The notes under the pieces: model-generated | What the model saw: only the letters and a program-made list of their open reading frames with translations | Database searches by the model: none | What the model was told of the DNA's origin: nothing | Source of the DNA: Adlercreutzia sp. ZJ176 | GTDB taxonomy: Bacteria; Actinomycetota; Coriobacteriia; Coriobacteriales; Eggerthellaceae | DNA: 64,000 nucleotides | Reading direction: 5' to 3' | Assembly (NCBI RefSeq): GCF_011038975.1 | Contig: NZ_JAAKEC010000002.1 | Span: forward strand, 124,001 to 188,000 | Made by a program: the position numbers and the translations under genes | Shown here: one piece after another, positions 1 through 64,000 of the stretch | Position numbering within the stretch: position 1 is the first letter of the stretch | How the letters are laid out: each line of letters opens with the position of its first letter

Positions 1-2
1 AG

Positions 3-1265
3 CGCGAGGAGTCGCTCGACCGCCGCGTCGAGACGCTCGACGCGCGCGAGCATCAGCTCTCGTCCCTCCAGGGCCAGATCGAGCGCCGCGAGCGCGACCT
101 CGACGCGGCCGAGGTGGAGATGGGCCGCCGCCTCGAGCGCGTGGCGGGGATGACGCCGCAGGAGGCGAAGGCCGAGATGCTCGACGCCCTGCGCGACGAG
201 GTCACCCACGAGTCCGCCGCCATCATCCGCGACGCGGAGACGCGCACCAAGGCCGAGGCCGACAAGAAGGCGCGCATGATCCTGAGCCTCGCGATCCAGC
301 GCGTGGCCGCCGACCACTCGGCCGAGAACACGGTGTCCACCATCCACATCCCCTCGGATGATCTCAAGGGCCGCATCATCGGCCGCGAGGGGCGCAACAT
401 CCGCTCGTTCGAGCAGCTCACCGGCACGAACCTCATCATCGACGACACGCCGGAGTGCGTGACCATCTCGTGCTTCGACCCGGTTCGCCGCGAGATCGGC
501 CGCGTCACCATGGAGAATCTCGTCGCCGACGGGCGCATCCATCCCGCGCGCATCGAGGAGATGTACGGCAAGGCCGTCTCATTCGTGAACCAGCGCGTCC
601 AGGAGGCGGGCGAGCAGGCCGTGTTCGACACCGGCATCCACGACCTCGACCCCGAGCTCGTGCGCACGCTCGGCCGTCTGCGCTACCGCACCTCCTACGG
701 GCAGAACGTGCTCAACCACTCGCTCGAGGTGGCCTACCTCGCGGGCGTCATGGCCTCCGAGCTCGGTCTCGACCCCATCCCCGCCAAGCGCGCGGGCCTT
801 CTGCATGACCTTGGCAAGGCGGTCGATCATGAGGTCGAGGGCAGCCACGCCGTCATCGGCGCCGACCTCGCGCGCCGCTTCGGCGAGCGTGCCGAGATCG
901 TGCACGCCATCGAGGCCCACCACGCCGACGTCGAGCCCAACACCATCCTCGACGTGCTCATCCAGGCGGCCGACGCCGTCTCCGCCGCACGCCCCGGCGC
1001 CCGCAAGGAGACGCTTGACGCCTACATCAAGCGCCTCGAGAAGCTCGAGGAGATCGCCAACGCGCACGAGGGTGTCGAGCGCACCTACGCCATCCAGGCC
1101 GGCCGTGAGGTGCGCGTCATGGTGAAGCCCGAGGTGGTCGACGAGGCGCAGGCCGTCGTCCTCGCGCATGACATCGCCCACCAGATCGAGAGCGAGATGC
1201 AGTACCCCGGTCAGGTGAAGGTCGTGGTGATCCGCGAGAGCCGCGCCGTCGACTACGCAAAATAG
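3..1265 (+). CDS. rny: Ribonuclease Y (5' end outside window)
   Basis: Endoribonuclease Y, a membrane-anchored mRNA decay enzyme. The window opens inside the gene, so the N-terminal membrane anchor is missing; the open frame runs from base 3. The visible part starts with a charged coiled-coil rich in Glu, Arg and Asp. It continues with a KH RNA-binding domain ([12 protein letters not shown], about base 370) and an HD metal-dependent phosphodiesterase domain (HD dyad at about base 804, in [12 protein letters not shown]). The domain order matches the family. The next gene begins one base after the stop, so the two are probably co-transcribed. Confidence 0.97.
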
Positions 1266-1266
1266 C

Positions 1267-2340
1267 ATGAGCGAGAAAGCGCTGACCGCGTTCGTGGAGT
1301 CAGTGTGCGGCGATAGCCACCTCCGCGTCGAGCAGGACTTCGGAGGTGGCTACGTTCGTCTTCGGAGCACCGAGGCCGAGAAGCGCCAGGCCGCCCAGGA
1401 CATCCGCTCGACCGAGGACATCGTGATCGAGCTCCTGCGCAACGCCCGCGACGCCGGCGCGCGCCAGGTGTTCGTCGCCGCGCAGCGCGATGACGTGACG
1501 CGCACGCTTACCGTGATCGACGACGGCTGCGGCATCCCCGAGGGCATGCGCACGCGGGTGTTCGAGCCGCGCGTCACCTCGAAGCTCGAGACCGCCCACA
1601 TGGACAAGTGGGGCATGCACGGGCGCGGCATGGCACTCTACTCCGTCTCCGTGAACGCCGAGGAAGCCTATGTGGCCGCCTCGTGCGAGGGCGCCGGCAC
1701 CTCGCTCGTCGTCAGGACAAACCTGGAGAAGCTCAAGGAGAAGACCGACCAGTCGACGTTTCCGCACTTCGAGGTGCGTGACGGGGTGCACGCCATGCGC
1801 GGGCCGCGCAACATCGTGCGCACCGCAGCCGAGTTCGCGCTCGAGCACCGCCGGGAGTGCAGCGTCTACTTCGGCTCGGCCACCGAGATCGCAGCCACGC
1901 TGTACGAGTACGGCACGGCGACCACCTCGCTCGCCGAGCGCACCTTCGCCCCAAGCGGCCTCGCGCTCACGAAGCGCCTCGCCACCGCGACTGACCCCGC
2001 CGCGTTCGCCCAGATCGCCGCCGAGCTGGGCCTGCCGATGTCGGAGCGCTCGGCGCGCCGCATCCTCGACGGCGCCATCAAGGGCGCGCCGCCGCTGCTC
2101 GAGCGCCTGCAGGCCGAGAGCTTCCCCGCAGCCGCTCCTGCGCGCGCCAAGGCCGCGCCGGCGCGCGACATGCGCGGGCTCAAGCTCGCCGAGCCCGACG
2201 CCGCGCTTCTGCGCGAAGCCGCGCGGGGCGCCTTCGCCGACGTCGCGCGGCGTTACTACCTCGAGCCCGACGTCGAGCCACGCGTCCGCGTGACGCAAGA
2301 GGCCATCACCATCACGATCCCCGTGGAAAAGCTCTCCTAG
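1267..2340 (+). CDS. GHKL-family ATP-binding protein
   Basis: A 357-residue protein whose N-terminal half carries a GHKL (Hsp90/MutL/histidine-kinase) ATP-binding fold. Visible motifs are an N-box (ELLRNARDAG, about residue 57), a G1 box (DDGCGIP, about residue 81) and a glycine-rich lid (WGMHGRGMALYS, about residue 115). It has no histidine-kinase phosphoacceptor domain or membrane segment, and I do not recognise the C-terminal half. It sits one base after rny and upstream of spoVS. The MutL/Hsp90-like core suggests ATP-driven conformational work rather than two-component signalling. Its exact role is unknown. Confidence 0.85.
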   Translation: MSEKALTAFVESVCGDSHLRVEQDFGGGYVRLRSTEAEKRQAAQDIRSTEDIVIELLRNARDAGARQVFVAAQRDDVTRTLTVIDDGCGIPEGMRTRVFEPRVTSKLETAHMDKWGMHGRGMALYSVSVNAEEAYVAASCEGAGTSLVVRTNLEKLKEKTDQSTFPHFEVRDGVHAMRGPRNIVRTAAEFALEHRRECSVYFGSATEIAATLYEYGTATTSLAERTFAPSGLALTKRLATATDPAAFAQIAAELGLPMSERSARRILDGAIKGAPPLLERLQAESFPAAAPARAKAAPARDMRGLKLAEPDAALLREAARGAFADVARRYYLEPDVEPRVRVTQEAITITIPVEKLS

Positions 2341-2354
2341 CTGCGCCGCATCTG

Positions 2355-2383
2355 TTGCGTACAAGTGTCTCAACCGATACAAT
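2355..2383 (+). promoter_or_regulatory. Putative sigma-A promoter for spoVS
   Basis: TTGCGT at 2355-2360 and TACAAT at 2378-2383 are separated by 17 bases, close to the -35/-10 consensus. The site lies in the AT-richer 137-base gap between the GHKL gene and spoVS. Confidence 0.4.
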
Positions 2384-2477
2384 ATCTTATCGCGCTTGCT
2401 AGCGGCACCACAAGGCATGCCGCAAGGCGCAAACCGAACGCACCATACCCGGAGTATCGAACGAACAAGGAAAACAC

Positions 2478-2804
2478 GTGTCGACAGAACAAAAGCCCGA
2501 GATCGGGTGCCTCAAGGTATCATCCAAGTCATCTCCCGCCTCCGTCGCCGGCGCCATCGCCGGCATGATAAAGGACGGCGTCGTCGTCGAGATCCAGGCG
2601 GTGGGCGCCGGCGCGGTCAACCAGGCGGTGAAGGCCATCGCCATCTCCCGCGGCTTCCTCTCGCCCATCGGCATCGAGATCGTGTGCGTGCCCTCCTTCG
2701 CCGACATCGTGATCGACGGCGAGTACCGCACGGCCATCCGCTTCGCCGTCGAGCCGCGCGCCATCCGCGGCGCCGCGCGCACGGCTGACGCCGCGCACGC
2801 CTAG
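2478..2804 (+). CDS. spoVS: Stage V sporulation protein S family protein
   Basis: A 108-residue SpoVS-family (Alba-like fold) protein. The family core is recognisable from KVSSKSSPASVAGAIAG through VNQAVKAIAISRGFL to the IRFAVEPR region. Bacillus SpoVS is about 86 residues, so this copy has a short Ala/Arg-rich C-terminal extension. The start is a GTG at 2478, preceded by an AAGGAAA-like ribosome site. Alba-like proteins bind nucleic acid, and linkage to rny may hint at a role around RNA or DNA, but that is inference. SpoVS occurs widely in organisms that do not sporulate. miaB begins nine bases downstream. Confidence 0.92.
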   Translation: MSTEQKPEIGCLKVSSKSSPASVAGAIAGMIKDGVVVEIQAVGAGAVNQAVKAIAISRGFLSPIGIEIVCVPSFADIVIDGEYRTAIRFAVEPRAIRGAARTADAAHA

Positions 2805-2813
2805 GGGCCGCCC

Positions 2814-4163
2814 ATGTCATCGCTCTTCGGCCTCACCTTCTGCGTCCACACCTTCGGGTGCCAGATGAACAAGCACGACTCCGAGCGCATCTCCGGCATG
2901 CTCGAGGGGCTCGGCGCCGTCACCGTCGCCACCATCGAGGAGGCCGACATCGTCGTCTTCATGACGTGCTGCGTGCGCGAAGCGGCTGACGTGCGCCTCT
3001 ACGGGCAGGTGGCCTCCTTGAAGAACGTGCCCCTGCGCCCGCAGGCGCTGCTGTCCAAGCGCATCGTCGCCGTGGGCGGCTGCATCGGCCAGCGCGACGG
3101 CGAGAAGCTCACGCGCGACCTGCCGCACCTCGACGTGGTGTTCGGCACGCACAACCTCGGCTCGCTCCCGGCGCTGCTCATGGCGGCCATCGACGAGGGA
3201 GGCCATCAGGTGGAGGTCCTCGACGCGTCGAGCTCCTTTCCCACCGAGCTGCCCAGCTCGCGCGAGCTCGCCTGGGCGGCGTGGCTGCCCATCACCATCG
3301 GCTGCAACAACTTCTGCTCCTACTGCATCGTCCCGTACGTGCGCGGCCGCGAAAAGTCGCGCCCGCTCGAGGACATCACGGCCGAGGCACGCGGCTACGT
3401 CGCAGCTGGCGTGAAGGAGATCACGCTGCTCGGGCAGAACGTCAACTCCTACGGGCGCGACCTCTACGGCGCGCCGCGCTTCGCCGACGTGCTCGATGCC
3501 GTCGACGCCGCGGGCGTCGAGCGCCTGCGCTTCGCCACGAGCCATCCGAAGGACCTCACCGACGAGGTGATCGAGCGCTTCGCTACGCTCCGCTCGCTGC
3601 AGCCCGCGCTCCATCTGCCGGTGCAGTCGGGATCGAACCGCATCCTTGCGGCCATGAACCGCCGCTACACGCGCGAGCACTACCTCGGCCTCATCGAGAA
3701 GCTGCGCGCGACCTGCCCCGACATCGCCCTGTCGACCGACGTCATCGTGGGCTTTCCCGGCGAGACGGCCGAGGACTTCGAGGATACGTACCGCATCATC
3801 GAGGAAGTGAGCTACCACCAGGTGTTCACGTTCATCTACTCGAAGCGGGAGGGCACTCCGGCGGCCGAGATGGCAGACGACACGCCGCGCGAGGTGATCC
3901 AGGAGCGTTTCGACCGCCTGGTTGACCTGGTGCAGCACAAGGCGTTCGAGCTCAACCAGCCCGAGGCGGGCAGGACGGTTCCCGTGCTCGTCGAGGGCGC
4001 GTCGAAGCGCGACGCGTCCATCCTCATGGGCAAGAGCCCCAAGAACCAGACCGTGCACGCGCGCATCCCGCAGGGCGTGCGCATCGAGGACCTCGCCGGC
4101 ACCATCGTGAACGTGCGCGTTGACGAAGCCCGCACGTGGTACCTGTCGGGCGAGATCGCATAA
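2814..4163 (+). CDS. miaB: tRNA-2-methylthio-N6-dimethylallyladenosine synthase
   Basis: Radical SAM methylthiotransferase acting on i6A37 of tRNAs that read UNN codons. The protein is 449 residues, typical for MiaB. The N-terminal UPF0004 domain has its cluster-binding cysteines in HTFGCQMNKHDS, MTCCVRE and VGGCIGQ. The radical SAM triad is in CNNFCSYC (about residue 163), and a C-terminal TRAM-type domain follows. It lies directly before miaA, which makes its substrate, so two consecutive steps of one tRNA modification pathway are encoded together. Confidence 0.97.
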   Translation: MSSLFGLTFCVHTFGCQMNKHDSERISGMLEGLGAVTVATIEEADIVVFMTCCVREAADVRLYGQVASLKNVPLRPQALLSKRIVAVGGCIGQRDGEKLTRDLPHLDVVFGTHNLGSLPALLMAAIDEGGHQVEVLDASSSFPTELPSSRELAWAAWLPITIGCNNFCSYCIVPYVRGREKSRPLEDITAEARGYVAAGVKEITLLGQNVNSYGRDLYGAPRFADVLDAVDAAGVERLRFATSHPKDLTDEVIERFATLRSLQPALHLPVQSGSNRILAAMNRRYTREHYLGLIEKLRATCPDIALSTDVIVGFPGETAEDFEDTYRIIEEVSYHQVFTFIYSKREGTPAAEMADDTPREVIQERFDRLVDLVQHKAFELNQPEAGRTVPVLVEGASKRDASILMGKSPKNQTVHARIPQGVRIEDLAGTIVNVRVDEARTWYLSGEIA

Positions 4164-4172
4164 GCGGGGAGC

Positions 4173-5156
4173 GTGACGCGCTTGAACCTGCCCGCACCCG
4201 TCATCTGCGTCGTCGGCCCCACGGCGTCGGGCAAGTCCGACCTCGCCCAGGTCATCGCGCAGCGCGTCGGGGGAGAGGTGGTGAGCGCCGACTCCATGCA
4301 GGTGTACCGCGGCATGGACATCGGCACCGGCAAGGTCCCGCCCTCCGAGCGCGCCGTGCCGCACCACGGCCTTGACTTGGTCGATCCCGGCGAGCCCTAC
4401 TCAGCGGCGCTCTTCCAGACCTACGCGCGCGCCTGCTTCGCCGACATCGCGCGGCGCGGCCACCGCTCGGTGCTCGCAGGCGGCACGGGGCTCTACGTGC
4501 GCGCGGCGGTTGACGCGTACGACTTCCCGCAGGGCGAGCAGGTGGACAACCCCGTGCGCGAGCGCTACACGCGCCTCGCCGACGAGGAGGGCCCCCAGGC
4601 GCTCTGGGAGCTCCTGCGCGAGCGCGACCCCCGAAGCGCCGCCGTGCTGCACCCGAACAACGTGCGCCGCGTGGTGCGCGCCTTTGAGCTGCTCGAAGAG
4701 GGCAGAAGCTACGCCGAGCAGAAGGAGAACCTCCAGAAGATCGAAGCTGCCGTGCCGGCCGCGTTCATCGGCCTTGCCGTCGATCCCGCCGTCCTTGCAA
4801 AGCGCATCGACCGCCGCGTCGAGGGCATGGTGGCGCAGGGGCTCGTCGAGGAGGTAAAAAGTCTGTTAAACCAGGGCTTCCGCGCGGGTATCACCGCGCC
4901 GCAGGCCATAGGATACAAGGAGATCGTTGCGGCCCTCGACGGGACGTGCACGCTCGACGAGGCCGTCGAGCGCATCAAGGTGGCCACGCGGCGCTATGCC
5001 AAGCGGCAGCGCACGTGGTTTCGCAAGGACCAGCGCATCTGCTGGGTCAACGCCGACGTCTTCGACGCTGACGCGCTCGCCGAGGAGGCCCTCGCGCTCA
5101 TACGCAGCGCTGACGCGGCCTTCGAGGCGCGGCGGGCAGGGGAGCAGCGCTCATGA
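4173..5156 (+). CDS. miaA: tRNA dimethylallyltransferase
   Basis: Transfers a dimethylallyl group to A37 of tRNA, the step before MiaB. The 327-residue protein has the P-loop GPTASGKSDLAQ near the N terminus, the SADSMQVYRGMDIGTGK segment and the C-terminal RYAKRQRTWFR region, all characteristic of MiaA. The start is a GTG nine bases after the miaB stop. Its stop overlaps a possible dapF start as ATGA at 5153-5156, which supports translational coupling. Confidence 0.97.
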   Translation: MTRLNLPAPVICVVGPTASGKSDLAQVIAQRVGGEVVSADSMQVYRGMDIGTGKVPPSERAVPHHGLDLVDPGEPYSAALFQTYARACFADIARRGHRSVLAGGTGLYVRAAVDAYDFPQGEQVDNPVRERYTRLADEEGPQALWELLRERDPRSAAVLHPNNVRRVVRAFELLEEGRSYAEQKENLQKIEAAVPAAFIGLAVDPAVLAKRIDRRVEGMVAQGLVEEVKSLLNQGFRAGITAPQAIGYKEIVAALDGTCTLDEAVERIKVATRRYAKRQRTWFRKDQRICWVNADVFDADALAEEALALIRSADAAFEARRAGEQRS

Positions 5157-6142
5157 GCATCTGGACGACGCAAGCAAGGAAGCAGGGAATGGAACTCAAC
5201 TTCGCCAAACTCCACGGTCTGGGAAACGACTTCGTGTTCATCGACGACTTCAGCCGCGAGCTCGAGCTTACGGCCGAGCAGGTGCGCTGGCTGTGCGACC
5301 GGCACTTCGGCATCGGAGGCGACGGCGTCATCCTCGTGCGCCCCTCCGCGGACCCCTCCTGCGCCGCGTACATGCACTACATCAACTCAGACGGCTCGCT
5401 CGCCCAGATGTGCGGAAACGGCGTGCGCTGCTTCGCCAAGTTCCTCGTGGACCGCGGCTTCGTGAACGCGCAGGACGGCGCGTTCGTCGCTGACACGCTC
5501 GCCGGCCCGCGGCCCATGAGCTTCACGACCGACGAGGCGGGGCGCCTGACGAGCGCGACGGTCGACATGGGCCGTCCCGTGCTCGAGCCCGCGGAGGTTC
5601 CCGTGGACGCGCCGGCGAACGCCGCCTCAGTCCAAGGCGCCGCGTTCGTGAAGGAGCTTCCCCTTACGTCCCCGTGGGGCACGTTTCGCTTCACGTGCGT
5701 GTCGATGGGCAACCCGCATGCGGTGTGCTTCGTCGACAGCTGGGACGACATGCCCGACGCGCTGTTCGCCGACCCGGCTGAGAAGTCGCTCGAGACGCTC
5801 GACCTCAACGCCGTGGGGGCCTTCTTCGAGCGCCATGAGGCGTTCCCCGAGAAGGCCAACGTCGAGTTCGCCGTCGTTGAGGACGACGGGATCCACATGC
5901 GCGTGTTCGAGCGCGGCTGCGGCGAGACGCTCGCGTGCGGCACGGGCGCGTGCGCAACGAACGTCGCCGCCTGCCTCACCGGGCGCGCGACCTGCGAGAA
6001 CGACCTCATCCTGCGTGGCGGCACGCTGCACGTCCGCTGGGCTGACGACGACCACGTGATGATGACGGGGCCTGCCGCCGAGAGCTTCGCCGGCACGGTC
6101 GAGCTGCCGTCCGAGCTGCCCCAACTGGCGGCAGGTGCGTGA
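5153..6142 (+). CDS. dapF: Diaminopimelate epimerase
   Basis: Converts LL- to meso-diaminopimelate for lysine and peptidoglycan synthesis, using two catalytic cysteines. Both are visible: one in [12 protein letters not shown] and one in [13 protein letters not shown]. Two starts are possible. ATG 5153 overlaps the miaA stop and has AGGGGAG eight bases upstream. ATG 5189 gives the family-typical beginning [15 protein letters not shown] and has AAGGA eight bases upstream. The family alignment favours 5189; the overlap favours 5153, which is listed. The stop overlaps the hflX start. Confidence 0.96.
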
Positions 6143-7470
6143 TGTCCGAGTTCGAGCCTGTCATCTACCGCGGCCCCGTCACCACCTCGGAGGAGCGCCG
6201 CGAGCGCGCCGTCCTCGTCGGCGTCGACCGCCCCGGCCTCACCTGGCCGCTTGCCTCCTCGCTTGCCGAGCTCGAGCGCCTTGCCGACACTGCCGGAGCC
6301 GATGTGGTGGCCACCACCACGCAGAAGCTCGACGCCCTCAACCCGCGCACGTTCGTGGGAAGCGGCAAGGCTGCGGAGATCGCCGAGATCGCGCGCGCCC
6401 ACAGCGCCGACCTGGTCATATTCGACGACGAGCTCACGCCCTCGCAGCAGTCGAACCTCGAGCACATCGTTGACAAAGACGTCAAGGTGATCGACCGCAC
6501 GGCGCTCATCCTCGACATATTCGCCCTGCACGCCACCAGCCGCGAAGGGCGCCTGCAGGTGAGGCTCGCCCAGAACCAGTACCTCTACCCGCGCCTGCGC
6601 GGCATGTGGGCGCACCTGGCCTCGAACCGCATGGGCGGCGGCGTAGGGTCGCGCTTCGGCGAAGGAGAGAGCCAGCTCGAGGTTGACCGCCGCATGGTGC
6701 GCAAGCGCATCACCTCGATCAAGCGCGAGCTCGCCCATCTGGGAGAGGTGCGCGCGCTGCAGCGCGAGAGCCGCTATGCGAGCGGCATGTTCAAGGTGGC
6801 GCTCGCCGGGTACACCAACGCCGGCAAGTCGAGCCTCATCAACCGCCTCACGAACGCCGACGTGCTCAGCTACGACAAGCTCTTCGCCACGCTCGACTCC
6901 ACCACCCGCAAGTTCGAGCTTCCCGAGGGGCGCGAGATCACCATCACCGACACGGTGGGCTTCATCCAGAAGCTCCCCACCACGCTCGTGGAGGCGTTCA
7001 AGTCAACGCTCGATGAGATCACGGGCGCTGACCTCATCCTGCACGTGATCGACGCCTCCTCGCCCGAGTTCGAGGGGCAGACCGAGGCCGTGCGCGAGGT
7101 GCTCGGCCAGATAGGAGCTCAGAGCATCCCCTGCATCGAGGTGTTCAACAAGGCCGACCTCCTCACCGAGGAGGAGCGCGCCGGCCTTGCCGCCCGCTAC
7201 CCGTTCGCCCAGGTGGCATCTGCCCACACCGGCTTCGGCATCGAGGAGCTCGTGCGGCGCATCAGCGCCGCCGCCGCCGCGTCAGACGTGCACATGGAGG
7301 TGCTCGTACCCTACGCGAAAGGCTCGCTCGTCGCGCTCGCGCACGAGCGCTGCCACCTCGTAGGGGAGGCGCACGAGGCAGAGGGGACGCGCCTCACGAT
7401 GCTCGTCCCGCCGAGCTACGCTGACACGTTCGCCCCCTACCGCGTTAAGCGGGAAGGGGAGAGGTCCTAG
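6142..7470 (+). CDS. hflX: GTPase HflX
   Basis: Ribosome-associated GTPase that rescues or splits stalled and stressed 70S ribosomes. The 442-residue protein has the N-terminal HflX domain, a glycine-rich segment ([17 protein letters not shown]) and a G domain with G1 [10 protein letters not shown]3 DTVGF and G4 NKAD. ATG 6142 overlaps the dapF stop; a GTG one codon upstream is also in frame. It is the last gene of the rny-to-hflX run and is followed by convergent lexA. Confidence 0.96.
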
Positions 7471-7531
7471 GGGAGGGGTCCCGGGCGGCGACAGGGGAGC
7501 GCGCTTTCGCTCTGGAGGAGCGTTCCCGCCC

Positions 7532-8164
7532 TTACAGCCTGCGGAACACCGCCACGACCTTGCCCGCGATGGAGCAGTCGCTCACGATGATGGGGTCCAT
7601 GCTGGAGTTCTCGGGCTGCAGCCTGATGTGGTCCTTCTCCTTGTAGAAGCGCTTGACCGTGGCGCCGTCGTCGACGATGGCCACGACGATGTCCCCGTTG
7701 TTGGCGACGGGCTGCTCCTTCACCACCACGTAGTCACCGTCGTTGATGCCGATCTCGATCATGGAGTCGCCCCGCACCGAGAGGAGGAACGACGGCGCGT
7801 CCCCTACGATGTCCGTGGGCAGCGTGATGGTGTCCGTTATGTTCTCCTGGGCGAGGATGGGCGTGCCAGCTGCCACGTCCCCCACGAGGGGCACGTCGAC
7901 GACCCTGCCGAAGCTCGGCGTGATGATGTTGGTTGCCTCGTCCTCGAGCTGATAGGTGAGCGCGATGGAGCGCGACTTCAGCGGATCGCGCTTGATGTAG
8001 CCCTTCTCCTCGAGCGCCTTCAGGTGCACGTGGACGGTGGAGGGGGAGGAGAGGCCCAAGGTCTGGCACACTTCGCGAACCGTGGGACCATAGCCCTTTT
8101 CCCGAATACAGTCCTCGATGCAGTTGAGCACTGCCTGTTGGCGCTTCGTGATCTTCTGTGCCAT
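7532..8164 (-). CDS. lexA: SOS repressor LexA
   Basis: Self-cleaving repressor of the SOS response, 210 residues. It has an N-terminal winged helix (KITKRQQAVLNCIEDCI to SSPSTVHVHLKALEEKGYI), an Ala-Gly cleavage site in VAAGTPILA, the catalytic Ser in RGDSMIEIG and the catalytic Lys in GATVKRFYKE. An in-frame upstream codon exists at 8245, but ATG 8164 is chosen because GAAGGAAGG precedes it and the protein then begins MAQKITKRQQ, as in the family. Three LexA-type boxes lie in the divergent promoter region, so it is autoregulated. Confidence 0.97.
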   Translation of the reverse strand: MAQKITKRQQAVLNCIEDCIREKGYGPTVREVCQTLGLSSPSTVHVHLKALEEKGYIKRDPLKSRSIALTYQLEDEATNIITPSFGRVVDVPLVGDVAAGTPILAQENITDTITLPTDIVGDAPSFLLSVRGDSMIEIGINDGDYVVVKEQPVANNGDIVVAIVDDGATVKRFYKEKDHIRLQPENSSMDPIIVSDCSIAGKVVAVFRRL

Positions 8165-8182
8165 GGCTTTTCCTTCCTTCGC

Positions 8183-8194
8183 GAACAAATGTTT
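8183..8194. promoter_or_regulatory. Imperfect LexA box 3
   Basis: GAAC-AAAT-GTTT, one mismatch from the GAAC-N4-GTTC operator seen twice just upstream. It lies in the lexA leader, between the lexA promoter and its start codon. Confidence 0.6.
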
Positions 8195-8204
8195 TAAAAA
8201 GGCA

Positions 8205-8233
8205 TTGACATGAACTTTTGTTCGTCCTATTAT
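8205..8233 (+). promoter_or_regulatory. Promoter of the small SOS gene
   Basis: A perfect TTGACA (8205-8210) and TATTAT (8228-8233) are separated by 17 bases. The spacer contains a perfect LexA box (8212-8223), so bound LexA would block RNA polymerase. Confidence 0.8.
8212..8223. promoter_or_regulatory. LexA box 1
   Basis: A perfect GAAC-TTTT-GTTC inverted repeat between the -35 and -10 of the rightward promoter. It matches the Gram-positive SOS box core. Confidence 0.88.
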
Positions 8234-8258
8234 ATCCACGAACAAAGGTTCTACGCAA
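8229..8258 (-). promoter_or_regulatory. Promoter of lexA
   Basis: Read on the minus strand, TTGCGT (8258-8253) and TATAAT (8234-8229) are separated by 18 bases. The -10 element shares bases with the -10 of the divergent promoter. LexA box 2 lies in the spacer. Confidence 0.75.
8240..8251. promoter_or_regulatory. LexA box 2
   Basis: A perfect GAAC-AAAG-GTTC inverted repeat inside the lexA promoter spacer and just downstream of the divergent -10. Confidence 0.88.
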
Positions 8259-8276
8259 GACCTGGAGGGAAGAAAA

Positions 8277-8543
8277 ATGAAGAATCTTGAGATGAACTAC
8301 CCTGTGGAAGGCACATCCGCTCTTCGTTTGGCCCGCGAGAGCGCCCCCGCGCGCAGCGCGCGCATCATCAGCTTTCCCGGAAAAGGCGACGGAGCCATGT
8401 TGCGCGAGGTGCCCGCGGCCCCAGACCATGCGGAAGGCGCTGGCTCGCTCGCCGGGCTTCCGTTCAACCGGTTCACGCGTGCCCAGGTGGTCGTTGCCTT
8501 CGCGGCGGGCATCCTCATGAGCGTTGTCGCGCTCGTCCTCTAG
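8277..8543 (+). CDS. SOS-controlled small membrane protein, putative division inhibitor
   Basis: An 88-residue protein with a hydrophilic N-terminal part and one hydrophobic segment at the extreme C terminus (about residues 69-88, VVVAFAAGILMSVVALVL), which suggests a tail-anchored topology. GGAGGG lies about eight bases before the ATG. It is divergent from lexA, with LexA boxes in both promoters, and is followed by nrdR. The order lexA / small SOS gene / nrdR is the one known for divS in Corynebacterium and Rv2719c in mycobacteria, and yneA flanks lexA in Bacillus; those genes delay division during DNA damage. No LysM motif is visible and I see no clear similarity to those proteins, so function is inferred from position and regulation only. 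Confidence 0.75.
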   Translation: MKNLEMNYPVEGTSALRLARESAPARSARIISFPGKGDGAMLREVPAAPDHAEGAGSLAGLPFNRFTRAQVVVAFAAGILMSVVALVL

Positions 8544-8641
8544 CGCTCGTCCTCGAGCAGCCAGCATCCTTATTTCGTGCAGATGATCGCCGTCTGCACC
8601 GCATGCGGTATGATGGAGCGCAAACGAGCTTAAGGAGCGCC

Positions 8642-9091
8642 ATGTACTGCCCATCATGCGGACACGATGAGTCGAAGGTCGTTGACTCCCGGTCAGCCGA
8701 AGAAGGAGCCTCTATTCGCCGCCGGCGCGAGTGCCTCGCGTGCGCGCATCGCTTCACCACCTATGAGCGTCTTGGCGAGAACCCCATCATCATCATCAAG
8801 TCCGACGGCTCATCCGAGGCGTTTGACCGCCAGAAGCTCATGCGCGGCCTGCTCATCGCCTGTGCGAAGCGCCCTATCTCACCCGAGCAGATCGACGGGC
8901 TCATCTCGAGCATCGAGAGCGACCTGAGGTCCTCGCCGCGCACTGAGACGCGCTCGAAGGACCTCGGCGACATGGTCCTCGCGCGCCTCGCGAAGCTCGA
9001 TGACGTCGCCTACATCCGCTTCGCCAGCGTGTACAAGGACTTCCAGAGCATCGAGGAGTTCGCCCAAGCCCTCAAGGAAATGAATGCGTAG
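8642..9091 (+). CDS. nrdR: Transcriptional repressor NrdR
   Basis: A 149-residue repressor of ribonucleotide reductase genes that senses (d)ATP. It has an N-terminal zinc ribbon (MYCPSCGHDESKV and CLACAHRFTTYE) and an ATP-cone domain beginning at KSDGSSEAFDRQKL. The start is ATG 8642, with TAAGGAG upstream; the in-frame extension to 8603 lacks family similarity. With lexA and dut nearby, the neighbourhood concerns nucleotide pools and DNA damage. Confidence 0.97.
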   Translation: MYCPSCGHDESKVVDSRSAEEGASIRRRRECLACAHRFTTYERLGENPIIIIKSDGSSEAFDRQKLMRGLLIACAKRPISPEQIDGLISSIESDLRSSPRTETRSKDLGDMVLARLAKLDDVAYIRFASVYKDFQSIEEFAQALKEMNA

Positions 9092-9098
9092 GTGAGCC

Positions 9099-9536
9099 AT
9101 GCCGCTTAATGTGCCTTATCTCATGACCGACGCTGAAATCGAACGTCCGTCCTATTCCTACGAAGGCGACGCAGGGCTTGACCTGCGTGCGACGCACGCC
9201 GCCGTGCTCGAGCCCTTCGAGCGCGCGACGATCAGCTGCGGCTTCTCGCTCGCCATCCCCGAGGGCTACGCCGGGCTCGTCATCCCGCGCAGCGGGCTCG
9301 CGGCGAAGCACGGCATCTCGGTCGTCAACGGGCCGGGGCTCATCGACAGCGGCTACCGCGGCGAGATCAAGGTCATCCTCGTCAACCTCGACGCACGCGA
9401 GGCGTTTCACGTCGAGCCCGGAGATCGCATTGCGCAGCTTGTGATAATCGCCGTTCCCGCCGTCTCGCTTAAGAGCGTCGAGAGCCTTGCCGCGAGCGAG
9501 CGCGGAGAAGGCGGTTTCGGAAGCAGCGGACGCTAG
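9099..9536 (+). CDS. dut: dUTP diphosphatase
   Basis: Hydrolyses dUTP to dUMP and pyrophosphate, keeping uracil out of DNA. The 145-residue trimeric-type dUTPase has the five motifs: GDAGLDLRA, PRSGLA, NGPGLIDSGYRGE, GDRIAQLV and the C-terminal P-loop-like GEGGFGSSGR. It starts seven bases after nrdR and is probably co-transcribed with it. Confidence 0.97.
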   Translation: MPLNVPYLMTDAEIERPSYSYEGDAGLDLRATHAAVLEPFERATISCGFSLAIPEGYAGLVIPRSGLAAKHGISVVNGPGLIDSGYRGEIKVILVNLDAREAFHVEPGDRIAQLVIIAVPAVSLKSVESLAASERGEGGFGSSGR

Positions 9537-9649
9537 ATTTTCACGACCCTTGAGTCATGGGAAGGCAAAACGGGGCCTTAGAACGGCTCTCAGAGCCTCG
9601 TAGATATAACACCAGGTCAAACGCATAGTTTTTAGAAAAGAGACAACCT

Positions 9650-10093
9650 GTGGACGAAAACCAGCGCAAAGAGGACAACCAGGCGGGCGAAAACCAGGCG
9701 CAGCCGCCGACGCTCGGGAGAACCGCGCAGCTCAAGTCAGCCCAGTCGCTCGTCACCTTCGGCATCATCGCGGGTCCTGTCTCCATGTTGCTTGGAGGCG
9801 TGCTGGTCAGCTCGATCGCACTCACGTGCTCCATCATCGCGTACGTGAAGGTGCGCGGCGTCATCAGCTCGGAGGGGTCCGCAGACGCCACGGCCCGCGC
9901 GATCCAACGCCAGGCCCTCGTGGCCTTGGCCGTCAGCGCCGTGGCGCTTGTGTTCAACGGAATCTACCTGGCTATCACGCTGCCGAGCGTCATCGAGGCC
10001 GTCAACTCAGGTGACCTCTCGACGATGTTTGACTTCAGCAACGTGCTCGGCCAGAAGACGCCTCCCGCAGAGACCCCCTCGATCTGGGGCTAG
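9650..10093 (+). CDS. Small membrane protein, DUF4190-like
   Basis: A 147-residue protein. A hydrophilic Gln/Asn/Glu-rich N terminus of about 30 residues precedes two hydrophobic segments (about residues 37-66 and 88-112) joined by a polar loop that includes SSEGSADATARAIQRQ. This resembles DUF4190-type two-helix proteins, but I cannot assign a function. The start is GTG 9650. The 113-base gap after dut suggests its own transcription unit. Confidence 0.7.
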   Translation: MDENQRKEDNQAGENQAQPPTLGRTAQLKSAQSLVTFGIIAGPVSMLLGGVLVSSIALTCSIIAYVKVRGVISSEGSADATARAIQRQALVALAVSAVALVFNGIYLAITLPSVIEAVNSGDLSTMFDFSNVLGQKTPPAETPSIWG

Positions 10094-10180
10094 TTTCAAG
10101 CACCGCACACGAGGGCAAAGCGAGATCGCCCAAGCCGTCAAGCGCACCTGGCCCCTAACCGCATCGCATATATTTTATTG

Positions 10181-10194
10181 ATAACATATGTTAT
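10181..10194. promoter_or_regulatory. AT-rich 14-bp palindrome
   Basis: ATAACATATGTTAT is a perfect palindrome in the AT-rich gap at the edge of the toxin-antitoxin island. It may be an operator; no specific regulator is recognised. Confidence 0.3.
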
Positions 10195-10291
10195 GTAAAG
10201 TTGTTAAATTGGGCTATGAGGAAACCGTCATGGCATCTTTCTGCCTTTAATGAGACTGCATGGGCAACGCGCTCGGACAGTCAGCCTCACG

Positions 10292-10729
10292 TCATCGGCA
10301 AGCGCAAGATTGAGGTCCGCACATCATGTCGGCGAACAGTGATGGCTCAACCGGCCTGGCTGACGATGCGGCAAAGGCTACAGCATCACGCGTGACTATG
10401 AAGTCGGCTCCAGCGTTTTCGGCCGCCACCCTGACCAGCCCGTCCTCAAAATCAGGCTCGTCGGACGCAAGCGCCAAAGTGCAAGCGGCACGGTCGATGG
10501 GAACCACCTCCGCAAGGTCCATAAAGGCGGACAGGTATCCTCGCACCAGGTCGTCATCGAAATGCTTGCGAACTATGTAGTAAGAGTCCTTGAGTGAACC
10601 TGCCGACACGACAGCTTCGTACCTTCCCTTGCCCGCCGCCTCCACGATCCGAAGGGCGCATGAGGAGCCCGGACGATCGGGAACCATGTAGTCTATGAGA
10701 ATGTTGGTGTCCAGAAGCGCTTTAATCAC
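10292..10729 (-). CDS. PIN-domain ribonuclease toxin (VapC-like)
   Basis: A 145-residue PIN-domain protein, predicted to be a Mg-dependent RNase toxin. The acidic active-site positions are visible: Asp in LLDTNILIDYM near the N terminus, a central Asp (SLKDSYYIVRKH) and the late DEPDFEDGLV and FIVTRDAVAF motifs. GTG 10729 is chosen because it overlaps the last codons of the antitoxin gene by eight bases, the usual coupling of such pairs; the frame is open farther upstream but without PIN similarity. Confidence 0.85.
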   Translation of the reverse strand: MIKALLDTNILIDYMVPDRPGSSCALRIVEAAGKGRYEAVVSAGSLKDSYYIVRKHFDDDLVRGYLSAFMDLAEVVPIDRAACTLALASDEPDFEDGLVRVAAENAGADFIVTRDAVAFAASSARPVEPSLFADMMCGPQSCACR

Positions 10730-11006
10730 GGTTGCGCAACTCCTCTCGAACATCCTCATCCGTCATCGAAGCTAAAGGCGTTCCTAGAGGGGCTCGTGCG
10801 CGCAGCTCGGCCAACTTCACGGCAGCAGCAGCCTTCCGGCTCTGGTTGCCATCCTGCCCCAGCACAGGGATTTCGCCTGTAGCTGCGATGTGCTCCCATA
10901 CGCCAGCTATGACGTCCGTAGCGGTAAGACCCTGCTTCCTGATGTAGACATCGGCAACATGCTTCACGCTCTCGTCTACGCGCCCGGATACTATCGCCGT
11001 GGCCAT
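10722..11006 (-). CDS. RelB/DinJ-type antitoxin paired with PIN toxin
   Basis: A 94-residue protein with a RelB/DinJ-like ribbon-helix-helix start (IVSGRVDESVKHVADVYI) followed by GLTATDVI, then a charged tail that would cover the toxin. ATG 11006 follows GGGAGAG. A TATACT -10 lies about 35-40 bases upstream on the minus strand. The next gene is the overlapping PIN toxin. A RelB-type antitoxin with a PIN toxin is a mixed pairing known from many genomes. Confidence 0.8.
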   Translation of the reverse strand: MATAIVSGRVDESVKHVADVYIRKQGLTATDVIAGVWEHIAATGEIPVLGQDGNQSRKAAAAVKLAELRARAPLGTPLASMTDEDVREELRNRD

Positions 11007-11075
11007 GTCTCTCCCATCTCGATTTTTTTGCATGCGTCTACAGTATACGCCACAGCCCATAGGAGCGCCTTACTA

Positions 11076-11164
11076 GCGCTCCCCTTCTTCCGCGCTAGAA
11101 TGTACTACGTTGTTATATGTTCAAAGGACTTGCCATGGCAATGGAAACAACGACCATTAGGTTC
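11076..11164. repeat. Antitoxin leader repeat, copy A
   Basis: The promoter, ribosome site and first codons of the orphan antitoxin gene. This stretch matches 16713-16801 at most positions, including CTCCCCTTCTTC, AGAATGTACTACGTT and CCATGGCAATGGA. Confidence 0.75.
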
Positions 11165-11362
11165 GCGCCTGAGGAAAATACCTGGATTCAAAGCTACGCT
11201 GACTTCTGCGGGAAGACGTTCTCGGACGTCGTTCGCGAAGCCGCCTTGGAAAAGGTCGAGGAAGAGGCCGATCTCGAAGCCTATGCCCAGGCGCTCGAAG
11301 AAGACGACGGGGTTCGCTATTCGATGGACGAGATTATACACATGGCCATGAGGACGCAATGA
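11135..11362 (+). CDS. RelB/DUF6290-type ribbon-helix-helix antitoxin
   Basis: A 75-residue protein beginning MAMETTTIRFAPEENTWI, a ribbon-helix-helix pattern, followed by a conserved helix (GKTFSDVVREAALEKVEEE) and an acidic C-terminal arm. Antitoxins of this kind precede RelE/ParE toxins. ATG 11135 is preferred over 11117 because it aligns with the duplicated remnant at 16772. Its stop overlaps the ATG of a severely deleted RelE-like gene, so the antitoxin now appears to be an orphan. Confidence 0.78.
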   Translation: MAMETTTIRFAPEENTWIQSYADFCGKTFSDVVREAALEKVEEEADLEAYAQALEEDDGVRYSMDEIIHMAMRTQ

Positions 11363-11436
11363 GCTATCGCCTGCTTGCGCGCATAGAGGATGATGCGCTC
11401 ATCTCGCACGTCGCGCACCGCCGAATCCCTTTATAA
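11359..11436 (+). pseudogene. Internally deleted RelE/ParE-like toxin remnant
   Basis: A 25-codon frame overlapping the antitoxin stop. It begins MSYRLL, as many RelE/ParE toxins do, and immediately continues ARIEDDALISHVAHRRIPL, which resembles the last strand of the same family (typically ...IEDDxLxxxVxxVGHR...). The central 50-60 residues are missing. The simplest reading is an in-frame internal deletion that inactivated the toxin and left the antitoxin intact. Confidence 0.6.
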
Positions 11437-11471
11437 TGCACCCAAGGCTAACAACCAGAGGAGGTGGCCCT

Positions 11472-11696
11472 GTGAGTCCGCGTCAAATTGACATCGCCGA
11501 CATGCAATGCTGGCTTTTGCGCATGGCGGAAAAGAAGTGGCACATGCCCGCCCCTCAAGTTGCCGCCCTCTTCCAGCAGCACGACGTATTCGGCTACGTA
11601 GCCGACCTGTACGACATCCTGCACCTCAGCAGCTACGACCTCGCCCTGGCCGACGTTGAGGGCTACCTCAAGAACAGAGGGGCGCTACTATGCTGA
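11472..11696 (+). CDS. DUF3791-like small protein
   Basis: A 74-residue protein with the DUF3791 pattern: an N-terminal helix (MQCWLLRMAEKKW), a middle segment (VAALFQQHDVFGYVADLYDILH) and a C-terminal helix (VEGYLKNRG). GTG 11472 is chosen because GAGGAGG lies eight bases upstream. Proteins of this type are commonly encoded directly before a DUF3990 gene, as here, where the ATG of the next gene overlaps its stop. A role as partner or antitoxin of the DUF3990 protein is likely but inferred. Confidence 0.7.
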   Translation: MSPRQIDIADMQCWLLRMAEKKWHMPAPQVAALFQQHDVFGYVADLYDILHLSSYDLALADVEGYLKNRGALLC

Positions 11697-12247
11697 CTCT
11701 GCACGAGGGCCTTATCCTCTACCACGGTAGCTACGCACGAGTGGAGCACATCGACCTCGACCGATGTGCTCCAGGGAAAGACTTCGGGCGAGGCTTCTAC
11801 CTCACCACTGACTACGAGCAAGCGCGAAGCTTCGTGGCCCTTTCGATTCGCAAGCGCAAGGCTGACACCGGCGAGGAAGTCTACGGCGGCTATGTCTCCG
11901 CGTTCAAAGTGACTGCGCCGCATCTGCTGCAATTTCACGCATTCGAGGAGGCTGACGAAGACTGGCTCCACTTCGTGGCGGCGAATCGGCGCAACGACCT
12001 CTTTCCCCACGTGATTGCACGCTATGCAGGCTTCGATGTCATCGCGGGCAAAATAGCGAACGACCAGACCGCGCGAACGTTACAGCTCTACGTGTCCGAG
12101 GCTTTTGGCGAGCCTGGAACCGAGGCCGCCGACCAACTTGCCGCTGCGACCCTCATGCCCAATCGGCTGTCTGACCAATACTGCTTCCGCACCCCGGAAG
12201 CTGTTCGCTGCCTCACGTTCGAGGGGAGCGACCACTATGACGGGTGA
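11690..12247 (+). CDS. DUF3990-like protein, possible ADP-ribosyltransferase-fold toxin
   Basis: A 185-residue protein. The N terminus LILYHGSYARVEHIDLDR and the following GKDFGRGFYLTTDYEQA recall the LFHGT and GKGIYFA motifs of PARP-like ADP-ribosyltransferases, and match DUF3990 proteins. It overlaps the genes on both sides (seven bases upstream, eleven downstream), so the three form one translationally coupled unit. The likely job is a toxin or effector modifying a cellular target with ADP-ribose, held in check by one or both neighbours. The biochemical activity is not shown by the sequence. Confidence 0.7.
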   Translation: MLTLHEGLILYHGSYARVEHIDLDRCAPGKDFGRGFYLTTDYEQARSFVALSIRKRKADTGEEVYGGYVSAFKVTAPHLLQFHAFEEADEDWLHFVAANRRNDLFPHVIARYAGFDVIAGKIANDQTARTLQLYVSEAFGEPGTEAADQLAAATLMPNRLSDQYCFRTPEAVRCLTFEGSDHYDG

Positions 12248-12506
12248 CTTCGGCGATCCCCTCTCCGCCTCCCAGATGGAAGCTTGCGCTGTCCTGGTCA
12301 TGCGCATGATGCTAGAAGACCTCGCTGCCGAGACGGGTCGTGCCTTCGACGAGCTGCTTGTGGCGTTTGCCAGCTCGAGCACTTACTCGATGCTGTTCGA
12401 CTTCGAGACTCGCCTTTGGGCGGAAGGCCCGGACTACCTCCGCGGCGTTTGGGAGCGCGAGGCCAAAGGGAGTTCCAGAAACGACTGCCTGCACGACGTC
12501 ACTTGA
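12237..12506 (+). CDS. Unrecognised third gene of the DUF3990 cassette
   Basis: An 89-residue acidic protein, mostly predicted helical. It resembles the DUF3791 group weakly: a central SSSTYSMLFDFETRLWAEGPDYL recalls the pattern of short proteins encoded beside DUF3990 genes. ATG 12237 overlaps the end of the DUF3990 gene by eleven bases. No catalytic motif or membrane segment is seen. It could be a second neutralising partner. Confidence 0.6.
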   Translation: MTGDFGDPLSASQMEACAVLVMRMMLEDLAAETGRAFDELLVAFASSSTYSMLFDFETRLWAEGPDYLRGVWEREAKGSSRNDCLHDVT

Positions 12507-12725
12507 CGCTCCTACCCCAGCTCATCAAGAGTTGACTCTGAAGCCCTTCATCAAAGTCTTTACTGTTTTATGAATGTGCAAAGCATCTTGACTATACGCC
12601 GATTTCCTCAGTTGAAATGCCCTGCCTCTCCCCCATAGCATCGTATCAGGCGGGTTTGTTGCGCTCCGCCGAAAGCGCCTGACCCGCTCAAGCATAAGAA
12701 TATGCGAGGATGAGGAGGTAGGAAC

Positions 12726-15368
12726 ATGACGGATTCGAACGCAAAGGCGTCAAAGGGCACATGGTACAACGTTCCCTGCGCCACGAACTGCGGCGGGCGC
12801 TGCCTAGTCAAGGTGCTTGTCAAGAACGGCGAGTACGTGCGTACCAAGACCGATGATACGCATGAGGATAGCTGGGAGTGGCCTCAGGCAAGGGCGTGTC
12901 CCATGGGATATGCCCAATGGGAGAAGACGTTCGGGCCGGGCAGGCTCAAGTACCCCATGAAGCGCAAGAGCTGGAGTCCCGAAGCGCCTAACGGGCATCT
13001 CCGAGGTATGGACGAGTGGGAGCGTATCAGCTGGGACGAGGCGCTCGACATCATCTCGAGCGAGCTTGTCAAGGCAAAGGAGAAGTACGGCAACGAGTCC
13101 ATCCTCTTCATAAACATCATGTCGCTCGAAGGCTATTTGGGTTCAGTGCTCTCCAAGTTCGGCGGTTACGTCGATCTCTCTTCGGTTGACTCCATGGGCA
13201 CATTCACGTACAACCCGGCCATGTACGGCTTGCAGAACATGAACGTTAACGACCGCTACGACAACGTAAACTCGGATTACATCGTCCTGTACGGCCACAA
13301 CGGCGCGTGGGCCGAGTTCCCTTCCGCCTACTACCTGAAACCCGCGCATGAGGCGGGAGTGAAATTCGTCTTCGTCGGCCCCGAGTACAACGCCACCGCA
13401 GGCGTGTTCGACGCCGAATGGTTTCCGGTGCGTCAGGGCACCGACACTGCCTTCCTGCTAGGTGTAGCTCACTCCATGCTTACCCAGGACGACGGCGGTT
13501 CAATCGTCAACTGGGATTTTCTCGAGCGCTGCACCGTTGGCTTTGACAAGGCCCACATGCCCGACGATGCCAAGATCGACGAGAACTTCAAGGACTATGT
13601 TATGGGCGTCTACGACGGTATCGAGAAGACCCCCGAGTGGGCAAGCCTTATCTGCGGCTGTCCTGTCGACAAGATCGAAAAGTTCGCTCGCATCATGGGA
13701 GCTGAGAACAAGGTCTCCATCCACACAAGCGGCGCGCCAGCGCGCAATACCGGTGCGGAGAATTTCCCGCAGCTGCTCATGACCGTCGCTGCAATGGGCG
13801 GTCACTTCGGCACGCCCGGCAACGCCTGCTCCAACGACCAACAGTACGGCTCCTTTGACCGGGGTCCGACGCTGGCGAGCAACGGCGCCGGCGGACGTGC
13901 GTTCACCTGCTGTCCCACCGCTTTGAAGAACCCAGTTCAGATGAACATACCCAGCAACGAGGTTTGGGAGTCTGTCCTCAACGGCACGCCTTTCCATGAT
14001 TGTGGCGATGCCCTAGCCGGCATGCGTCCCTGCGAGGAGAAGCAGACCGACATCCACGTTATCGTGAGCGAGCACCACAACCGGCTGGGCTCGTTCGAGG
14101 GCACCGCGAAGGGCATCAAGGCCTTCCGCAAGGTTGACTTTGTGTGCGCGCAGGCATACTGGATGAAGACCGAGGCCAAGTATGCCGACGTCGTGCTTCC
14201 CGTTGCGACGCGTTGGGAGCGCTACATGTACAACTTCTATACGTCAGTGGGCGCCACCTATCGCGACTTCGCCCTCATCAACAACAAGGTCGTCGACCCT
14301 CTCTATGAGGCTAAGAGCGACTATGACATCGCCTGGGCGCTTGCCGAGAAGCTTGGCGTTGACATCAGCGAGTTCATGGCTGACAGCGAGAAGCAGCATT
14401 GGTTCAACAGCATCTCCGGCGCAAAGGTCATCGTGGCTGACGACGAGGAAGTCGACGAGAGCCTGCTCGTCGAGGGCGGTTCCGCGAACTGGGCGGATGC
14501 TATGCTCGAATCTGACGAAGGCGAGGTGGAAGAGAGCGAGGCCAAACCTCCGAAGCTGGGAGACCGATACCGACCGCTCGTAACCATCACCGAGGAGGAC
14601 CTCGAGAAGCTTGGCGTTAAGGGTAAAGTCCAGGAGGGCGTCATCTCGCTCGACCAGTTCCTGGAGGATGGCATTTACCGCTACAGGCGTGATGATGCCG
14701 GCTACCCAGGTGTCTACATTGCCTACGAGGACTTCGTGCGCGATCCCGAGGGCTGCCCGCTCGACACGCCTTCCGGCAAGTTCGAGATATACTGCCAGAC
14801 CAAGTCCGACTGGTTCGACAAGATTCACAACGGTTGGCCCAACTACCAGCCCGTGAGTCCTCTGCCCAAGTATCTGCCCACCGTTCGCGGCTATGTCGAG
14901 GGCTTCGAGGATTGGGAGAGGCAGATTCCAGGCAAGCACCCCTATATGGTGTCGAACTCCCACACCCTGCGCCACTCCCACACTGATCATGACAACTTGT
15001 CCTACCTGCGTGAGGCATGGGCGAATCCCGTTTACATCAGCGTTGCCGACGCCGCTGAGAAGGACATCGAGACTGGTGACGTGGTGATGCTTTACAACGA
15101 CAATGGCAAAGTGCTGCGTCGCGCCCAGGTGAGCCGATTCGTTATGCCTTCGACCCTTGATCTGCCGCATGGCTGCGCGGTCGAGGTTGATGAGGCAACT
15201 GGCATCGACCTTGCTGGTGCTGACAACTATCTGTGCTCGGCTGCTGAGACCACTGCCAACGGCAGCAACGCTTGGAACTCCACGCGCGTGAACTTCGAGA
15301 AATACGAGGGTGATTTGGTCTTGAGGCCAGATCACGAGTGGGAGCCGCGCGTTCCCCTGAAGGGTTAG
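12726..15368 (+). CDS. Molybdopterin oxidoreductase catalytic subunit, soluble DMSO-reductase superfamily
   Basis: An 880-residue enzyme of the DMSO reductase superfamily binding a bis-molybdopterin guanine dinucleotide cofactor. The N-terminal [4Fe-4S] motif is CATNCGGRC with a fourth Cys in ARACPMGY. The central molybdopterin region includes YGHNGAWAEFPS, and the C-terminal cofactor domain includes MVSNSHTLRHSHTDHDN. No twin-arginine signal is present, so it should act in the cytoplasm. An acidic insertion lies at about residues 571-611. GAGGAGG precedes the ATG. The partner is the ferredoxin-type subunit next door; no membrane anchor gene follows. Size and organisation resemble pyrogallol transhydroxylase and the soluble gut catechol dehydroxylases, but the substrate is unknown. 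Confidence 0.9.
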   Translation: MTDSNAKASKGTWYNVPCATNCGGRCLVKVLVKNGEYVRTKTDDTHEDSWEWPQARACPMGYAQWEKTFGPGRLKYPMKRKSWSPEAPNGHLRGMDEWERISWDEALDIISSELVKAKEKYGNESILFINIMSLEGYLGSVLSKFGGYVDLSSVDSMGTFTYNPAMYGLQNMNVNDRYDNVNSDYIVLYGHNGAWAEFPSAYYLKPAHEAGVKFVFVGPEYNATAGVFDAEWFPVRQGTDTAFLLGVAHSMLTQDDGGSIVNWDFLERCTVGFDKAHMPDDAKIDENFKDYVMGVYDGIEKTPEWASLICGCPVDKIEKFARIMGAENKVSIHTSGAPARNTGAENFPQLLMTVAAMGGHFGTPGNACSNDQQYGSFDRGPTLASNGAGGRAFTCCPTALKNPVQMNIPSNEVWESVLNGTPFHDCGDALAGMRPCEEKQTDIHVIVSEHHNRLGSFEGTAKGIKAFRKVDFVCAQAYWMKTEAKYADVVLPVATRWERYMYNFYTSVGATYRDFALINNKVVDPLYEAKSDYDIAWALAEKLGVDISEFMADSEKQHWFNSISGAKVIVADDEEVDESLLVEGGSANWADAMLESDEGEVEESEAKPPKLGDRYRPLVTITEEDLEKLGVKGKVQEGVISLDQFLEDGIYRYRRDDAGYPGVYIAYEDFVRDPEGCPLDTPSGKFEIYCQTKSDWFDKIHNGWPNYQPVSPLPKYLPTVRGYVEGFEDWERQIPGKHPYMVSNSHTLRHSHTDHDNLSYLREAWANPVYISVADAAEKDIETGDVVMLYNDNGKVLRRAQVSRFVMPSTLDLPHGCAVEVDEATGIDLAGADNYLCSAAETTANGSNAWNSTRVNFEKYEGDLVLRPDHEWEPRVPLKG

Positions 15369-15377
15369 GTGATTACT

Positions 15378-15962
15378 ATGTCAGAATACGGCTTCCTCTT
15401 CGATGCGAATAACTGCATTGGCTGCAAGACCTGTCAGGTTGCCTGCAAGGACTCGCATCGTCTGCCGATCGGCGTCAACTATCGCAAGGTTCGTTCTTTC
15501 ACCACTGGAGCATACCCTGAGGTTGGCATGTACCACGTGTCCATGGCTTGCAACCACTGCGCCAACCCCGCCTGCGCCAAGGCCTGCCCTCAAGGGGCCC
15601 TTTCCAAGGACGCAGCAACGGGCATGGTCGTCCTCGACGAGGACAAGTGCGCTGGTTGCGGCTCATGTGTGGCAGCTTGCCCCTACGGGGCTGTGGTTCT
15701 CAACCCCGAGATAGGCAAAGCTGGCAAATGCGATGGCTGCGTGGGCCTCGTGGCTCAGGGAGAGCGCCCCTCGTGCGAGGCAGCATGCCCCATGCGCGTC
15801 ATATGGTTTGGCCCGCTTGACGAGCTCAAGGCCAAATACGGCGATAAGGGCTACGTGCGCGATTTCGTGGTTCTGCCGTCTTCGGATGTCACCGACCCCT
15901 CGTTGGCTTGCGTCATCAAGGAGATCATGCTCGATTCTGATTACGACGAGGTTTTCAACTAA
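15378..15962 (+). CDS. Four-cluster [4Fe-4S] electron-transfer subunit (DmsB-like)
   Basis: A 194-residue polyferredoxin that passes electrons to or from the preceding molybdoenzyme. Four cysteine groups are visible: CIGCKTCQVACKD, CNHCANPACAKACPQ, CAGCGSCVAACPY, and CDGC paired with CEAACPMR. This is the DmsB/PhsB arrangement. ATG 15378 is used; a GTG three codons upstream is less likely. It starts nine bases after the catalytic subunit. The electron donor is not encoded beside it. Confidence 0.93.
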   Translation: MSEYGFLFDANNCIGCKTCQVACKDSHRLPIGVNYRKVRSFTTGAYPEVGMYHVSMACNHCANPACAKACPQGALSKDAATGMVVLDEDKCAGCGSCVAACPYGAVVLNPEIGKAGKCDGCVGLVAQGERPSCEAACPMRVIWFGPLDELKAKYGDKGYVRDFVVLPSSDVTDPSLACVIKEIMLDSDYDEVFN

Positions 15963-15993
15963 AGCAGCACCTCTGATCATAGAGTAGATGAGC

Positions 15994-16037
15994 GGCGCGG
16001 TCTGCTACCATAGGAGGTGGGCCGCGCCTTCTGCTTT
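15994..16037 (+). terminator. Possible terminator after the molybdoenzyme operon
   Basis: GGCGCGG (15994-16000) pairs with CCGCGCC (16022-16028), followed by a T-rich CTGCTTTT tract. The loop of 21 bases is long, so support is moderate. Confidence 0.35.
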
Positions 16038-16097
16038 TGCCGTACGGCAGGGCTTGTCACAATCGCGGCGAAGGGGGGAAGTGGTAAGGGGGATCTT

Positions 16098-16682
16098 ATG
16101 ATTGAAAGAGTTGGAACAAAGGAAATATTCGCCCGCTCTCTCATGGAGATCGCCGAAGACAAGCCGGCCAACAAGATATCGGTCAAGGAAATCGCCGCGA
16201 ACTGCGGCATGACTACAGCGACCTTTTACAACCATTTCGAGAGCAAGTATGATCTGATGGCATGGGTCAACAACCGCGACACTGATGCGGCAACCGATAA
16301 GTTCGGCTATGAAAACGACTGGCTCCAGACGATTCGCCTCTACATTGACGCGCTGTGCAGACACAGGGATTTCTATCGCAACTCCCTCCAGAATACCTAC
16401 GGGAGAGAATCGCAGCACATGCGCACCTTCTATCACTTCAAGGACCACGCGGTAGAGCACCTCAAAAAGCTTCACGGGATGGACGAGTTCAGCCCGAAGG
16501 TTGCGTTCTCTCTCGACTTCTACTTCCAAGGACTTTCCCACGTCATGGTGAACTGGCTGCTTGACAAGGAACCAGTTCCCGCCGAAGAGCTTGCCCAGTG
16601 GTGCGTGGAGAGCATGCCCCACGAAGTCGAGTGGCTCTTCTTGGAACCGCCGAAGAAACAACTGGGAGAAGAATTGAGATAA
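16098..16682 (+). CDS. TetR/AcrR-family regulator
   Basis: A 194-residue regulator. The N-terminal helix-turn-helix reads ISVKEIAANCGMTTATFYNHFESKYDL, the classic TetR recognition helix; the C-terminal half is a helical ligand/dimer domain. ATG 16098 follows AAGGGGGATC. It lies downstream of the molybdoenzyme operon on the same strand and probably controls it. The recognition helix strongly resembles that of the second TetR gene at 28173 (both contain FYNHFESK), and both sit beside redox operons. Confidence 0.88.
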   Translation: MIERVGTKEIFARSLMEIAEDKPANKISVKEIAANCGMTTATFYNHFESKYDLMAWVNNRDTDAATDKFGYENDWLQTIRLYIDALCRHRDFYRNSLQNTYGRESQHMRTFYHFKDHAVEHLKKLHGMDEFSPKVAFSLDFYFQGLSHVMVNWLLDKEPVPAEELAQWCVESMPHEVEWLFLEPPKKQLGEELR

Positions 16683-16712
16683 CGCGGTCAGCTTGCCCGA
16701 ATGCCTTGCTGA

Positions 16713-16858
16713 CGCTCCCCTTCTTCCTGCAATAGAATGTACTACGTTACTATACGTTCTGAGGATTCACCATGGCAATGGAGGCGACAGTCGTCAGGCT
16801 TGGGAACGCGAAGCCTAGGCGCGCAAGGCCCCGGCACCGCACCTCGGGAGGGATATAA
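16713..16858 (+). pseudogene. Duplicated antitoxin leader and truncated antitoxin start
   Basis: Bases 16713-16801 match 11076-11164 (promoter, ribosome site, first codons). The frame from ATG 16772 begins MAMEATVVRLGN, as in the orphan antitoxin (MAMETTTIRFAP), then diverges into unrelated Arg/Pro-rich codons and stops at 16858. Only the first ten or so codons remain of a second antitoxin gene. The rest of the 16683-16983 gap holds nothing else that I recognise. Confidence 0.65.
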
Positions 16859-16983
16859 GGCGCGGTGCTGGGAACCTGTCGAAGAGGGTTCGCTTTTCGA
16901 ACCCGTTTTGCTCTGACGCGCCCTGCTCGATTCCAGCGTGCTCAAGCATGCTCTCGTTCGGCTTGCCCAAGCCTGCCTGAGCG

Positions 16984-18072
16984 CTAGGCGCCGTAGTTGA
17001 TGATGCCGCTCACCTCGTCTTCGGTCATCGGGCACTCGAAGAAGTGCTCGTAGAAGTACGTGATGTCCTCGGCAAGCTCAGCTTCGGAGTACAGGTCGGG
17101 ATACAGCTTGCTCATCGCCCACATGACGGTGAGCGGCTGCTCGACCGTGCGATTGCCCCACACATGCGCTACCGTCGGGACGGCGTACACGCGCCCACTT
17201 TGGATGGCGGGGATGTTCTGCAGGTTCGCGTCAGCGAGGATGTCGCCCACCTTCACGTTCGACGAGAAGATGACCTCGGGCTGCCAGCCGAGCAGATCCT
17301 CCATGGTGTACTCCAGCGAGTTCTTGACATGCGCCTCCTTCGTCACGCTGCTTCCGCCCGCGGTTTCGATCCACCACTCGGAGATGACGTGGGGGTTCGT
17401 CAGCGACATGACGTCTCCGTAGAGTGTCTTGACGCGGTCTGCCTCGGCAAGCCCGCTGGTCAGGGACTCCGCCTTGCCAACCATCTGGTCGAAGTAGTCG
17501 TTGTAGTCCTTTGCGCGATCAGGGACGTTGAGCGCCTCTCCCATCAAGGTGACGGCCTTCTTCACGTCCTCGACGTCATTCCACTTCAGGACGATGCAGG
17601 CAAGTCCGTTTTCCTCCAGCTGCTGCGCCGTCTCCTCGGTCATGGTGATGCACAGGTCGGGGTTGACGGTAAGCGTCTTCTCGATGTCGACTCCGTCAGC
17701 CGTCTCGAACACCTCCCCTTCCTTGATCTGCGGCGCGAACTTGTACTGCATGGCCCACTTGTCGTTCTTCGTGAAGTTCGCCGGCATCTCGTTCACGATC
17801 GCCTCGCCTTTGCCCATGCACTCGACGAAGGCGTTCAGCACCCCCACCGAGCCGAACGTGGCGATGCTGTCAACCTCGGCGGGGATCTCGACGGTCCTGT
17901 TCGCCATGTCGGTTACAGTGCGCGTAGCCGGAGCCTCGGCAGCTGCGCTGCTGCTCTCGCTCGCCTTCGGCTCACTTGACGCGCAGCCGGCAAGCGCAAG
18001 GCACGCGAGCGCCGCTGCCAGCAGCGTCGACAGCGCCATGCTGGCGATCTTTCGCATGTTTCGTTTCGTCAT
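16984..18072 (-). CDS. ABC transporter substrate-binding lipoprotein (TroA/BtuF-type fold)
   Basis: A 362-residue lipoprotein that would capture a metal, oxyanion or metal chelate outside the membrane and deliver it to a FecCD-type permease. The signal peptide (about 29 residues) ends in the lipobox LAGC. The mature protein has RTVEIPAEVDSIATFGS, typical of the periplasmic-binding class with a helical backbone. It is the last gene of a minus-strand run MoeA-like / permease / ATPase / binding protein. With a MoeA-like gene in the operon, molybdate or tungstate (MolABC-like) is an attractive substrate; an iron or cobalt chelate cannot be excluded. Confidence 0.88.
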   Translation of the reverse strand: MTKRNMRKIASMALSTLLAAALACLALAGCASSEPKASESSSAAAEAPATRTVTDMANRTVEIPAEVDSIATFGSVGVLNAFVECMGKGEAIVNEMPANFTKNDKWAMQYKFAPQIKEGEVFETADGVDIEKTLTVNPDLCITMTEETAQQLEENGLACIVLKWNDVEDVKKAVTLMGEALNVPDRAKDYNDYFDQMVGKAESLTSGLAEADRVKTLYGDVMSLTNPHVISEWWIETAGGSSVTKEAHVKNSLEYTMEDLLGWQPEVIFSSNVKVGDILADANLQNIPAIQSGRVYAVPTVAHVWGNRTVEQPLTVMWAMSKLYPDLYSEAELAEDITYFYEHFFECPMTEDEVSGIINYGA

Positions 18073-18102
18073 AGCTTTGAAGTCCTTTCTCTTCGGTTGT
18101 TC

Positions 18103-18966
18103 TCAAGCCCTTCCCAAGCTCGTCTTGAGCTCTTGGCTTTCTTTGGAGCCCGCTCGAACGCCAGCGTGCGCGCGGGTGTAGGCCGTTTCGTCAAGCAGGG
18201 GGATGCACGTCTTGACCACGAGGCCGCCCACGAACGTTCCGCCCACATGGACCGGCGTGTCGTACAAGTTGGTCAACGACTCGCTGGTCACGATGTCGTC
18301 AGGCGAGCCGACGTCGATGAGCGCGCCGCTCTTCATGAGCGCCGCCTTCGTGCACGCCAGGAAGGCATGGTCGGGATAGTGCGAGGTCATGAGGATGCCC
18401 AGGCCCTGCCCCGCCAGGTACTTGAGGGCCGTGAGGATCTTGACCTGATTGTGGTAGTCGAGGTTGGCGGTGGGCTCGTCCATCACCAGCAGCCGAGCGT
18501 CTTGGGCAAGCGCCCGCGCGACGAGCACCATCTGGCGCTCCCCTCCCGACATCTCCTGGTAGCGGCACTCGGCCAAGTGCGCTATCTGCAGCCGCTCCAT
18601 CGCCTCGTCGACCACCTGCCTATCACGCGCCGTATGGCTGGCGCCGGCGGAAAGGTGCGCCACACGCCCCATGAGCACCACCTCGCGCGCCGTGTAGGGA
18701 AAGGCGATGCTCGTCGACTGCGGCACGTAGGCCAGGTAGCGGGCGCGCCTCTCGAGACGCATCCGCGTCACGTCTTCGCCGTCAATGAGGATGCGCCCGC
18801 CATCCGGCCTCTCGAACCCGAGCAGGCAGCGCAGAAGCGTCGTCTTCCCCGTTCCGTTCGACCCCAGAAGGCACAGTATCTCACCGCGGTCGATGCTGAA
18901 GCTGACGCCCTTCAGCACTTCCCTGCCCCGGCGATACGAGAACCTCACGTTGCTGACGTCGAGCAT
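18103..18966 (-). CDS. ABC transporter ATPase (FepC/BtuD type)
   Basis: A 287-residue ATPase energising the adjacent importer. Motifs in order: Walker A GSNGTGKTT, Q-loop in YVPQSTS, signature MSGGERQ, Walker B LLVMDEP, and the switch His in MTSHYPDHAF. ATG 18966 overlaps the permease stop as TGATG. The C-terminal extension of about 40 residues ends with KTSLGRA and is of unknown use. Confidence 0.95.
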   Translation of the reverse strand: MLDVSNVRFSYRRGREVLKGVSFSIDRGEILCLLGSNGTGKTTLLRCLLGFERPDGGRILIDGEDVTRMRLERRARYLAYVPQSTSIAFPYTAREVVLMGRVAHLSAGASHTARDRQVVDEAMERLQIAHLAECRYQEMSGGERQMVLVARALAQDARLLVMDEPTANLDYHNQVKILTALKYLAGQGLGILMTSHYPDHAFLACTKAALMKSGALIDVGSPDDIVTSESLTNLYDTPVHVGGTFVGGLVVKTCIPLLDETAYTRAHAGVRAGSKESQELKTSLGRA

Positions 18967-19981
18967 CACACCCACTCCTTCCGCGTGTGGATGAGGAGGA
19001 ACACGAACATCGGCGTGCCGATGAGCGCCGTGAGCACGCCTAAGGGCAGGTCGGAGAACGAGGAGCGCACGATGTCGTCGATGAGCAGCAGGAAGATGCC
19101 GCCGGCGAGAAACGAGCTTCCCAGCAGCTTGGAAAACGACGCGCCTGTTATCGTGCGGGCGATGTGGGGAACCACCATGCCGATCCAGCCGATGATGCCC
19201 GCAACGGAGACCGCGCACGCCGTCATGAGGGTGGAGGCCACGATGACGACGCCCTTGACCACGTTGACGTTGACCCCCATGGATCGAGCCTCGTCCTCCC
19301 CTGCAGCCAGGACGTCGATCTTGTTGCGAAGCGCGAACAGCAGGGCCAGCGACAGGACGACGGCCGGGCACATGAGGGCCAGATCGGCGTTATCACCTTT
19401 GTTCAAACTCCCCATCAGCCAAAACGTGATCGAGGGGAGCACGCGTCAGTGTCAGCCACCGTCTTCACGATGGAGATGAGCGCTTGGAAGAAGCTGGACG
19501 TCACCACGCCCGCCAGCACGAGCACCGTGAGGTTCTGCCGGCCGAGCACCGCGCCGATGACGTAGGCGAGCAGCACGGCGACCGAGCCGCCGACGAAGGC
19601 GGCGAGCTGGATCTGCCACCAGGTGCACCCGTTGAGCATGGCGAGCGCCGCTCCGAAGCCCGCGCCTGCTGACACCCCCAAGATGTCCGAGGACACCATG
19701 GGGTTCTTGAACACCGTCTGATACGACGCTCCCGACACCGCCAGCGCACCGCCGATCAGCACCGAGAGCGTGATCTGCGGAAAGCGGACGCCGAGCATGA
19801 TCTGGTCGGTCACGGTAGACCAATACGGCTCGATCCCCGTCAGGCGCGAGAGCAGGACGTCAACCACCAGCGGCACCGATGCCTCGACGCTGCCGACGAC
19901 GAACGAGCACAGGTAGACGACGACCAGCACCGCAGCCAAAAGTCCCATCTTCACCCAGAAGTGCCACGCGCGCACCCTCAC
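18966..19981 (-). pseudogene. FecCD-type permease gene with a frameshift
   Basis: Together, two frames encode a normal FecCD permease of about 338 residues. The first (from GTG 19981) runs to KTVADTDA and then goes out of frame, stopping at 19415. The second begins in frame at LPSITFWLMGSLNKGDN (about 19439) and runs to the stop at 18966. Restoring one base in the GACGCGTGCTCCCC region (about 19440-19448, read on the minus strand) gives the family-typical sequence VADTDAVLPSITFWLMGS. It is either a recent inactivating deletion, a sequencing error, or programmed frameshifting; no slippery heptamer is obvious. Start and stop overlap both neighbours. Confidence 0.85.
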
Positions 19982-21189
19982 CTCCTCGCCCTCCCCTGCG
20001 CCGAGGTGCCCAACATCTCCACCATAAGCTCGCTTCCCGCATCAAGGCTGCATCCCGGCGCCAAGGCGCAGTAGGCGTTGACGGTGCGCACGTTCTGGGC
20101 GAGCGAGGATGCACGGGAGGGCGCGGAAACGTGCAGCCCGTCGTCGCGCTCGTCGGCAACCAGGCGCACCAGGCGCTCGAACTGCGGGCGCGCTGCGAGC
20201 GAATCGTCGAGCAAGGCGCTTCGCGTCATGCGCCGCGGCATCTTCTGGCCCTGGTAGAAGCATATGAGCGCCTGGAGCAGCCAGTCGCAGGCCAGCCATG
20301 CGGCCAGCATGGGGCCGGGGACGTTGAGCGCCGGCTTCCCGTTGATGACGGCAAGGCCCACGGGCCGCCCGGGAACCGCCTTGATGCCATGCGAGAAGTA
20401 CGAGGCGCGCTCCTGCAGAAGCTGGGCGCAGAAGTCCTCGGATCCACGCGAGGAGCCGCCGTTCACCAGGACGATGTCGCAGCTCGCCACAAGCTCGTCG
20501 ATCGCTGCGCCGAGAAGCTCCTCGTCATCGGCGACGATGGGACACTCGACGAGGCAGGCGCCCCATTGCTGCACGAATCCCCTGATCATGAGGCCGTTGC
20601 TCTGGATGGTCTCGCCTCTTTCGGGACGCGTGCCCACCGCTACGAGCTCGCTTCCCGTGGGAAGGTAGCCGATGCGCAGCTTGCGCTTCACCTCAACTGC
20701 GTCAAAGCCGCCGGCAGCGAGCAGCGCCACGTCTTCGGGACGCAGCACGGTTCCCTCTGCGCAGAGAAGCTCTCCTTCCGCAAGCTGGGATCCCGCCGCG
20801 CGGACGCCGCCGCCCGGCTTGACCCCCTTGACCTCAGCGAAAGAAAGGCCGCCATTCGGCAGGGTCGCCACGTTCTCGATGGCGATCACCGCATCGAACG
20901 CGTCGGGGAAGTCATCTCCCGTGTCGGCGCGCACGAAGTCGACGCCCGGCTTCCACGCCGACGCGTCGGGCACGCCGCCTGCGAAGTCCGCTGACCTGAC
21001 GGCCACCCCGTCAAAGGCCGACACGCGATGCGCAGGCGCGTTCCACCGCGCGCGGTACTCGCGGGCCGTAACGCGCCCGTACGCTTCGCCGAGCCTTATC
21101 GTCTCCGTCTCGACGGGCATCTTCCAGCGACTCGTGAGCGCGCTGACGGCCTCAGGGCGCGTGAGCGCTTTCTCGACTTCGAACTTCAC
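19978..21189 (-). CDS. MoeA-like molybdopterin molybdenumtransferase homologue
   Basis: A 403-residue MoeA/gephyrin-family protein, the enzyme class that inserts molybdate or tungstate into molybdopterin. Recognisable parts are HRVSAFDGVAV (family SxxDGYA), domain 3 with YLPTGSELV and VNGGSSRGSEDF (usual GGVSVGDYD), and VPGPM where MoeA normally has PGNP. The departures suggest a specialised paralogue. It is the first gene of the ABC transporter operon and is divergent from the Crp/Fnr gene. It may couple uptake of the oxyanion to cofactor assembly. Confidence 0.82.
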   Translation of the reverse strand: MKFEVEKALTRPEAVSALTSRWKMPVETETIRLGEAYGRVTAREYRARWNAPAHRVSAFDGVAVRSADFAGGVPDASAWKPGVDFVRADTGDDFPDAFDAVIAIENVATLPNGGLSFAEVKGVKPGGGVRAAGSQLAEGELLCAEGTVLRPEDVALLAAGGFDAVEVKRKLRIGYLPTGSELVAVGTRPERGETIQSNGLMIRGFVQQWGACLVECPIVADDEELLGAAIDELVASCDIVLVNGGSSRGSEDFCAQLLQERASYFSHGIKAVPGRPVGLAVINGKPALNVPGPMLAAWLACDWLLQALICFYQGQKMPRRMTRSALLDDSLAARPQFERLVRLVADERDDGLHVSAPSRASSLAQNVRTVNAYCALAPGCSLDAGSELMVEMLGTSAQGRARR

Positions 21190-21221
21190 GGCAGATTCCC
21201 CCTCCGCAAGTTGTCCTTACT

Positions 21222-21235
21222 TAATACATGTATTA
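21222..21235. promoter_or_regulatory. 14-bp palindrome upstream of the MoeA-like gene
   Basis: TAATACATGTATTA is a perfect palindrome 33 bases before the MoeA-like start, in the AT-rich divergent region. It is a candidate operator for the minus-strand transporter operon. Confidence 0.4.
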
Positions 21236-21261
21236 GAATAATAGTTATTTCAGAATAATAA

Positions 21262-21275
21262 GTTGCCATGGCAAC
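21262..21275. promoter_or_regulatory. Shared operator GTTGC-N4-GCAAC, copy 1
   Basis: GTTGCCATGGCAAC is a perfect 14-bp palindrome between the divergent MoeA-like and Crp/Fnr genes. The same half-sites recur upstream of the NifH-like gene at 25473-25486, again followed by ATG. Symmetric half-sites of this size suit a Crp/Fnr dimer. Confidence 0.7.
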
Positions 21276-21329
21276 ATGACCGAATCTCGCGCGACATGCC
21301 GCTGGGTTTCGCCGAAGGAGCAGCACGCA

Positions 21330-22013
21330 ATGCAGCATCATCCGACCACGATTGACCACGAGGCGCTTGCGCGTCTCCCGCTCTTTGAGGGGATTCCCGC
21401 CGAGAAGCTCGAGCAGGTTCTCGTCTGCCTCAAGGCCCGGCAGCGCTGCTATGCGAAGGACGAGATCATATTCCGCAGCGGCGACAACAGGCGCGCTGCG
21501 GGCGTGCTCGCACGGGGACGTGCCGTGAACGTTTGGGTTGACCGCGAGGGGAATCACTCGATCATCAGCGAGTACTCCCCGGGATCCATCATCGCCGGAG
21601 ACGCGCTGACAAGCGGCGTGGCCACGTCGCCGCTCGACATCGTAGCCACGCAGGATTGCGCGGTGGTGAGCTTCAGCATGGACGTGAGGGTGACGGGCTG
21701 CGAGCGATGCCGCCATTACGCCAACATCGTGCAAGAGAACGCAACCAAGGCCATCATGCAGATGAACGAGCAGATGGCACGGCGGATCTGCGTGCTGTCA
21801 GAGCGCTCGGTGCGCGGCAAGATCACGTCGTTTCTCGCCGCGCAAGCCGAGAGGGCGGGAGCCCGCTCCTTCACCATCGACTTCGACCGTCAGCAGCTTG
21901 CCGACTACCTCTTCGTCGAGCGAACCGCCCTCTCCCGCGAGCTCGGCAAGATGCGGAGGGAGGGGCTCATCGCCTGCGACCGCAACGAGTTCACGCTGCT
22001 CGGCGAACGGTAG
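21330..22013 (+). CDS. Crp/Fnr-family transcriptional regulator
   Basis: A 227-residue regulator. The N-terminal cyclic-nucleotide-binding fold runs from LPLFEGIPAEKLEQV to about residue 120. The C-terminal winged helix includes QQLADYLFVERTALSRELGKM. Cysteines occur in VCLKARQRC and in VTGCERC, so redox or metal sensing is possible, although the Fnr N-terminal cluster motif is not seen. ATG 21330 is chosen because GAAGGAG precedes it; the frame is open to 21276. It lies between the MoeA/ABC operon and the nitrogenase-like genes, and the shared operator suggests that it controls the nitrogenase-like genes and itself. Confidence 0.9.
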   Translation: MQHHPTTIDHEALARLPLFEGIPAEKLEQVLVCLKARQRCYAKDEIIFRSGDNRRAAGVLARGRAVNVWVDREGNHSIISEYSPGSIIAGDALTSGVATSPLDIVATQDCAVVSFSMDVRVTGCERCRHYANIVQENATKAIMQMNEQMARRICVLSERSVRGKITSFLAAQAERAGARSFTIDFDRQQLADYLFVERTALSRELGKMRREGLIACDRNEFTLLGER

Positions 22014-22124
22014 GCGGCATGCGTTGAAGCGGTGGAGGACGTGCGCTGAACGCCTTGCACCGAGGACGTCGCAGCGAAGCGGGCTTGCGGCAAGGCCTTC
22101 GGCGGCAGCGGGTCAGGCAGCGGG

Positions 22125-23366
22125 TCAGGCCAAGCGCGCGCAGGCGTTCAGCGTCTGCGCACACACGCTCTCCCACCCGCTCTTGTCGCTGCATCGGTCG
22201 TACAGCTTTCCGGAAACCGCCCGATGAGGCCAGGGCACCACCGCCATGCCACGTGCCTCGGGAAGCCTCAAGAGCAGCGGGTCAGCCACCAGGACATCGC
22301 AGGCGCCCTGCGCCAAAAGCGCTGCCAGGCGCTCTTCGGAGTCAAGCTCGATCGTTCCCAGCCGCCGCGTTGCGCGCTCGTCGGTGAAGAACGAGGCCGT
22401 CGCAACCGAAACGCCGTGCGCCCGCCGCGCAACCTCATGCGCCAGCGCATGGGCGGACAGCTGCTCGGCCACCACCAGCACGCGCGCGCTGGGCTCTCCG
22501 CATGCGCATGAGCTTGCCGTGAGGAACGCGTAAGGATCCCCCTTCGCGGCGATTGCCGCCAGCTCCCCCATGTCGTGGCCGAAGCATGCCGGTGACCAGC
22601 AGAGGAAGGGAATGTCGAAGCGCGCTTCGAGCGCACGGGCGAGCTCGAGGCCCGACTCGGAGCCGACGAGCGCAACCTTGCAGCAGGCCAGGTCTTCGGC
22701 TTCCGCGTGCTCAGCACCGAAGGGCAACGTCGGCGTCCACCCGCCGTCCTCGACGAAGCGCATCACAGCGCGTACGGCCTCGCTGCTTCCGAAGTCGAAC
22801 GGGTTGAATCCCACGAGGGCCGCGCGCGGTTTCGAGGCGTCGCGCGCAGCGGAGTCGTCCGTACCTGATTGCCGGCCTGACGCCGCGCCTGCTTGCCGGC
22901 TGCCGCGGTCATGTTGGGGCGACGACGCGTCGCACAGCCGCAGAGCGGCTTCGTACACCCGCCTGACGCCGACGTCATAGCCGGCGAACCCGTCAGTCTC
23001 GATGCCGACGACCGGAACAGCGGCCTCGGCGGCGATCTGGCGCGCCAACCCGGGGAGGTCCATGCCCACCAGCGAGGGGACGGGCGTGCCCAAAAGCGCG
23101 GCCAAACGGGGGCGCGAGCGCCTCAGCGCGGCGCTGACCTGGCATGTCAGCGCTTCGTCAGCGCCCAGCACGGTGTCGACGGTGCGCAGATGCGCGGAGA
23201 GCACCGGACGCTCCGCATCGTCTGAGCGCACGCCTTCGGCCTCGAGGAAGCTGTACGAGCAGCACCCTGGGTCGACGAAGACCAGCTGCGCGTCGCAGCC
23301 GGAAAGGACGCTCGCTGCGCCGGAGTAGTCGGAGGCGAAGGGCGGGAGGAAGCGCGACAGCTGCAT
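22125..23366 (-). CDS. Nitrogenase component 1-like protein B
   Basis: A 413-residue protein of the NifD/NifK/BchN/NflD superfamily, third gene after the NifH-like one. It begins with a family-like segment (FASDYSGAASVLSGC then VDPGCCSYSF) holding Cys24, Cys35, Cys36. The segment VPSLVGMDLPG aligns with NifD/NifK CVPNLIGDD, but Pro replaces the cluster cysteine there. The NifD FeMo-cofactor ligands are not apparent. It probably forms a heteromer with the next protein and receives electrons from the NifH-like protein. The substrate is unknown; it is not a classical nitrogenase, because nifB and nifEN are absent here and the ligands differ. Confidence 0.82.
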   Translation of the reverse strand: MQLSRFLPPFASDYSGAASVLSGCDAQLVFVDPGCCSYSFLEAEGVRSDDAERPVLSAHLRTVDTVLGADEALTCQVSAALRRSRPRLAALLGTPVPSLVGMDLPGLARQIAAEAAVPVVGIETDGFAGYDVGVRRVYEAALRLCDASSPQHDRGSRQAGAASGRQSGTDDSAARDASKPRAALVGFNPFDFGSSEAVRAVMRFVEDGGWTPTLPFGAEHAEAEDLACCKVALVGSESGLELARALEARFDIPFLCWSPACFGHDMGELAAIAAKGDPYAFLTASSCACGEPSARVLVVAEQLSAHALAHEVARRAHGVSVATASFFTDERATRRLGTIELDSEERLAALLAQGACDVLVADPLLLRLPEARGMAVVPWPHRAVSGKLYDRCSDKSGWESVCAQTLNACARLA

Positions 23367-23369
23367 GGC

Positions 23370-24629
23370 TCACACCAGCCCTTCCACATCGCCCGCGACT
23401 GACGAGCGCCCCTGCCGCGCCGCGCGCGCCAGCGCGTCATAGAGGCGCGCCACGCCGTCGAAACCGAAGCATCCCTCGTCATGGAACATGTCCACCGTGG
23501 CATGCGCGTCAAAGCAAGCCGCCGCGTCAGCACCGACGGCCAGAAGCCCCTCTGCGTCGCGCGGGGCATCCGTACCGCGGTCAGCAGCGCACTCCAGCTG
23601 CATGATCTCAGGATGCGTGCGCTCAAGCTCGCGCGCTCCTGCTCGCTGAGGCTCCTTGGTCGGCGAGGCTATGACGGCGACGACGTTAAACCCCGCGTCG
23701 GCAAGCGACTGCGCCAGCGCATGCGGCTCATGCGTCGCAAGGGAGTCAACGGCAACGGGCCGGCTCCCTACCGCTTCGCGCGCCTGCTCGAGCGAGCGCT
23801 CAGCACGCTCACGTGCGCGCGCAAGGGCAGGTGCCGGCGCCTCGAAACATGAGCGGGTCGCCTCATCGCCCACGCCGCGCGCATGCAGCGCCTGGGCGAG
23901 CGCGGCGTAGTTGGCGGCCATGCGGTCAACGTCATAGACCGTCTGCCAGTGCACCGTCGGCATGTGCAGCCGCTGCTCGAGCTGGAGGCACTGGCGCCGC
24001 CCGATCCAGGAAACCGAGAGCGCGAGCGCGCTCGACGCGAGGCGCTGGTATTCGTCGAAGGTTCGACAAGAGGCGACGTTGCGCACCTCGCTCACGCCCC
24101 ACGAGCGCATCACCGCGACGAACTCAGACGTTGCGGGAAGGTCGTCGAAGCGCCCTGCCACCGTGATGGCATCATCATGCCGCTCCTGCGGCTCAAGCAG
24201 GTCGTATATGCCTCCCTGCATGCCTGACGACCTCTCCCGCCCCCCTTCGGACACCGGGTTGACCCGCGTGACGGCGATGCGGATGCCGGGCACGGCCTCC
24301 TCAAGCGTCTGCACGAGCGCTTGCTCGTCGGTGCCCAGGAAGTCGTCAACGCAGTTGAATACGAGCGTCACGACGCGCGGGCGCTCAGGCAGCCGCGCGA
24401 CGAGGTCGGCCACCACCAAGGGCAGGTGCCGCTCGTAATCACCCAAGGCGATGTCAGAGGGACTGAGAAAGCAGAACGAGTAGTCATCCGACGTGTCGTT
24501 CTCCAAGACGCGCAGCGCATGGCGACGCCCGCACGCAGGCGGGCACACGAACAAGGTGTGGCTCTCGGGTACGCGCAGGCGGTCGCGATGACGCTGCGGC
24601 AGGCGCACGCGGTAGCGAAGGTCGGTCAT
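23370..24629 (-). CDS. Nitrogenase component 1-like protein A
   Basis: A 419-residue NifD-like protein. Cluster-binding cysteine candidates are Cys29 and Cys33 in FVCPPACGRRHALR, Cys53 in YSFCFLS, and Cys93 in FNCVDDFLGTDE, which aligns with the third P-cluster cysteine region of NifD/NifK. The CPPACGRRHA motif is typical of uncharacterised nitrogenase-like (Nfl, group IV) proteins. ATG 24629 overlaps the NifH-like stop as ATGA, and the partner gene starts three bases downstream, so the three are co-translated. Confidence 0.84.
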   Translation of the reverse strand: MTDLRYRVRLPQRHRDRLRVPESHTLFVCPPACGRRHALRVLENDTSDDYSFCFLSPSDIALGDYERHLPLVVADLVARLPERPRVVTLVFNCVDDFLGTDEQALVQTLEEAVPGIRIAVTRVNPVSEGGRERSSGMQGGIYDLLEPQERHDDAITVAGRFDDLPATSEFVAVMRSWGVSEVRNVASCRTFDEYQRLASSALALSVSWIGRRQCLQLEQRLHMPTVHWQTVYDVDRMAANYAALAQALHARGVGDEATRSCFEAPAPALARARERAERSLEQAREAVGSRPVAVDSLATHEPHALAQSLADAGFNVVAVIASPTKEPQRAGARELERTHPEIMQLECAADRGTDAPRDAEGLLAVGADAAACFDAHATVDMFHDEGCFGFDGVARLYDALARAARQGRSSVAGDVEGLV

Positions 24630-25384
24630 GCGGTAGCCTCGGGAAGCGCTGCCACGAAGTCGGCCAAGCCCCCGTATGCGCGGGCGGCGGCGCTTTCGGG
24701 AAAGCGCTCGAAGCACAGCGCCCCGGCCTCGTCCGACTCCAAGACCTCATCGCTTCGGGGAATGCGCGCAACCAGGCTCACCTGCTCCTCTTCGCAGAAG
24801 CGCGCCAGGGTCTCGTCCTCGTTCCGCACGTTTCGGCAGTTGGCGACGAGCCCGGCGAACTCAGCGTAGCCTCGGCCCTCGAAGTGGCGCAGCGCCGCCA
24901 AGATGTTGCTCGCCGCATACAGCGACATCATCTCACCTGAGGAGACGACGATGACGTGCTGGGCGTACGCGCTCCGCAGGGGCATGGCGAAGCCCCCGCA
25001 CACCACGTCGCCCAAGACGTCGTACAGAACGACGTCAGGGCACAGGACGTCAAAGGCATGCAAGGCGTCAAGCTGCTGAAACGCCGTGATGACGCCACGG
25101 CCCGCGCAGCCGACCCCCGGCAGCGGCCCGCCCGACTCCACGCAGTAGACGCCCGACGCCGATCGGAACACGATGTCATCCAGGGCCGCCGCGCCGCCAT
25201 CGCGCATTTCATCCAAGACGGTCGGGATGCGCTGCCCGCCCATGAGCAGGCGCGTTGAGTCCGCCTTGGGATCGCACCCTATCTGCAGGACCACAAGGCC
25301 GCGCGCAGCCAAGGCCGCCGCCACGTTGCAGGTGGTGGTCGACTTGCCGATCCCCCCTTTTCCGTAGATCGCAACGCGCCTCAC
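24626..25384 (-). CDS. nflH: NifH-like Fe protein of a nitrogenase-like system
   Basis: A 252-residue ATP-dependent reductase. It has the P-loop GKGGIGKSTTTCN, CDPKADSTRLL, the first bridging cysteine in GVGCAGRGVITA, and the second in YDVLGDVVCGGFAMP, so a subunit-bridging [4Fe-4S] cluster is expected. It is shorter than NifH (about 290), lacking part of the C terminus. GTG 25384 has GAGGAGG eight bases upstream. It heads a three-gene operon with two component-1-like proteins, and the GTTGC-N4-GCAAC operator lies 90 bases before the start. It should pass electrons to components A and B at the cost of ATP. Confidence 0.92.
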   Translation of the reverse strand: MRRVAIYGKGGIGKSTTTCNVAAALAARGLVVLQIGCDPKADSTRLLMGGQRIPTVLDEMRDGGAAALDDIVFRSASGVYCVESGGPLPGVGCAGRGVITAFQQLDALHAFDVLCPDVVLYDVLGDVVCGGFAMPLRSAYAQHVIVVSSGEMMSLYAASNILAALRHFEGRGYAEFAGLVANCRNVRNEDETLARFCEEEQVSLVARIPRSDEVLESDEAGALCFERFPESAAARAYGGLADFVAALPEATA

Positions 25385-25472
25385 GAAGCCTCCTCTTCTG
25401 CCGCGCAACCTTCGCTGAGCTGCGCCTCTTTGCTATCTGCGAACAAGGATAGTTGATCTCAGGCCGAAAGAC

Positions 25473-25486
25473 GTTGCAACGGCAAC
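25473..25486. promoter_or_regulatory. Shared operator GTTGC-N4-GCAAC, copy 2
   Basis: GTTGCAACGGCAAC has the same two five-base half-sites with four-base spacing as the palindrome at 21262-21275. It lies upstream of the NifH-like operon. Confidence 0.7.
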
Positions 25487-25547
25487 ATGCCTCCGGCCGC
25501 GTCCGCCTGCGTTCGCCCGAGTCTGCAAACCTCACGCGCGCAGCTCA

Positions 25548-26564
25548 TCAAGCGTTGGCGCTGAACGCCTTCATCAGCACGGCGATGATGCCGCAGAGCA
25601 GTCCGCCGACGACCCATGCGAGCCAGAAGTAGAGCTGGAACGGCGACGCGAACAGGAGCACGAGCCCCACGATGGTGGCGAGCATCATGACGGCGCCGCA
25701 GATCGCGCCGATGCGCTTGTCGGACTCGTGGGCCGAAATCATCTGCTGCTTCTGCTCATGGGGCAGGTCCGACGAGGCTATCTCCTCCGGCGTCAGGTAC
25801 TCCCCCGCGCTCTTGTTGTAGTCGTGCAGGTTGGTGCGCCCGAGCATCATGCCGCCGTGGATGATGAAGCGCACGCCGACGGCGATGAGGGAGAGCATGA
25901 CGGGCGTGCCCAAGACGTCCTCGTAGCTCGTGTCAGCGAGGAACACCACGGCACAGACGCCGAGGAAGATGCAGCAGATGCCGCCGATGAGCTCGCGCGA
26001 GAACGCCGACCGCGCCCGGGCCTTGTCCTCGGGGCGGTAGAAGTCGCTGACGTACGGATGGGCCTTCACGAAGGCCGAATGGCTCATGGCAGCGGGGATG
26101 ATGAGCGCAAGCCCCGCTGCGATCCCCGCGAAGAGCAGCAGGATGCTCAGCGAGACGAAGACGTTCGACGAGATGGCGTGCGCCGCCCCCTCGCTCGCCT
26201 CCCCGATTGCGCCGAACATCGCGCAGAGGGCCACCCCGAGGATGATGGCCATGACGCCGTTGGAGATCTTGTTGGCGAAGGAGCGCATCTGCTCGTCGTA
26301 GCCGAAGACGTCCTCCGGCTGTGCCGACCCGCTCACGGCGAGAGAGCTGTCCGCCTCCCGCGCCGTGAGGTCACCCTGCACGAGCTCGTCGAGCGTGCAG
26401 CTGAACACCTGGCACAGCGCCAGCAGCTTGTCCATCTCGGGATAGGACTTGCCCGCCTCCCATTTCGCGACGGACTGGCGGCTCACCCCCAGGCGCATGG
26501 CAAGCTGCTCTTGGGTCATGTTGTTCACCGCACGCAGGTGCACGAGGTTGTCTCTGAAGTTCAC
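25548..26564 (-). CDS. XRE-family regulator with membrane domain
   Basis: A 338-residue protein. The N-terminal helix-turn-helix (MTQEQLAMRLGVSRQSVAKWEAGKSYPEMDKL, residues about 16-47, of the Xre/Cro type) is followed by a linker. Then come about six hydrophobic segments, including MAIILGVALCAMFGAI, LSILLLFAGIAAGLALIIPA and AWVVGGLLCGIIAVLM. Membrane-tethered XRE regulators are common in Firmicutes and Coriobacteria, where they link envelope or signal status to local transcription. No target is evident; it may autoregulate. Confidence 0.88.
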   Translation of the reverse strand: MNFRDNLVHLRAVNNMTQEQLAMRLGVSRQSVAKWEAGKSYPEMDKLLALCQVFSCTLDELVQGDLTAREADSSLAVSGSAQPEDVFGYDEQMRSFANKISNGVMAIILGVALCAMFGAIGEASEGAAHAISSNVFVSLSILLLFAGIAAGLALIIPAAMSHSAFVKAHPYVSDFYRPEDKARARSAFSRELIGGICCIFLGVCAVVFLADTSYEDVLGTPVMLSLIAVGVRFIIHGGMMLGRTNLHDYNKSAGEYLTPEEIASSDLPHEQKQQMISAHESDKRIGAICGAVMMLATIVGLVLLFASPFQLYFWLAWVVGGLLCGIIAVLMKAFSANA

Positions 26565-26627
26565 GGTACTGCCTTTCTCTTTGCTGCATCCTCATTATCT
26601 CAAATGCCGTTGCAAAGTTAAGCGACC

Positions 26628-26660
26628 CTGCGGTTGCCCGCCACCAACCGCAGCGTGCTT
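26628..26660 (+). terminator. Hairpin with T-run, no plus-strand gene
   Basis: CTGCGGTTG (26628-26636) pairs with CAACCGCAG (26645-26653), then CGTGCTTTTT. It has terminator form in the plus direction, but no plus-strand gene ends here; it may end antisense or unannotated transcription. Confidence 0.35.
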
Positions 26661-26729
26661 TTTAGGCGTAAACCGCGCAGCCAGCGGTTGCAAAGCCCAG
26701 GTCAGAGGCAAGTTGAGAAGAATAGCGCC

Positions 26730-27194
26730 CTACTTTCGCGCCTCAAGGTCATCGAGCAGGGCGGTGCAGCCGGCGAGGACGTCGCGGTAGGTGGCGTCGA
26801 AGTCGCCCGTGTACCAGGGGTCGGCGATGTCCCCCATGCTGCCGGCGAACTCGAGGAGCTTGCGCACCTTGCCCTCGGGGTCGCCGGCGAACAAGCGGCG
26901 CATGTTGCGCACGTTCGCCTCGTCCATGCCGATGAGCAGGTTGAAGCGAGCGTAGTCGTCCTTGCGCAGGCGCCGCGCCGTCTTGCCGGCGCACGAGATG
27001 CCCACGCTCGCGAGCTTGCGGCGCGTGCCGTGGTGCACGGGGTTCCCGAGCTCCTCAGAGCTCGTGGCCGCGGAGGACGCCTCCACCACGTCCGCGAGCC
27101 CGCGCTTCTCAACCAGGTCGCGCATCACGAACTCGGCCATCGGCGAGCGGCAGATGTTGCCGTGGCACACGAACAGGATCTTAGTCGGCTTCAT
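26730..27194 (-). CDS. Low-molecular-weight protein tyrosine phosphatase
   Basis: A 154-residue phosphatase. The signature P-loop CHGNICRSPMAEF lies at the N terminus and the catalytic Asp is in IADPWYTGDF near the C terminus. ATG 27194 gives the usual beginning MKPTKILFVCHGN; the upstream in-frame extension to 27284 lacks similarity. It acts in the cytoplasm on phosphotyrosine proteins or possibly arsenate. Neighbours do not specify the target. Confidence 0.94.
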   Translation of the reverse strand: MKPTKILFVCHGNICRSPMAEFVMRDLVEKRGLADVVEASSAATSSEELGNPVHHGTRRKLASVGISCAGKTARRLRKDDYARFNLLIGMDEANVRNMRRLFAGDPEGKVRKLLEFAGSMGDIADPWYTGDFDATYRDVLAGCTALLDDLEARK

Positions 27195-27494
27195 AGTTCT
27201 CCTTCGGCTTTGCCGTCCTGGCGCGCATCGCGCGTCGACTGGCATCAGTCCGCTCGCAAGCGATCCACACACAGCTGCGCCCATGGAAACGCCCGCGTTG
27301 ACGCGCTAACGCGCTCCTTCAATTCTTTGACGTTCATTATAGAATGCTTCTACGACGAGCCTACGGGCAAGGCGCTACGCAACGAAAAGTCAGGTGCAGA
27401 ACTGCTCCCTTGCACCCGTGGGCTGCTAAACCGCCTTAGAATGAACGCAAGCTTGCTGCCGAAGAAGGCGGCCCTGTGATTCTGCGCCATCTCT

Positions 27495-27627
27495 CCCGTG
27501 TCATCCTGAGCGAGCGAAGCGAGTCGAAGGATCTGGCTCCGGACATGGCGCGCCCGCATGCGCAACCCTCTTGCGACCAGATCCTTCGACTCCGCGCCTA
27601 CGGCGCTCCGCTCAGGATGACACGGGG
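27495..27627. repeat. MITE-like intergenic inverted repeat, copy 1
   Basis: A 133-base element bounded by CCCGTGTCATCCTGAGCG and its near complement CGCTCAGGATGACACGGGG. The inner arms AGTCGAAGGATCTGG and CCAGATCCTTCGACT can fold into a long imperfect hairpin, with a GCATGCGCAACC segment near the centre. A nearly identical copy lies at 43003-43137 and a degraded half copy at 41111-41190. No coding frame is credible inside. Confidence 0.85.
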
Positions 27628-28172
27628 GATCACCTGACGCGGGCTTTGCTCAGGATGACACGAGGTGGGCATCTAGCGCGGGCTTTGCTCGAGATGACAT
27701 GGGGAATGACACAGCAGGCGTTTCGCGCAGGCGAGGAGACTAGAACCACTGCAAGAGCGCTCCGCTCAGGATGACACGGGGTGGGTACCTGACGCGGGTG
27801 CTCTGCTCGGGATGGCCGGGAAGAGATGTGCTCCTAGGCGCGAGTTCGAGCGCGTGTGCCCGCGTCATGATGTGCGGGAGAAGCCAAGCCTCGTGGCGTC
27901 AAAAGCAAGCGCGAAGCGCTTAGCACTTGCAGGTGAACCTCGCGGCAAACGTGCGCTGACGACCACTAAAGAGAGCAAAACGACGCGGTATTAGATCGAT
28001 CTTCTCCCAGTGTCCTTAAAGCCGACACTTAGCTGGCATTTGTTTACTATTCAGACTCCCCACAGCAGTTTAATATAGTTGAAAAAGCTTGTTGACTCTG
28101 ATCAGCAGCGAGCGAGCGCGGCATGGCGCTTTGGAGCTGCCCTGGGCGAAAACTGACAAGCTAGGGGGAATT
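27628..28172. other. Non-coding stretch with degenerate repeats and regulatory region
   Basis: Bases 27628-27810 hold degenerate direct repeats of about 40-50 bases (ATGACACGGGGTGGG, CCTGACGCGGGCTTTGCTC), the same family as at 43130-43320. From about 27990 the DNA becomes AT-rich and precedes the TetR gene; it contains the inverted repeat AGTGTC-N9-GACACT (28009-28029), a candidate operator. No RNA gene is recognised. Confidence 0.6.
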
Positions 28173-28745
28173 ATGAATGCAGATGCAGGCGAACCGAATC
28201 GAAACGACTTTCGCGGTCGAGTCACCCGGAAGATGCTCTGGGATGCGTTGTTCTCCTTGATCGAGGAGCGTCACTTCGACAACATCAGCGTGAAGGACAT
28301 CTGCGCTCGGTCGCATGTGAACCGCTCGACGTTCTACAACCACTTCGAGAGCAAGTTCGACCTGCTCAACTACGGCATATACGAGATCATGCCCGAGGAG
28401 GCCAACCTCATCGCCGCCGACTCGCCGCGCAGGGGCGAGTCGGGCAAGCCCCCTTCTCCTCACGAGGCCATATTCAACTACGTGTACAAGTACCAGCGGT
28501 TCTTCGGCAACCTCTTCGTCGTGAAGGGCATCAGCGACCACGTGCTCACGAGCATGATCGCAGGCACCTCTGACTTCCTGAACTTCAGGAAGCAGGACGA
28601 GAACCGCCCGTGCGTTCCTCTGGAAGTGGAGGCCTTGATGTACTTCGGCGCCGTCAGCACCTTGACGGTGTGGTGGCTCAAGAACAAGTGCTCCACGCCC
28701 GTGGAGGACATGATCCGCTACGTCGACACCGTCCTGCGCCTCTAG
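28173..28745 (+). CDS. TetR/AcrR-family regulator
   Basis: A 190-residue regulator with the recognition segment ISVKDICARSHVNRSTFYNHFESKFDL in the N-terminal domain (about residues 33-60). ATG 28173 follows CTAGGGGGAA; the in-frame extension to 28089 has no family similarity. It is convergent with the diaphorase/radical-SAM operon that ends 97 bases away, so it may regulate that operon or an unlinked one. The helix-turn-helix closely resembles that at 16098, suggesting paralogues. Confidence 0.88.
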   Translation: MNADAGEPNRNDFRGRVTRKMLWDALFSLIEERHFDNISVKDICARSHVNRSTFYNHFESKFDLLNYGIYEIMPEEANLIAADSPRRGESGKPPSPHEAIFNYVYKYQRFFGNLFVVKGISDHVLTSMIAGTSDFLNFRKQDENRPCVPLEVEALMYFGAVSTLTVWWLKNKCSTPVEDMIRYVDTVLRL

Positions 28746-28841
28746 CGCCTCAAGCGCCTCAAGCAGGCGCCTCGTCGGACGTCGCCGCCACCTGTACCAA
28801 GAGCGTCCCGCCCGGCGCGTGTCATCAGCGCCAGGTGCCCG

Positions 28842-29540
28842 CTAAACACGCGCAAGCTCCAGGGCGCCTGCCGGGCAGACGTCAACGCAAGCCCGGCAGG
28901 CCGTGCAGGCGCGGGCGCTGGCGGAAGCGTCGCCGCCGTCCCCTATGCACGCCACCCGATACGCCGAGCCCCGGCCGAGAAAGCAGAGGATGCCCGCCCC
29001 CGCAGACGAGCAGGCATCCACGCAGCGGCCGCAGCGCACGCACGCCTGCGCATCGACCCTCATCGGCCCCGCTGCGTCGCAGAGGACCGCCTCCCTCCCG
29101 CGCGGCGCGGCGCCGGAGTTCCCGCCCGGGCGCGGCGCTGCGCACGACCCCCAGCTCGAGCGCAGCGGAGCGCCCAGGTGATGCGCGATTTCTCGCAAGT
29201 CGCACGTCCCCTGCTCCCGGAAGCGCGCACATGAGCCGCATCGCACTTGATGCGTTGCCATGACCAGGTCGAAGCTCGCGCGCGCCCATGCGAGCGCCTG
29301 CACGTCGCGCGTGTCGACGACCATGCCGGCCTCCGCCTTCGCCTCGCAGGCGAACACGGGCTCGTCGCGCCCCTCCACGCCGACCGTGCACAGCCGACAT
29401 GCCGCCCGCACGGGCAGGTCGGCGCTTGCGAAGCACAGGTGCGGCACGTAGGATCCGCTGCGCAGCAGGACGCCGAGCAGGTTCTCCCCGTGCTCTGCCT
29501 CGATGCGACGGCCGTCAACGACCAGGCTCACCGTGCTCAT
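28842..29540 (-). CDS. NuoG-like Fe-S subunit lacking a catalytic domain
   Basis: A 232-residue electron-transfer protein equal to the N-terminal part of NuoG or of [FeFe]-hydrogenase HydA. In order it has a plant-type [2Fe-2S] domain (CFASADLPVRAACRLC and a later Cys in VFACEAK), a His-Cys type cluster region (HQVRCGSC...GTC, with wider spacing than usual), and two [4Fe-4S] motifs (CVRCGRCVDAC and CTACRACVDVC). It ends right after the last cluster, so neither a hydrogenase H-cluster nor a molybdopterin domain is present. ATG 29540 overlaps the NuoF-like stop. It likely passes electrons from the diaphorase to other operon proteins. Confidence 0.88.
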   Translation of the reverse strand: MSTVSLVVDGRRIEAEHGENLLGVLLRSGSYVPHLCFASADLPVRAACRLCTVGVEGRDEPVFACEAKAEAGMVVDTRDVQALAWARASFDLVMATHQVRCGSCARFREQGTCDLREIAHHLGAPLRSSWGSCAAPRPGGNSGAAPRGREAVLCDAAGPMRVDAQACVRCGRCVDACSSAGAGILCFLGRGSAYRVACIGDGGDASASARACTACRACVDVCPAGALELARV

Positions 29541-31510
29541 GCCCCTCCCTTCGTCCGCTGGCGCTTCGCCGGCGTCACCTTCCGCACCGCGCGGTGGTTG
29601 ACGCCGGCGCACGAGTCAACGCAGATGGCACACCGCACGCACAGGTCATCGTCGATTTCGTGGGTGCGGTACATCCGCCCCGACAACCCGTCATATCCGA
29701 GCGCCGACGTGATGGCCTCGCACACCACGCTGCACTGCTCGCAGGCGCTCGTGCACCCGACGTCCTCGAACTCGTACGAGATCAGGTCACGGCACACGAG
29801 CGCCGGGCACATGCGGCGCTCGACGTGGGCCCTGAACTCGTCCTCGAAGAACCTCAGCGCCGTGATGACGGGGCTCGGCGCCGTGCGCCCGAGGTTGCAC
29901 GCGGAGGCTCGCCGCAGGTGCACAGCAAGGCTCCTCAAGGCCTCAAGACTCTCCTCGCTCCCCTCCCCGCGGGCCACAGCCCCCAAGATGTCGAGCATGA
30001 GCTGCCCGCCGACGCGGCACGGCACGCACTTGCCGCACGACTCGGACTGCGTGAACTCCAGGAAGTAGCGCGCCATCTCGACCATGCAGTCATCCTGCGA
30101 CATGACCACCATGCCTCCTGAGCCCATGATGATCCCGGCGTCGCGGAGCGACTCGAAGTCCACCGGCAGGTCGAGCGCCGACGCGGGGAGGAACCCTCCC
30201 GAGGGGCCGCCGATCTGGATCGCCTTGAACACGGTCTCGGGAGCGCGCGGACGCGTGCAGTACCCGCCGTTCCCTATGTTCGGCGTCTCCCTCCCCGGCT
30301 TCTCGGCGTTGGGGTCCACCATGCCGCCGCCCGCGTCGTAGAGGATCGCGCGCAGCGTCGAGCCCAGGGGGACCTCCACCAGCCCGGGCCGCGCCACTTT
30401 TCCCGTCAGGCAGAACACGCCCGTCCCGGGAGACGACGCGGTTCCGATGCCCCTGAACCACCGCGCGCCCCGCTCGATGATGTGGCGGACGTACGCGAGC
30501 GTCTTCACGTTGTCGATCACGGTGGGGCGGTCGAGGAATCCCCGCTCAGCGGGGTACGGGGGCCTCAGGCGCGGCTCGCCGCGCCGCCCCTCCATCGAGG
30601 CGATCAGCGCGGTCTCCTCCCCGCACACGAAGGCGCCCGCCGCCTCGAACACGTCCACGTCGAAGGAGAGCGCCGCCCCGAGGACGTCCTCGCCGAGCAG
30701 GCGTGCGTCACGCGCCTGGCGAATCGCCTGGCGCATCCTGTCGACGGCCAGCGGGTACTCCGCGCGCACGTACACGCGCCCTTCGCGCGCCCCTACGGCG
30801 TACCCTGCGATGAGCATGCCCTCGAGGACGGCATGGGGGTCGCTCTCGATGATCACGCGGTCGACGAACGACCCGGGGTCGCCCTCGTCCGCGTTGCAGA
30901 CGATCACCTTCTCCGCCCCGTCGGCCTCCCGGCACGCACGCCACTTCACGCCGGTGGGAAAGCCGGCTCCTCCGCGGCCCCGCAGGCCCGCCTGGGCGAT
31001 CTCCTCGATCACGTCGTCGGGGCTGAGCTCAAGCGCGCGCCGCAGGGCCTCATAGCCTCCGCGCCGCCGGTAGTCGTCGATCGAGCAGGGGTCGACGATC
31101 CCGCAGTTTTCCATGACCACCCGCCGCTCGAGGGCGTTGCGCGCCGCAAGCGCCTCCGATGCGATCGCCCCGTCGTCCTCGAGGCGCCCCAGATAGAAGT
31201 CGCTCTCCGGCTCCTCCTCGCCAAAGCACGTCCTCAGCAGGTAGCGCGCCGCCACGGCGTCAAGGTAGCCGAACGCGTTCACGCGCCCTGAGGGCGCCTC
31301 GACCGTGACGAGGGGCTCTGCATAGCAATGCCCCAAGCACCCCACCTCGACCAGCCGGTAGGGCAAGCCGAGCTCCGCGATCTCGACGCGAAGCGCCTCG
31401 AGGACCTCGAGCGCGCCGACCGAGCGCCCGCACGTCGCCGTGCCGACCGCGATCGCGCGCAGCCTCTCGCCGCCCGCGCCGTCGCGAGCGCCTTTGACGT
31501 CAGCCGGCAT
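29537..31510 (-). CDS. NuoF-like NAD(P)H-binding diaphorase subunit
   Basis: A 657-residue flavoprotein like HndC/HydB/NuoF. An N-terminal thioredoxin-like [2Fe-2S] domain (TATCGRS, VGCLGHCY) precedes the FMN/NADH core (GLRGRGGAGFPTGVKW, CNADEGDPGSFVDR). The N3-type cluster SESCGKCVPCRVG comes next, then C-terminal ferredoxin-like motifs (CTSACEQCSVVC and CVRCAICVDSC). It should oxidise NADH or NADPH and reduce Fe-S partners. ATG 31510 overlaps the NuoE-like stop by eleven bases. With NuoE and NuoG partners but no hydrogenase, it is a diaphorase for the operon's other enzymes. Confidence 0.93.
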   Translation of the reverse strand: MPADVKGARDGAGGERLRAIAVGTATCGRSVGALEVLEALRVEIAELGLPYRLVEVGCLGHCYAEPLVTVEAPSGRVNAFGYLDAVAARYLLRTCFGEEEPESDFYLGRLEDDGAIASEALAARNALERRVVMENCGIVDPCSIDDYRRRGGYEALRRALELSPDDVIEEIAQAGLRGRGGAGFPTGVKWRACREADGAEKVIVCNADEGDPGSFVDRVIIESDPHAVLEGMLIAGYAVGAREGRVYVRAEYPLAVDRMRQAIRQARDARLLGEDVLGAALSFDVDVFEAAGAFVCGEETALIASMEGRRGEPRLRPPYPAERGFLDRPTVIDNVKTLAYVRHIIERGARWFRGIGTASSPGTGVFCLTGKVARPGLVEVPLGSTLRAILYDAGGGMVDPNAEKPGRETPNIGNGGYCTRPRAPETVFKAIQIGGPSGGFLPASALDLPVDFESLRDAGIIMGSGGMVVMSQDDCMVEMARYFLEFTQSESCGKCVPCRVGGQLMLDILGAVARGEGSEESLEALRSLAVHLRRASACNLGRTAPSPVITALRFFEDEFRAHVERRMCPALVCRDLISYEFEDVGCTSACEQCSVVCEAITSALGYDGLSGRMYRTHEIDDDLCVRCAICVDSCAGVNHRAVRKVTPAKRQRTKGGA

Positions 31511-32036
31511 CGCCCACGCCCCTGCCCGCGCTGTCGCCCGCACCATCGCCCCTGCCCGCACCATTGCCCTCACCCGCGTCGCCGTCCGCCCCCGCGGCGC
31601 GGCGCGCACGCTCGTCGCCCGCGCAGACCTCGTTGAACACCGTGCGAACCTCGGCGCTGCTCATGCACCCGTGGACCTCGCCGTCGACCATGACGGCGGG
31701 AGCGACGCTGCAGCACCCGATGCAGGCGACGCGCTCGAGGTCAAACGCGCCGTCTGCGGTGGTCTGCCCCGGTTCTATCCCCAAGAGGCGCGACCACTCG
31801 TCGAGGATGAGCGCGCTCCCCCTCACGTGGCACGCCGTGCCCGCGCACACCTTGACCGAGTGCCGCCCGGGCGGGTTGAACCTGAACTGGCCGTAGAAGC
31901 TCGCCACCGCGTACACGTCGGCCTTCGTGATGCCGAGGGAGGCGGCGATCTTTCCGACCTGCTCGTCGGGCACGTACCCGTGCTCTCTTTGGACGGCCTG
32001 CAGCGTCGGCAGCAACGACTCTCGCTTTGCGTCCAC
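31500..32036 (-). CDS. NuoE-like [2Fe-2S] subunit
   Basis: A 178-residue thioredoxin-fold subunit of the diaphorase. Cluster cysteines are in CAGTACHV and CIGCCSVAP. The first 137 residues match NuoE; the last 40 are an Ala/Gly/Asp/Arg-rich low-complexity tail (GEGNGAGRGDGAG). GTG 32036 has GGGAG upstream and begins four bases after the preceding stop; another GTG at 32057 would overlap that gene. Confidence 0.92.
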   Translation of the reverse strand: MDAKRESLLPTLQAVQREHGYVPDEQVGKIAASLGITKADVYAVASFYGQFRFNPPGRHSVKVCAGTACHVRGSALILDEWSRLLGIEPGQTTADGAFDLERVACIGCCSVAPAVMVDGEVHGCMSSAEVRTVFNEVCAGDERARRAAGADGDAGEGNGAGRGDGAGDSAGRGVGDAG

Positions 32037-32037
32037 G

Positions 32038-33456
32038 CTAGTCTCCCGCGCCCTCACGCGCAGCCCTCAGAAACTCGTCAGAGGTCTGCCGCATGATCTC
32101 TTCGACGAGGTCCTCCTGCCCGTAGGCCCTCAGGCGCCTGATCGCGGCATCGGAGGTGTAGAAGCTGCGGTAGGCCCGGATCAGGTACTCGTGCATCTCC
32201 TGGGGCGTGACATGCGCGCTTTCGATGTTGTACTTGCCGTAGGAGATGTCTGCCCACGTGTCCTTGCGCACCAGGTCCTGCTCGACCGCATGCTCGTAGA
32301 GCGGGCTGCCCGGGAACGCGGAGCAGATGAAGAACTCCGCGTAGTCGAGGTTGATCTCGCTCGCAAACGCGATGGTCCGCTCGATCTCCTCCGCCGTCTC
32401 GCTCGGAAAGCCGATGATGAAGAAGCCCCACGAGCGCATGCTCGCCTCGTGGGTCCACCTCACCGCGTCGGCCATCTGGGCAAGCGTCTCGCGCTTGCCG
32501 ACCAGGTCGAGGATGCGCTGGGACCCCGACTCGATCCCGTAGTACACGATGCGGCAGCCCGCGCCCGCCATCGCGCGCAGCATCTCAGGCGATACCGTGT
32601 CGGCGCGGGCGCTGCACGTCCAGTTGACCTCGTACCCGCGCTCCACGATGCCGTCGCAGATGTCCATGACGCGCCGCTTGTCGAGCGTGAACAGGTCGTC
32701 GACGAACTCGAAGCTGTTCATGTGGAACTTCTCGACGATCTCCCCGATCTCGTCGAGGATGCTCTCCGCCGAGCGCTTCCGGTAGCGGCTTCCGCCGATG
32801 AAGGGCGCCGCGCAGAACTTGCAGCCGAACGGGCAGCCCCGGCTCGAGACGATCGAGGCCGTCCGGTGCGGGTGCCCGCCCGAGGCGTAGAGTTCCATCG
32901 GCAGCAGGTGCCGGGCCGGGAAGGGCAAGGCGTCCAGGTCCTGGATGCAAGGGCGCTCGGGCGTCAGGACGATCGCGCCCTCGCCGTCGCGGAACGCCAG
33001 CCCGCGCACCCCCGCGAAGTCGCGCGCGCCGCCCTCGATCGCGTCGAGGAGCTCGACGAACGTCTCCTCGCCCTCCCCGACGCACACCAGGTCAAGCTCT
33101 GCGCACTCCGCGAGCGTCTCGCGCGGGAAGCGGGAGGCGTGTATGCCCCCGAGCGCCAGCAACGCCCCGGGGCAGGCGCGGCGCGCCGCGCGCACCGCGT
33201 CGAAGGCGTCCATCAGCGTCGTCGTCGTCGCGGTGACGCCCACCACGTCAGGGTCAAGCCTCCGGACGGCGTCGTGCAGCTCGTCGAGGCTCAGGTGCAG
33301 CGCGTTCGCGTCGATGATGCGGACGCTGCGCCCGACGGCCTCCACCGCTGCCGCTATGTAGGCTATCCCCATGTTCGGCGCCGTGCAGGAGAAGAACTCG
33401 CCGCTGGGGAACGTGCTCGCGTCGACCACGTGGGGGTTGATCAGAACCAGGTCCAT
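32038..33456 (-). CDS. B12-binding-domain radical SAM protein
   Basis: A 472-residue radical SAM enzyme of the cobalamin-binding (BchE/methylase-like) class. An N-terminal Rossmann-like domain (LVLINPHV, then VVGVTATTTTLMDAFDAV and ALGGIHAS) is typical of B12-binding radical SAM proteins, though the DxHxxG motif is not seen, so bound cobalamin is uncertain. The radical SAM triad is GCPFGCKFCAAPF (about residue 217). Such enzymes often methylate unreactive carbons or rearrange rings. It lies between a Tes/MJ0619-like radical SAM gene and a diaphorase, implying a shared pathway and electron supply. The product is unknown. Confidence 0.9.
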   Translation of the reverse strand: MDLVLINPHVVDASTFPSGEFFSCTAPNMGIAYIAAAVEAVGRSVRIIDANALHLSLDELHDAVRRLDPDVVGVTATTTTLMDAFDAVRAARRACPGALLALGGIHASRFPRETLAECAELDLVCVGEGEETFVELLDAIEGGARDFAGVRGLAFRDGEGAIVLTPERPCIQDLDALPFPARHLLPMELYASGGHPHRTASIVSSRGCPFGCKFCAAPFIGGSRYRKRSAESILDEIGEIVEKFHMNSFEFVDDLFTLDKRRVMDICDGIVERGYEVNWTCSARADTVSPEMLRAMAGAGCRIVYYGIESGSQRILDLVGKRETLAQMADAVRWTHEASMRSWGFFIIGFPSETAEEIERTIAFASEINLDYAEFFICSAFPGSPLYEHAVEQDLVRKDTWADISYGKYNIESAHVTPQEMHEYLIRAYRSFYTSDAAIRRLRAYGQEDLVEEIMRQTSDEFLRAAREGAGD

Positions 33457-33475
33457 GGCACCGCTCTTCCGCGCG

Positions 33476-34777
33476 CTACCGCTGCGTCGGGTAGGGGTAC
33501 AGCCTCTGCCCTTCGGCGTTCGTCAGATGGTAGGCGCAGAACGGCACGGTTCGCCCGTCAGGGGCCTGCACGCCTAAGTTGCAACGTTCGACGCGCTTGG
33601 CGTCGAACGTCCACGCGTCCATGAAGCACATCACGAGGATCGGCAGGCCCCGCGGGATGGCCCCGCGGTACTTCCGCAGCGCGACGTCCACGAAGGTCGA
33701 GCCCTGGGTGCTCCCGTCGGCGAAGAAGTCCTTGTACTCCTGCTCGCCGATGCTTTGGGACAGCGGGATGAAGAACTCGTCATCCCCCACCAGGTAGGTC
33801 GAGCAGTCGCACAGCGGGCTCACGCAGTTGAGCGGGTAGAAGTCCCGGGCCTTGACCATGCCGTCCGTCTGCTCCTCGATCATCTTGACGACGTCGCCCA
33901 TGGTGATGTGCCGCTCCCGCTCCACGTCGAACCGCCCGGAGAAGAACGCGGGCTGGAAGGAGATTCCCTCGATGACGTCCATGTTTCCCATCGCGAAGCG
34001 GATGATGTCGGCGAGCTGGTGGTCGTTCACCCCGCGGACCACCGCGGGAGCCAGGATGACCGGCAGGCCCGCCTGCCGGCAGTGCTCGATGGCCTGCATC
34101 TTCAGCTCGTGGACGCCCTCGCCCCTCAGCTTCTCCGTCACCTCGCTCGTCACGCCGTCGAACTGCAGGTACACGTTCGAGCAGCCGGACTCCCTGAGGA
34201 GGTGCGCGTAGCCCGGGTCCCGCCCGAGGGCGATGCCGTTCGTGTTGAGCTCGACCACCTCGAAGCCCGCCTCGTGGGCCGCGGCGATGATCTCGGGCAG
34301 GTCGGCGCGCACCGTCGGCTCGCCGCCTGTGATCTGCAGCGTCGCCTCGGAGTACTCGCGTTGGCGTATGCCGCGCATCTGCTCGACGAGCTCCTCGAAG
34401 GAAGGCTCCTTGAGCTGCTCGCCGGCTGACATGAAGCACACCGGGCAGCGCATGTTGCAGCGGTACGTCACCTCGATCTCGGCGAGGGATATCCAGTTTC
34501 GGTGGGACGAGCACAGGCCGCAGTCGTGGGGGCATGACCCCGACGACGGGGTCTGGGCGGCGCGCGTCTTGGCGGGAAAGTCGAAGCCGGAGCACCACTC
34601 GTAGTGCGCGGCGTCAGGCCAGACGTACACCTCGAAGTCGCCGTGCTCCGGGCAGCTCTTGCCTTGGTACACCTCGCCGTCCCGCTCGTACACGACCGCC
34701 GGGATGCTCGCCAGGCAATGCGGGCACACGCTGCTCGTCTCGCTGATCACCCGCGCGTTATCCGGAACCTGAAACAT
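33476..34777 (-). CDS. Radical SAM protein of the MJ0619/Tes-like family
   Basis: A 433-residue radical SAM enzyme. The N-terminal region carries zinc- or cluster-binding cysteines (CPHCLASIPAVVYERDGE, KSCPEHGDFEVYVW, CPHDCGLCSSH), the radical SAM triad is CNMRCPVCFMSAGE, and further cysteines occur later (LNCVSPLCDCSTYL). This architecture is that of archaeal MJ0619-type methyltransferases, tetraether lipid synthase (Tes) and bacterial membrane-spanning-lipid synthase relatives. AAGGAGAGG precedes ATG 34777. The natural substrate here could be a lipid or a cofactor; I cannot decide from sequence. Confidence 0.87.
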   Translation of the reverse strand: MFQVPDNARVISETSSVCPHCLASIPAVVYERDGEVYQGKSCPEHGDFEVYVWPDAAHYEWCSGFDFPAKTRAAQTPSSGSCPHDCGLCSSHRNWISLAEIEVTYRCNMRCPVCFMSAGEQLKEPSFEELVEQMRGIRQREYSEATLQITGGEPTVRADLPEIIAAAHEAGFEVVELNTNGIALGRDPGYAHLLRESGCSNVYLQFDGVTSEVTEKLRGEGVHELKMQAIEHCRQAGLPVILAPAVVRGVNDHQLADIIRFAMGNMDVIEGISFQPAFFSGRFDVERERHITMGDVVKMIEEQTDGMVKARDFYPLNCVSPLCDCSTYLVGDDEFFIPLSQSIGEQEYKDFFADGSTQGSTFVDVALRKYRGAIPRGLPILVMCFMDAWTFDAKRVERCNLGVQAPDGRTVPFCAYHLTNAEGQRLYPYPTQR

Positions 34778-34779
34778 GG

Positions 34780-35937
34780 TCACCTCTCCTTGGCAAGGGG
34801 GCGCGAATGCGCCAGGCGGTGCTCGTTGCGCGCGCCCTGGTCCCCCTGCCACATCAAATCCATCTTCCGCCTGCACTCCGCGCGGTCGATCTCCTGGTCG
34901 AGGACAAGCTCCAGCACGTGCCTCACCCTGCCGCTTGCCGGCGGGACGTCAAGGGTGCTGCAGCTTGACATGCAGGCGCAGACGCACCAGTCGGCGCCGG
35001 TGCGCGCGAACTCCTCCGCTCGGCGCTGCGCGCGAACCTCCCGCATGGTGAAGTCGAACAGCGAGACCGCGCCCCCCGACCCGCAGCACCGCGACTTGTC
35101 GCCGCAGCACTCCATCTCCCTGAGGTCGTAGCCGGAGAGGATCTCCCTCACCCATGCCCCGAGCTGCGTTCCGCGCGCAGGACACGAGTCGTGGACGGAG
35201 ACGGTGACGCCCGGGCGCGCCGGCGCCTTCACCCCCGCGCAGGCCAGGCGCTCGTACACGGACGTCACGCGCACGCCCAAAGCCTCTCCGCGGCTTTCGA
35301 GCTGCGCCAGGCAGTTCGGGCAGGCTACGAGGACCTCCTCGTAGCCTGCGTCGGCTATGCGCTCCCACAGCCCGTCGGCGAAGCGCTCGTAGCGGGTGCG
35401 CAGGCCCATCTCCGCCAGCGGCATGCCGCAGCAGTCGGGCAGCAGCGCCACCTTCGCGCCGCACACGCCGTCCAGAAGGCGCATGAGCGCCGGGAGCAGC
35501 TCGTACCCCTCGTTGAACAGCGAGCATCCGGGCATGAAGGCCAGAGGCGAGGACGCCACGCGCTCGGAGGGGACGCCGAGCGCGTACGTGTCGCGAAACA
35601 GGCTGATGGCGTTCCAGTCGTAGTCGACCCACATGGCGCGATAGCGCTCGACGTCGATTCTCCCCTCGGCTATGAGCAGGGACCGCATCGCCGTCACCAT
35701 GTCGGCTATCCTCACCTGGGCGGGGCACGCCGTCTCGCAGCGGCGGCAGAGCGCGCAGCGCGGTATGAACCACTCCTCCCGCATGCCGAGCTCCCCGGCG
35801 AGCACCTGCCGTGCGAGCGACCCGGGACGGGCGGGGTCGATGGCGGGAAGGATGTCGCAGGATGCGGTGCACGCGCCGCAGTCCAGGCACTTCGCCGCCT
35901 CCGCCTCTATCATCTCTCTCGCGTCGCCTGTCATCAT
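34780..35937 (-). CDS. HdrD/GlpC-like Fe-S oxidoreductase (CCG domains)
   Basis: A protein of about 385 residues with two N-terminal [4Fe-4S] motifs (CLDCGACTASC and CALCRRCETACP), followed by two cysteine-rich CCG-type domains (FMPGCSLFNEG to LLPDCCGMP, and VHDSCPARG to CCGDKSRCCGSGGA). This is the HdrD/GlpC/LldE architecture, which handles thiol-disulfide or quinone-linked electron transfer. Several starts are possible (35952, 35946, 35937); 35937 is chosen for its GAGG spacing. It leads the minus-strand operon and its stop is two bases before the Tes-like start, so it probably feeds or drains electrons for these enzymes. Confidence 0.88.
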   Translation of the reverse strand: MMTGDAREMIEAEAAKCLDCGACTASCDILPAIDPARPGSLARQVLAGELGMREEWFIPRCALCRRCETACPAQVRIADMVTAMRSLLIAEGRIDVERYRAMWVDYDWNAISLFRDTYALGVPSERVASSPLAFMPGCSLFNEGYELLPALMRLLDGVCGAKVALLPDCCGMPLAEMGLRTRYERFADGLWERIADAGYEEVLVACPNCLAQLESRGEALGVRVTSVYERLACAGVKAPARPGVTVSVHDSCPARGTQLGAWVREILSGYDLREMECCGDKSRCCGSGGAVSLFDFTMREVRAQRRAEEFARTGADWCVCACMSSCSTLDVPPASGRVRHVLELVLDQEIDRAECRRKMDLMWQGDQGARNEHRLAHSRPLAKER

Positions 35938-35957
35938 GCTGAGCATCCTCACGCTCG

Positions 35958-36007
35958 TCGGGCGAGGTCGAAAGCACCTGCATGCAAGCGCTTTCGACCT
36001 CGCCCGA
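35958..36007. terminator. Perfect 18-bp inverted repeat between operons
   Basis: TCGGGCGAGGTCGAAAGC (35958-35975) is exactly complementary to 35990-36007 across a 14-base loop. It separates the zinc-ribbon gene from the HdrD-like gene. No T-run follows in either direction, so it could be a factor-assisted terminator or mRNA-stabilising hairpin. Confidence 0.6.
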
Positions 36008-36023
36008 TCATCACCTCAACGGA

Positions 36024-36296
36024 CTAGAAGTACACCGCGTTGTCGTCCTTCGGCGCAGCCGGAGCCCCGGGCGCCATCGGCACCGAAGGAGCCGCGGGGG
36101 CCGCGGGGGCGGCAGGGGCTGCGGGTGCCGGCATGCCCGCCTCCTTGGCCGCCATCTGCGCGGCCACGTCCTGCTCGCTCAGCGGCGTCATCGGGGCGAA
36201 GCAGCGAGCGCACATGGTCGCCTCGGGCAAGTTGTTCGTGCCGCACTCCGGGCACTTGTGGTCAACCTGGTTGACCGTCGCAGGTCTAAAGCACAT
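36024..36296 (-). CDS. Zinc-ribbon protein with Ala/Pro linker
   Basis: A 90-residue protein. The N-terminal half is a zinc ribbon (CPECGTNNLPEATMCARC); the C-terminal half is a low-complexity Ala/Pro/Met tract made of repeated APAAP units, ending DDNAVYF. The tail looks like a flexible tether or targeting tail. It is the last gene of a four-gene minus-strand unit led by an AAA ATPase. Function is not recognised; it could be an adaptor displaying its zinc ribbon to one of the upstream partners. Confidence 0.75.
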   Translation of the reverse strand: MCFRPATVNQVDHKCPECGTNNLPEATMCARCFAPMTPLSEQDVAAQMAAKEAGMPAPAAPAAPAAPAAPSVPMAPGAPAAPKDDNAVYF

Positions 36297-36316
36297 GGAT
36301 TCCTCTCCGTTTCTTC

Positions 36317-36766
36317 TTACAGGCCCTCAGGCTGAAGCCAGACTTCCGGGGCATCGAGCATGGGGTCGTTCTCGTTGAAGATGTTGATCGCAACGTCTTC
36401 GGGTCTGATCTGACGTGAAGGGATGCGGTGGGGGGACTTCTTGATGTACAGCTCGATCTCGCGTCCCTCCACGTAACCGCGATCCTTGAGCTGCTTGGTC
36501 TGCTCGTCGTCGAGGCAGAGCTGGAAGAGCGGGACGCCCTCCATCTTGATGGTGTTCAGCCCCGCGCGCACCTCGAGCTCGTAGTCGGCGGCGTAGGCGC
36601 CCGTCTGCCTCCTGACGCTCAGGTACACTTCCTCGTCCTGGAAGCCCATCATCAGAAGCGTGCGATAGTCAGCCTCGTCGAGGCCGATCAGGGTCTGACA
36701 GCCGTTCACCATCCTGACGTAATACGGAACGCCCTTCGTCGTGTATCCAGTCGAATCATCAATCAT
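36317..36766 (-). CDS. Unrecognised protein of the AAA ATPase cassette (149 aa)
   Basis: A 149-residue soluble protein, mixed alpha/beta by appearance, with no cysteine cluster, membrane segment or known catalytic motif. Notable segments are VPYYVRMVNGCQTLIGLDEADYRTLL, EVRAGLNTIKMEGVPLFQLCL and an ending QPEGL. It lies between a helical 159-residue protein and the zinc-ribbon protein, with 32- and 20-base gaps, so it is co-transcribed. I do not recognise a family. Confidence 0.75.
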   Translation of the reverse strand: MIDDSTGYTTKGVPYYVRMVNGCQTLIGLDEADYRTLLMMGFQDEEVYLSVRRQTGAYAADYELEVRAGLNTIKMEGVPLFQLCLDDEQTKQLKDRGYVEGREIELYIKKSPHRIPSRQIRPEDVAINIFNENDPMLDAPEVWLQPEGL

Positions 36767-36798
36767 GCCATGCTCCTGCCTCTGTCTGATGGCCGCGG

Positions 36799-37278
36799 TC
36801 ACCAGCCGACGACGCCATCGGTGCCCATCATGTTCTTGTTGAAGTCCTCTATCTGCCTTTGCTTCCGCTTGATCTCGTCCTCTTTCCAGTCCTTCGCGGC
36901 CACCTGGCCGACGTCGAGCTGGAAGTCGGCGTTGAGCCGGTCGACGAACACGCGCACGCGCGCAAGCCAGCGATCGAACTCCCCCTCCATGCGGCTCGTG
37001 GACGTGAGGCCCTGCCGGAAGTACTGCGCGCCCATGGTGTTGGTCATGGCCTCCAGCTCCGCGCGGGCCCACGTTGACAGCCCGCCCTCCTTGAACGCGT
37101 TGTTCTTCGGCTTGGACGAATAGATCATGTAGGCATCGGACGCTGCCTGGGAGAGCCCGCCGTACGCCAGGCGCAGCGCCGTGTGCCGCTCCATGGGGTC
37201 CTCGGTCGCCAATGCCGCCTCGTACTCGGCCTGCGCTTGGCGGAGCCGGTCGAGCACGTCGTTGATCGCCAATGCCAT
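36799..37278 (-). CDS. Unrecognised helical protein of the AAA ATPase cassette (159 aa)
   Basis: A 159-residue, largely helical, charged protein. The N terminus (DVLDRLRQAQAEYEAALA) and C terminus (KDWKEDEIKRKQRQIEDFNK) look like coiled-coil segments. No enzyme motif or membrane segment is visible. ATG 37278 lies nine bases after the AAA ATPase stop, so the pair is tightly coupled. It may be a structural or adaptor protein for the ATPase. Confidence 0.75.
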   Translation of the reverse strand: MALAINDVLDRLRQAQAEYEAALATEDPMERHTALRLAYGGLSQAASDAYMIYSSKPKNNAFKEGGLSTWARAELEAMTNTMGAQYFRQGLTSTSRMEGEFDRWLARVRVFVDRLNADFQLDVGQVAAKDWKEDEIKRKQRQIEDFNKNMMGTDGVVGW

Positions 37279-37287
37279 GAGCCTCTC

Positions 37288-38445
37288 CTAGCCCTCGAAG
37301 AACGCCTCCAGCGTGTCGCGGTCGGAGATGGAGATCTCCTCGGCGAACGTGGCCTTGCTCTCGGACCGCTTGAAGTTGTAGAGCTTGACGTCGTCAGCGG
37401 CGATGACGCCCTCGCCCACCATCTGGTTGAGCCGGCGAAGGATGTGGTCGGAATGGCAGGTGATGGCAACCTGCTTGCCCTCGTTGGCGATGTCGACCAG
37501 GATCTCGGCGATGCGGCGCTGCATGACGGGATGCAGGTGCATCTCAGGCTCCTCGATCATGATGAGGGTGCCGGGCTGGTACAGCGTGCCGAGCACGATC
37601 GCGGCGATGGACTGGTTGACGCCGTAGCCTGAGTTCACGGCGCTGACCCACATGCCGCCCTCGTCGAGGTCCATGACCACGCTCGGGCCGCCCATGACGT
37701 AGGGGTTGATGTTCACGCCGATCTTCGACAGGCGGTCCTGCATGACCTCGAGCTGGTTGCGGACGCCCGGGTAGCGCTTCGCCTCGTTGATCTTGTACAT
37801 GATCAGGTTCGACAGCCACTCCTCGAGCAGGGAGTGGTCGCCGGCGCGCTTGGACACGTCCTCGATGGTCGGCGCTCCCGCGAGCAGCGGATAGCTGTAC
37901 TTCGTGAACCCGCGGTTCGAGGAGAGGTACAGCATGTTCGTGAACCAGTCGTAGACGAGCTTCTGCCCCTCGACGGCCTTGGTGATCTCGGCGCGATCAT
38001 GCACGAGGTACTCGCCGCCGCCGTAGCCCTTGGCAGCCTGGGAGAGGAAGACGCGGTGGTAGGGCTCGATGACGCCCGGCGCGGTGCTGTCCCAGCGCCA
38101 TACGTGCCGTCCGTTGTCGATGAAGCTCTCCACGATGCCCCGCTCGCGGATGAGGGCCTCGTAGGTGCTCTCGCCGTAGGCCTCGTCCTCGAAGCGCGGC
38201 GCGATCTTCATGTCGAGGCTGGCATCGTGAGCATACACGATCTCCTTGTAGTCGCCCATGCGCAGCAGGTAGTCGTTGAAGGTCACCTCGTTGCGCTCGA
38301 TGCTCTGCTTCATGAGGGCAAGCGACTGGAACAAGGTGGTCTTGCCGACGGAGTTCAGCCCGGTGAGCACCGTGAACTTCCCGAACTCGATGTCGATGTC
38401 TTTCAAGGCCTTGAAGTTCTCCAAGGCGACGCTCTTCAGCTGCAT
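37288..38445 (-). CDS. OLD/AAA_15-like ATPase
   Basis: A 385-residue ATPase of the SMC/OLD-like AAA_15/AAA_21 group. Walker A is GLNSVGKTT (about residue 29), the signature-like region is in SAVNSGYGVNQSIAAIVLG, Walker B is LIMIEEPEMHLHP, and the late His motif is ITCHSDHIL. No TOPRIM nuclease domain follows, unlike full OLD proteins. GAAGGAGAG precedes ATG 38445. It heads a four-gene unit. Such ATPases occur in anti-phage systems and in metabolic or repair roles; no nuclease or other effector is recognised among the partners. Confidence 0.87.
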   Translation of the reverse strand: MQLKSVALENFKALKDIDIEFGKFTVLTGLNSVGKTTLFQSLALMKQSIERNEVTFNDYLLRMGDYKEIVYAHDASLDMKIAPRFEDEAYGESTYEALIRERGIVESFIDNGRHVWRWDSTAPGVIEPYHRVFLSQAAKGYGGGEYLVHDRAEITKAVEGQKLVYDWFTNMLYLSSNRGFTKYSYPLLAGAPTIEDVSKRAGDHSLLEEWLSNLIMYKINEAKRYPGVRNQLEVMQDRLSKIGVNINPYVMGGPSVVMDLDEGGMWVSAVNSGYGVNQSIAAIVLGTLYQPGTLIMIEEPEMHLHPVMQRRIAEILVDIANEGKQVAITCHSDHILRRLNQMVGEGVIAADDVKLYNFKRSESKATFAEEISISDRDTLEAFFEG

Positions 38446-38564
38446 GGCACTCTCCTTCTCGATGAGCTGACTGACCGGTCTTCCCTCCCCGGCCGCCGGC
38501 ACCGCTTGCGCGATGCCGGCGGGCCCGAGGCTGCCTCACGCGACAGCTGCGCGCGTTTTACCAG

Positions 38565-40835
38565 CTAGTTGCTGAAAACCGTGTTGAACGGGTACTGCGC
38601 GGCCTTGGTGACCTTGCAGAGGCCCTGCTTGATGTTGAAGCCGCCCGCGTAGGGGTCGCAGTTCTCGGGGGCCTTGTCGGTTGCCATGTTCGTGTTCGAC
38701 ATGAACCAGCCGCCGAGCCACGGCTCCTCCATGGGAAGCTCGGGATACCACCAGCCGTGCTGCGCGGCGATGGCGCGGGGCAGGATGCCCGAGGAGAGCT
38801 TGGCCCTCTGCAGGAACTTGCCGCGGCGCGTCTCGATCCAGCACCAGTCGCCGTCGGCGATGCCCAGGTTCGCGGCCGTCTCGAAGTGGATCTCGAAGTA
38901 CGGGTCGCGGCAGCGCGAGCGGAAGCCGGAGATCTGGCGATACTCGGAGTGGTACATCGGCATGAAGCGGGAGCCGGCGATGAGGATCAGCGGGTACTCC
39001 TTGGCGATCTCCGGGGTCCTGACCGGCGACTCGAAGGGCTCCTCGTAGTCGGGGACGGCGGACTCGGGGCCGCAGAGCTTCTCCATGATGGTCGAGTGCA
39101 GCTCGACCTTGCCCGTCGGCGTGGCGAAGCCGTACGGCTGGCCGGTCTCGGGATCGAGCTCCTCATGCCACTTCGGCACCGGCGGATGGAGGTAGCGGCG
39201 CTCGACGCACTCGTCGAAGGTCTTGTACCCGAGCGGCTCCATGATCCACAGGGCAACCTCTTCCTTGTCCTTCCAGTGCCAATACTCCTTCACGATGTCC
39301 TCGGGGAAGTACTTCTCGGCGATGGCCTTCCAGAAGCTGTAGTTGTCCTTGCGCTCGTACATGGGCTGCACCGCGCGGTAGCCCCACCAGTTCACGTCCG
39401 CGCAGCCCCAGAGGGCGTACGGGAAGGACAGGGGGCGCTCAAGCCACGTCGCGCCCGGCAGCACGTAGTCGGACAGCGCCGCGGCGGGGGTCATGAAGTA
39501 CTCGTGCGTGACGATGAGGTCGAGGCACTTGAGGGCCTGGTAGGTCTGCTTCGTGTCGGCCACCATCGAGAACGGGTTGCCCGCCTGGATGAAGGAGGCC
39601 TTCACGGCCTGCGGCTTGCCCGTGATCATCGCGTTGTAGGTGATGGCGGACGGGGCGGAGCAGTTGTAGTTGTACACGGACGCGTAGTCGCGCTTGTACA
39701 CGCGGGACTGGGCCTCGCTGATCAGCTCGTAGCTCGCCCACGTGTGGATCGGGAAGGTCTCCTGGCCGCAGGTGTGGCGCTTGGACTTCGGAAGCAGGTC
39801 CGGACGGCCGAGGTCGTTGGTGTGGCGGAACTTCATGTAGTGAGGCGCCACCAGCGAGCAGCCGCCGGAGACGTTCATGTTGCCGCAGATCGCGCGCAGG
39901 AAGCCCTTGAGGCGGTTCGCGTCAGTCGCGTTGCGGCCGATGGTGTCGGTCGCGAGGCCCCAGCCGCAGGCGCCCGGTCGCGCGTTGCCCCACATGCGGG
40001 CGGCGGCGCGGATCTTGTCGGGATGCACCCACGTGATCTGGGCGACCTTCTCAGGCGGGTAGTCCTTGACGCGCTCCTTGAGCTCGTCGAAGCCGTAGCA
40101 CCACTTCTCGACGAACTCCTTGTCGTAGAGCTCCTCCTCGATGATGACGTTGAGGAAGCCGAGGGCCATGGCGCCGTCGGTTCCGGGGCGCAGCTGCAGC
40201 CAGAGGTCGGCCTTGCGCGCGAAGTCAATGCAGCGGGGGTCGACGACGATGAGCTTCGCCTTGCCGAGGGCCAAAGCGTCGAGCTGCTGCCAGGTCTCGG
40301 GGAAGTCGCCGGACTCCATGAGGTTCTTGCCCCAGGTGAGCATGACCGTGCTCTCCGGGCCCGCCGAGGGGCTGGCGAAGTTGCCGTAGATCATCGAGTC
40401 GGCCGTCATCGTCGGGCACCAGCAGATGTCGCAAGCGCCTACGTTGACGTTGGGCGAGCCCAGCAGGTTGAAGAACAGCGCCGCGTACCACTCGTCGGTG
40501 CGGCCCGTGCCGCGCTGCAGGACAACGGACTCCTCACCATACTCGTCGACGATCTGGTGAAGCTTCTCCGCGATCTCAGTTGCCGCCTGCTCCCACGTGA
40601 TGCGCTCCCACTTGCCCGAGCCGCGCGCGCCGACGCGCTTCAGCGGGTAGTTGATGCGATCCTTGTGGTCATGCCACTCGGGAATGTACTTGAGTCGCTC
40701 GCATACACGCCCTGCGTTGTTCGGCGAAGTCGGGTCGCCTTCGAGCTTGGCCAGACGCCCGTCCACAACAGTGGCAAGCAAACCACATCGCTCATGACTG
40801 CTGTGACATAGAATCGGTTTGACCTCTGTCGCCAT
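38565..40835 (-). CDS. Acetylene-hydratase-like molybdenum/tungsten enzyme
   Basis: A 756-residue DMSO-reductase-superfamily protein without a twin-arginine signal and without a dedicated electron-transfer subunit. Its length and internal motifs (WERITWEQA, LYDKEFVEKWCYGFDELKER) recall Pelobacter acetylene hydratase. The N-terminal cluster motif reads LCHSSHERCGLL with a later Cys in AGRVCERLKY: in the usual C-x2-C-x3-C the middle Cys is Ser13 (codon AGT), and the residue after it, Asp in acetylene hydratase as I recall, is His. The metal ligand may be a Cys in ACDICWCPT. A hydration or other redox-neutral reaction is plausible; the substrate is unknown. Confidence 0.87.
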   Translation of the reverse strand: MATEVKPILCHSSHERCGLLATVVDGRLAKLEGDPTSPNNAGRVCERLKYIPEWHDHKDRINYPLKRVGARGSGKWERITWEQAATEIAEKLHQIVDEYGEESVVLQRGTGRTDEWYAALFFNLLGSPNVNVGACDICWCPTMTADSMIYGNFASPSAGPESTVMLTWGKNLMESGDFPETWQQLDALALGKAKLIVVDPRCIDFARKADLWLQLRPGTDGAMALGFLNVIIEEELYDKEFVEKWCYGFDELKERVKDYPPEKVAQITWVHPDKIRAAARMWGNARPGACGWGLATDTIGRNATDANRLKGFLRAICGNMNVSGGCSLVAPHYMKFRHTNDLGRPDLLPKSKRHTCGQETFPIHTWASYELISEAQSRVYKRDYASVYNYNCSAPSAITYNAMITGKPQAVKASFIQAGNPFSMVADTKQTYQALKCLDLIVTHEYFMTPAAALSDYVLPGATWLERPLSFPYALWGCADVNWWGYRAVQPMYERKDNYSFWKAIAEKYFPEDIVKEYWHWKDKEEVALWIMEPLGYKTFDECVERRYLHPPVPKWHEELDPETGQPYGFATPTGKVELHSTIMEKLCGPESAVPDYEEPFESPVRTPEIAKEYPLILIAGSRFMPMYHSEYRQISGFRSRCRDPYFEIHFETAANLGIADGDWCWIETRRGKFLQRAKLSSGILPRAIAAQHGWWYPELPMEEPWLGGWFMSNTNMATDKAPENCDPYAGGFNIKQGLCKVTKAAQYPFNTVFSN

Positions 40836-41202
40836 TTCCTTCTCCTCCTTCTTCTTTCTCTTCCATTTCCTGCACTACTCTTGCGAGGCCTCTTGACCTC
40901 ACCCTTTCAACGTATCGAAGAACGGGGGCCTTCGCCATCAACAGTATCTCCCGTCTGTTCGTTACCCCGACACCGCCTGGAAAGCGCCGCCTAAGGCAAC
41001 ACCGGCCCCCGAATTGTCCACGGGCGCAAAGGGGGATGAAGCGCGCTGCGGACAGCTTGCGCATGCGGGCGCGTCGCGAACGGCGCGGGGAGCGCTCGCA
41101 GGTCGCCCGTCCGCGTCATCCTGGGCTAAGCGCCCGCAGGGCGCGGAGTCGAAAGGCCTGGCCGCAAGCAGCTTGCGCATACCGCACGCGTGCCGCCTCT
41201 CC
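40836..41202. other. Gene-free stretch with degraded repeat
   Basis: Leader of the molybdenum/tungsten enzyme gene (40836-41050), with nothing recognised beyond a purine-rich ribosome site, followed by the degraded half repeat at 41111-41190. Confidence 0.5.
41111..41190 (-). repeat. MITE-like element, degraded half copy
   Basis: On the minus strand this resembles the right half of the 27495 and 43003 elements: a TGCGCAAGCTGCTTGCGGCC segment, TTTCGACTCCGCGCCCTGC, and an AGGATGACGCGG end. The left half is not recognisable. Confidence 0.65.
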
Positions 41203-42513
41203 TCAGCCGAACGTGAGGACCGCCCGCTGCGCGGCGTGCTTGTTCGCCTTGAGCCTGCGCGCCTTCTCGCGGATCTCGTACATATGGCCGCCCTGCTCAT
41301 ACTGCTTCCTCAGGCTTGAGGCCGCGGCTACCCTGCCGCCCGCCATCTCGAGGAACACCTCGTCAACGTCGGCGTCGGCGAGCTCGAGGCCGAAGTGGTC
41401 CGCGTAGGAGTCGAGGGCGAACCCCTCGAGGATGGCCTCGCGCGCCCGGTCCATGAGGTAGGTGCCGAACGCCTCCCGGTCCATGCCCTGCGTCGCCAGG
41501 TAGTCGTCGAGCGGCAGGTTCCGCTGCTCGGCCTGCCTGCTTATCTGGAAGATGAGGTCGTTGACGACCTTCTCGTACAGGGCGTCGGAGATGTGCATGT
41601 CGAGGCGTCGGGACAGCTCCTGCGCCACGGGGCGCAGCAGGGCCTCCTCGTCAGGCTTTGCGCGCTCCTGCGCCATGCGCGCGCGGATCGCCTCCTCAAG
41701 CTCCCGCACGCTTCCCACGCCCTCGACGTGGCTGGCAACCCACTTGTCGGTGAGCTCCGGCGGGGTGAACTCGGCGAGGGAGGAGACCGTCACCGTGCAC
41801 GTCAGCGTCTCCGTGTCGTGCTCGTTTCGGGAGTGCAGGCCGAGCGCCTGGAACTCGAACGTCTTCGTCTCCCCGCGCCTCATGTCCGTGATGTTCTCGT
41901 CGAACTCCGGGGAGAACCACCCCTCCCCTATGTCGAACGAGCGGCTCGGCGACGTCAGGTGCTCCACGAGCTCCGCGCCCCTCAAGGTGGTGATGGCCAC
42001 GTTGACCCTGTCGCCCGGCCTCACGGGCCGATCTTCCTCGACCTCCGCATACGCGGCGTGGTCCAAGACGATCTGCCTGAGATAGCCCTCGACCTCCTCG
42101 TCAGTGACCTCGCTCTTCGGCAGCTGCACGCGAACCGGCTCATATGACGCGAGCGCGTAGCGCGGCTTGCGCGTCACCTCGACGGCAAGCGCGTAGGGGA
42201 CGCCCTGCGTCGGCTGAGGCGCGTCGACCACGACGGGATCGAGGATCGTCTCGAAGTCAAGCGCGTCCACTATCCAGGGAACGAGGATGGCCGGCACGCC
42301 CTCCGCGCAGCGGCTCTCGACTTCGTCCTGGCCGAGCTTCTCGAGCAAGAGCGTCCTGATGTCCTCGTCGCTCGTGGAGTCCACGGCGTTCGTGTAGGCC
42401 AGTATGCGCCTGACGACCTCGAAAACGCTGCTGACGTCCGCCGCGGCGAACGACGCCTCGACGCGAACCTTCCCATCGCCCTCGTCAACGAGGCTCATGT
42501 GCTCTGGCTTCAT
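41203..42513 (-). CDS. Divergent trigger-factor-like chaperone
   Basis: A 436-residue protein with the trigger factor layout: an N-terminal domain, a central FKBP-like domain (DRPVRPGDRVNVAI to GETKTFEFQALGL) and a helical C-terminal arm domain (TDKWVASHV to RRLDMHISDALYEKVVNDLI). The ribosome-binding GFRxGKxP motif of trigger factor is not visible. It is transcribed in the same direction as the acetylene-hydratase-like gene, 367 bases before it. A dedicated chaperone for cofactor insertion or folding of that enzyme is a reasonable guess; a general trigger factor is probably encoded elsewhere. Confidence 0.8.
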   Translation of the reverse strand: MKPEHMSLVDEGDGKVRVEASFAAADVSSVFEVVRRILAYTNAVDSTSDEDIRTLLLEKLGQDEVESRCAEGVPAILVPWIVDALDFETILDPVVVDAPQPTQGVPYALAVEVTRKPRYALASYEPVRVQLPKSEVTDEEVEGYLRQIVLDHAAYAEVEEDRPVRPGDRVNVAITTLRGAELVEHLTSPSRSFDIGEGWFSPEFDENITDMRRGETKTFEFQALGLHSRNEHDTETLTCTVTVSSLAEFTPPELTDKWVASHVEGVGSVRELEEAIRARMAQERAKPDEEALLRPVAQELSRRLDMHISDALYEKVVNDLIFQISRQAEQRNLPLDDYLATQGMDREAFGTYLMDRAREAILEGFALDSYADHFGLELADADVDEVFLEMAGGRVAAASSLRKQYEQGGHMYEIREKARRLKANKHAAQRAVLTFG

Positions 42514-42718
42514 GACCGCACCCCTTCATGTCGAAACGCCGTCTGGTCGCCCCGACGGGGCGCGGGGAGCGCACCTGCGGTGCCAGCTTCTCAGCGCTCG
42601 GGGGCTTTATTCAAATCTATCGTTTTGAGCTGGGGATTCGTAGTCAGCAAAAATCTGGGCGTGTTTAACATCGCGACATTGCCGCGCCGTGTGTTGCCTA
42701 TGGGAACACATCGAAGAA

Positions 42719-42844
42719 ACTGTCTGGCACGTTTGCGCGCATCGGCAGCGACTGCCTGGCACGTTTGCGCACATCGCCAGCGACTGCCTGACACGTTCGC
42801 ACGCACGGCGGCGACTGCCTGGCGCGTTCGCGCGTACGGCAGCG
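42719..42844. repeat. Four tandem copies of a 31-32 bp unit
   Basis: Units at 42719-42750, 42751-42782, 42783-42813 and 42814-42844 share ACTGCCTGGCACGTT, then GCGC and GGCAGCG. There is no spacer between copies, so this is a minisatellite, not a CRISPR array. Confidence 0.85.
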
Positions 42845-43002
42845 AATCCACGCGCAGCACGAATGCCTCTCTCTCATGCCCTGAGCGAGCAGCCCCCGTG
42901 TCATCCGAAAGCGTCCGCGCTCCCTTGTCATCCGAGAGTGTCCGCGCTCTCCTCAGTCATTTGGGAGCGCATCCCCCTGCCATCCTGAGCGAGCAGCCCC
43001 CC

Positions 43003-43137
43003 CCCGTGTCATCCTGAGCGAGCGAAGCGAGTCGAAGGATCTGGCCCCGGGCATGGCGCGCTCGCATGCGCAACCCCCTTGCGACCAGATCCTTCGACTG
43101 CGCGCCCTGCGGGCGCTCCGCTCAGGATGACACGGGG
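43003..43137. repeat. MITE-like intergenic inverted repeat, copy 2
   Basis: Nearly identical to 27495-27627, with the same CCCGTGTCATCCTGAGCG end, internal AGTCGAAGGATCTGG arm and complementary CCAGATCCTTCGACT arm. It is followed by degenerate repeats with ATGACACGGGGTG, as at copy 1. Confidence 0.85.
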
Positions 43138-43451
43138 TGGATACCTGACACGGGCGCTTTGCTCGGGACACGGGGTGGGCACCTGCGAGGCCTGTCCAGG
43201 ATGACAGGGGCGCGTGCGCCAGAGGGCGCTTTGCCCAGGATGACACGGGGTGAATACCTGACACGGGCACTTTGCTCGGGACACGGGGGGGGACACCTGA
43301 CGCGGGCTTCGCTCGGAACGCGGGATGGCGCAGAGGGCCTTCGGCTAACCGTTTTGCCCTTTCACCGTGGGGAGGGGCGCCGGATGGTCTATCATGGTCT
43401 GCGTGGGAAAACGAGGACCGCCGCGCGCGGCGGGACGAAAGGGGAAGCAAC

Positions 43452-44015
43452 ATGAAGATGAAGAAGCTGATCGCCGCGATCCTCTTGGGCGCTCTGCTCA
43501 CCTTCTCGCTCGTCGCCTTCACCGGCTGCGGCTCCAACGACGAGCAGGTCATCCGCGACGCCATCACCGACGAGCTCAACTCTTACAAGACGCTCGACGA
43601 CGAGGTCGTGAACACGCTCATCGCCGACATGGACGCCGACGAGCTGTCCGACTACGGCATCGACGGCGCCGAGTTCATCAAGTCCTACCTCGCGGGCTTC
43701 GACTACACCATCGACAGCGTCACAGTTGACGGCGACACTGCCGAGGCTGTCATCACCATGACCTGCAAGAGCTACTCGGGCTTCGAGCAGGCGCTCGAGG
43801 AGGCCGCCACCGGCATCATGGAGGACGAGAGCCTCATGGACATGAGCGAGGAGGAGGTCAACGACCTCATCGGCTCGACCATCATGGACGCGCTTGACAA
43901 CGTGGAGCTCGCGCAGACCGAGCCCATCACCATCGCGTACACGAAGAACGGCAACGTGTGGGAGCCCGCAGCTTCCACGAGCAACGACGTTGCCACCGCC
44001 CTCATGACCAACTAG
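43452..44015 (+). CDS. Hypothetical lipoprotein
   Basis: A 187-residue predicted lipoprotein. The signal peptide (MKMKKLIAAILLGALL) ends at the lipobox FTGC. The mature part is acidic and contains DDEQ/DELSDYGIDGAEF-type segments, similar in style to small DUF4878/DUF5105-like extracellular domains, but I cannot assign a family firmly. ATG 43452 has GGGGAAG upstream. A terminator follows the stop. No linked enzyme suggests a function. Confidence 0.8.
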   Translation: MKMKKLIAAILLGALLTFSLVAFTGCGSNDEQVIRDAITDELNSYKTLDDEVVNTLIADMDADELSDYGIDGAEFIKSYLAGFDYTIDSVTVDGDTAEAVITMTCKSYSGFEQALEEAATGIMEDESLMDMSEEEVNDLIGSTIMDALDNVELAQTEPITIAYTKNGNVWEPAASTSNDVATALMTN

Positions 44016-44028
44016 CATGCAGCCCGTG

Positions 44029-44062
44029 AAAGCCGCCTGCTTATGCGGGCGGCTTTCTGTTG
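44029..44062 (+). terminator. Terminator after the lipoprotein gene
   Basis: GAAAGCCGCC (44029-44038) pairs with GGCGGCTTTC (44049-44058) around a ten-base loop, followed by TGTT. It lies 14 bases after the stop codon. Confidence 0.75.
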
Positions 44063-44081
44063 CCCGAAGGAGGCGACTCCC

Positions 44082-45104
44082 ATGAGCGAAACCACCCCGG
44101 AGCGCACGAACGCGCGCCGCCCCGCGGCAGAGTCCCCGGCGCAGCCCGCAGCCTCCCTTGCCTCCGCCCCGCGCGACCGCGCGGCGTACGCGCGCCTCAC
44201 GCCTCGGATGGCGTGGCTCCTCGCCGCCCCCCACACCTGGCCAGCATCGATCCTGCCCGTGCTTTTGGCCTGCGCCTGCGCCTACGCCACGACAGGCGTG
44301 CTCTCGGCGACCATGGCGTGTGCGCTGCTCGTCATCTGCGTCCTCATGCAGTCGGCCGTGAACACGCTCAACGACTACTTCGACTACGTCAAGGGAACCG
44401 ACTCGAAGGAGGACAACGTCGAGGCGTCAGACGCCGTCCTCGTGTACAACAACGTGAACCCCGCCTCCGCCCTGCGCCTCGCCCTCGGCATGCTCGCCGC
44501 GGCGTTCGCTCTCGGCATCTACCCCATCATGCAGGCGGGCTGGATCCCGCTCGCCATCGCGCTCGTAGGCGCGCTCATCGTCTTTCTGTACTCGGGCGGC
44601 AAGACGCCCATCTCGTACCTGCCCATCGGCGAGCTCGTGAGCGGGTTCGTGATGGGCGGCCTCATCCCGCTCGCATGCTACCAGGTGCTCACCGGCAGCC
44701 TGGACGGGCGCGCGCTTCTGTGGGCCGTTCCCACCGTCATCGGCATCGGGCTCATCATGCTCACGAACAACACCTGCGACATCGAGAAGGACGTCGCGGC
44801 GCAGCGCAAGACGCTTGCGGTTCTGCTCGGACGCGCGCGGGCCGTGAGGCTCTACCACGCGCTCATGTACGCATGGGTGGCGGCCGTCGTCGTCATCGTC
44901 GGCGTGTGGTTCTCAGGCGGCCTCGTCGTCATGCCCTTCATGCTGCTCGCCGTCTACCCCATCGCCAACGCGCTGCGCAAAAACCCGCTCGTGAGCCCGG
45001 CGCGCATCGGGGCCATGGCGCAGATCTGCAGCCTGAACGTGGCGCTCGGGGCGTTCTACGCCGCCGCCGTGCTCGCAAGCCGCGGCATGACGCTCGTGCT
45101 CTGA
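44082..45104 (+). CDS. menA: 1,4-dihydroxy-2-naphthoate polyprenyltransferase
   Basis: A 340-residue UbiA-family membrane prenyltransferase that attaches the isoprenoid tail in menaquinone synthesis. The Asp-rich motif NDYFDYVKGTDSKEDN and the second motif (TNNTCDIEKDVAAQRKT) are visible, with about eight hydrophobic segments. ATG 44082 follows GAAGGAG; a disordered N terminus of about 40 residues precedes the enzyme. Menaquinone would serve respiratory complexes such as DsrMKJOP. The close demethylmenaquinone variants cannot be told apart here. Confidence 0.92.
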   Translation: MSETTPERTNARRPAAESPAQPAASLASAPRDRAAYARLTPRMAWLLAAPHTWPASILPVLLACACAYATTGVLSATMACALLVICVLMQSAVNTLNDYFDYVKGTDSKEDNVEASDAVLVYNNVNPASALRLALGMLAAAFALGIYPIMQAGWIPLAIALVGALIVFLYSGGKTPISYLPIGELVSGFVMGGLIPLACYQVLTGSLDGRALLWAVPTVIGIGLIMLTNNTCDIEKDVAAQRKTLAVLLGRARAVRLYHALMYAWVAAVVVIVGVWFSGGLVVMPFMLLAVYPIANALRKNPLVSPARIGAMAQICSLNVALGAFYAAAVLASRGMTLVL

Positions 45105-45125
45105 CGCCGCCGGCGCAGGGCTTCC

Positions 45126-46151
45126 CTACCGCGCCGCGCCGGCGCCCTCTGCTCCCTCCCCGCCGCCAGGCGGATACGCGATGGCAATCTGGCCGCGCCA
45201 GCGCCGTGCGAGGGCGTCAAGGTCGAAGCCTTCCAGCAGCTGCTCGGGCATCACGGGCTCGTCGGCCGGGATGAGCCCCGCCGCGTACGCCACGTGCCCC
45301 ACCACGCCCGCCGGCGTCTTGAAACGCGCGAGCAGCTCGTCTAAGGCCGCGTCGCGGTTGCGCTTGGCGAGGCGGCGCCCGTCAGGCGCCACGAAGAGCG
45401 GCACGTGCGCGTAGCGCGCATGCGGAAGGCCGAGCAGGTCCTGCAGGTACACCTGCTGCGGCGTGGAGCATAAGAGGTCAACCCCGCGCACCACCGAGCT
45501 CACGCCCTGCGCGGCGTCATCGACCACCACCGCGAGCTGGTAGGCGAACGCGCCGTCCGAGCGGCGCACGAGGAAGTCGCCGCACTCGCGGTCGAGCCGC
45601 TGCGCGTAGGGGCCCTGGATCTGGTCGTCCACCTCGATCACGCGCTCGTCCACGCGCAGGCGGCACGAGGGCCGCCGCGCGGGCGCGCCGGTTGCACGGG
45701 CCTCAGCCTCCAGGCGCTCGCGACGCACGGCGCGCTCGGCGTCCGTCAAGCTCCGGCACGTGCCGGGGTAGACGTGCTTCTCCCCCTGGTGAGGGGCCGA
45801 GGCCGCGTGCAGGTCGGCGCGCGTGCAGAAGCAGGGGTAGGTCAAGCCGCGTGCGGAAAGCGCGTCGAAGGCGGCGCGGTACGCCTCGTCGCGGTCGTGC
45901 TGGTAGAAGGGGCCGGCGTCCCACGTGAGGCCGAGCGACTCAAAGTCGCGCTGCACCGCGTCGCGAAACCGCGGCTTGGAGCGCTCGCGGTCGAGGTCCT
46001 CGATGCGCAGGACCATGTCCCCGCCCTGCGACTTGGCCACGAGCCAGGCCATGAGCGCGGCGAAGATGTTGCCCGCGTGCATGCGCCCCGTCGGCGAGGG
46101 GGCGAAGCGCCCGACGACGCGCGTCCCCCCTGTGCGGGCGACGTCGCGCAC
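45126..46151 (-). CDS. gluQ: Glutamyl-Q tRNA(Asp) synthetase
   Basis: A 341-residue truncated glutamyl-tRNA synthetase paralogue that glutamylates queuosine of tRNA(Asp). It has the HIGH-like motif in RFAPSPTGRMHAGNIF, a zinc site (YPCFCTRADL with CysxCys, then YPGTC), and the KMSKS-like LAKRNRD. The anticodon-binding half of GltX is absent, as expected. The start is GTG 46151, directly adjacent to the iorB stop. The Gly/Ala-rich C-terminal end is extra. Confidence 0.93.
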   Translation of the reverse strand: MRDVARTGGTRVVGRFAPSPTGRMHAGNIFAALMAWLVAKSQGGDMVLRIEDLDRERSKPRFRDAVQRDFESLGLTWDAGPFYQHDRDEAYRAAFDALSARGLTYPCFCTRADLHAASAPHQGEKHVYPGTCRSLTDAERAVRRERLEAEARATGAPARRPSCRLRVDERVIEVDDQIQGPYAQRLDRECGDFLVRRSDGAFAYQLAVVVDDAAQGVSSVVRGVDLLCSTPQQVYLQDLLGLPHARYAHVPLFVAPDGRRLAKRNRDAALDELLARFKTPAGVVGHVAYAAGLIPADEPVMPEQLLEGFDLDALARRWRGQIAIAYPPGGGEGAEGAGAAR

Positions 46152-46733
46152 CTACGCCTCGTTCAGCACGAAGGCGCGGCCCGCGGCGAACGCCGCGAGG
46201 TTCGCCTCGACGGTCTTCGGCGGCACGCGGCGGGAGATGGTGTCCTCCCAGGCGCTCACGGGAAAGTCGAGGCGCGCCGAGAGCGCGCCGAGCAGCACCA
46301 CGTTCGACGCCTTCACGTTGCCCGCCTCGCGCGCAAGGCGCTCGGCGGGGATGAGCAGCGCGCCGAGGCCGACGAGGTCCTCGCGCGCGCGGGCCGGCAT
46401 CTGCGCCTTGCCGGTGAGCACGGGCAGCGACTTGATGGCCTCGTCGTTCACCACGAGCGAGCCGCCTGCCTTGAGCTGCGCCTGGTTGCGCAGCGCCTCG
46501 GTGGTCTCGAACGACACGATGATGTCGGCGCAGCCGAGGTCGGACACCATGGAGGCCACCTCGTCGCCGAAGCGCACGACGGTGGTCACGGCGCCGCCGC
46601 GCTGGGCCATGCCGTGGATCTCAGACACCTTCACGTCGAGCCCCGCGGCGAGCGCCGCGCGGGCGAGCAGGTCGGCTGCGAGGATGGTGCCCTGGCCGCC
46701 GACGCCGCACAGCAAAACAGTTGTTGCAGACAT
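46152..46733 (-). CDS. iorB: Indolepyruvate ferredoxin oxidoreductase, beta subunit
   Basis: The gamma-domain-type subunit of a 2-oxoacid:ferredoxin oxidoreductase, 193 residues. The N terminus (TVLLCGVGGQGTILAADLLARA) and GMAQRGGAVTTVVRFG are typical. With IorA it oxidises aryl pyruvates from aromatic amino acids to aryl-acetyl-CoA and reduces ferredoxin. It starts 13 bases after iorA. Confidence 0.96.
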   Translation of the reverse strand: MSATTVLLCGVGGQGTILAADLLARAALAAGLDVKVSEIHGMAQRGGAVTTVVRFGDEVASMVSDLGCADIIVSFETTEALRNQAQLKAGGSLVVNDEAIKSLPVLTGKAQMPARAREDLVGLGALLIPAERLAREAGNVKASNVVLLGALSARLDFPVSAWEDTISRRVPPKTVEANLAAFAAGRAFVLNEA

Positions 46734-46746
46734 GACTGGAACCTCC

Positions 46747-48477
46747 CTACTCTGCGACGATGGCGTCGAAGCGGCAGTACTGGGCGCACTGGCCGCAGCC
46801 GATGCACAATCCGGCGTCGATGAACGCCGTGCCCGTCTCGGCGTCGCGCGCGAGGGCCGGGCAGCCCAGCGTCGTGCACACGCCGCAGCCCGTGCATGAT
46901 GCGCTCACGGCATACGGCGGGCGGCGCTTGCGCTCGAGCAGGACGCACGGCGCGCGGAAGATGAGCACCGACAGCGTGTCGGCAGCCGAGGTGGCCTCCT
47001 TGAGCGCCGTGCGCACCGCCCCCATGTCGTGCGGGTCGACCACGCGCACGTCCTCGACGCCGAGCGCGCGCACGACGCCCTCGAGGTCGAGCTCGCGGCT
47101 CGGGCGCTGCTGCAGGGTCACGCCGTTGAAGGGGTTGCCCTGGCGGCCCGTCATGGCTGTGGTGCGGTTGTCGAGGATGCACACCGTGCCGCTGCCGCAG
47201 TTGTACACCGTGGAGATGAGCGAGCTCAGGCCCGAGTGGCCGAACGTGGAGTCGCCGATGACGGCCACCACGGGGCGGTGCTCCTCGCCCGCCCAGGCCA
47301 GCTCGAAGCCGTGCGCCATGGAGACGGACGCGCCCATGTCGACGCACGTGTCCATGGCCGCGAGCGGCGGCAGGGCGCCGAGCGTGTAGCACCCGATGTC
47401 GCCGGTGACCACGGCGCGCAGGCGCGTGAGCTCCTTGAACACGAGGCGGTGCGGGCAGCCCGGGCACAGCGCCGGCGGGCGGGCGGGGAGGTCGTCGCGG
47501 GCGGGCAGATGCTCGGGCGCCTCCAGGCCGAACGCGGCGCGCACCAGGCCCGGCGACAGCTCGCCGTCGCGCGGCAGGCCCTGCGGGAACGCGCTCACGT
47601 CAACGCCGCATGCCGCGACGCCGCCCGCCAGGTACTCGGAGGCCTCCTCCACCACGTAGAGCTCCTCGACCGACTGGGCGAAGGCGCGGATCGCGTTCGC
47701 GGGCAAAGGCCAGGTCACGCCGAGCTTCAGGACGGACGCCTCGGGCAGCGCCTCCCTCACGTGCTGGTACGCCGCGCCGGCGCAGATGACGCCGACCTTC
47801 CCCGCGCCCTTCGTCACGACGTTGTAGGGACACTCCTCGACCCATGCGCGCAAGGCCTCGATGCGCTCGAGCTGCACCTTGCGGCGCGGCTTCGCGAACG
47901 CGGGCATCATGACCCACTTCTGCGGCGCCTTCTCGTAGGGCTTCGGCTCAAACGCCACGCGCTCGCCCACCTCGACGGGCGTCTTGGTGTGGGACACGCG
48001 CACCGAGGAGCGGATCATGAACGGCACGTCGAAGCGCTCCGAGAGCTCGAAGGCGTCGCGCGTGAACGCGAGCGCCTCGGCGGAGTCAGCCGGATCCATC
48101 ATCGGGACGTGCGCCGCCTGCGCGTAGTAGTGCGAGTCCTGCTCGTTCTGCGACGAGTACATACCCGGGTCGTCCGCGGCGAGGATGACCATGCCGCCGC
48201 CCACGCCGGTGTACGCCGCGGTGAACAGCGGGTCGGCCGCCACGTTCACGCCGACGTGCTTCATCGTGGAGATCACGCGCGCGCCGGCTGCCGACGCGCC
48301 GAGCCCCACCTCGACGGCCACCTTCTCGTTTGTGCACCACTCGGCGTACACGCCCTCCTTGCGCCCGAAGCACTCGAGCGTCTCCGTGGAGGGAGTGCCC
48401 GGGTACGCCACGCCGATCGTGGCACCCGCCTCCCACGCGCCTTGGGCGATAGCCTCGTTACCTGACAACAGCTCCAT
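46747..48477 (-). CDS. iorA: Indolepyruvate ferredoxin oxidoreductase, alpha subunit
   Basis: A 576-residue thiamine-diphosphate enzyme. The N-terminal pyrimidine domain begins MELLSGNEAIAQGAWEAG, with GVAYPGTPSTE. The ThDP-binding part contains GDSTFGHSGLSSLIS with a preceding GDIGCYTLG. The C terminus carries two [4Fe-4S] motifs (CTGCGVCTTLGCP and CIGCGQCAQYC). ATG 48477 gives the family length; the longer open frame upstream is not coding. Reduced ferredoxin made here could feed the Ech hydrogenase encoded at 54-59 kb. Confidence 0.97.
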   Translation of the reverse strand: MELLSGNEAIAQGAWEAGATIGVAYPGTPSTETLECFGRKEGVYAEWCTNEKVAVEVGLGASAAGARVISTMKHVGVNVAADPLFTAAYTGVGGGMVILAADDPGMYSSQNEQDSHYYAQAAHVPMMDPADSAEALAFTRDAFELSERFDVPFMIRSSVRVSHTKTPVEVGERVAFEPKPYEKAPQKWVMMPAFAKPRRKVQLERIEALRAWVEECPYNVVTKGAGKVGVICAGAAYQHVREALPEASVLKLGVTWPLPANAIRAFAQSVEELYVVEEASEYLAGGVAACGVDVSAFPQGLPRDGELSPGLVRAAFGLEAPEHLPARDDLPARPPALCPGCPHRLVFKELTRLRAVVTGDIGCYTLGALPPLAAMDTCVDMGASVSMAHGFELAWAGEEHRPVVAVIGDSTFGHSGLSSLISTVYNCGSGTVCILDNRTTAMTGRQGNPFNGVTLQQRPSRELDLEGVVRALGVEDVRVVDPHDMGAVRTALKEATSAADTLSVLIFRAPCVLLERKRRPPYAVSASCTGCGVCTTLGCPALARDAETGTAFIDAGLCIGCGQCAQYCRFDAIVAE

Positions 48478-48560
48478 ACCACACCTCACTTGGCGCACAA
48501 GCGCCCTCTTCCTTCTCTTCCTCTGCTTCCAGCCGCGCCTGCCTGCGGCGCGCAGCCGCC

Positions 48561-49025
48561 CTAAGCGCCGGGCTTGAGCGCGCTCTCCTCGTACAGCAGG
48601 CAGAACGTCCCGATCTGGATGAAGTCGCCCGAGCTGAGCGCCTTCGCCTCGACGCTCTGGTTGTTCACCCACACGCCGTTGAACGAGTTCTCGTCGGCGA
48701 TGACGTAGCAGTCGCCCTCGCGCCGAAGCGTGGCGTGCATGCGCGACACCGTCATGTCGTTCAAGAAGATCGAGCACTGCGGGCTGCGCCCGATGGAAAG
48801 CTCGCGCTCCTCGGGGTTCAGCCGATACGTCACGCCCACCTGCGGGCCGCGCACCACGCGCAGCACGCACGCGCGGGCATCCCGCTTCGCCGTGGCGCGC
48901 TCCTGCTCGTCGAGCACGAGCGGCTGGAACTTCTGCGTCGCGCCGAGCAGCTTGAAGCCGCACTGCGCGCAGCTCGCGTCACCGGGGTTCACCGGCGACT
49001 GGCACACCGGGCATGTCTCTGTCAT
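48561..49025 (-). CDS. Zinc-ribbon FHA-domain protein
   Basis: A 154-residue protein. An N-terminal zinc ribbon (CPVCQSPVNPGDASCAQCG) precedes a forkhead-associated phosphothreonine-binding domain (LSIGRSPQCSIFL, TVSRMHATLRR, NSFNGVWVNN). It would bind phosphothreonine proteins, perhaps products of a PknB-type kinase encoded elsewhere. ATG 49025 has GGAAGG upstream. It lies between iorA and a carboxypeptidase gene, and the cell-wall neighbours suggest division or envelope signalling. Confidence 0.9.
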   Translation of the reverse strand: MTETCPVCQSPVNPGDASCAQCGFKLLGATQKFQPLVLDEQERATAKRDARACVLRVVRGPQVGVTYRLNPEERELSIGRSPQCSIFLNDMTVSRMHATLRREGDCYVIADENSFNGVWVNNQSVEAKALSSGDFIQIGTFCLLYEESALKPGA

Positions 49026-49064
49026 GTTCACCTTCCCGTCTGCTCCATCTCGCCTGCGGCCAGC

Positions 49065-50522
49065 CTACACGACCAGCGCCTGCTTGTCGTAGATGAGCGA
49101 TACGTCGTTGAGGACAACCGAGTCAGCCGTGGTCGGCTCACCCGAGAATCCCTTGATGAAGCGGTCCCACCAGATGCCGATGCTCTCGAACACGCCGGGG
49201 GCCGCCACGTCCTCGCACGCCACGAGGTCCACCTCCGCGATGACCTCGTTGCCCTGGTGGAAGGTGGCGCGCCCGAGCACGTCCCCCACCTTCACGTCGC
49301 CCGTCGGCTCGTCGAACGTGAAGGACTCGCTCACGTTGCCGTCGAGCGCGAACACCTCGACCGACGCCGCGGGGTCGGCGAACGTCGCCTTCACCGTGCG
49401 GTCGGGCCAGTCGGCGTGCGCCACCTCGGCGACCACGGGCGCGTCAACCTGCGTGCCGCCCAGCGTCACCGGCACGCTCTCGGCGGCGTGCGCGAGCACA
49501 TACGTCACGCGGTTGTCGTACACCCAGTCGAACAGCGTGGTGGCGTCGGCGAAGCGCTGCGCCTCGGAGCTCGACTTCAGCACGATGGCGTAGAGCTCCA
49601 CGCCGTCCCGCGTCGCCGCGCCCGCGAAGCACGCGCCCGCCAGGTCGGTGAAGCCGGTCTTGATGCCGCAGGCGCCCTCGTAGACGCCGAGCAGCTCGTC
49701 GGTGCTCTCAAGCTCGATGCTCGCCTTCTCGCCCGCGCGGTCCACCTCGATGGCAGCCGCCTCCGTGCCCACGATGCCACGGAACGTCTCGTTGCCCATG
49801 GCGCATGCGGCGATCTTGGCCACGTCGGCCGCGGTGCTGTGCAGGTCGCCCTCCCACGCGCCGTCGTCGAGCCCGTGCGGGTTCGTGAACACCGAGTCGG
49901 TGCAGCCGAGCTCGGCGGCCTTGGCGTTCATGCCCTCGACGAACGCCGCGAGCGCCTCCTCGTCAGTTCCGCTGCCGCCGAGCATGACCTTGCCCACGCT
50001 CTCCGCGATGGCGATGGCGGCGTCGTTGCCCGAGGGGATCATGAGCGCCTTGAGCGCCTCCTCAAGCGACATGACGTCGCCTTCCTGCAGATGCGCGCTC
50101 GACTCGCCCACCTCGGCGGCCAAGGCGCTCACCGTGACCGGCGTGTCGAGCGGCGCGGCGTCGAGCGCCACCACCGCGGTCATGACCTTGGTGACGGAGG
50201 CGATCTGCGCGGGGTCGCTCGCGTTGCGCTCGAAGTACACCTTGCCGTCGGCGTCCACCACGATGGCGCGCTCGGCGTCGATCGAGGGGCAGACCGCCGC
50301 CGCGATGCCGCGCTGCTCCATGGCGGTGCCCGCGATCACGTCGGTGCGCCGCACGTCGGCCCAGGCGGCGTCAGCGTCCGCCAGCGCGAGCGCGCAAGGG
50401 CAAAGCGCCATGCTCGCGCACAGCAGGCCCGCGCACGCCAGGCGGCGCACGGAGGCTCCCCTGCGCCCGTGCGGGCGGGCAGGGGCGGCAGGGGCGTATG
50501 TCACGTCAGTCCTCAGCTGCAT
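49065..50522 (-). CDS. D-alanyl-D-alanine carboxypeptidase (PBP5/6 family)
   Basis: A 485-residue secreted or membrane-associated peptidase of the S11 family that trims D-Ala from peptidoglycan stem peptides. A basic N terminus and a hydrophobic signal (LACAGLLCASMALCPCALAL) lead into the catalytic domain, with SVTK (SxxK), SGN (in IPSGNDAA) and KTG (IKTGFTD). The start could be ATG 50522 or an earlier codon (50561) that overlaps the VanW gene. A C-terminal beta domain follows; the final amphipathic helix of classical PBP5 is not clear. Confidence 0.93.
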   Translation of the reverse strand: MQLRTDVTYAPAAPARPHGRRGASVRRLACAGLLCASMALCPCALALADADAAWADVRRTDVIAGTAMEQRGIAAAVCPSIDAERAIVVDADGKVYFERNASDPAQIASVTKVMTAVVALDAAPLDTPVTVSALAAEVGESSAHLQEGDVMSLEEALKALMIPSGNDAAIAIAESVGKVMLGGSGTDEEALAAFVEGMNAKAAELGCTDSVFTNPHGLDDGAWEGDLHSTAADVAKIAACAMGNETFRGIVGTEAAAIEVDRAGEKASIELESTDELLGVYEGACGIKTGFTDLAGACFAGAATRDGVELYAIVLKSSSEAQRFADATTLFDWVYDNRVTYVLAHAAESVPVTLGGTQVDAPVVAEVAHADWPDRTVKATFADPAASVEVFALDGNVSESFTFDEPTGDVKVGDVLGRATFHQGNEVIAEVDLVACEDVAAPGVFESIGIWWDRFIKGFSGEPTTADSVVLNDVSLIYDKQALVV

Positions 50523-50544
50523 TGCCTTCGCTCTCGTTCGCTTC

Positions 50545-53073
50545 CTAGCCCTCGGGCGCATCGGGGCCCTTCACGATGACCTCGTCGATGGGGGCGTACA
50601 CCGAGTAGAAGGAGTCCTGCCGCACCAGCGTGCCGTCCTTGGCCTTGACCGTGCGCTGCACCATGATCTCGAGGCCGTCGGTTCCCACGGTCTTGACGTA
50701 GCGCGTGCCGGGCGCGAGCGTGTCGTCGACTTCCTCGCGCGTGTCATACTCCTCGCCCTCGACCCACTCGCCGGTCTCCGTCGAGACGCTGTAGCCGAGG
50801 TCAACGCCATACAGTGTAACGGTTACGCTCGAGTCGGTGTAGCTGGTGCGCAGCAAAACATCGGAATCGGTATCGTTTCGCCAGACGAAGTCCAGGTCGG
50901 GATAGGACACGGCCGCATCGCGCCCCGCTGGGTAGCTCGCCATGTAGAGCGTGTGGTTCATGCGCTTGTCGACGGGGAAGCCGCCCTCGTACACCGCATT
51001 GAACACGGTGGTGGCCACCTGGCAGATGCCGCCGCCCGCCTCGTCGATGTACTCGCCGCCCGAGATGGCGCCTGCCGGTAGGAATCCCGCCTCCTCGTTG
51101 CAGTTGCCGGCCGTCTCGTTGAACGACCACGTGCCGCCGCCCGACTGGGTCACCGAGTTGTTGAGCAGGTCGGACACGAGGCGGATGTTGTGGTTGCGGT
51201 TGCTCGTGGACTCGGTGTTGGTGAAAAGCGTGGTGAACGAGGAGATCTCGGTGACCAGCCCGTAGCCGGCCGCCTCGTCGAAGCTCAGGGCGCCCGAGAC
51301 CACCTTCGTCTCGATGGGCACCGCCTCCCCGCTTGCCACCTGGGTCGTCCCCCTCTCACGGTAGGGGCCGAACAGGTTGGCGTCGAGCGCGTTGAGCGCG
51401 GCGTCGAGCATGGGCGCGGTGACCTCGCCGCGCGGCGTGACGGTGACCTCATCGCCCGCGACGTCGAAGTCGACGGCCACGCCCGAGCCCGACGTGCTCT
51501 CGTTCAGCAGCTCCACGAGCGACGGCGTGGCGAGGGCGTGGTCAACGTAGGGCACGAGCTCGTAGGCGCCCTCCTGCCCCTCCACGCGCGTGCCGACCCA
51601 GCGAGCGAGCTCCGCGCGCTCCACCGAGAAGCTCGTGGCGCTCGTGGAGAAGGCGGCGCCGTCGGCGATGAGCGCGTTCACCGCGTCGCAGGTCTTTTGC
51701 GCGCCCGCCTCGTCGATGCGCAGCGGCGCGTACTCCACGCGCGCCACGAACGAGTGCGCGCCGTCCTCGTCGCTTAGGAGCGCCGCGTTCAGCTCGTCAG
51801 CGAGCGTCTGGCGGTTGACCATGGAGCCGTCGTGCCCCTCGACGACGCTGGCCACGCCCTCCTCGAAGGCGATGTCGAAGTCCTGGCGCGGATCGCCGAT
51901 GGCCGAGTCGATGTCGCTCGCGAGGCTCTCAAGCTCGTCGGCGCCGATGTCCACGCGCACAGCGACGTTCCAGCCGCCCAGAAGCGCCCGGATGCGGTCG
52001 ATGGGGCCGAGGCCCCCGCGGCCGACCTCCAGCGCCTCGTCCACGAGGCCCTCGACGGGCAGCGTCGCGTTGAGCGACTGGGCCGAGCGCACCCACAGCG
52101 ACTTGCTCTTCTGCGCCTCCTCGAACGATATCTGCTCGGCGCGCGCCTGGTCCTGCACGATCTGCTGCTCGACGTCGACCGAGTTCGCCACCTCGTCGTT
52201 CGCGAAGATGATGACATGGTTGGCGGCGAGGCGGCCGGCGTACGCGTCCGACACCGCTAAGGCCGCCTCTGCCTCCGTCATGCCCGACACGTCGACGGTG
52301 CCGATGGTGACGCCGCGGTAAACTTTGCCTGCGGTGAGCCCCGCGTCGACGAGGCCGCCTACCAGAAGCACGCACGCCACCACGAGCACCACCGCCGCGA
52401 CGCGGCTTCTCGCCGCCACGCGCCGCACGAGCGAGAACAGCAGGGAGATGCCGCGTCCGATGACCTTGATGAGGCCGAGGAGCACCGCCGCCAGAAGCCC
52501 GAGCACGCGCTCGGGAAGGCTCTGCTCGCCGACAACCTGCGGAGACGTGATGGGCTGCACGGGAAGGCCCGTGGCAGGCGCGTCGCGGCGCGTGCGGTCC
52601 TTCCGGCGGCCGCGCGTCCCTTGGCCGCGGGAGCCCTGCACGCCGCGCGTCGGCTGTGCCGCGCGCGCGGGTCGGGGCTTGCGCGCGGCCTGCGCGCGCG
52701 GGGCGCGTTCGCCCTCGGGCCGCTGCGGCGCCGTCTCGCGGCGCCTCCTCGTCGGCCGCTCGGCCGCGGCGCGCTTGTCGCGCCCAGGCTGCGCCGATCG
52801 CTCACGGCCGTTCTGCGCCGACGGCCGCGCCCTGCGCGCTTTCGCCTCGGGGCGCTGCTGCGGCACGTGCTCACGGTGCGGCCGTTCGCCATGCGCAGCC
52901 GCATCAGGACGCGCGTCCTTTGGCGCGTGCGGCCGTTCGCCATGCGGCGCTCCCGCCGGACGGCGCTGCGCGTTCCCGCTCGCAGCGCGCGCACCCGATG
53001 CTCCTGGCGCCCCCTGCGCAGCGCGCGGCGCGCCCTCGCGGCGCCGGGGCTCTTCTCTTCGCTCCTCGCCCAC
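50545..53073 (-). CDS. VanW-family protein with long basic cytoplasmic tail
   Basis: An 842-residue protein. The first 190 or so residues are a highly basic Arg/Pro/Ala-rich region with repeats such as HGERPH and KDARPDAAA. A membrane segment (VVLVVACVLLVGGLVDAGL) follows. The extracellular part has peptidoglycan-binding-4-like repeats and a VanW domain (FNETAGNCNEEAGFLPAG, GGGICQVATTVFNAV). A C-terminal G5-like region (RYVKTVGTDGLEI) ends the protein. VanW domains act in cell-wall contexts but need not confer vancomycin resistance. It is followed by the carboxypeptidase. Confidence 0.9.
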   Translation of the reverse strand: MGEERREEPRRREGAPRAAQGAPGASGARAASGNAQRRPAGAPHGERPHAPKDARPDAAAHGERPHREHVPQQRPEAKARRARPSAQNGRERSAQPGRDKRAAAERPTRRRRETAPQRPEGERAPRAQAARKPRPARAAQPTRGVQGSRGQGTRGRRKDRTRRDAPATGLPVQPITSPQVVGEQSLPERVLGLLAAVLLGLIKVIGRGISLLFSLVRRVAARSRVAAVVLVVACVLLVGGLVDAGLTAGKVYRGVTIGTVDVSGMTEAEAALAVSDAYAGRLAANHVIIFANDEVANSVDVEQQIVQDQARAEQISFEEAQKSKSLWVRSAQSLNATLPVEGLVDEALEVGRGGLGPIDRIRALLGGWNVAVRVDIGADELESLASDIDSAIGDPRQDFDIAFEEGVASVVEGHDGSMVNRQTLADELNAALLSDEDGAHSFVARVEYAPLRIDEAGAQKTCDAVNALIADGAAFSTSATSFSVERAELARWVGTRVEGQEGAYELVPYVDHALATPSLVELLNESTSGSGVAVDFDVAGDEVTVTPRGEVTAPMLDAALNALDANLFGPYRERGTTQVASGEAVPIETKVVSGALSFDEAAGYGLVTEISSFTTLFTNTESTSNRNHNIRLVSDLLNNSVTQSGGGTWSFNETAGNCNEEAGFLPAGAISGGEYIDEAGGGICQVATTVFNAVYEGGFPVDKRMNHTLYMASYPAGRDAAVSYPDLDFVWRNDTDSDVLLRTSYTDSSVTVTLYGVDLGYSVSTETGEWVEGEEYDTREEVDDTLAPGTRYVKTVGTDGLEIMVQRTVKAKDGTLVRQDSFYSVYAPIDEVIVKGPDAPEG

Positions 53074-53076
53074 CGG

Positions 53077-53739
53077 CTACTCCCCCGCTTGGGCGCGCGC
53101 GGCGCGCAGCATCTTGAATGCCGCGACGCAGTAGTACACCGTGGTGCCGACGGCGAGCACGAGGCCCGCGTACACGAACCAGATGCCCCACGAGACGGCC
53201 GCGTCGGTGAATCCCGGCAGCCATGGCAGGTCGCACACGCCGAGTCCCGGCACGAGCGGCCAGTTCAGAAGCAGGCCCGCGAAGCCCACGAACAGAAACG
53301 TGGTGGCGAACTTGCCGGGGTAGATGACGGGCACGCGGATCTGGTAGCGCGAGATGAGCCACCAGCCGCCCACGAGCAGAAGCACGTCTCGCGCGACGAC
53401 GAGCACGATGATCCACAGGGGAACCCGCCCCACTAAAAACACGCCGAGCACGCCCGTGACCATGAGGATGCGGTCGACCGCCGGGTCGAGCAGCTGCCCG
53501 AGCTTCGAGACGGTGTTCGTGCGGCGTGCGATCTGCCCGTCCACGAAGTCCGTCAGGGCCGCGACGGCGAACACCGCCGTCGCGGCTACGTCATATCCGT
53601 TGAGGAGCAGGACGAGGTAGACCGGGACCATGCACAGGCGTATGAAGGAGATGACGTTGGGCAGGGTGAGAACCTTGTCCGTCACTTCCTCTTCGGTTTT
53701 TCCTGAACAGCTCTGGCTGTCGCTTTGCGCTTGGTCCAT
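53077..53739 (-). CDS. pgsA: CDP-diacylglycerol-glycerol-3-phosphate 3-phosphatidyltransferase
   Basis: A 220-residue membrane enzyme making phosphatidylglycerol phosphate. The CDP-alcohol phosphotransferase motif D-x2-DG-x2-AR-x8-G-x3-D-x3-D is complete (DFVDGQIAR, then GQLLDPAVD). Several hydrophobic segments are present. ATG 53739 gives an N terminus of about 20 polar residues before TLPNVISFIRL. It ends three bases before the VanW gene, so the two are likely co-transcribed. Confidence 0.94.
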   Translation of the reverse strand: MDQAQSDSQSCSGKTEEEVTDKVLTLPNVISFIRLCMVPVYLVLLLNGYDVAATAVFAVAALTDFVDGQIARRTNTVSKLGQLLDPAVDRILMVTGVLGVFLVGRVPLWIIVLVVARDVLLLVGGWWLISRYQIRVPVIYPGKFATTFLFVGFAGLLLNWPLVPGLGVCDLPWLPGFTDAAVSWGIWFVYAGLVLAVGTTVYYCVAAFKMLRAARAQAGE

Positions 53740-53759
53740 GTTCGCCCGTTTCCCACGAA

Positions 53760-53779
53760 GGCCGGGCACGTGCCCGGCC
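53760..53779. promoter_or_regulatory. 20-bp GC palindrome in the pgsA leader
   Basis: GGCCGGGCACGTGCCCGGCC is a perfect palindrome 20 bases before the pgsA start. It may act as a terminator hairpin core, attenuator or operator. Confidence 0.4.
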
Positions 53780-53903
53780 GCTTCAGTCTCCCTGTATTCT
53801 AGCAGTCGGCCTCAAAGGCTTGAGAAGGCGCCGCGCGTCTGGCGCGTAACAATAGCTAAACTTCACAGGAGCGCAGCGGGCGCACGGAAGCACCCGCCAA
53901 GAA

Positions 53904-53941
53904 GCGAGCGCGGGACCCGCCGCAGCAGGCCCCGCGCTCGC
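53904..53941 (-). terminator. Terminator after the Ech operon
   Basis: GCGAGCGCGGG (53904-53914) pairs with CCCGCGCTCGC (53931-53941), giving an 11-bp stem with a 16-base loop. It lies 18 bases after the echF stop on the minus strand; a short TTCTT follows. Confidence 0.6.
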
Positions 53942-53958
53942 GCTCGATGTCCTCGTCT

Positions 53959-54387
53959 CTACTTCTCCAGCTGGCCGAGCTGGTCAGGCTCGGAAAAGTC
54001 CCACTTCACCGCCGAGTTCGGCGTGACGGCCGGCTTGGGGTTCTTCGGGTCGGGCACGTCGAACACGTTGCAGAACTGCGAGACCGACACCGGCGTGTAG
54101 GTGGGCAGCATGTGCAGGCAGTCCTTCGGGCACGCGTACACGCACGAGGAGCACTGCACGCACATGAACGGGTCGATGGCCCACTTGCGGTTCTTCTTGT
54201 CAACCGTGATGGTGTGGCAGGGGCACGTCTTCGCGCAGATGCCGCACAAGATGCACTTCTCCACGTCGTTGTGGATGTGCCCCTTGAGCCCCGCGGGCGC
54301 GGGCTTCGTCTCAACGGGGTACAGCGTCGTCTCGGGCTTCTTGAACAGCGAGCCGAACGTCATGCCCCCCAGTTTAAAGCTTCCCAT
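53959..54387 (-). CDS. echF: Ech hydrogenase ferredoxin subunit EchF
   Basis: A 142-residue two-cluster ferredoxin of the energy-converting hydrogenase. Motifs CILCGICAKTCP and CVQCSSCVYACP each bind a [4Fe-4S] cluster. The C-terminal extension of about 45 residues (PVSVSQFCNVFDVP onward) is Pro/Asp-rich. It brings electrons from soluble ferredoxin to EchC. It is the last gene of the echABCDEF order, seven bases after echE. Confidence 0.92.
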   Translation of the reverse strand: MGSFKLGGMTFGSLFKKPETTLYPVETKPAPAGLKGHIHNDVEKCILCGICAKTCPCHTITVDKKNRKWAIDPFMCVQCSSCVYACPKDCLHMLPTYTPVSVSQFCNVFDVPDPKNPKPAVTPNSAVKWDFSEPDQLGQLEK

Positions 54388-54394
54388 GGGTTCC

Positions 54395-55483
54395 CTACCT
54401 TTCCGTGCAGCTGATGCAGGGGTCGATGGTGAGGACGATCATGTTCACGTCGGCCAGATCACAGCCCTTGAGCGCCGTGGCCATGCCGGCGAGGTTCTGC
54501 GAGGTGGGCGTGCGCATGCGCATGCGCTCCAGGTACTTGGTGCCGTTTCCGCGCGCGTAGTAGTAGCACTCGCCGCGCGGCTGCTCGAGCACGTTGGAGG
54601 CCTGCGCGCCCTCGGCAGGCGCGCCCTTCACCGCGACGGAGATGTCGCCGGCGGGGACCTTCGCGGCAAGCTCCTTGATGATCTCGATGGACTGGAGGAC
54701 CTCAAGGCAGCGCACCTTCACGCGGGCGAAGCAGTCGCCCTGCGCGTCAGTGACCGGCTGGAAGTCGGACAGCTCGCCGTAGGCGCCGCGCCCGAAGGAG
54801 CGCACGTCGTAGGGCACGTCGGACGCGCGGGAGAAGGGGCCCACCATCGAGAGGTCGAGCGCGGCCTCCTTGCTGATGAAGCCCACGCCCACCGTGCGGT
54901 TCTTGACGGACGTGTCGGTGAGCAGGGTGTTCATGATCTTGGTGTAGTCGTCCTTGATGCCGTCGAGCACGTTCACGATCTCGCGGAGCATGGCGTCGTC
55001 GATGTCGCGGTTCACGCCGCCCACCCTGACCACGGACAGGATCACGCGGCCGCCGGTTGTCTTCTCGAAGATGTCGAGCACGCGCTCGCGCAGGCGCCAG
55101 CAGTGCATGAACATGCTCTCGAAGCCGAAGGCGTCGGCCGCCAGGCCGAGCCACAGCAGGTGCGAGTGGATACGCGAGAGTTCGTGCCAGATCACGCGCA
55201 GGTACTCGGCGCGGCGCGGCACCTCGACGCCCATGAGCGACTCCACCGTCTCGGCGTAGCCGAGCGAGTGTCCCATGGCGCAGATGCCGCAGATGCGCTC
55301 AGCCACGTAGATGAACTGGTTGTAGTCGCGCGTCTCCACGAGCTTCTCGAGCCCGCGGTGCACGAACCCGATCTGCGGGATGCAGTCGATGACCGTCTCG
55401 TCCTCCACCACGAGGTCGAGGTGCAAGGGCTCAGGCAGCACGGGGTGCTGGGGGCCGAAGGGGATGATGGTTGACTTGCCCAC
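54395..55483 (-). CDS. echE: Ech [NiFe]-hydrogenase large subunit EchE
   Basis: A 362-residue NuoD-like subunit carrying the NiFe active site. Both nickel-binding CxxC motifs are present: RICGICAMGHS near the N terminus and DPCISCTER at the C terminus, which separates it from complex I NuoD. The protein ends three residues after the last Cys, so no C-terminal peptide for an endopeptidase is present, as reported for some group 4 enzymes. GTG 55483 has good ribosome-site spacing; GTG 55492 would overlap the echD stop. It makes or uses H2 with ferredoxin. Confidence 0.95.
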   Translation of the reverse strand: MGKSTIIPFGPQHPVLPEPLHLDLVVEDETVIDCIPQIGFVHRGLEKLVETRDYNQFIYVAERICGICAMGHSLGYAETVESLMGVEVPRRAEYLRVIWHELSRIHSHLLWLGLAADAFGFESMFMHCWRLRERVLDIFEKTTGGRVILSVVRVGGVNRDIDDAMLREIVNVLDGIKDDYTKIMNTLLTDTSVKNRTVGVGFISKEAALDLSMVGPFSRASDVPYDVRSFGRGAYGELSDFQPVTDAQGDCFARVKVRCLEVLQSIEIIKELAAKVPAGDISVAVKGAPAEGAQASNVLEQPRGECYYYARGNGTKYLERMRMRTPTSQNLAGMATALKGCDLADVNMIVLTIDPCISCTER

Positions 55484-55484
55484 G

Positions 55485-56126
55485 CTACTCACCCTTCCTC
55501 TCTGCCGCAGCCGCCTTCTTGGCCTTGGCCTCCATGGCCGCGCGCACCTTGGCGGCCTTCTCCGGGTCCATGTTGGCGAGCTTGGCCTCAAGCTCGGCCT
55601 CCTTGGCGGCGGCGTCCTCGGCTGCGCCAGCCGCAGCGGCAGTCGCGGCCTCAGCGGCCTGTGCGGGCGCCTCCTGGGCGCCGGCCTGCTCGGCCGCCTT
55701 CTTCGCCTTGGCCTCCTTGGCCGCCTTCGCCGCGGCGATCTTGCGCGCCTTGTCGCGCGCCGCCTTCTGCTCGGGCGAGATGATGGTCATGGGCTCCTTC
55801 ACGGACAGGTGGTAGAAGTTGCCGCCGAAGTCGATCGCGATGCCCTCGAAGTGCACGCCGAACAGGTCGTGGATCTCGTTCTCGAACACGAACGCCTCGA
55901 GGAACACATCGGTGATCGACGGGATCACCGCGTCGCGCGGGACGCCGCTCACCACCTCGTTGTCGAGCGCGCCGTCCTTCATGAAGGAGTACACGAGGTC
56001 GACGCCGTCCTCCGTGTTCACGGCGAGCGTCTGCACGTAGCGGTAGCCCTCGGACTTGCGCGCGGCGGCCACTTCGTGGATCGCCTCGATGGAAAGCGGC
56101 GAGAAGTCTTGTTTGAACTGGGGCAT
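55485..56126 (-). CDS. echD: Ech hydrogenase subunit EchD with Lys/Ala tail
   Basis: A 213-residue NuoC-like peripheral subunit. The family part (about residues 1-115) ends with the motif HDLFGVHFEGIAIDFGGNFY, after which comes PMTIISPEQKAAR and a long Ala/Lys/Glu-rich tail of about 90 residues that is predicted helical. Such a tail is not part of the usual 120-residue EchD. ATG 56126 follows GGGAG; a TTG at 56135 would overlap the echC stop. Confidence 0.9.
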   Translation of the reverse strand: MPQFKQDFSPLSIEAIHEVAAARKSEGYRYVQTLAVNTEDGVDLVYSFMKDGALDNEVVSGVPRDAVIPSITDVFLEAFVFENEIHDLFGVHFEGIAIDFGGNFYHLSVKEPMTIISPEQKAARDKARKIAAAKAAKEAKAKKAAEQAGAQEAPAQAAEAATAAAAGAAEDAAAKEAELEAKLANMDPEKAAKVRAAMEAKAKKAAAAERKGE

Positions 56127-56131
56127 GTCTC

Positions 56132-56575
56132 TCAAGCTCCCTTCTTGGCGGACTTCATCGCAGCCGCCTTCTCTTCGAGCACGCCGATGCCCTGCACGAT
56201 GGCGTCGATGATGGCCTCGGGGCGCACGGCGCAGCCCGGGGCGTACACGTCAACCGGGATGGCCTTGTCCACGCCGCCGATGACGTTGTAGCAGTCATGG
56301 AAGATACCGCCCGAGCACGCGCAGATGCCGCAGGCCACCACGACCTTCGGCTCCACCATCTGGTCGTAGATCTCGCGCACCACGTCGATGTTCTGCGCGT
56401 TGACCGAGCCGGTCACCAAGAAGATGTCAGCGTGCTTGGGGTTGCCGGTGTTGATCACGCCGAAGCGCTCGCCGTCGAAGCCCGGGCACAGCGTCGCGAG
56501 CACCTCGATGTCGCAGCCGTTGCAGCTCGAGCCGTCGTAGTGGATGACCCAAGGCGATTTGGAAGCGTAAGCCAT
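56132..56575 (-). CDS. echC: Ech hydrogenase small subunit EchC
   Basis: A 147-residue NuoB-like subunit holding the proximal [4Fe-4S] cluster. Ligand cysteines lie in SSCNGCDIEVL, VACGICACSGG and YAPGCAVRPE. ATG 56575 is preferred for its GGGAG spacing. It sits between EchB and EchD and relays electrons from EchF to EchE. Confidence 0.95.
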   Translation of the reverse strand: MAYASKSPWVIHYDGSSCNGCDIEVLATLCPGFDGERFGVINTGNPKHADIFLVTGSVNAQNIDVVREIYDQMVEPKVVVACGICACSGGIFHDCYNVIGGVDKAIPVDVYAPGCAVRPEAIIDAIVQGIGVLEEKAAAMKSAKKGA

Positions 56576-56587
56576 ATCAATCACTCC

Positions 56588-57457
56588 CTAGATGAACATG
56601 AGGACGGCCAGGTTCACGCCGCCCGCCACGAGCGCCACCGCCCAGGCCGACTTCAACATGAACTGCCACTTCACGCGTGCGAAATTGTTGTCGATCCAGA
56701 TCTCGAGGAAGTACACCGCGAGTGCCACGACCACCGCGAGCAGGACGGAGAGCGGGCTGCCCCACACGAAGAACATGCCCACCCAGCCCATGAACAGGAC
56801 CGTCTCGCACCAGTGCATGATCTCCACGAGCGCGAGCGTAGGGCCGCTCATCTCGGTGGTCACGCCGCGCACGATCTCCTGGTGCGCGTGATGCGACATG
56901 GACAGGTCGAACGGCGACTTGCGCAGCTTGATGGTGAGGATGAACAGCAGGCCCAGGAACACCAGCCACACCGTGGTGACGATGGGCGCGTCGAGCGAGA
57001 ACACGGCGCTCACGTCGAAGGAGCCCGCCGCCATGAAGAACCCGACGGCCATGAGCAGCACCATGGGCTCGTACGACATCACCTGCAGCGTCTCGCGCGC
57101 CGCGCCCACCTCAGCGTAGGGCGAGCGGGAGGAGTACGCCGCGATGATGAAGAACAGGCTCGAGAGCGTGATGACGAACACGCACAGAAGCAGGTTGCCG
57201 CCCGTGTAGAAGATGCCGCCGGCCAAGCAGGCGAACACGAGCGCGCAGGCGACGTAGGTGCCCTCCACCGAGTTCACCGACACGCGCTCCTTGCCCAGAA
57301 GCTTGCGCACGTCGTAGTACGGCTGGAGGATCGGCGGCCCCACGCGCCCCTGCATGCGCGCCGAGATGACGCGGTCGAGGCCCGCGAGCAGGCAGCCCGC
57401 CACCGGCGCCAGGACGGCGAACAGGAGGGTGCCGATAAGCGTAATGAGAATGGTCAT
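56588..57457 (-). CDS. echB: Ech hydrogenase membrane subunit EchB
   Basis: A 289-residue NuoH-like membrane subunit with about eight hydrophobic segments. It has the NuoH-type loop RVGPPILQPYYDVRKLLGKE and a late SHHAHQEIVRGVTTEMSGP segment. It couples the hydrogenase module to the ion-translocating EchA subunit. ATG 57457 is preferred to GTG 57466 because of ribosome-site distance. Confidence 0.94.
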   Translation of the reverse strand: MTILITLIGTLLFAVLAPVAGCLLAGLDRVISARMQGRVGPPILQPYYDVRKLLGKERVSVNSVEGTYVACALVFACLAGGIFYTGGNLLLCVFVITLSSLFFIIAAYSSRSPYAEVGAARETLQVMSYEPMVLLMAVGFFMAAGSFDVSAVFSLDAPIVTTVWLVFLGLLFILTIKLRKSPFDLSMSHHAHQEIVRGVTTEMSGPTLALVEIMHWCETVLFMGWVGMFFVWGSPLSVLLAVVVALAVYFLEIWIDNNFARVKWQFMLKSAWAVALVAGGVNLAVLMFI

Positions 57458-57475
57458 GTGTATCACACCCCTGCC

Positions 57476-59398
57476 TTAGAGCATCATCGGCATGCCGATT
57501 GCGGCCATGACGAATGCGGCTACCATGATGATCGTGTTGAACGCGACGCCGACGGGCGCGATGCGCTTCTCGCCGAAGACGCCTTCCATGTACCAGTTGC
57601 GCACCGTCGCCGTGCTCTCGCCCGAGAGCGCGTTCTGGAAGGTGCGGCCCGCGTTGTCGCGGCTCACGCCCGAGAGGTAGACGCCCACGGTGCGCGCCTT
57701 GCTCGCGCGCCCCACGCCGGCGAACAGCACGATAACCACGAGCGCCACGGCGATGCTGCCGATCCACAGGTTGTCAGCCGAGACGGCCTGCCCGAGCGTG
57801 CCGTAGATCGACACGATGTAGGGCTCGACCATGTACGCCGAGATAAGCGGCAGAAGCGCGCAGCTCGCCACGAGGAGCACGGCCATGAGCAGCACGGCCG
57901 CCCACTCGCTCTTGTGCACGGTGAGCTCGACGTTCTCGGGCTCGCCCGCGATGCCGGCGAGCTTGCCGAGCCACTTCGCCCAGAACATGAAGGTGGCCGC
58001 CGAGCCGAACGCCAGGATGACGATGAGCGCAATCTGGTTCATGTCGACGAACGACACGAGCGTGGCCCACTTCGCCACGAGCATGCCGAACGGCGCGATG
58101 AACATGCACATGATGCCGAGCATCATGTAGCGGGCGAGGCGCGGCATGCGCTCGAACAGGAGGTCCATGTCCTCGATGTCACGCGAGCCGATGTGGTGCT
58201 CGGCCGTGCCCACGCAGAGGAACAGCAGGCTCTTCGCGATGGCGTGGAACAGGATGAGGAACTCAGCCGCCCACACCGCCTCGGGCGTGCCCACGCCCGC
58301 GCAGGCCGTGATGAGACCCAAGTTCGCGATGGTGGAGTACGCCAGCACGCGCTTGGCGTTGCTCTGCGAGATGGCCATGAACGAGCATAGAAGGAACGTG
58401 ATGGCGCCCACGAGCATGACCATGAGCGAGGGAACCGGGCACACCAGCATGATGGGCGAGAGCTTCACCAGGAGGAACACGCCCGCCTTCACCATCGTGG
58501 AGGAGTGCAGAAGCGCGCTCGTGGGGGTGGGAGCCACCATGGCGCCCAGAAGCCAGGTCTGGAACGGCATCTGCGCGGCCTTGGTGATGCCCGCGAACGC
58601 GAGCGCCACCACGGCGAGCATGACGAGCGCGGGGTTGCTCACGCCGATCACGAGGAACTCGTAGAACGACAGCGTCCCCACCTGCGTGGCGCAGATGATG
58701 AGCGCCACCGCGAAGCCGATGCCGCCGAGCAGGTTCATGATGATCTGGCGGAAGGCGTTGTTGATGGCCTCCTCGGTCTTCGTGAAGCCGATGAGGAGGA
58801 ACGAGCACAGCGTGGTGATCTCCCAGCCCGTGAACATCCACGCCATGTTATTGGAGAACACGATGACGAACATGGCGGAGAGGAACACGAACATGATCGC
58901 GAAGAAGGTGGGACGGCGGTCGCGCGCGCCCTCGGGCTCGTGCGCCTGGAAGTCCTTCATGTAGCCGAGCGCGTACACGCAGATGCCGCTGCCGATCACG
59001 CCGATGATGAACGCCATGAGCAGCGAGAGCGAGTCGACGTAGAGGCCGTAGGGCACGCTCATGCCGTGCGCGAGCGCCAGCTCGAAGTAGAGCGAGAGCG
59101 CGAGCTGCGCCAGCCCGAGCACGCCGGCCCACACGTTTTTGTACTTCACGGCGAACGCGAGGATCACGCCCACGATGACGCAGCTCAAAAGCGTGCAGAT
59201 GGTGTCGACCACCGGCGAGGAGAACTCGAAGAGCACCGTCTGCGTCCCGAGGTTCATGGCCACCAGCGCCACGGATGCCACGGCGATGATGATGGCCGAG
59301 GCCCACACGATCGCATCCCGCGCCTTGTCTTGGCGCGCCACCATCAGGAGCAGCGCGGCCACAAGCGGGAACACGATGAGAAATCCAAGCATTGCCAT
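57476..59398 (-). CDS. echA: Ech hydrogenase proton/sodium-translocating subunit EchA
   Basis: A 640-residue NuoL/MrpA-like antiporter-type membrane protein. Many hydrophobic segments are present, and conserved elements include FTGWEITTLCSFLLIGF and TSALLHSSTMVKAGVFLLVK. AAAGGGGAG precedes ATG 59398. It is the first gene of the six-gene operon and would pump ions when ferredoxin electrons reduce protons to H2. No hydrogenase maturation genes lie in this window. Confidence 0.95.
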   Translation of the reverse strand: MAMLGFLIVFPLVAALLLMVARQDKARDAIVWASAIIIAVASVALVAMNLGTQTVLFEFSSPVVDTICTLLSCVIVGVILAFAVKYKNVWAGVLGLAQLALSLYFELALAHGMSVPYGLYVDSLSLLMAFIIGVIGSGICVYALGYMKDFQAHEPEGARDRRPTFFAIMFVFLSAMFVIVFSNNMAWMFTGWEITTLCSFLLIGFTKTEEAINNAFRQIIMNLLGGIGFAVALIICATQVGTLSFYEFLVIGVSNPALVMLAVVALAFAGITKAAQMPFQTWLLGAMVAPTPTSALLHSSTMVKAGVFLLVKLSPIMLVCPVPSLMVMLVGAITFLLCSFMAISQSNAKRVLAYSTIANLGLITACAGVGTPEAVWAAEFLILFHAIAKSLLFLCVGTAEHHIGSRDIEDMDLLFERMPRLARYMMLGIMCMFIAPFGMLVAKWATLVSFVDMNQIALIVILAFGSAATFMFWAKWLGKLAGIAGEPENVELTVHKSEWAAVLLMAVLLVASCALLPLISAYMVEPYIVSIYGTLGQAVSADNLWIGSIAVALVVIVLFAGVGRASKARTVGVYLSGVSRDNAGRTFQNALSGESTATVRNWYMEGVFGEKRIAPVGVAFNTIIMVAAFVMAAIGMPMML

Positions 59399-59558
59399 GC
59401 AGGCTCCCCTTTCATCCTAGTCTTTTCTTTTCCGATTATTTGTGTCCGAGGAGAATTCAGTTCGGGCATAAACAATAAGCTACTCTAGCAAAGGGCGTGT
59501 CACATCCCCCGCAAAAGGTCCCATGGGGGTGTTTTGTTCGGTGAAAGATGCGCAATCA

Positions 59559-59594
59559 CCGCGCCGAAACCGTTCGCCGACGTTTTCAGCGCGG
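59559..59594 (-). terminator. Imperfect hairpin after dsrN
   Basis: CCGCGC arms (59559-59564 and 59589-59594) extended by AAA/TTT pairing form a stem with a small bulge, 43 bases after the dsrN stop. No strong T-run follows. Confidence 0.35.
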
Positions 59595-59636
59595 CGGCTC
59601 GGTATTACGTTTCCGCAGGTAGGCAATGAAAAAGAG

Positions 59637-61067
59637 TTATCGTCCCGCCACCCGGGCACCTGCGGCGGCACCCACGAAGCCGCGTGCCCACCCCGGCGAG
59701 GCGAGCGCGTTCACGTGGAGGTAGCTCGCCACCACGTTGCCCGCGCATATCCCGTCGCGCCCGCGCTCGACGCCGCGCCCGCGCACGTTCTCGTACGCGA
59801 AGCGGTGCGCGCCGGGCCCGGCGACCACGCGCGAGTGGTGGTGCTCGTGCCCGGTGAGCACGGTGCCCGCGGGCAGCCACGGGTGCGCGTCCGTGGCGCG
59901 CGCGACGGCGTAGCCGTGCCCCTGGCGCGCCTGCTCCATCACCACGTCGAAGTCGAGCACCCCCGCCATCTCGTACGCGCGCCCGTCCGCGTGCAGGCGC
60001 CGCCCCAAGAACATGAGGCCGCCGCACTCCGCGCACGCCACGCCCCCGTCTGCGGCGAACGCGCGCACGCTCGCGCGGAAGGAGGCGTTCGCCTCGATCT
60101 GCGCGGCGAACGCCTCGGGGAACCCGCCGCCGACGTACAGGCCGCTTGCGCCCTCGGGCAGGCTCGCGTCGCGCATGCTGTCGACGAACGCGAGGCGCGC
60201 GCCGGCCTGTTCGAGCGCGCGGAGGTTCTCGGGGTAGTAGAAGCTGAATGCGGCGTCGCGCACGACGGCGATGAGCGGGCGCGCGGCTTCCGCCTGCGCC
60301 GACGCCTGCGCCTGCGTCGCTGTCGGCGCCACGTGCGCGGCGCAGCGCGGGGCCGCCTCGAGCGGCGGCGCGCTCGCGGCGATCGCGAGCAGGGCGTCGA
60401 GGTCGATGCTCTCCTCGACGAGCGCCGCGGCCGCCTCGCAGAGCGCCTCGGCAGCCTCGGACTCCAAGCAGGTCACGAGCCCGAGGTGCCGATCGGCGAT
60501 CCTCAGGCGCTCGTCGTCGGGGACCACGCCGATCACGGGGACGTCGCAGCACGCCTCCACCGACTCGCGCATGACGCGCTCGTGCCGGGGGCCGCGCACG
60601 CGGTTCAGGATGACGCCCGCGATGCGCACCTCGGCGTCGAAGCAGATGAGCCCGAGCGTGATCGCGGCCGCCGTGCGCGTCATGCGCGTGGCGTCGAGCA
60701 CCACGACGACCGGCGTCGCCGTCTGCTTGGCCACCTCCGCCGACGAGCTGCTGCCCGAGGCGTCCATCCCGTCGTAGAGCCCCATCGCGCCCTCGACCAC
60801 GGCCACGCCAGCTCCGGCGCTCGCCTCGCACATGACGGCGCGCAAACGCGCCGGGTCCATGAAGAACGCGTCGAGGTTGCGGCTCGCGCGCCCGGCGGCC
60901 ACGCCGTGCCAGCCGGCGTCGATGAAGTCCGGGCCCTTCTTGAAGGGCTGCGGCGCCCACCCGCGCTTCTCGAGCGCGCGCAGGATGCCCAAGGTGATCA
61001 CGGTCTTCCCGCTCTTCCCATGGGACGCGGACACCATGATGCGCGGCAAGTTGAAGGTTTCGCTCAT
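59637..61067 (-). CDS. dsrN: Cobyrinate a,c-diamide synthase family; probable siroheme amidase DsrN
   Basis: A 476-residue glutamine-dependent amidotransferase. The N-terminal P-loop reads SASHGKSGKTVITLG, with VEGAMGLYDG. The C-terminal glutaminase has its Cys in GGVACAECGGLMFLG. The family includes CobB/CbiA and DsrN, which amidates siroheme for dissimilatory sulfite reductase. Placement right after dsrC, with dsrP, dsrO and dsrJ upstream and no cobalamin genes nearby, favours DsrN; CobB is the alternative. A strong terminator separates it from dsrC, so it may be expressed by readthrough or its own promoter. Confidence 0.85.
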   Translation of the reverse strand: MSETFNLPRIMVSASHGKSGKTVITLGILRALEKRGWAPQPFKKGPDFIDAGWHGVAAGRASRNLDAFFMDPARLRAVMCEASAGAGVAVVEGAMGLYDGMDASGSSSSAEVAKQTATPVVVVLDATRMTRTAAAITLGLICFDAEVRIAGVILNRVRGPRHERVMRESVEACCDVPVIGVVPDDERLRIADRHLGLVTCLESEAAEALCEAAAALVEESIDLDALLAIAASAPPLEAAPRCAAHVAPTATQAQASAQAEAARPLIAVVRDAAFSFYYPENLRALEQAGARLAFVDSMRDASLPEGASGLYVGGGFPEAFAAQIEANASFRASVRAFAADGGVACAECGGLMFLGRRLHADGRAYEMAGVLDFDVVMEQARQGHGYAVARATDAHPWLPAGTVLTGHEHHHSRVVAGPGAHRFAYENVRGRGVERGRDGICAGNVVASYLHVNALASPGWARGFVGAAAGARVAGR

Positions 61068-61109
61068 GAGCTGCCTCCTGTGAACGAAGCGGCGCGCACG
61101 AAGGCGCAC

Positions 61110-61149
61110 AAAAAAAGAGGTGATGGGCAAGCTTGATGCCCATCACCTC
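61110..61149 (-). terminator. Canonical terminator after dsrC
   Basis: GAGGTGATGGGC (61117-61128) pairs perfectly with GCCCATCACCTC (61138-61149) around a nine-base loop, followed on the minus strand by seven T (61116-61110). It lies twelve bases after the dsrC stop. Confidence 0.95.
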
Positions 61150-61161
61150 GTCGCTGCGGAC

Positions 61162-61476
61162 TTACACGCAGCCGGTCGGCTTCATCAAGCCGGCGATCTT
61201 GCAAGCTCCCTTGCCCGGACCGCTCGGGAAGAGCTCGTAGATCTCAGCGTTCGACTTGCCCGTGTCCTTGAGCATCTTGCGAACCATCGGCGCCACGCCG
61301 AAGTCCGCGTAGTACTCGCGCAGGTAGTTGATGACGGCCCAGTGATCGTCGGTCAGCTCGACCTCCTCGGTCTCCGCGAGCTTGTGGGCCACCTCCTCGT
61401 CCCACTGCGAGGGATCCTCGAGGAAGCCGTCCTCGTCGAGTTGCAGGATGCGATCCCCTACTTGAAGCTCTGCCAT
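61162..61476 (-). CDS. dsrC: Sulfur relay protein DsrC
   Basis: A 104-residue DsrC/TusE-family protein carrying sulfur as a trisulfide between DsrAB and the DsrMKJOP membrane complex. The C-terminal arm has both redox cysteines in GACKIAGLMKPTGCV, ten residues apart with the last Cys penultimate, which marks a true DsrC rather than TusE alone. It is followed by a strong terminator and preceded by dsrP, suggesting high and separate expression. Confidence 0.95.
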   Translation of the reverse strand: MAELQVGDRILQLDEDGFLEDPSQWDEEVAHKLAETEEVELTDDHWAVINYLREYYADFGVAPMVRKMLKDTGKSNAEIYELFPSGPGKGACKIAGLMKPTGCV

Positions 61477-61542
61477 ATGCAGCCTCCTTACCTTGGTATC
61501 AGGTACGTACCTTCTATGTTTAGCCGCGGCTGCGGCGAAACA

Positions 61543-62772
61543 TCAGCCCAGGGCCAGCTCCTCCTCGCCCGCCCGCGCGTGCGCCGCCTCGTCGCGCCGC
61601 GGCTTCTGCTCGAGCGAGGCGCGCACGCCGACGGCCACCTTGTAGAGCACCGTGAGCACGAGCAGCCCGATGCCGTACACCCCCGCGATCACGAGGATCT
61701 CGTTGAGCGTCGGGACGTACTGGACGACCTGCTCGAACGAGTTCGGCACGAAGCCCGCGAGCACGAGCCCGAGGCCCTTGTCGATCCAGCAGGCGAGAAA
61801 CACCGCGATGAGCGCCACGATGAGCGCGCGGTGGTTCGTGCGCATCTTCGGCACCAGGAGCAGGGTGATGCCGGCAAACGCGAGCACGACGGCCGTCCAC
61901 ATGAACGGCACGAGGTTCCCCGCGCCGTCGATCCCGAAGAACAGGTACTCGAGCGGGGCGGTGTGCGACGGGATGCCGCTGTAGAAGCTCGTGAAGATCT
62001 CGAGCAGGAAGAAGAACACGTTGAGGATCATAGCGTAGCACACGATCTTCGCGAGCGAGTCGATGGCCTTGTCGCTCGCCTTGAAGGGCGTGAGCTTGCG
62101 CATGACGAAGCACAGAAGGATCAATAGCGCCGGGCCCGCGGCGAACGCCGAGGAGAGGAAGCGCGCCGCGAGGATGGCGGTCATCCAGTAGGCGCGCCCG
62201 GGCAGGCCGCAGAACAGAAACGCCGTGACCGTGTGGATGCTCACCGCGAGCGGGATGGCGATGATGCTCAGCACGTGCGCCCACTTCGGCGGCGGGAAGC
62301 CCTTGCGCTCGGCGCCGAGTGCCGCCCAGCCGATGAGGATGTTCACCACGAGGTAGGACGACAGCACCACCATGTCCCAGAAGATCATGGCATGCGGCGT
62401 GGCGTACAGGATCACGTTCATGATGCGCGCGGGCTGGCCCAAGTCCACCAGCACGAACAGCATCGCCATGAGCACCGCGGCCACCGCCAGAAACTCGCCG
62501 AATATGACGATCTTCCCGAACTCCTTGTAGTTATGCAGGTAGTACGGGATGGCGACCATGACGCCGGAGGCGGCGACGCCCACGAAGAAGGCGAACTGGG
62601 CGATGTAGAGGCCCCAGCTCACGTCGCGGCTCATGCCGGTGACCACCAGCCCGTTCTGGATCTGGTTCGCGTACGCCAGGATGCCCACGCCGATGACCAC
62701 CAAAAGGAAGGCGACCCACCCCCAGTACAGCTTGGAGCCGTGCAAGGCCTTTTCAAGCACGCTGCTCACCAC
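61543..62772 (-). CDS. dsrP: DsrP-like membrane subunit (NrfD/PsrC family)
   Basis: A 409-residue NrfD-type menaquinol-interacting membrane protein with about ten hydrophobic segments, including YWGWVAFLLVVIGVGIL and GVAASGVMVAIPYYLH. It is the quinone-facing subunit of the DsrMKJOP complex. The exact start is uncertain: GTG codons at 62772, 62769 and 62760 are possible, and all overlap or abut the dsrO end. Its C-terminal tail is Ala/Glu-rich and cytoplasmic. Confidence 0.9.
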   Translation of the reverse strand: MVSSVLEKALHGSKLYWGWVAFLLVVIGVGILAYANQIQNGLVVTGMSRDVSWGLYIAQFAFFVGVAASGVMVAIPYYLHNYKEFGKIVIFGEFLAVAAVLMAMLFVLVDLGQPARIMNVILYATPHAMIFWDMVVLSSYLVVNILIGWAALGAERKGFPPPKWAHVLSIIAIPLAVSIHTVTAFLFCGLPGRAYWMTAILAARFLSSAFAAGPALLILLCFVMRKLTPFKASDKAIDSLAKIVCYAMILNVFFFLLEIFTSFYSGIPSHTAPLEYLFFGIDGAGNLVPFMWTAVVLAFAGITLLLVPKMRTNHRALIVALIAVFLACWIDKGLGLVLAGFVPNSFEQVVQYVPTLNEILVIAGVYGIGLLVLTVLYKVAVGVRASLEQKPRRDEAAHARAGEEELALG

Positions 62773-63556
62773 CCTCCACGATGTAGTAAACGCTCGGACC
62801 CGTGCCGAGCTCGACGCGCCGGCGTATCGAAAAGCCCTTCGCCAGCGCGCGCCGCACGTCGGAGTCGGGGTCGTTCAAGTCGCCGAACAGTATGGCGCCC
62901 TGGGACAGCTCAGCGCACAGAGGCGGCATCCCCTTGTCGATGCGCTCGGAGCAGAGCATGCACTTCTCCACGACGCCGCGCACCCGCGTGGGGTAAGCGG
63001 GGTCGATCTCGGCGAGGTGCAGCCGCGGGTCGTCGAAGTTCAGGCTGCGCGCGCCGTAGGGGCACGCGCCCATGCAGAAGCGGCAGCCGATGCAGCGGTG
63101 GTAGTCCATGCTCACGATGCCGTCAGGGCGCTTGAACGTGGCCTTCGTGGGGCACACGCGCACGCATGGCGGCTCCTCGCAGTGGTTGCAGAGCATGGGG
63201 AACTCCATCTCCTCCACGCCCTCGCTCACGTACGTGCTCGCGATGTCGGGAAACGCGTGCTCGAAGCTCTCGGGCCAGATCCACTTGACGGCGGTCTTCT
63301 CGCCTTCGATCGCCGGCACGTTGTGCGCCTTGTGGCACGCCTCGATGATCCGGTCGAGCACGCCGGCCCGGTTGAGCTTCCGCTCGTCTACGACCAGGGC
63401 CCAGCGCTTGCCCGACGCGCCCTGAGCTGCACTCGGGGCCTCGCCGCCCGATGCGCAGCCCGTCAAGGGCACCAGGCCCGCAGCGCACGCCACGAGGCCG
63501 GCCTTGATGAAGTCCCGTCTTTCCATACCGCCAACCCGCTCTCTCTTCGTCGGCAT
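62753..63556 (-). CDS. dsrO: DsrO-like periplasmic [4Fe-4S] protein
   Basis: A protein of up to 267 residues with a twin-arginine-like signal (MERRDFIKAGLVAC) and a LTGC lipobox-like site. Cluster cysteines are in CNHCEEPPCVRVCP, CIGCRFCMGACPY and CMLCSERIDKG, plus PPLCAELSQGA. ATG 63556 is listed; ATG 63526 would begin directly with the Tat motif. It belongs to the Dsr membrane complex, linking DsrJ and DsrP on the outer face. Confidence 0.9.
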   Translation of the reverse strand: MPTKRERVGGMERRDFIKAGLVACAAGLVPLTGCASGGEAPSAAQGASGKRWALVVDERKLNRAGVLDRIIEACHKAHNVPAIEGEKTAVKWIWPESFEHAFPDIASTYVSEGVEEMEFPMLCNHCEEPPCVRVCPTKATFKRPDGIVSMDYHRCIGCRFCMGACPYGARSLNFDDPRLHLAEIDPAYPTRVRGVVEKCMLCSERIDKGMPPLCAELSQGAILFGDLNDPDSDVRRALAKGFSIRRRVELGTGPSVYYIVEGGEQRA

Positions 63557-63563
63557 TGTTCTT

Positions 63564-63971
63564 CTACCCCTTGCCCACGACGCCGTCGTCGGTCAGGCCG
63601 TGGCACTCCCAGCAGTACAGCTCGACGTTGGAGTACGCGTGGCATGACTCGCAGAACGCATCGGGGTTCGAGTGACAGGACAGGCACGTGTCGTCGAGGC
63701 TCATCTCGTAGACCTGCCCGGAGCTGCTCACGTAGTCGGTCTTCCCCTCGCGCACCACGTCGTTGCGCCACTCGTCGAGCAGCGTCATGTGCGAGCTGCG
63801 CATGTACTCGACGGGCTCGATGCACTCCTTCACGTCAAGCGCCGCGATCTCGGGCGTGTTGAGGTCGAGCTCGGGGGCGCTGTGCGCCTTGCCCGCGCCG
63901 AGGATGAACGGCGCGACCATGATGAGGCAGAACACGCCGATGAAGATGAGGGTGAGCTTTCGCCTAGCCAT
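63564..63971 (-). CDS. dsrJ: DsrJ-like triheme cytochrome c
   Basis: A 135-residue cytochrome with an N-terminal membrane anchor (LTLIFIGVFCLIMVAPFIL) and three heme-binding motifs CLSCH, CESCH and CWECH. The segment KECIEPVEYMRSSHM recalls the region that supplies the unusual Cys heme ligand and other axial ligands in DsrJ. It is the first complete gene of the dsrJ-O-P-C order. Sulfite reduction is the most likely direction in this anaerobe. Confidence 0.92.
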   Translation of the reverse strand: MARRKLTLIFIGVFCLIMVAPFILGAGKAHSAPELDLNTPEIAALDVKECIEPVEYMRSSHMTLLDEWRNDVVREGKTDYVSSSGQVYEMSLDDTCLSCHSNPDAFCESCHAYSNVELYCWECHGLTDDGVVGKG

Positions 63972-63999
63972 GGTTCGCCTCCTCGCTGCCCGCGCCCCC
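63964..63999 (-). CDS. 3' end of the gene upstream of dsrJ (probably dsrK)
   Basis: The twelve codons that read GGAGSEEANHG and then TAG overlap the dsrJ start by eight bases. In Dsr operons dsrK precedes dsrJ, so this may be the C terminus of DsrK; the fragment itself is too short to identify. Confidence 0.35.
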   Translation of the reverse strand, partial: GGAGSEEANHG

Positions 64000-64000
64000 G

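Follow-up and report, generated by a model that had tools for sequence, protein, structure and literature searches.

To determine what a nitrogenase relative encoded beside a metal-import operon does in an Adlercreutzia-like genome, we analysed the window (the whole stretch of DNA, 64,000 nucleotides) and followed one locus in it across related genomes. The locus, at positions 16984–25486, contains a FecBCD-type importer, a MoeA-like protein, a Crp/Fnr regulator and one NifH-D-K-like set, together called the cassette here:

24626..25408, minus strand: NifH-like Fe protein, ATP-dependent reductase component (PF00142, Fer4_NifH, 284 bits)
23370..24629, minus strand: NifD-like component-1 subunit (PF00148, 52.8 bits; C33 and C93 invariant; model of pLDDT 80.3 with a component-1 fold)
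22125..23366, minus strand: NifK-like component-1 subunit (PF00148, 56.5 bits; C36 invariant; model nearest DPOR B)
21276..22013, plus strand: Crp/Fnr-family regulator (cNMP_binding and HTH_Crp_2; true start probably 21330)
19978..21189, minus strand: MoeA-like protein, metal insertase subfamily by subfamily alignment (PF03453 and PF00994)
19415..19981, minus strand: FecCD permease, part 1, frameshifted in the window (PF01032 positions 2–157)
18966..19442, minus strand: FecCD permease, part 2 (PF01032 positions 160–310)
18103..18969, minus strand: ABC ATPase FecE, start approximate (PF00005; recurs with the cassette)
16984..18072, minus strand: FecB-type lipoprotein, predicted to bind a metal chelate or oxyanion (PF01497)
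21262..21275, no strand: palindrome GTTGCCATGGCAAC between MoeA and Crp (exact match; same place in Adlercreutzia sp. ZJ473)
25473..25486, no strand: palindrome GTTGCAACGGCAAC upstream of the nifH-like gene (exact match)
21236..21258, minus strand: direct repeat TTATTC-N11-TTATTC in the MoeA/Crp promoter (single copy in 64 kb)

Several boundaries differ from those in a preliminary description of this DNA. The D and K genes, described there as overlapping, lie 3 nt apart, and the overlap is instead that of the NifH stop and D start codons (4 nt). The MoeA-like/ABC operon, described as divergent, is present but shares a strand with NifHDK; the divergent pair is Crp and MoeA. The outer limits of 21222–25486 are palindromes rather than genes (TAATACATGTATTA begins at 21222 and GTTGCAACGGCAAC ends at 25486). 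Because a ribosome site precedes 21330 and a palindrome abuts 21276, the sequence makes 21330 the more likely Crp start. The proposed metal-import operon indeed encodes a metal-chelate-type importer, with PF01497, PF01032 and PF00005 within one operon as in FecBCD-type (type II) systems; compared with Adlercreutzia sp. ZJ473, its fecCD has a 1-nt frameshift near 19444, and fecCD of a related locus (L037) forms a single open frame.

D and K lie apart from the nitrogenase relatives compared

Profiles and models agree with the earlier view of an uncharacterised nitrogenase-like system with two NifD/K-like proteins. D and K are the sole PF00148 matches of the genome, their AlphaFold models (pLDDT 80.3 for D and 73.3 for K) both match solved component-1 chains, and H, D and K all score under every NCBIfam cut-off. 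Four proteins of the genome match the NifH profile, and the window copy is the only long match (250 of 271 positions). On this protein the nifH equivalog reaches 288 bits (cut-off 394.35), the bchL equivalog 186.8 bits (345.15) and the CfbC profile NF033200, its top NifH-side score and its main likeness to CfbCD of F430 synthesis, 299.6 bits (402); the CfbD profile scores 19.1 bits on K against a cut-off of 268.4 and has no match on D. Trees built with Nif, Mar and Bch references, with CfbC, CfbD, Isr and Nfa sequences absent, place window D and K in separate starred clades (100/100) that hold no Nif, Mar or Bch rows. Unity on the NifH side is doubtful: the branch that sets the cassette rows and those of a family of kin described below (f2) apart from the rest has support of only 78/53. 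In the same tree two Bch Fe-protein rows sit on very long branches and not together, MarH of R. rubrum and Chlorohelix form a separate starred pair, and a Treponema row with an unsure MarH label, taken from its neighbours, groups with Nif. On these comparisons the window set is an uncharacterised nitrogenase relative that belongs to none of the kinds compared (Nif, Mar and Bch by tree, CfbCD by profile score). Neither the D/K trees nor the bchL score places it inside BchLNB or Mar, and CfbCD, judged by profile and not by tree, stays under its cut-offs.

All 17 aligned rows of the NifH-like protein keep Walker A and both bridging cysteines, the latter reported earlier (C92 and C128 in the first row). 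Three cluster cysteines are invariant in component 1, namely D C33 and C93 (20/20 rows) and K C36 (19/19), and other cysteine columns vary. The six P-cluster cysteines common to D and K, our test for a nitrogenase, are incomplete, the remaining ligand columns being D R13, K S12 and K P95; the column of the M-cluster ligand NifD C274 is a gap in window D, where the alignment is weak. The lack of nifB first seen in the window extends to the whole genome, with 0 matches to TIGR01290, a profile that as a control matched in 7 of 14 genomes. With neither a NifB nor a P-cluster ligand set, we set aside the small sulfur or carbon substrate that had been suggested, as for methylthio-alkane reductase (MarBHDK), whose MarH and MarDK also do not take in the window proteins. 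Passages of PMC12552129 describe Mar as carrying P- and [Fe8S9C]-clusters and CfbD as homomeric, unlike the window's two different proteins. IsrBHDK is a Group IV nitrogenase-like HDK said, in PMC11423573, to occur also in intestinal bacteria, a setting shared with the window set; Isr requires the radical SAM protein NflB beside H, and none was present among the nine window pieces scanned.

The importer and the MoeA-like gene recur with D and K

FecBCD adjoins D-K in 12 of 13 Coriobacteriales loci other than f2, the exception (L045) having D and K with neither NifH nor FecBCD shown. It does so too in all 14 named loci, from two phyla, of which five are also counted among the 13 and one (L076) has only FecCD and FecE parts at a contig end, and it stands beside D-K on a Treponema plasmid. 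A MoeA-like gene accompanies 11 of the 14 named loci; of the 13 Coriobacteriales loci, 6 have one and 7 lack it. In a Sporobacter MAG (L077), one uninterrupted 807-codon frame joins K and MoeA and contains the Pfam domains of both. This frame, which has a possible internal start and occurs in this single MAG, strengthens the MoeA link without changing the probability given below. Among six loci chosen by MoeA paralogue, MoeA-FecBCD comes without NifHDK in the fetched stretch in three and with a different nitrogenase-like trio in a fourth, which argues that MoeA goes with the importer. Other companions are DUF364/DUF4213, named for putative heavy-metal chelation (L041, L042/L071 and L078), and a radical SAM protein after MoeA (L039 and L040). 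Giant surface proteins near some cassettes were rejected as heme-binding partners, two of three scanned having surface-repeat-type domains and one no Pfam match.

In eight loci beyond Adlercreutzia with the same FecB type, identity to the window is 46–67% for FecB and 29–50% for D, so the FecB ligand is probably common to these loci; FecB is only 21–28% identical in Gordonibacter, Ellagibacter, Curtanaerobium and a Lachnospiraceae MAG, and the ligand may therefore differ there. HI_1472, which we take to be the molybdate-binding protein MolA, is fifth of eight PDB profile matches of FecB (E 4e-19). The accompanying FecCD-type permease and ATPase add to the likeness with HI_1470–1472, presumably a MolABC-type molybdate importer, but four other entries (4ovk, 4hn9, 4pag and 6b2x) outscore HI_1472. 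The MoeA-like protein matches MoeA_N (93 bits) and MoCF_biosynth (54.5 bits), has no MoeA_C match, and stays below both the molybdopterin molybdotransferase equivalog (164.9 versus 440 bits) and its best NCBIfam profile (235.1 versus 534). A canonical MoeA is also encoded in the genome (MoeA_N match on C44), and a ModA-type protein in 33 of 36 tested genomes, the window genome included, rules out the cassette as sole molybdenum importer.

Promoter palindromes and a Crp/Fnr gene

Each cassette promoter carries one exact GTTGC-N4-GCAAC palindrome, together two of the genome's five copies. The nifH-like gene of Berryella also has an exact palindrome upstream, as does fecC in both L067 and L040; those of Gordonibacter (L078) are within the K gene and at 17188, away from cassette promoters, and no Bacillota locus scanned has one at a promoter. 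L065, L071 and L078 each have one copy of the TTATTC-N11-TTATTC repeat, located in the promoter of MoeA/Crp or of fecC; none of eight other loci scanned has it. Of the 13 non-f2 Coriobacteriales loci, 6 have a Crp/Fnr homologue next to the cassette, one of these being a partial match. The preliminary description gave the system its own Crp/Fnr regulator; given two genome-rare palindromes in the promoters, we consider such a regulator likely, with GTTGC-N4-GCAAC as its putative site.

Kin of D and K in a hydrogenase-maturation operon

Another family, f2, has two D-K pairs from the same D and K clades as the window set. In all seven loci read these pairs share an operon with HypFDE, and five of the loci also have HydE or HydF nearby. 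No FecB or FecCD match lies beside these pairs (7/7 loci read), and three of three tested f2 genomes have no MoeA_N match. All 14 f2-type genomes contain [FeFe]-hydrogenase domains, HydF and HypD, and none contains HydG over the cut-off or a [NiFe]-hydrogenase. This combination suggests an undescribed H-cluster ligand pathway, and it rejects a [NiFe]-hydrogenase as the reason for HypD. Parts of PMC9431212 report missed hydG in acetogens and weak activation by HydE and HydF alone. Among the open-access matches listed for HydG/HypD/nitrogenase-like, H-cluster maturation and 'lacking HydG' topics, nothing concerned an f2 HypFDE/D-K operon. A wider and more doubtful idea is that one undescribed superfamily branch serves metal and metal-cofactor chemistry, in which the window sub-branch would handle FecBCD-imported metal for MoeA and the f2 sub-branch would provide the H-cluster with its CO and CN ligands in place of HydG.

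A possible role in metal acquisition and processing

The company of a metal-chelate importer and a MoeA-like protein in several phyla, together with kin in a hydrogenase-maturation operon, makes it probable that this nitrogenase relative carries out an as yet undescribed, ATP-driven chemistry on metals or cofactors. Starting from what was observed directly (which genes are present and how they recur, where D and K fall in the trees, the invariant cysteines and the palindromic sites), we propose, with a probability of about 40%, that the cassette uses ATP to reduce an imported complex of a metal, probably molybdenum or tungsten, and passes this metal to the MoeA-like insertase, the substrate being putative. 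As a metal-acquisition and metal-processing unit, it would import a metal complex through FecBCD, the likeliest candidates being oxyanions or chelates of molybdenum or tungsten. Low-potential electrons would then pass from the NifH-like ATPase to a predicted D-K complex, where a putative [4Fe-4S]-type cluster on D C33, D C93 and K C36 would carry them. Reduction of the bound metal complex by D-K may next free or change its metal, which the MoeA-like protein would then put into molybdopterin or a related cofactor. Crp/Fnr would switch both transcription units by binding the GTTGC-N4-GCAAC sites.

FecBCD and MoeA recurrence, the L077 frame, FecB conservation, HI_1472, DUF364/DUF4213, the Sporomusa context described below and the two of five palindromes speak for this metal-complex reading. 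Against it stand the ModA-type importer and canonical MoeA, which give the genome another molybdenum route besides the cassette, the divergent FecB proteins, the fifth rank of HI_1472, the loci without MoeA, the f2 kin without FecB/FecCD or MoeA_N, and the Bacillota promoters without the palindrome. The cofactor or metallophore substrate first suggested fits the recurring FecBCD, MoeA and DUF364 partners, and the substrate itself is a prediction.

D-K could instead be a NifEN-like platform where a metal centre is built or reduced and then handed on; NifH would act as its ATP-driven reductase or insert the metal, and MoeA would give or take metal. The f2 pairs amid metal-ligand assembly enzymes (HypF, HypD and HypE, with HydE or HydF) fit such a scaffold, as does the K-MoeA frame, and NifE is the nearest sequence profile for K (E 3.9e-10), yet at 38.9 of a required 505.1 bits. 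The genome has no NifB and no second component-1 pair, the adjoining importer points to an external substrate, and the predicted K structure lies nearer to DPOR B subunits (Z 28–29) than to NifEN (24–25), and we think a scaffold unlikely.

The same model match to BchB raises the idea that FecBCD imports a heme- or corrin-like ring that D-K reduces as DPOR and CfbD do. DPOR (BchLNB) pairs a NifH-type reductase with a heteromeric D-K and a single bridging cluster, an arrangement predicted for the window set too, and binds that cluster through three N-subunit cysteines and one B-subunit aspartate. Window D C33 and C93 align with BchN C54 and C115, and K C36 with BchB D36, but D R13 replaces BchN C29 and a K cysteine the BchB aspartate, so that the ligand set differs; D and K also fall outside the Bch rows of the tree, and no further PF00148 protein is encoded. 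FecB has weak profile matches to IsdE (E 2e-5) and BtuF (E 5e-4), whereas none of its better PDB matches is named as a binder of heme or B12; the MoeA companion of 11 of 14 named loci and bchL and CfbC profiles far under cut-off make a tetrapyrrole or corrinoid substrate improbable.

Release of iron from an imported catecholate-type siderophore, with MoeA simply co-regulated, is equally improbable. FecBCD is the usual siderophore importer type, and in Sporomusa termitida the genes around a cousin FecBCD-NifHDK cassette encode a siderophore receptor of the TonB-dependent kind, a PF00756 esterase and an AraC regulator. The D and K of this cousin, however, lie outside the window clades, which reduces that context to an analogy and weakens the argument. 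Moreover, no other extra partner recurs in named loci as constantly as MoeA, and the neighbouring frames chosen for Pfam scans include no siderophore esterase.

Searches of open-access papers gave no description of a nitrogenase-like system in Eggerthella or as a siderophore reductase, and among the matches listed under nitrogenase and Coriobacteriia names nothing concerned this cassette. If the metal-complex reading is right, an ATP-driven nitrogenase-type reductase would serve metal supply in gut bacteria, which employ numerous molybdenum enzymes, and the nitrogenase superfamily would gain a metal-handling function. The f2 operon would make it testable how H-cluster ligands arise without HydG, and since genetic tools for Coriobacteriia have reportedly been developed (PMC9734109), both the cassette and the f2 questions would be open to genetics.

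A nitrogenase-like cassette with importer genes

The cassette lies in the window (G000:C22:124001-188000) of a 2.72-Mb genome and consists of the following genes, in window coordinates:

24626-25408, minus strand: nifH-like gene
23370-24629, minus strand: component-1-like gene D
22125-23366, minus strand: component-1-like gene K
21276-22013, plus strand: Crp/Fnr gene, between K and the MoeA-like gene
16984-21189, minus strand: MoeA-like, FecCD, FecE and FecB genes, beyond the Crp/Fnr gene from K

Profile searches of the genome returned D and K as the sole PF00148 matches, the window copy as the only long NifH match, and no NifB; a ModA-type protein, a canonical MoeA and a [NiFe]-hydrogenase are encoded elsewhere. 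This genome, which has no HydG match and no HydF match over cut-off, also encodes a [FeFe]-hydrogenase domain in a 662-amino-acid open frame (G000:C7:37152-38027). The nearest relative within our sample is G224, of the same genus; its locus, which corresponds to Adlercreutzia sp. ZJ473 locus L065, is 93% identical in NifH, 85% in D and 81% in K. Relative to ZJ473, a one-base deletion splits the FecCD gene of the window (18966-19981), reflecting either a mistake in the assembly or an importer that was disrupted recently.

FecBCD genes accompany D and K across phyla

In the class sample outside f2, another family of the same order, FecBCD genes lie beside D-K in 12 of 13 loci (L037-L047, L054 and L056; 12 genomes). 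MoeA and Crp each accompany D-K in 6 of the 13, and one of the Crp matches is partial. We also read 14 named loci, from Adlercreutzia, Berryella, Eggerthella, Ellagibacter, Gordonibacter, Curtanaerobium, Pseudoflavonifractor, Clostridiales, Lachnospiraceae, Alkalibaculum, Oscillospiraceae, Desulfitobacterium, Sporobacter and a Coriobacteriales MAG. FecBCD-type genes are present in all 14 (in parts only at L076, a contig end) and MoeA in 11; the two sets of counts overlap because five loci (L065-L067, L071 and L075) belong to both. Plasmid pTS1 of Treponema saccharophilum carries the order FecB-H-D-K-FecB-FecCD-FecE. At the Sporobacter locus (L077 3483-5906), NifK-like and MoeA-like domains share one open frame of 807 codons, from a MAG and with a possible internal start ahead of MoeA, consistent with either a fusion or a stop lost before that start.

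Additional partners include DUF364/DUF4213 (L041 by Pfam; L042, L071 and L078 by similarity), NTPase_1 (L070 and L072), a methyltransferase (L070) and a radical SAM protein of the HmdB/HydE/BioB kind, under all cut-offs in L039 and found by similarity in L040. Among six loci chosen for their MoeA paralogue (L096-L101), MoeA-FecBCD occurs in L096, L097 and L099, with NifHDK not within the stretch fetched, and MoeA occurs without FecBCD in L098 and L101. In the sixth, the Eggerthellaceae locus L100 (13301-17449; genome G156), FecBCD and MoeA adjoin D, K and H genes of a different nitrogenase-like type, whose cysteine motifs look canonical by eye.

Two other plasmid clusters were observed. On Sporomusa termitida pSPTER (L084 3619-16068), FecBCD-NifHDK is a candidate nitrogenase-like siderophore reductase; the genes on either side encode a TonB-dependent siderophore receptor, an AraC regulator and a PF00756 esterase. 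Plasmid pTS2, from the same T. saccharophilum strain as pTS1, carries a cluster (L090 7674-17426) in which NifH and two component-1 proteins are encoded together with NifX-like proteins and a radical SAM protein. The cluster adjoins O-acetylhomoserine sulfhydrylase and cysK, and is judged by its neighbours to resemble methylthio-alkane reductase (Mar).

D and K form separate clades with three invariant cysteines

The window NifH-like protein scored below cut-off against NCBIfam CfbC (299.6; cut-off 402), NifH (288; 394) and BchL (187; 345). D matched no NCBIfam profile and, at E 10, no PDB sequence; K scored 38.9 against NifE (cut-off 505) and matched NifE chains in the PDB at E 3e-4. AlphaFold models of D (pLDDT 80.3) and K (73.3) adopt the component-1 fold. 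The D model ties between ChlB, NifN, AnfK and BchB/BchN (Z about 21; rmsd 4.3-5.5 over 347-375 residues). The K model is nearest to the B subunit of dark-operative protochlorophyllide reductase (DPOR; Z 28-29, rmsd 3.7-4.2 over 355-374 residues), above NifEN and Mar chains (Z 24-25).

Trees used plasmid-record sequences (Nif, Bch and Mar-like) and three PDB fragments as references. The window NifH falls outside the starred Nif and Mar groups, and the branch that sets 29 cassette and f2 rows apart has support of 78/53, which is not significant. The D/K tree has 56 rows. Of these, 20 D rows and 19 K rows, from the window, the class and named loci, the Treponema plasmid and the f2 pairs, form clades, each at 100/100 on a long stem. 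In this tree the long branches of BchN and BchY come together, and nine rows, window K included, have odd composition. Neither clade contains any Nif, Mar or Bch reference, and Sporomusa D and K lie outside both.

The invariant cysteines are two in the 20 D rows and one in the 19 K rows. D C33 and C93 align with NifD C88 and C154 (BchN C54 and C115), and K C36 with NifK C94 or BchB D36. Because window D has Arg at the NifD C62 position and K lacks two further ligand cysteines, the alignment argues against a normal P-cluster. It suggests a [4Fe-4S] cluster held by three protein cysteines, perhaps with one iron site open; the DPOR cluster has three N-subunit cysteines and a B-subunit Asp as ligands. 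In the reading we favour, FecBCD would import a metal complex, a predicted HDK complex and cluster would reduce it with ATP, and MoeA may then install the metal. MolA is a molybdate binder, and NifEN is a platform for building a metal centre before its transfer.

Shared promoter sites

A genome pattern search found five GTTGC-N4-GCAAC sites, two at cassette promoters, and four of the pattern read backwards; by our own arithmetic, which assumes random placement, the chance of two of five falling in these about 280 promoter bases is near 1e-7. Both positions are kept exactly in ZJ473, and exact sites also precede nifH-like in Berryella and fecC in both Eggerthella sinensis (L067) and L040, whose genome belongs to the same genus. 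Gordonibacter and Ellagibacter promoters carry variants only, and the Bacillota loci scanned have no exact site. A direct repeat, TTATTC-N11-TTATTC, lies once in the window (21236-21258) and once each in L065, Ellagibacter L071 and Gordonibacter L078, where it marks the promoter of MoeA/Crp or of fecC; the eight remaining loci scanned have no copy.

Kin of D and K in a hydrogenase-maturation operon

All seven f2 loci read (L048-L053 and L055, from 7 of the 14 f2 genomes with D hits) share the order H-D1-K1-HypF-HypD-HypE-D2-K2, with a second NifH ahead of D2 in L053 and D2 and K2 about 4 kb apart in L050. HydE and/or HydF lie near the operon in five (L048, L049, L051, L053 and L055); in L048, HypF, HypE, HypD, HydE, HydF and a TM1266 regulator all exceed NCBIfam cut-offs. 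Within the sample, the 14 f2 genomes with D hits are exactly the 14 with HypD. All 14 have the [FeFe]-hydrogenase domain PF02906 (1-5 matches each) and HydF over cut-off, and none has HydG over cut-off or PF00374, the [NiFe]-hydrogenase family. The HydG search works, since it detected HydG in G213 and G232, and we read the weaker HydG-profile matches in all 14 as HydE. The 13 tested f2 genomes without D hits (G002, G015, G033, G044 and nine more) have PF02906 and lack HypD, PF00374, and HydF or HydG over cut-off.

As PF00374 is absent from all 14 genomes, their Hyp proteins serve something other than [NiFe]-hydrogenase. We infer that they feed HydE and HydF, and the NifH-D-K-HypFDE-D2-K2 operon is a possible HydG-independent pathway to the H-cluster.
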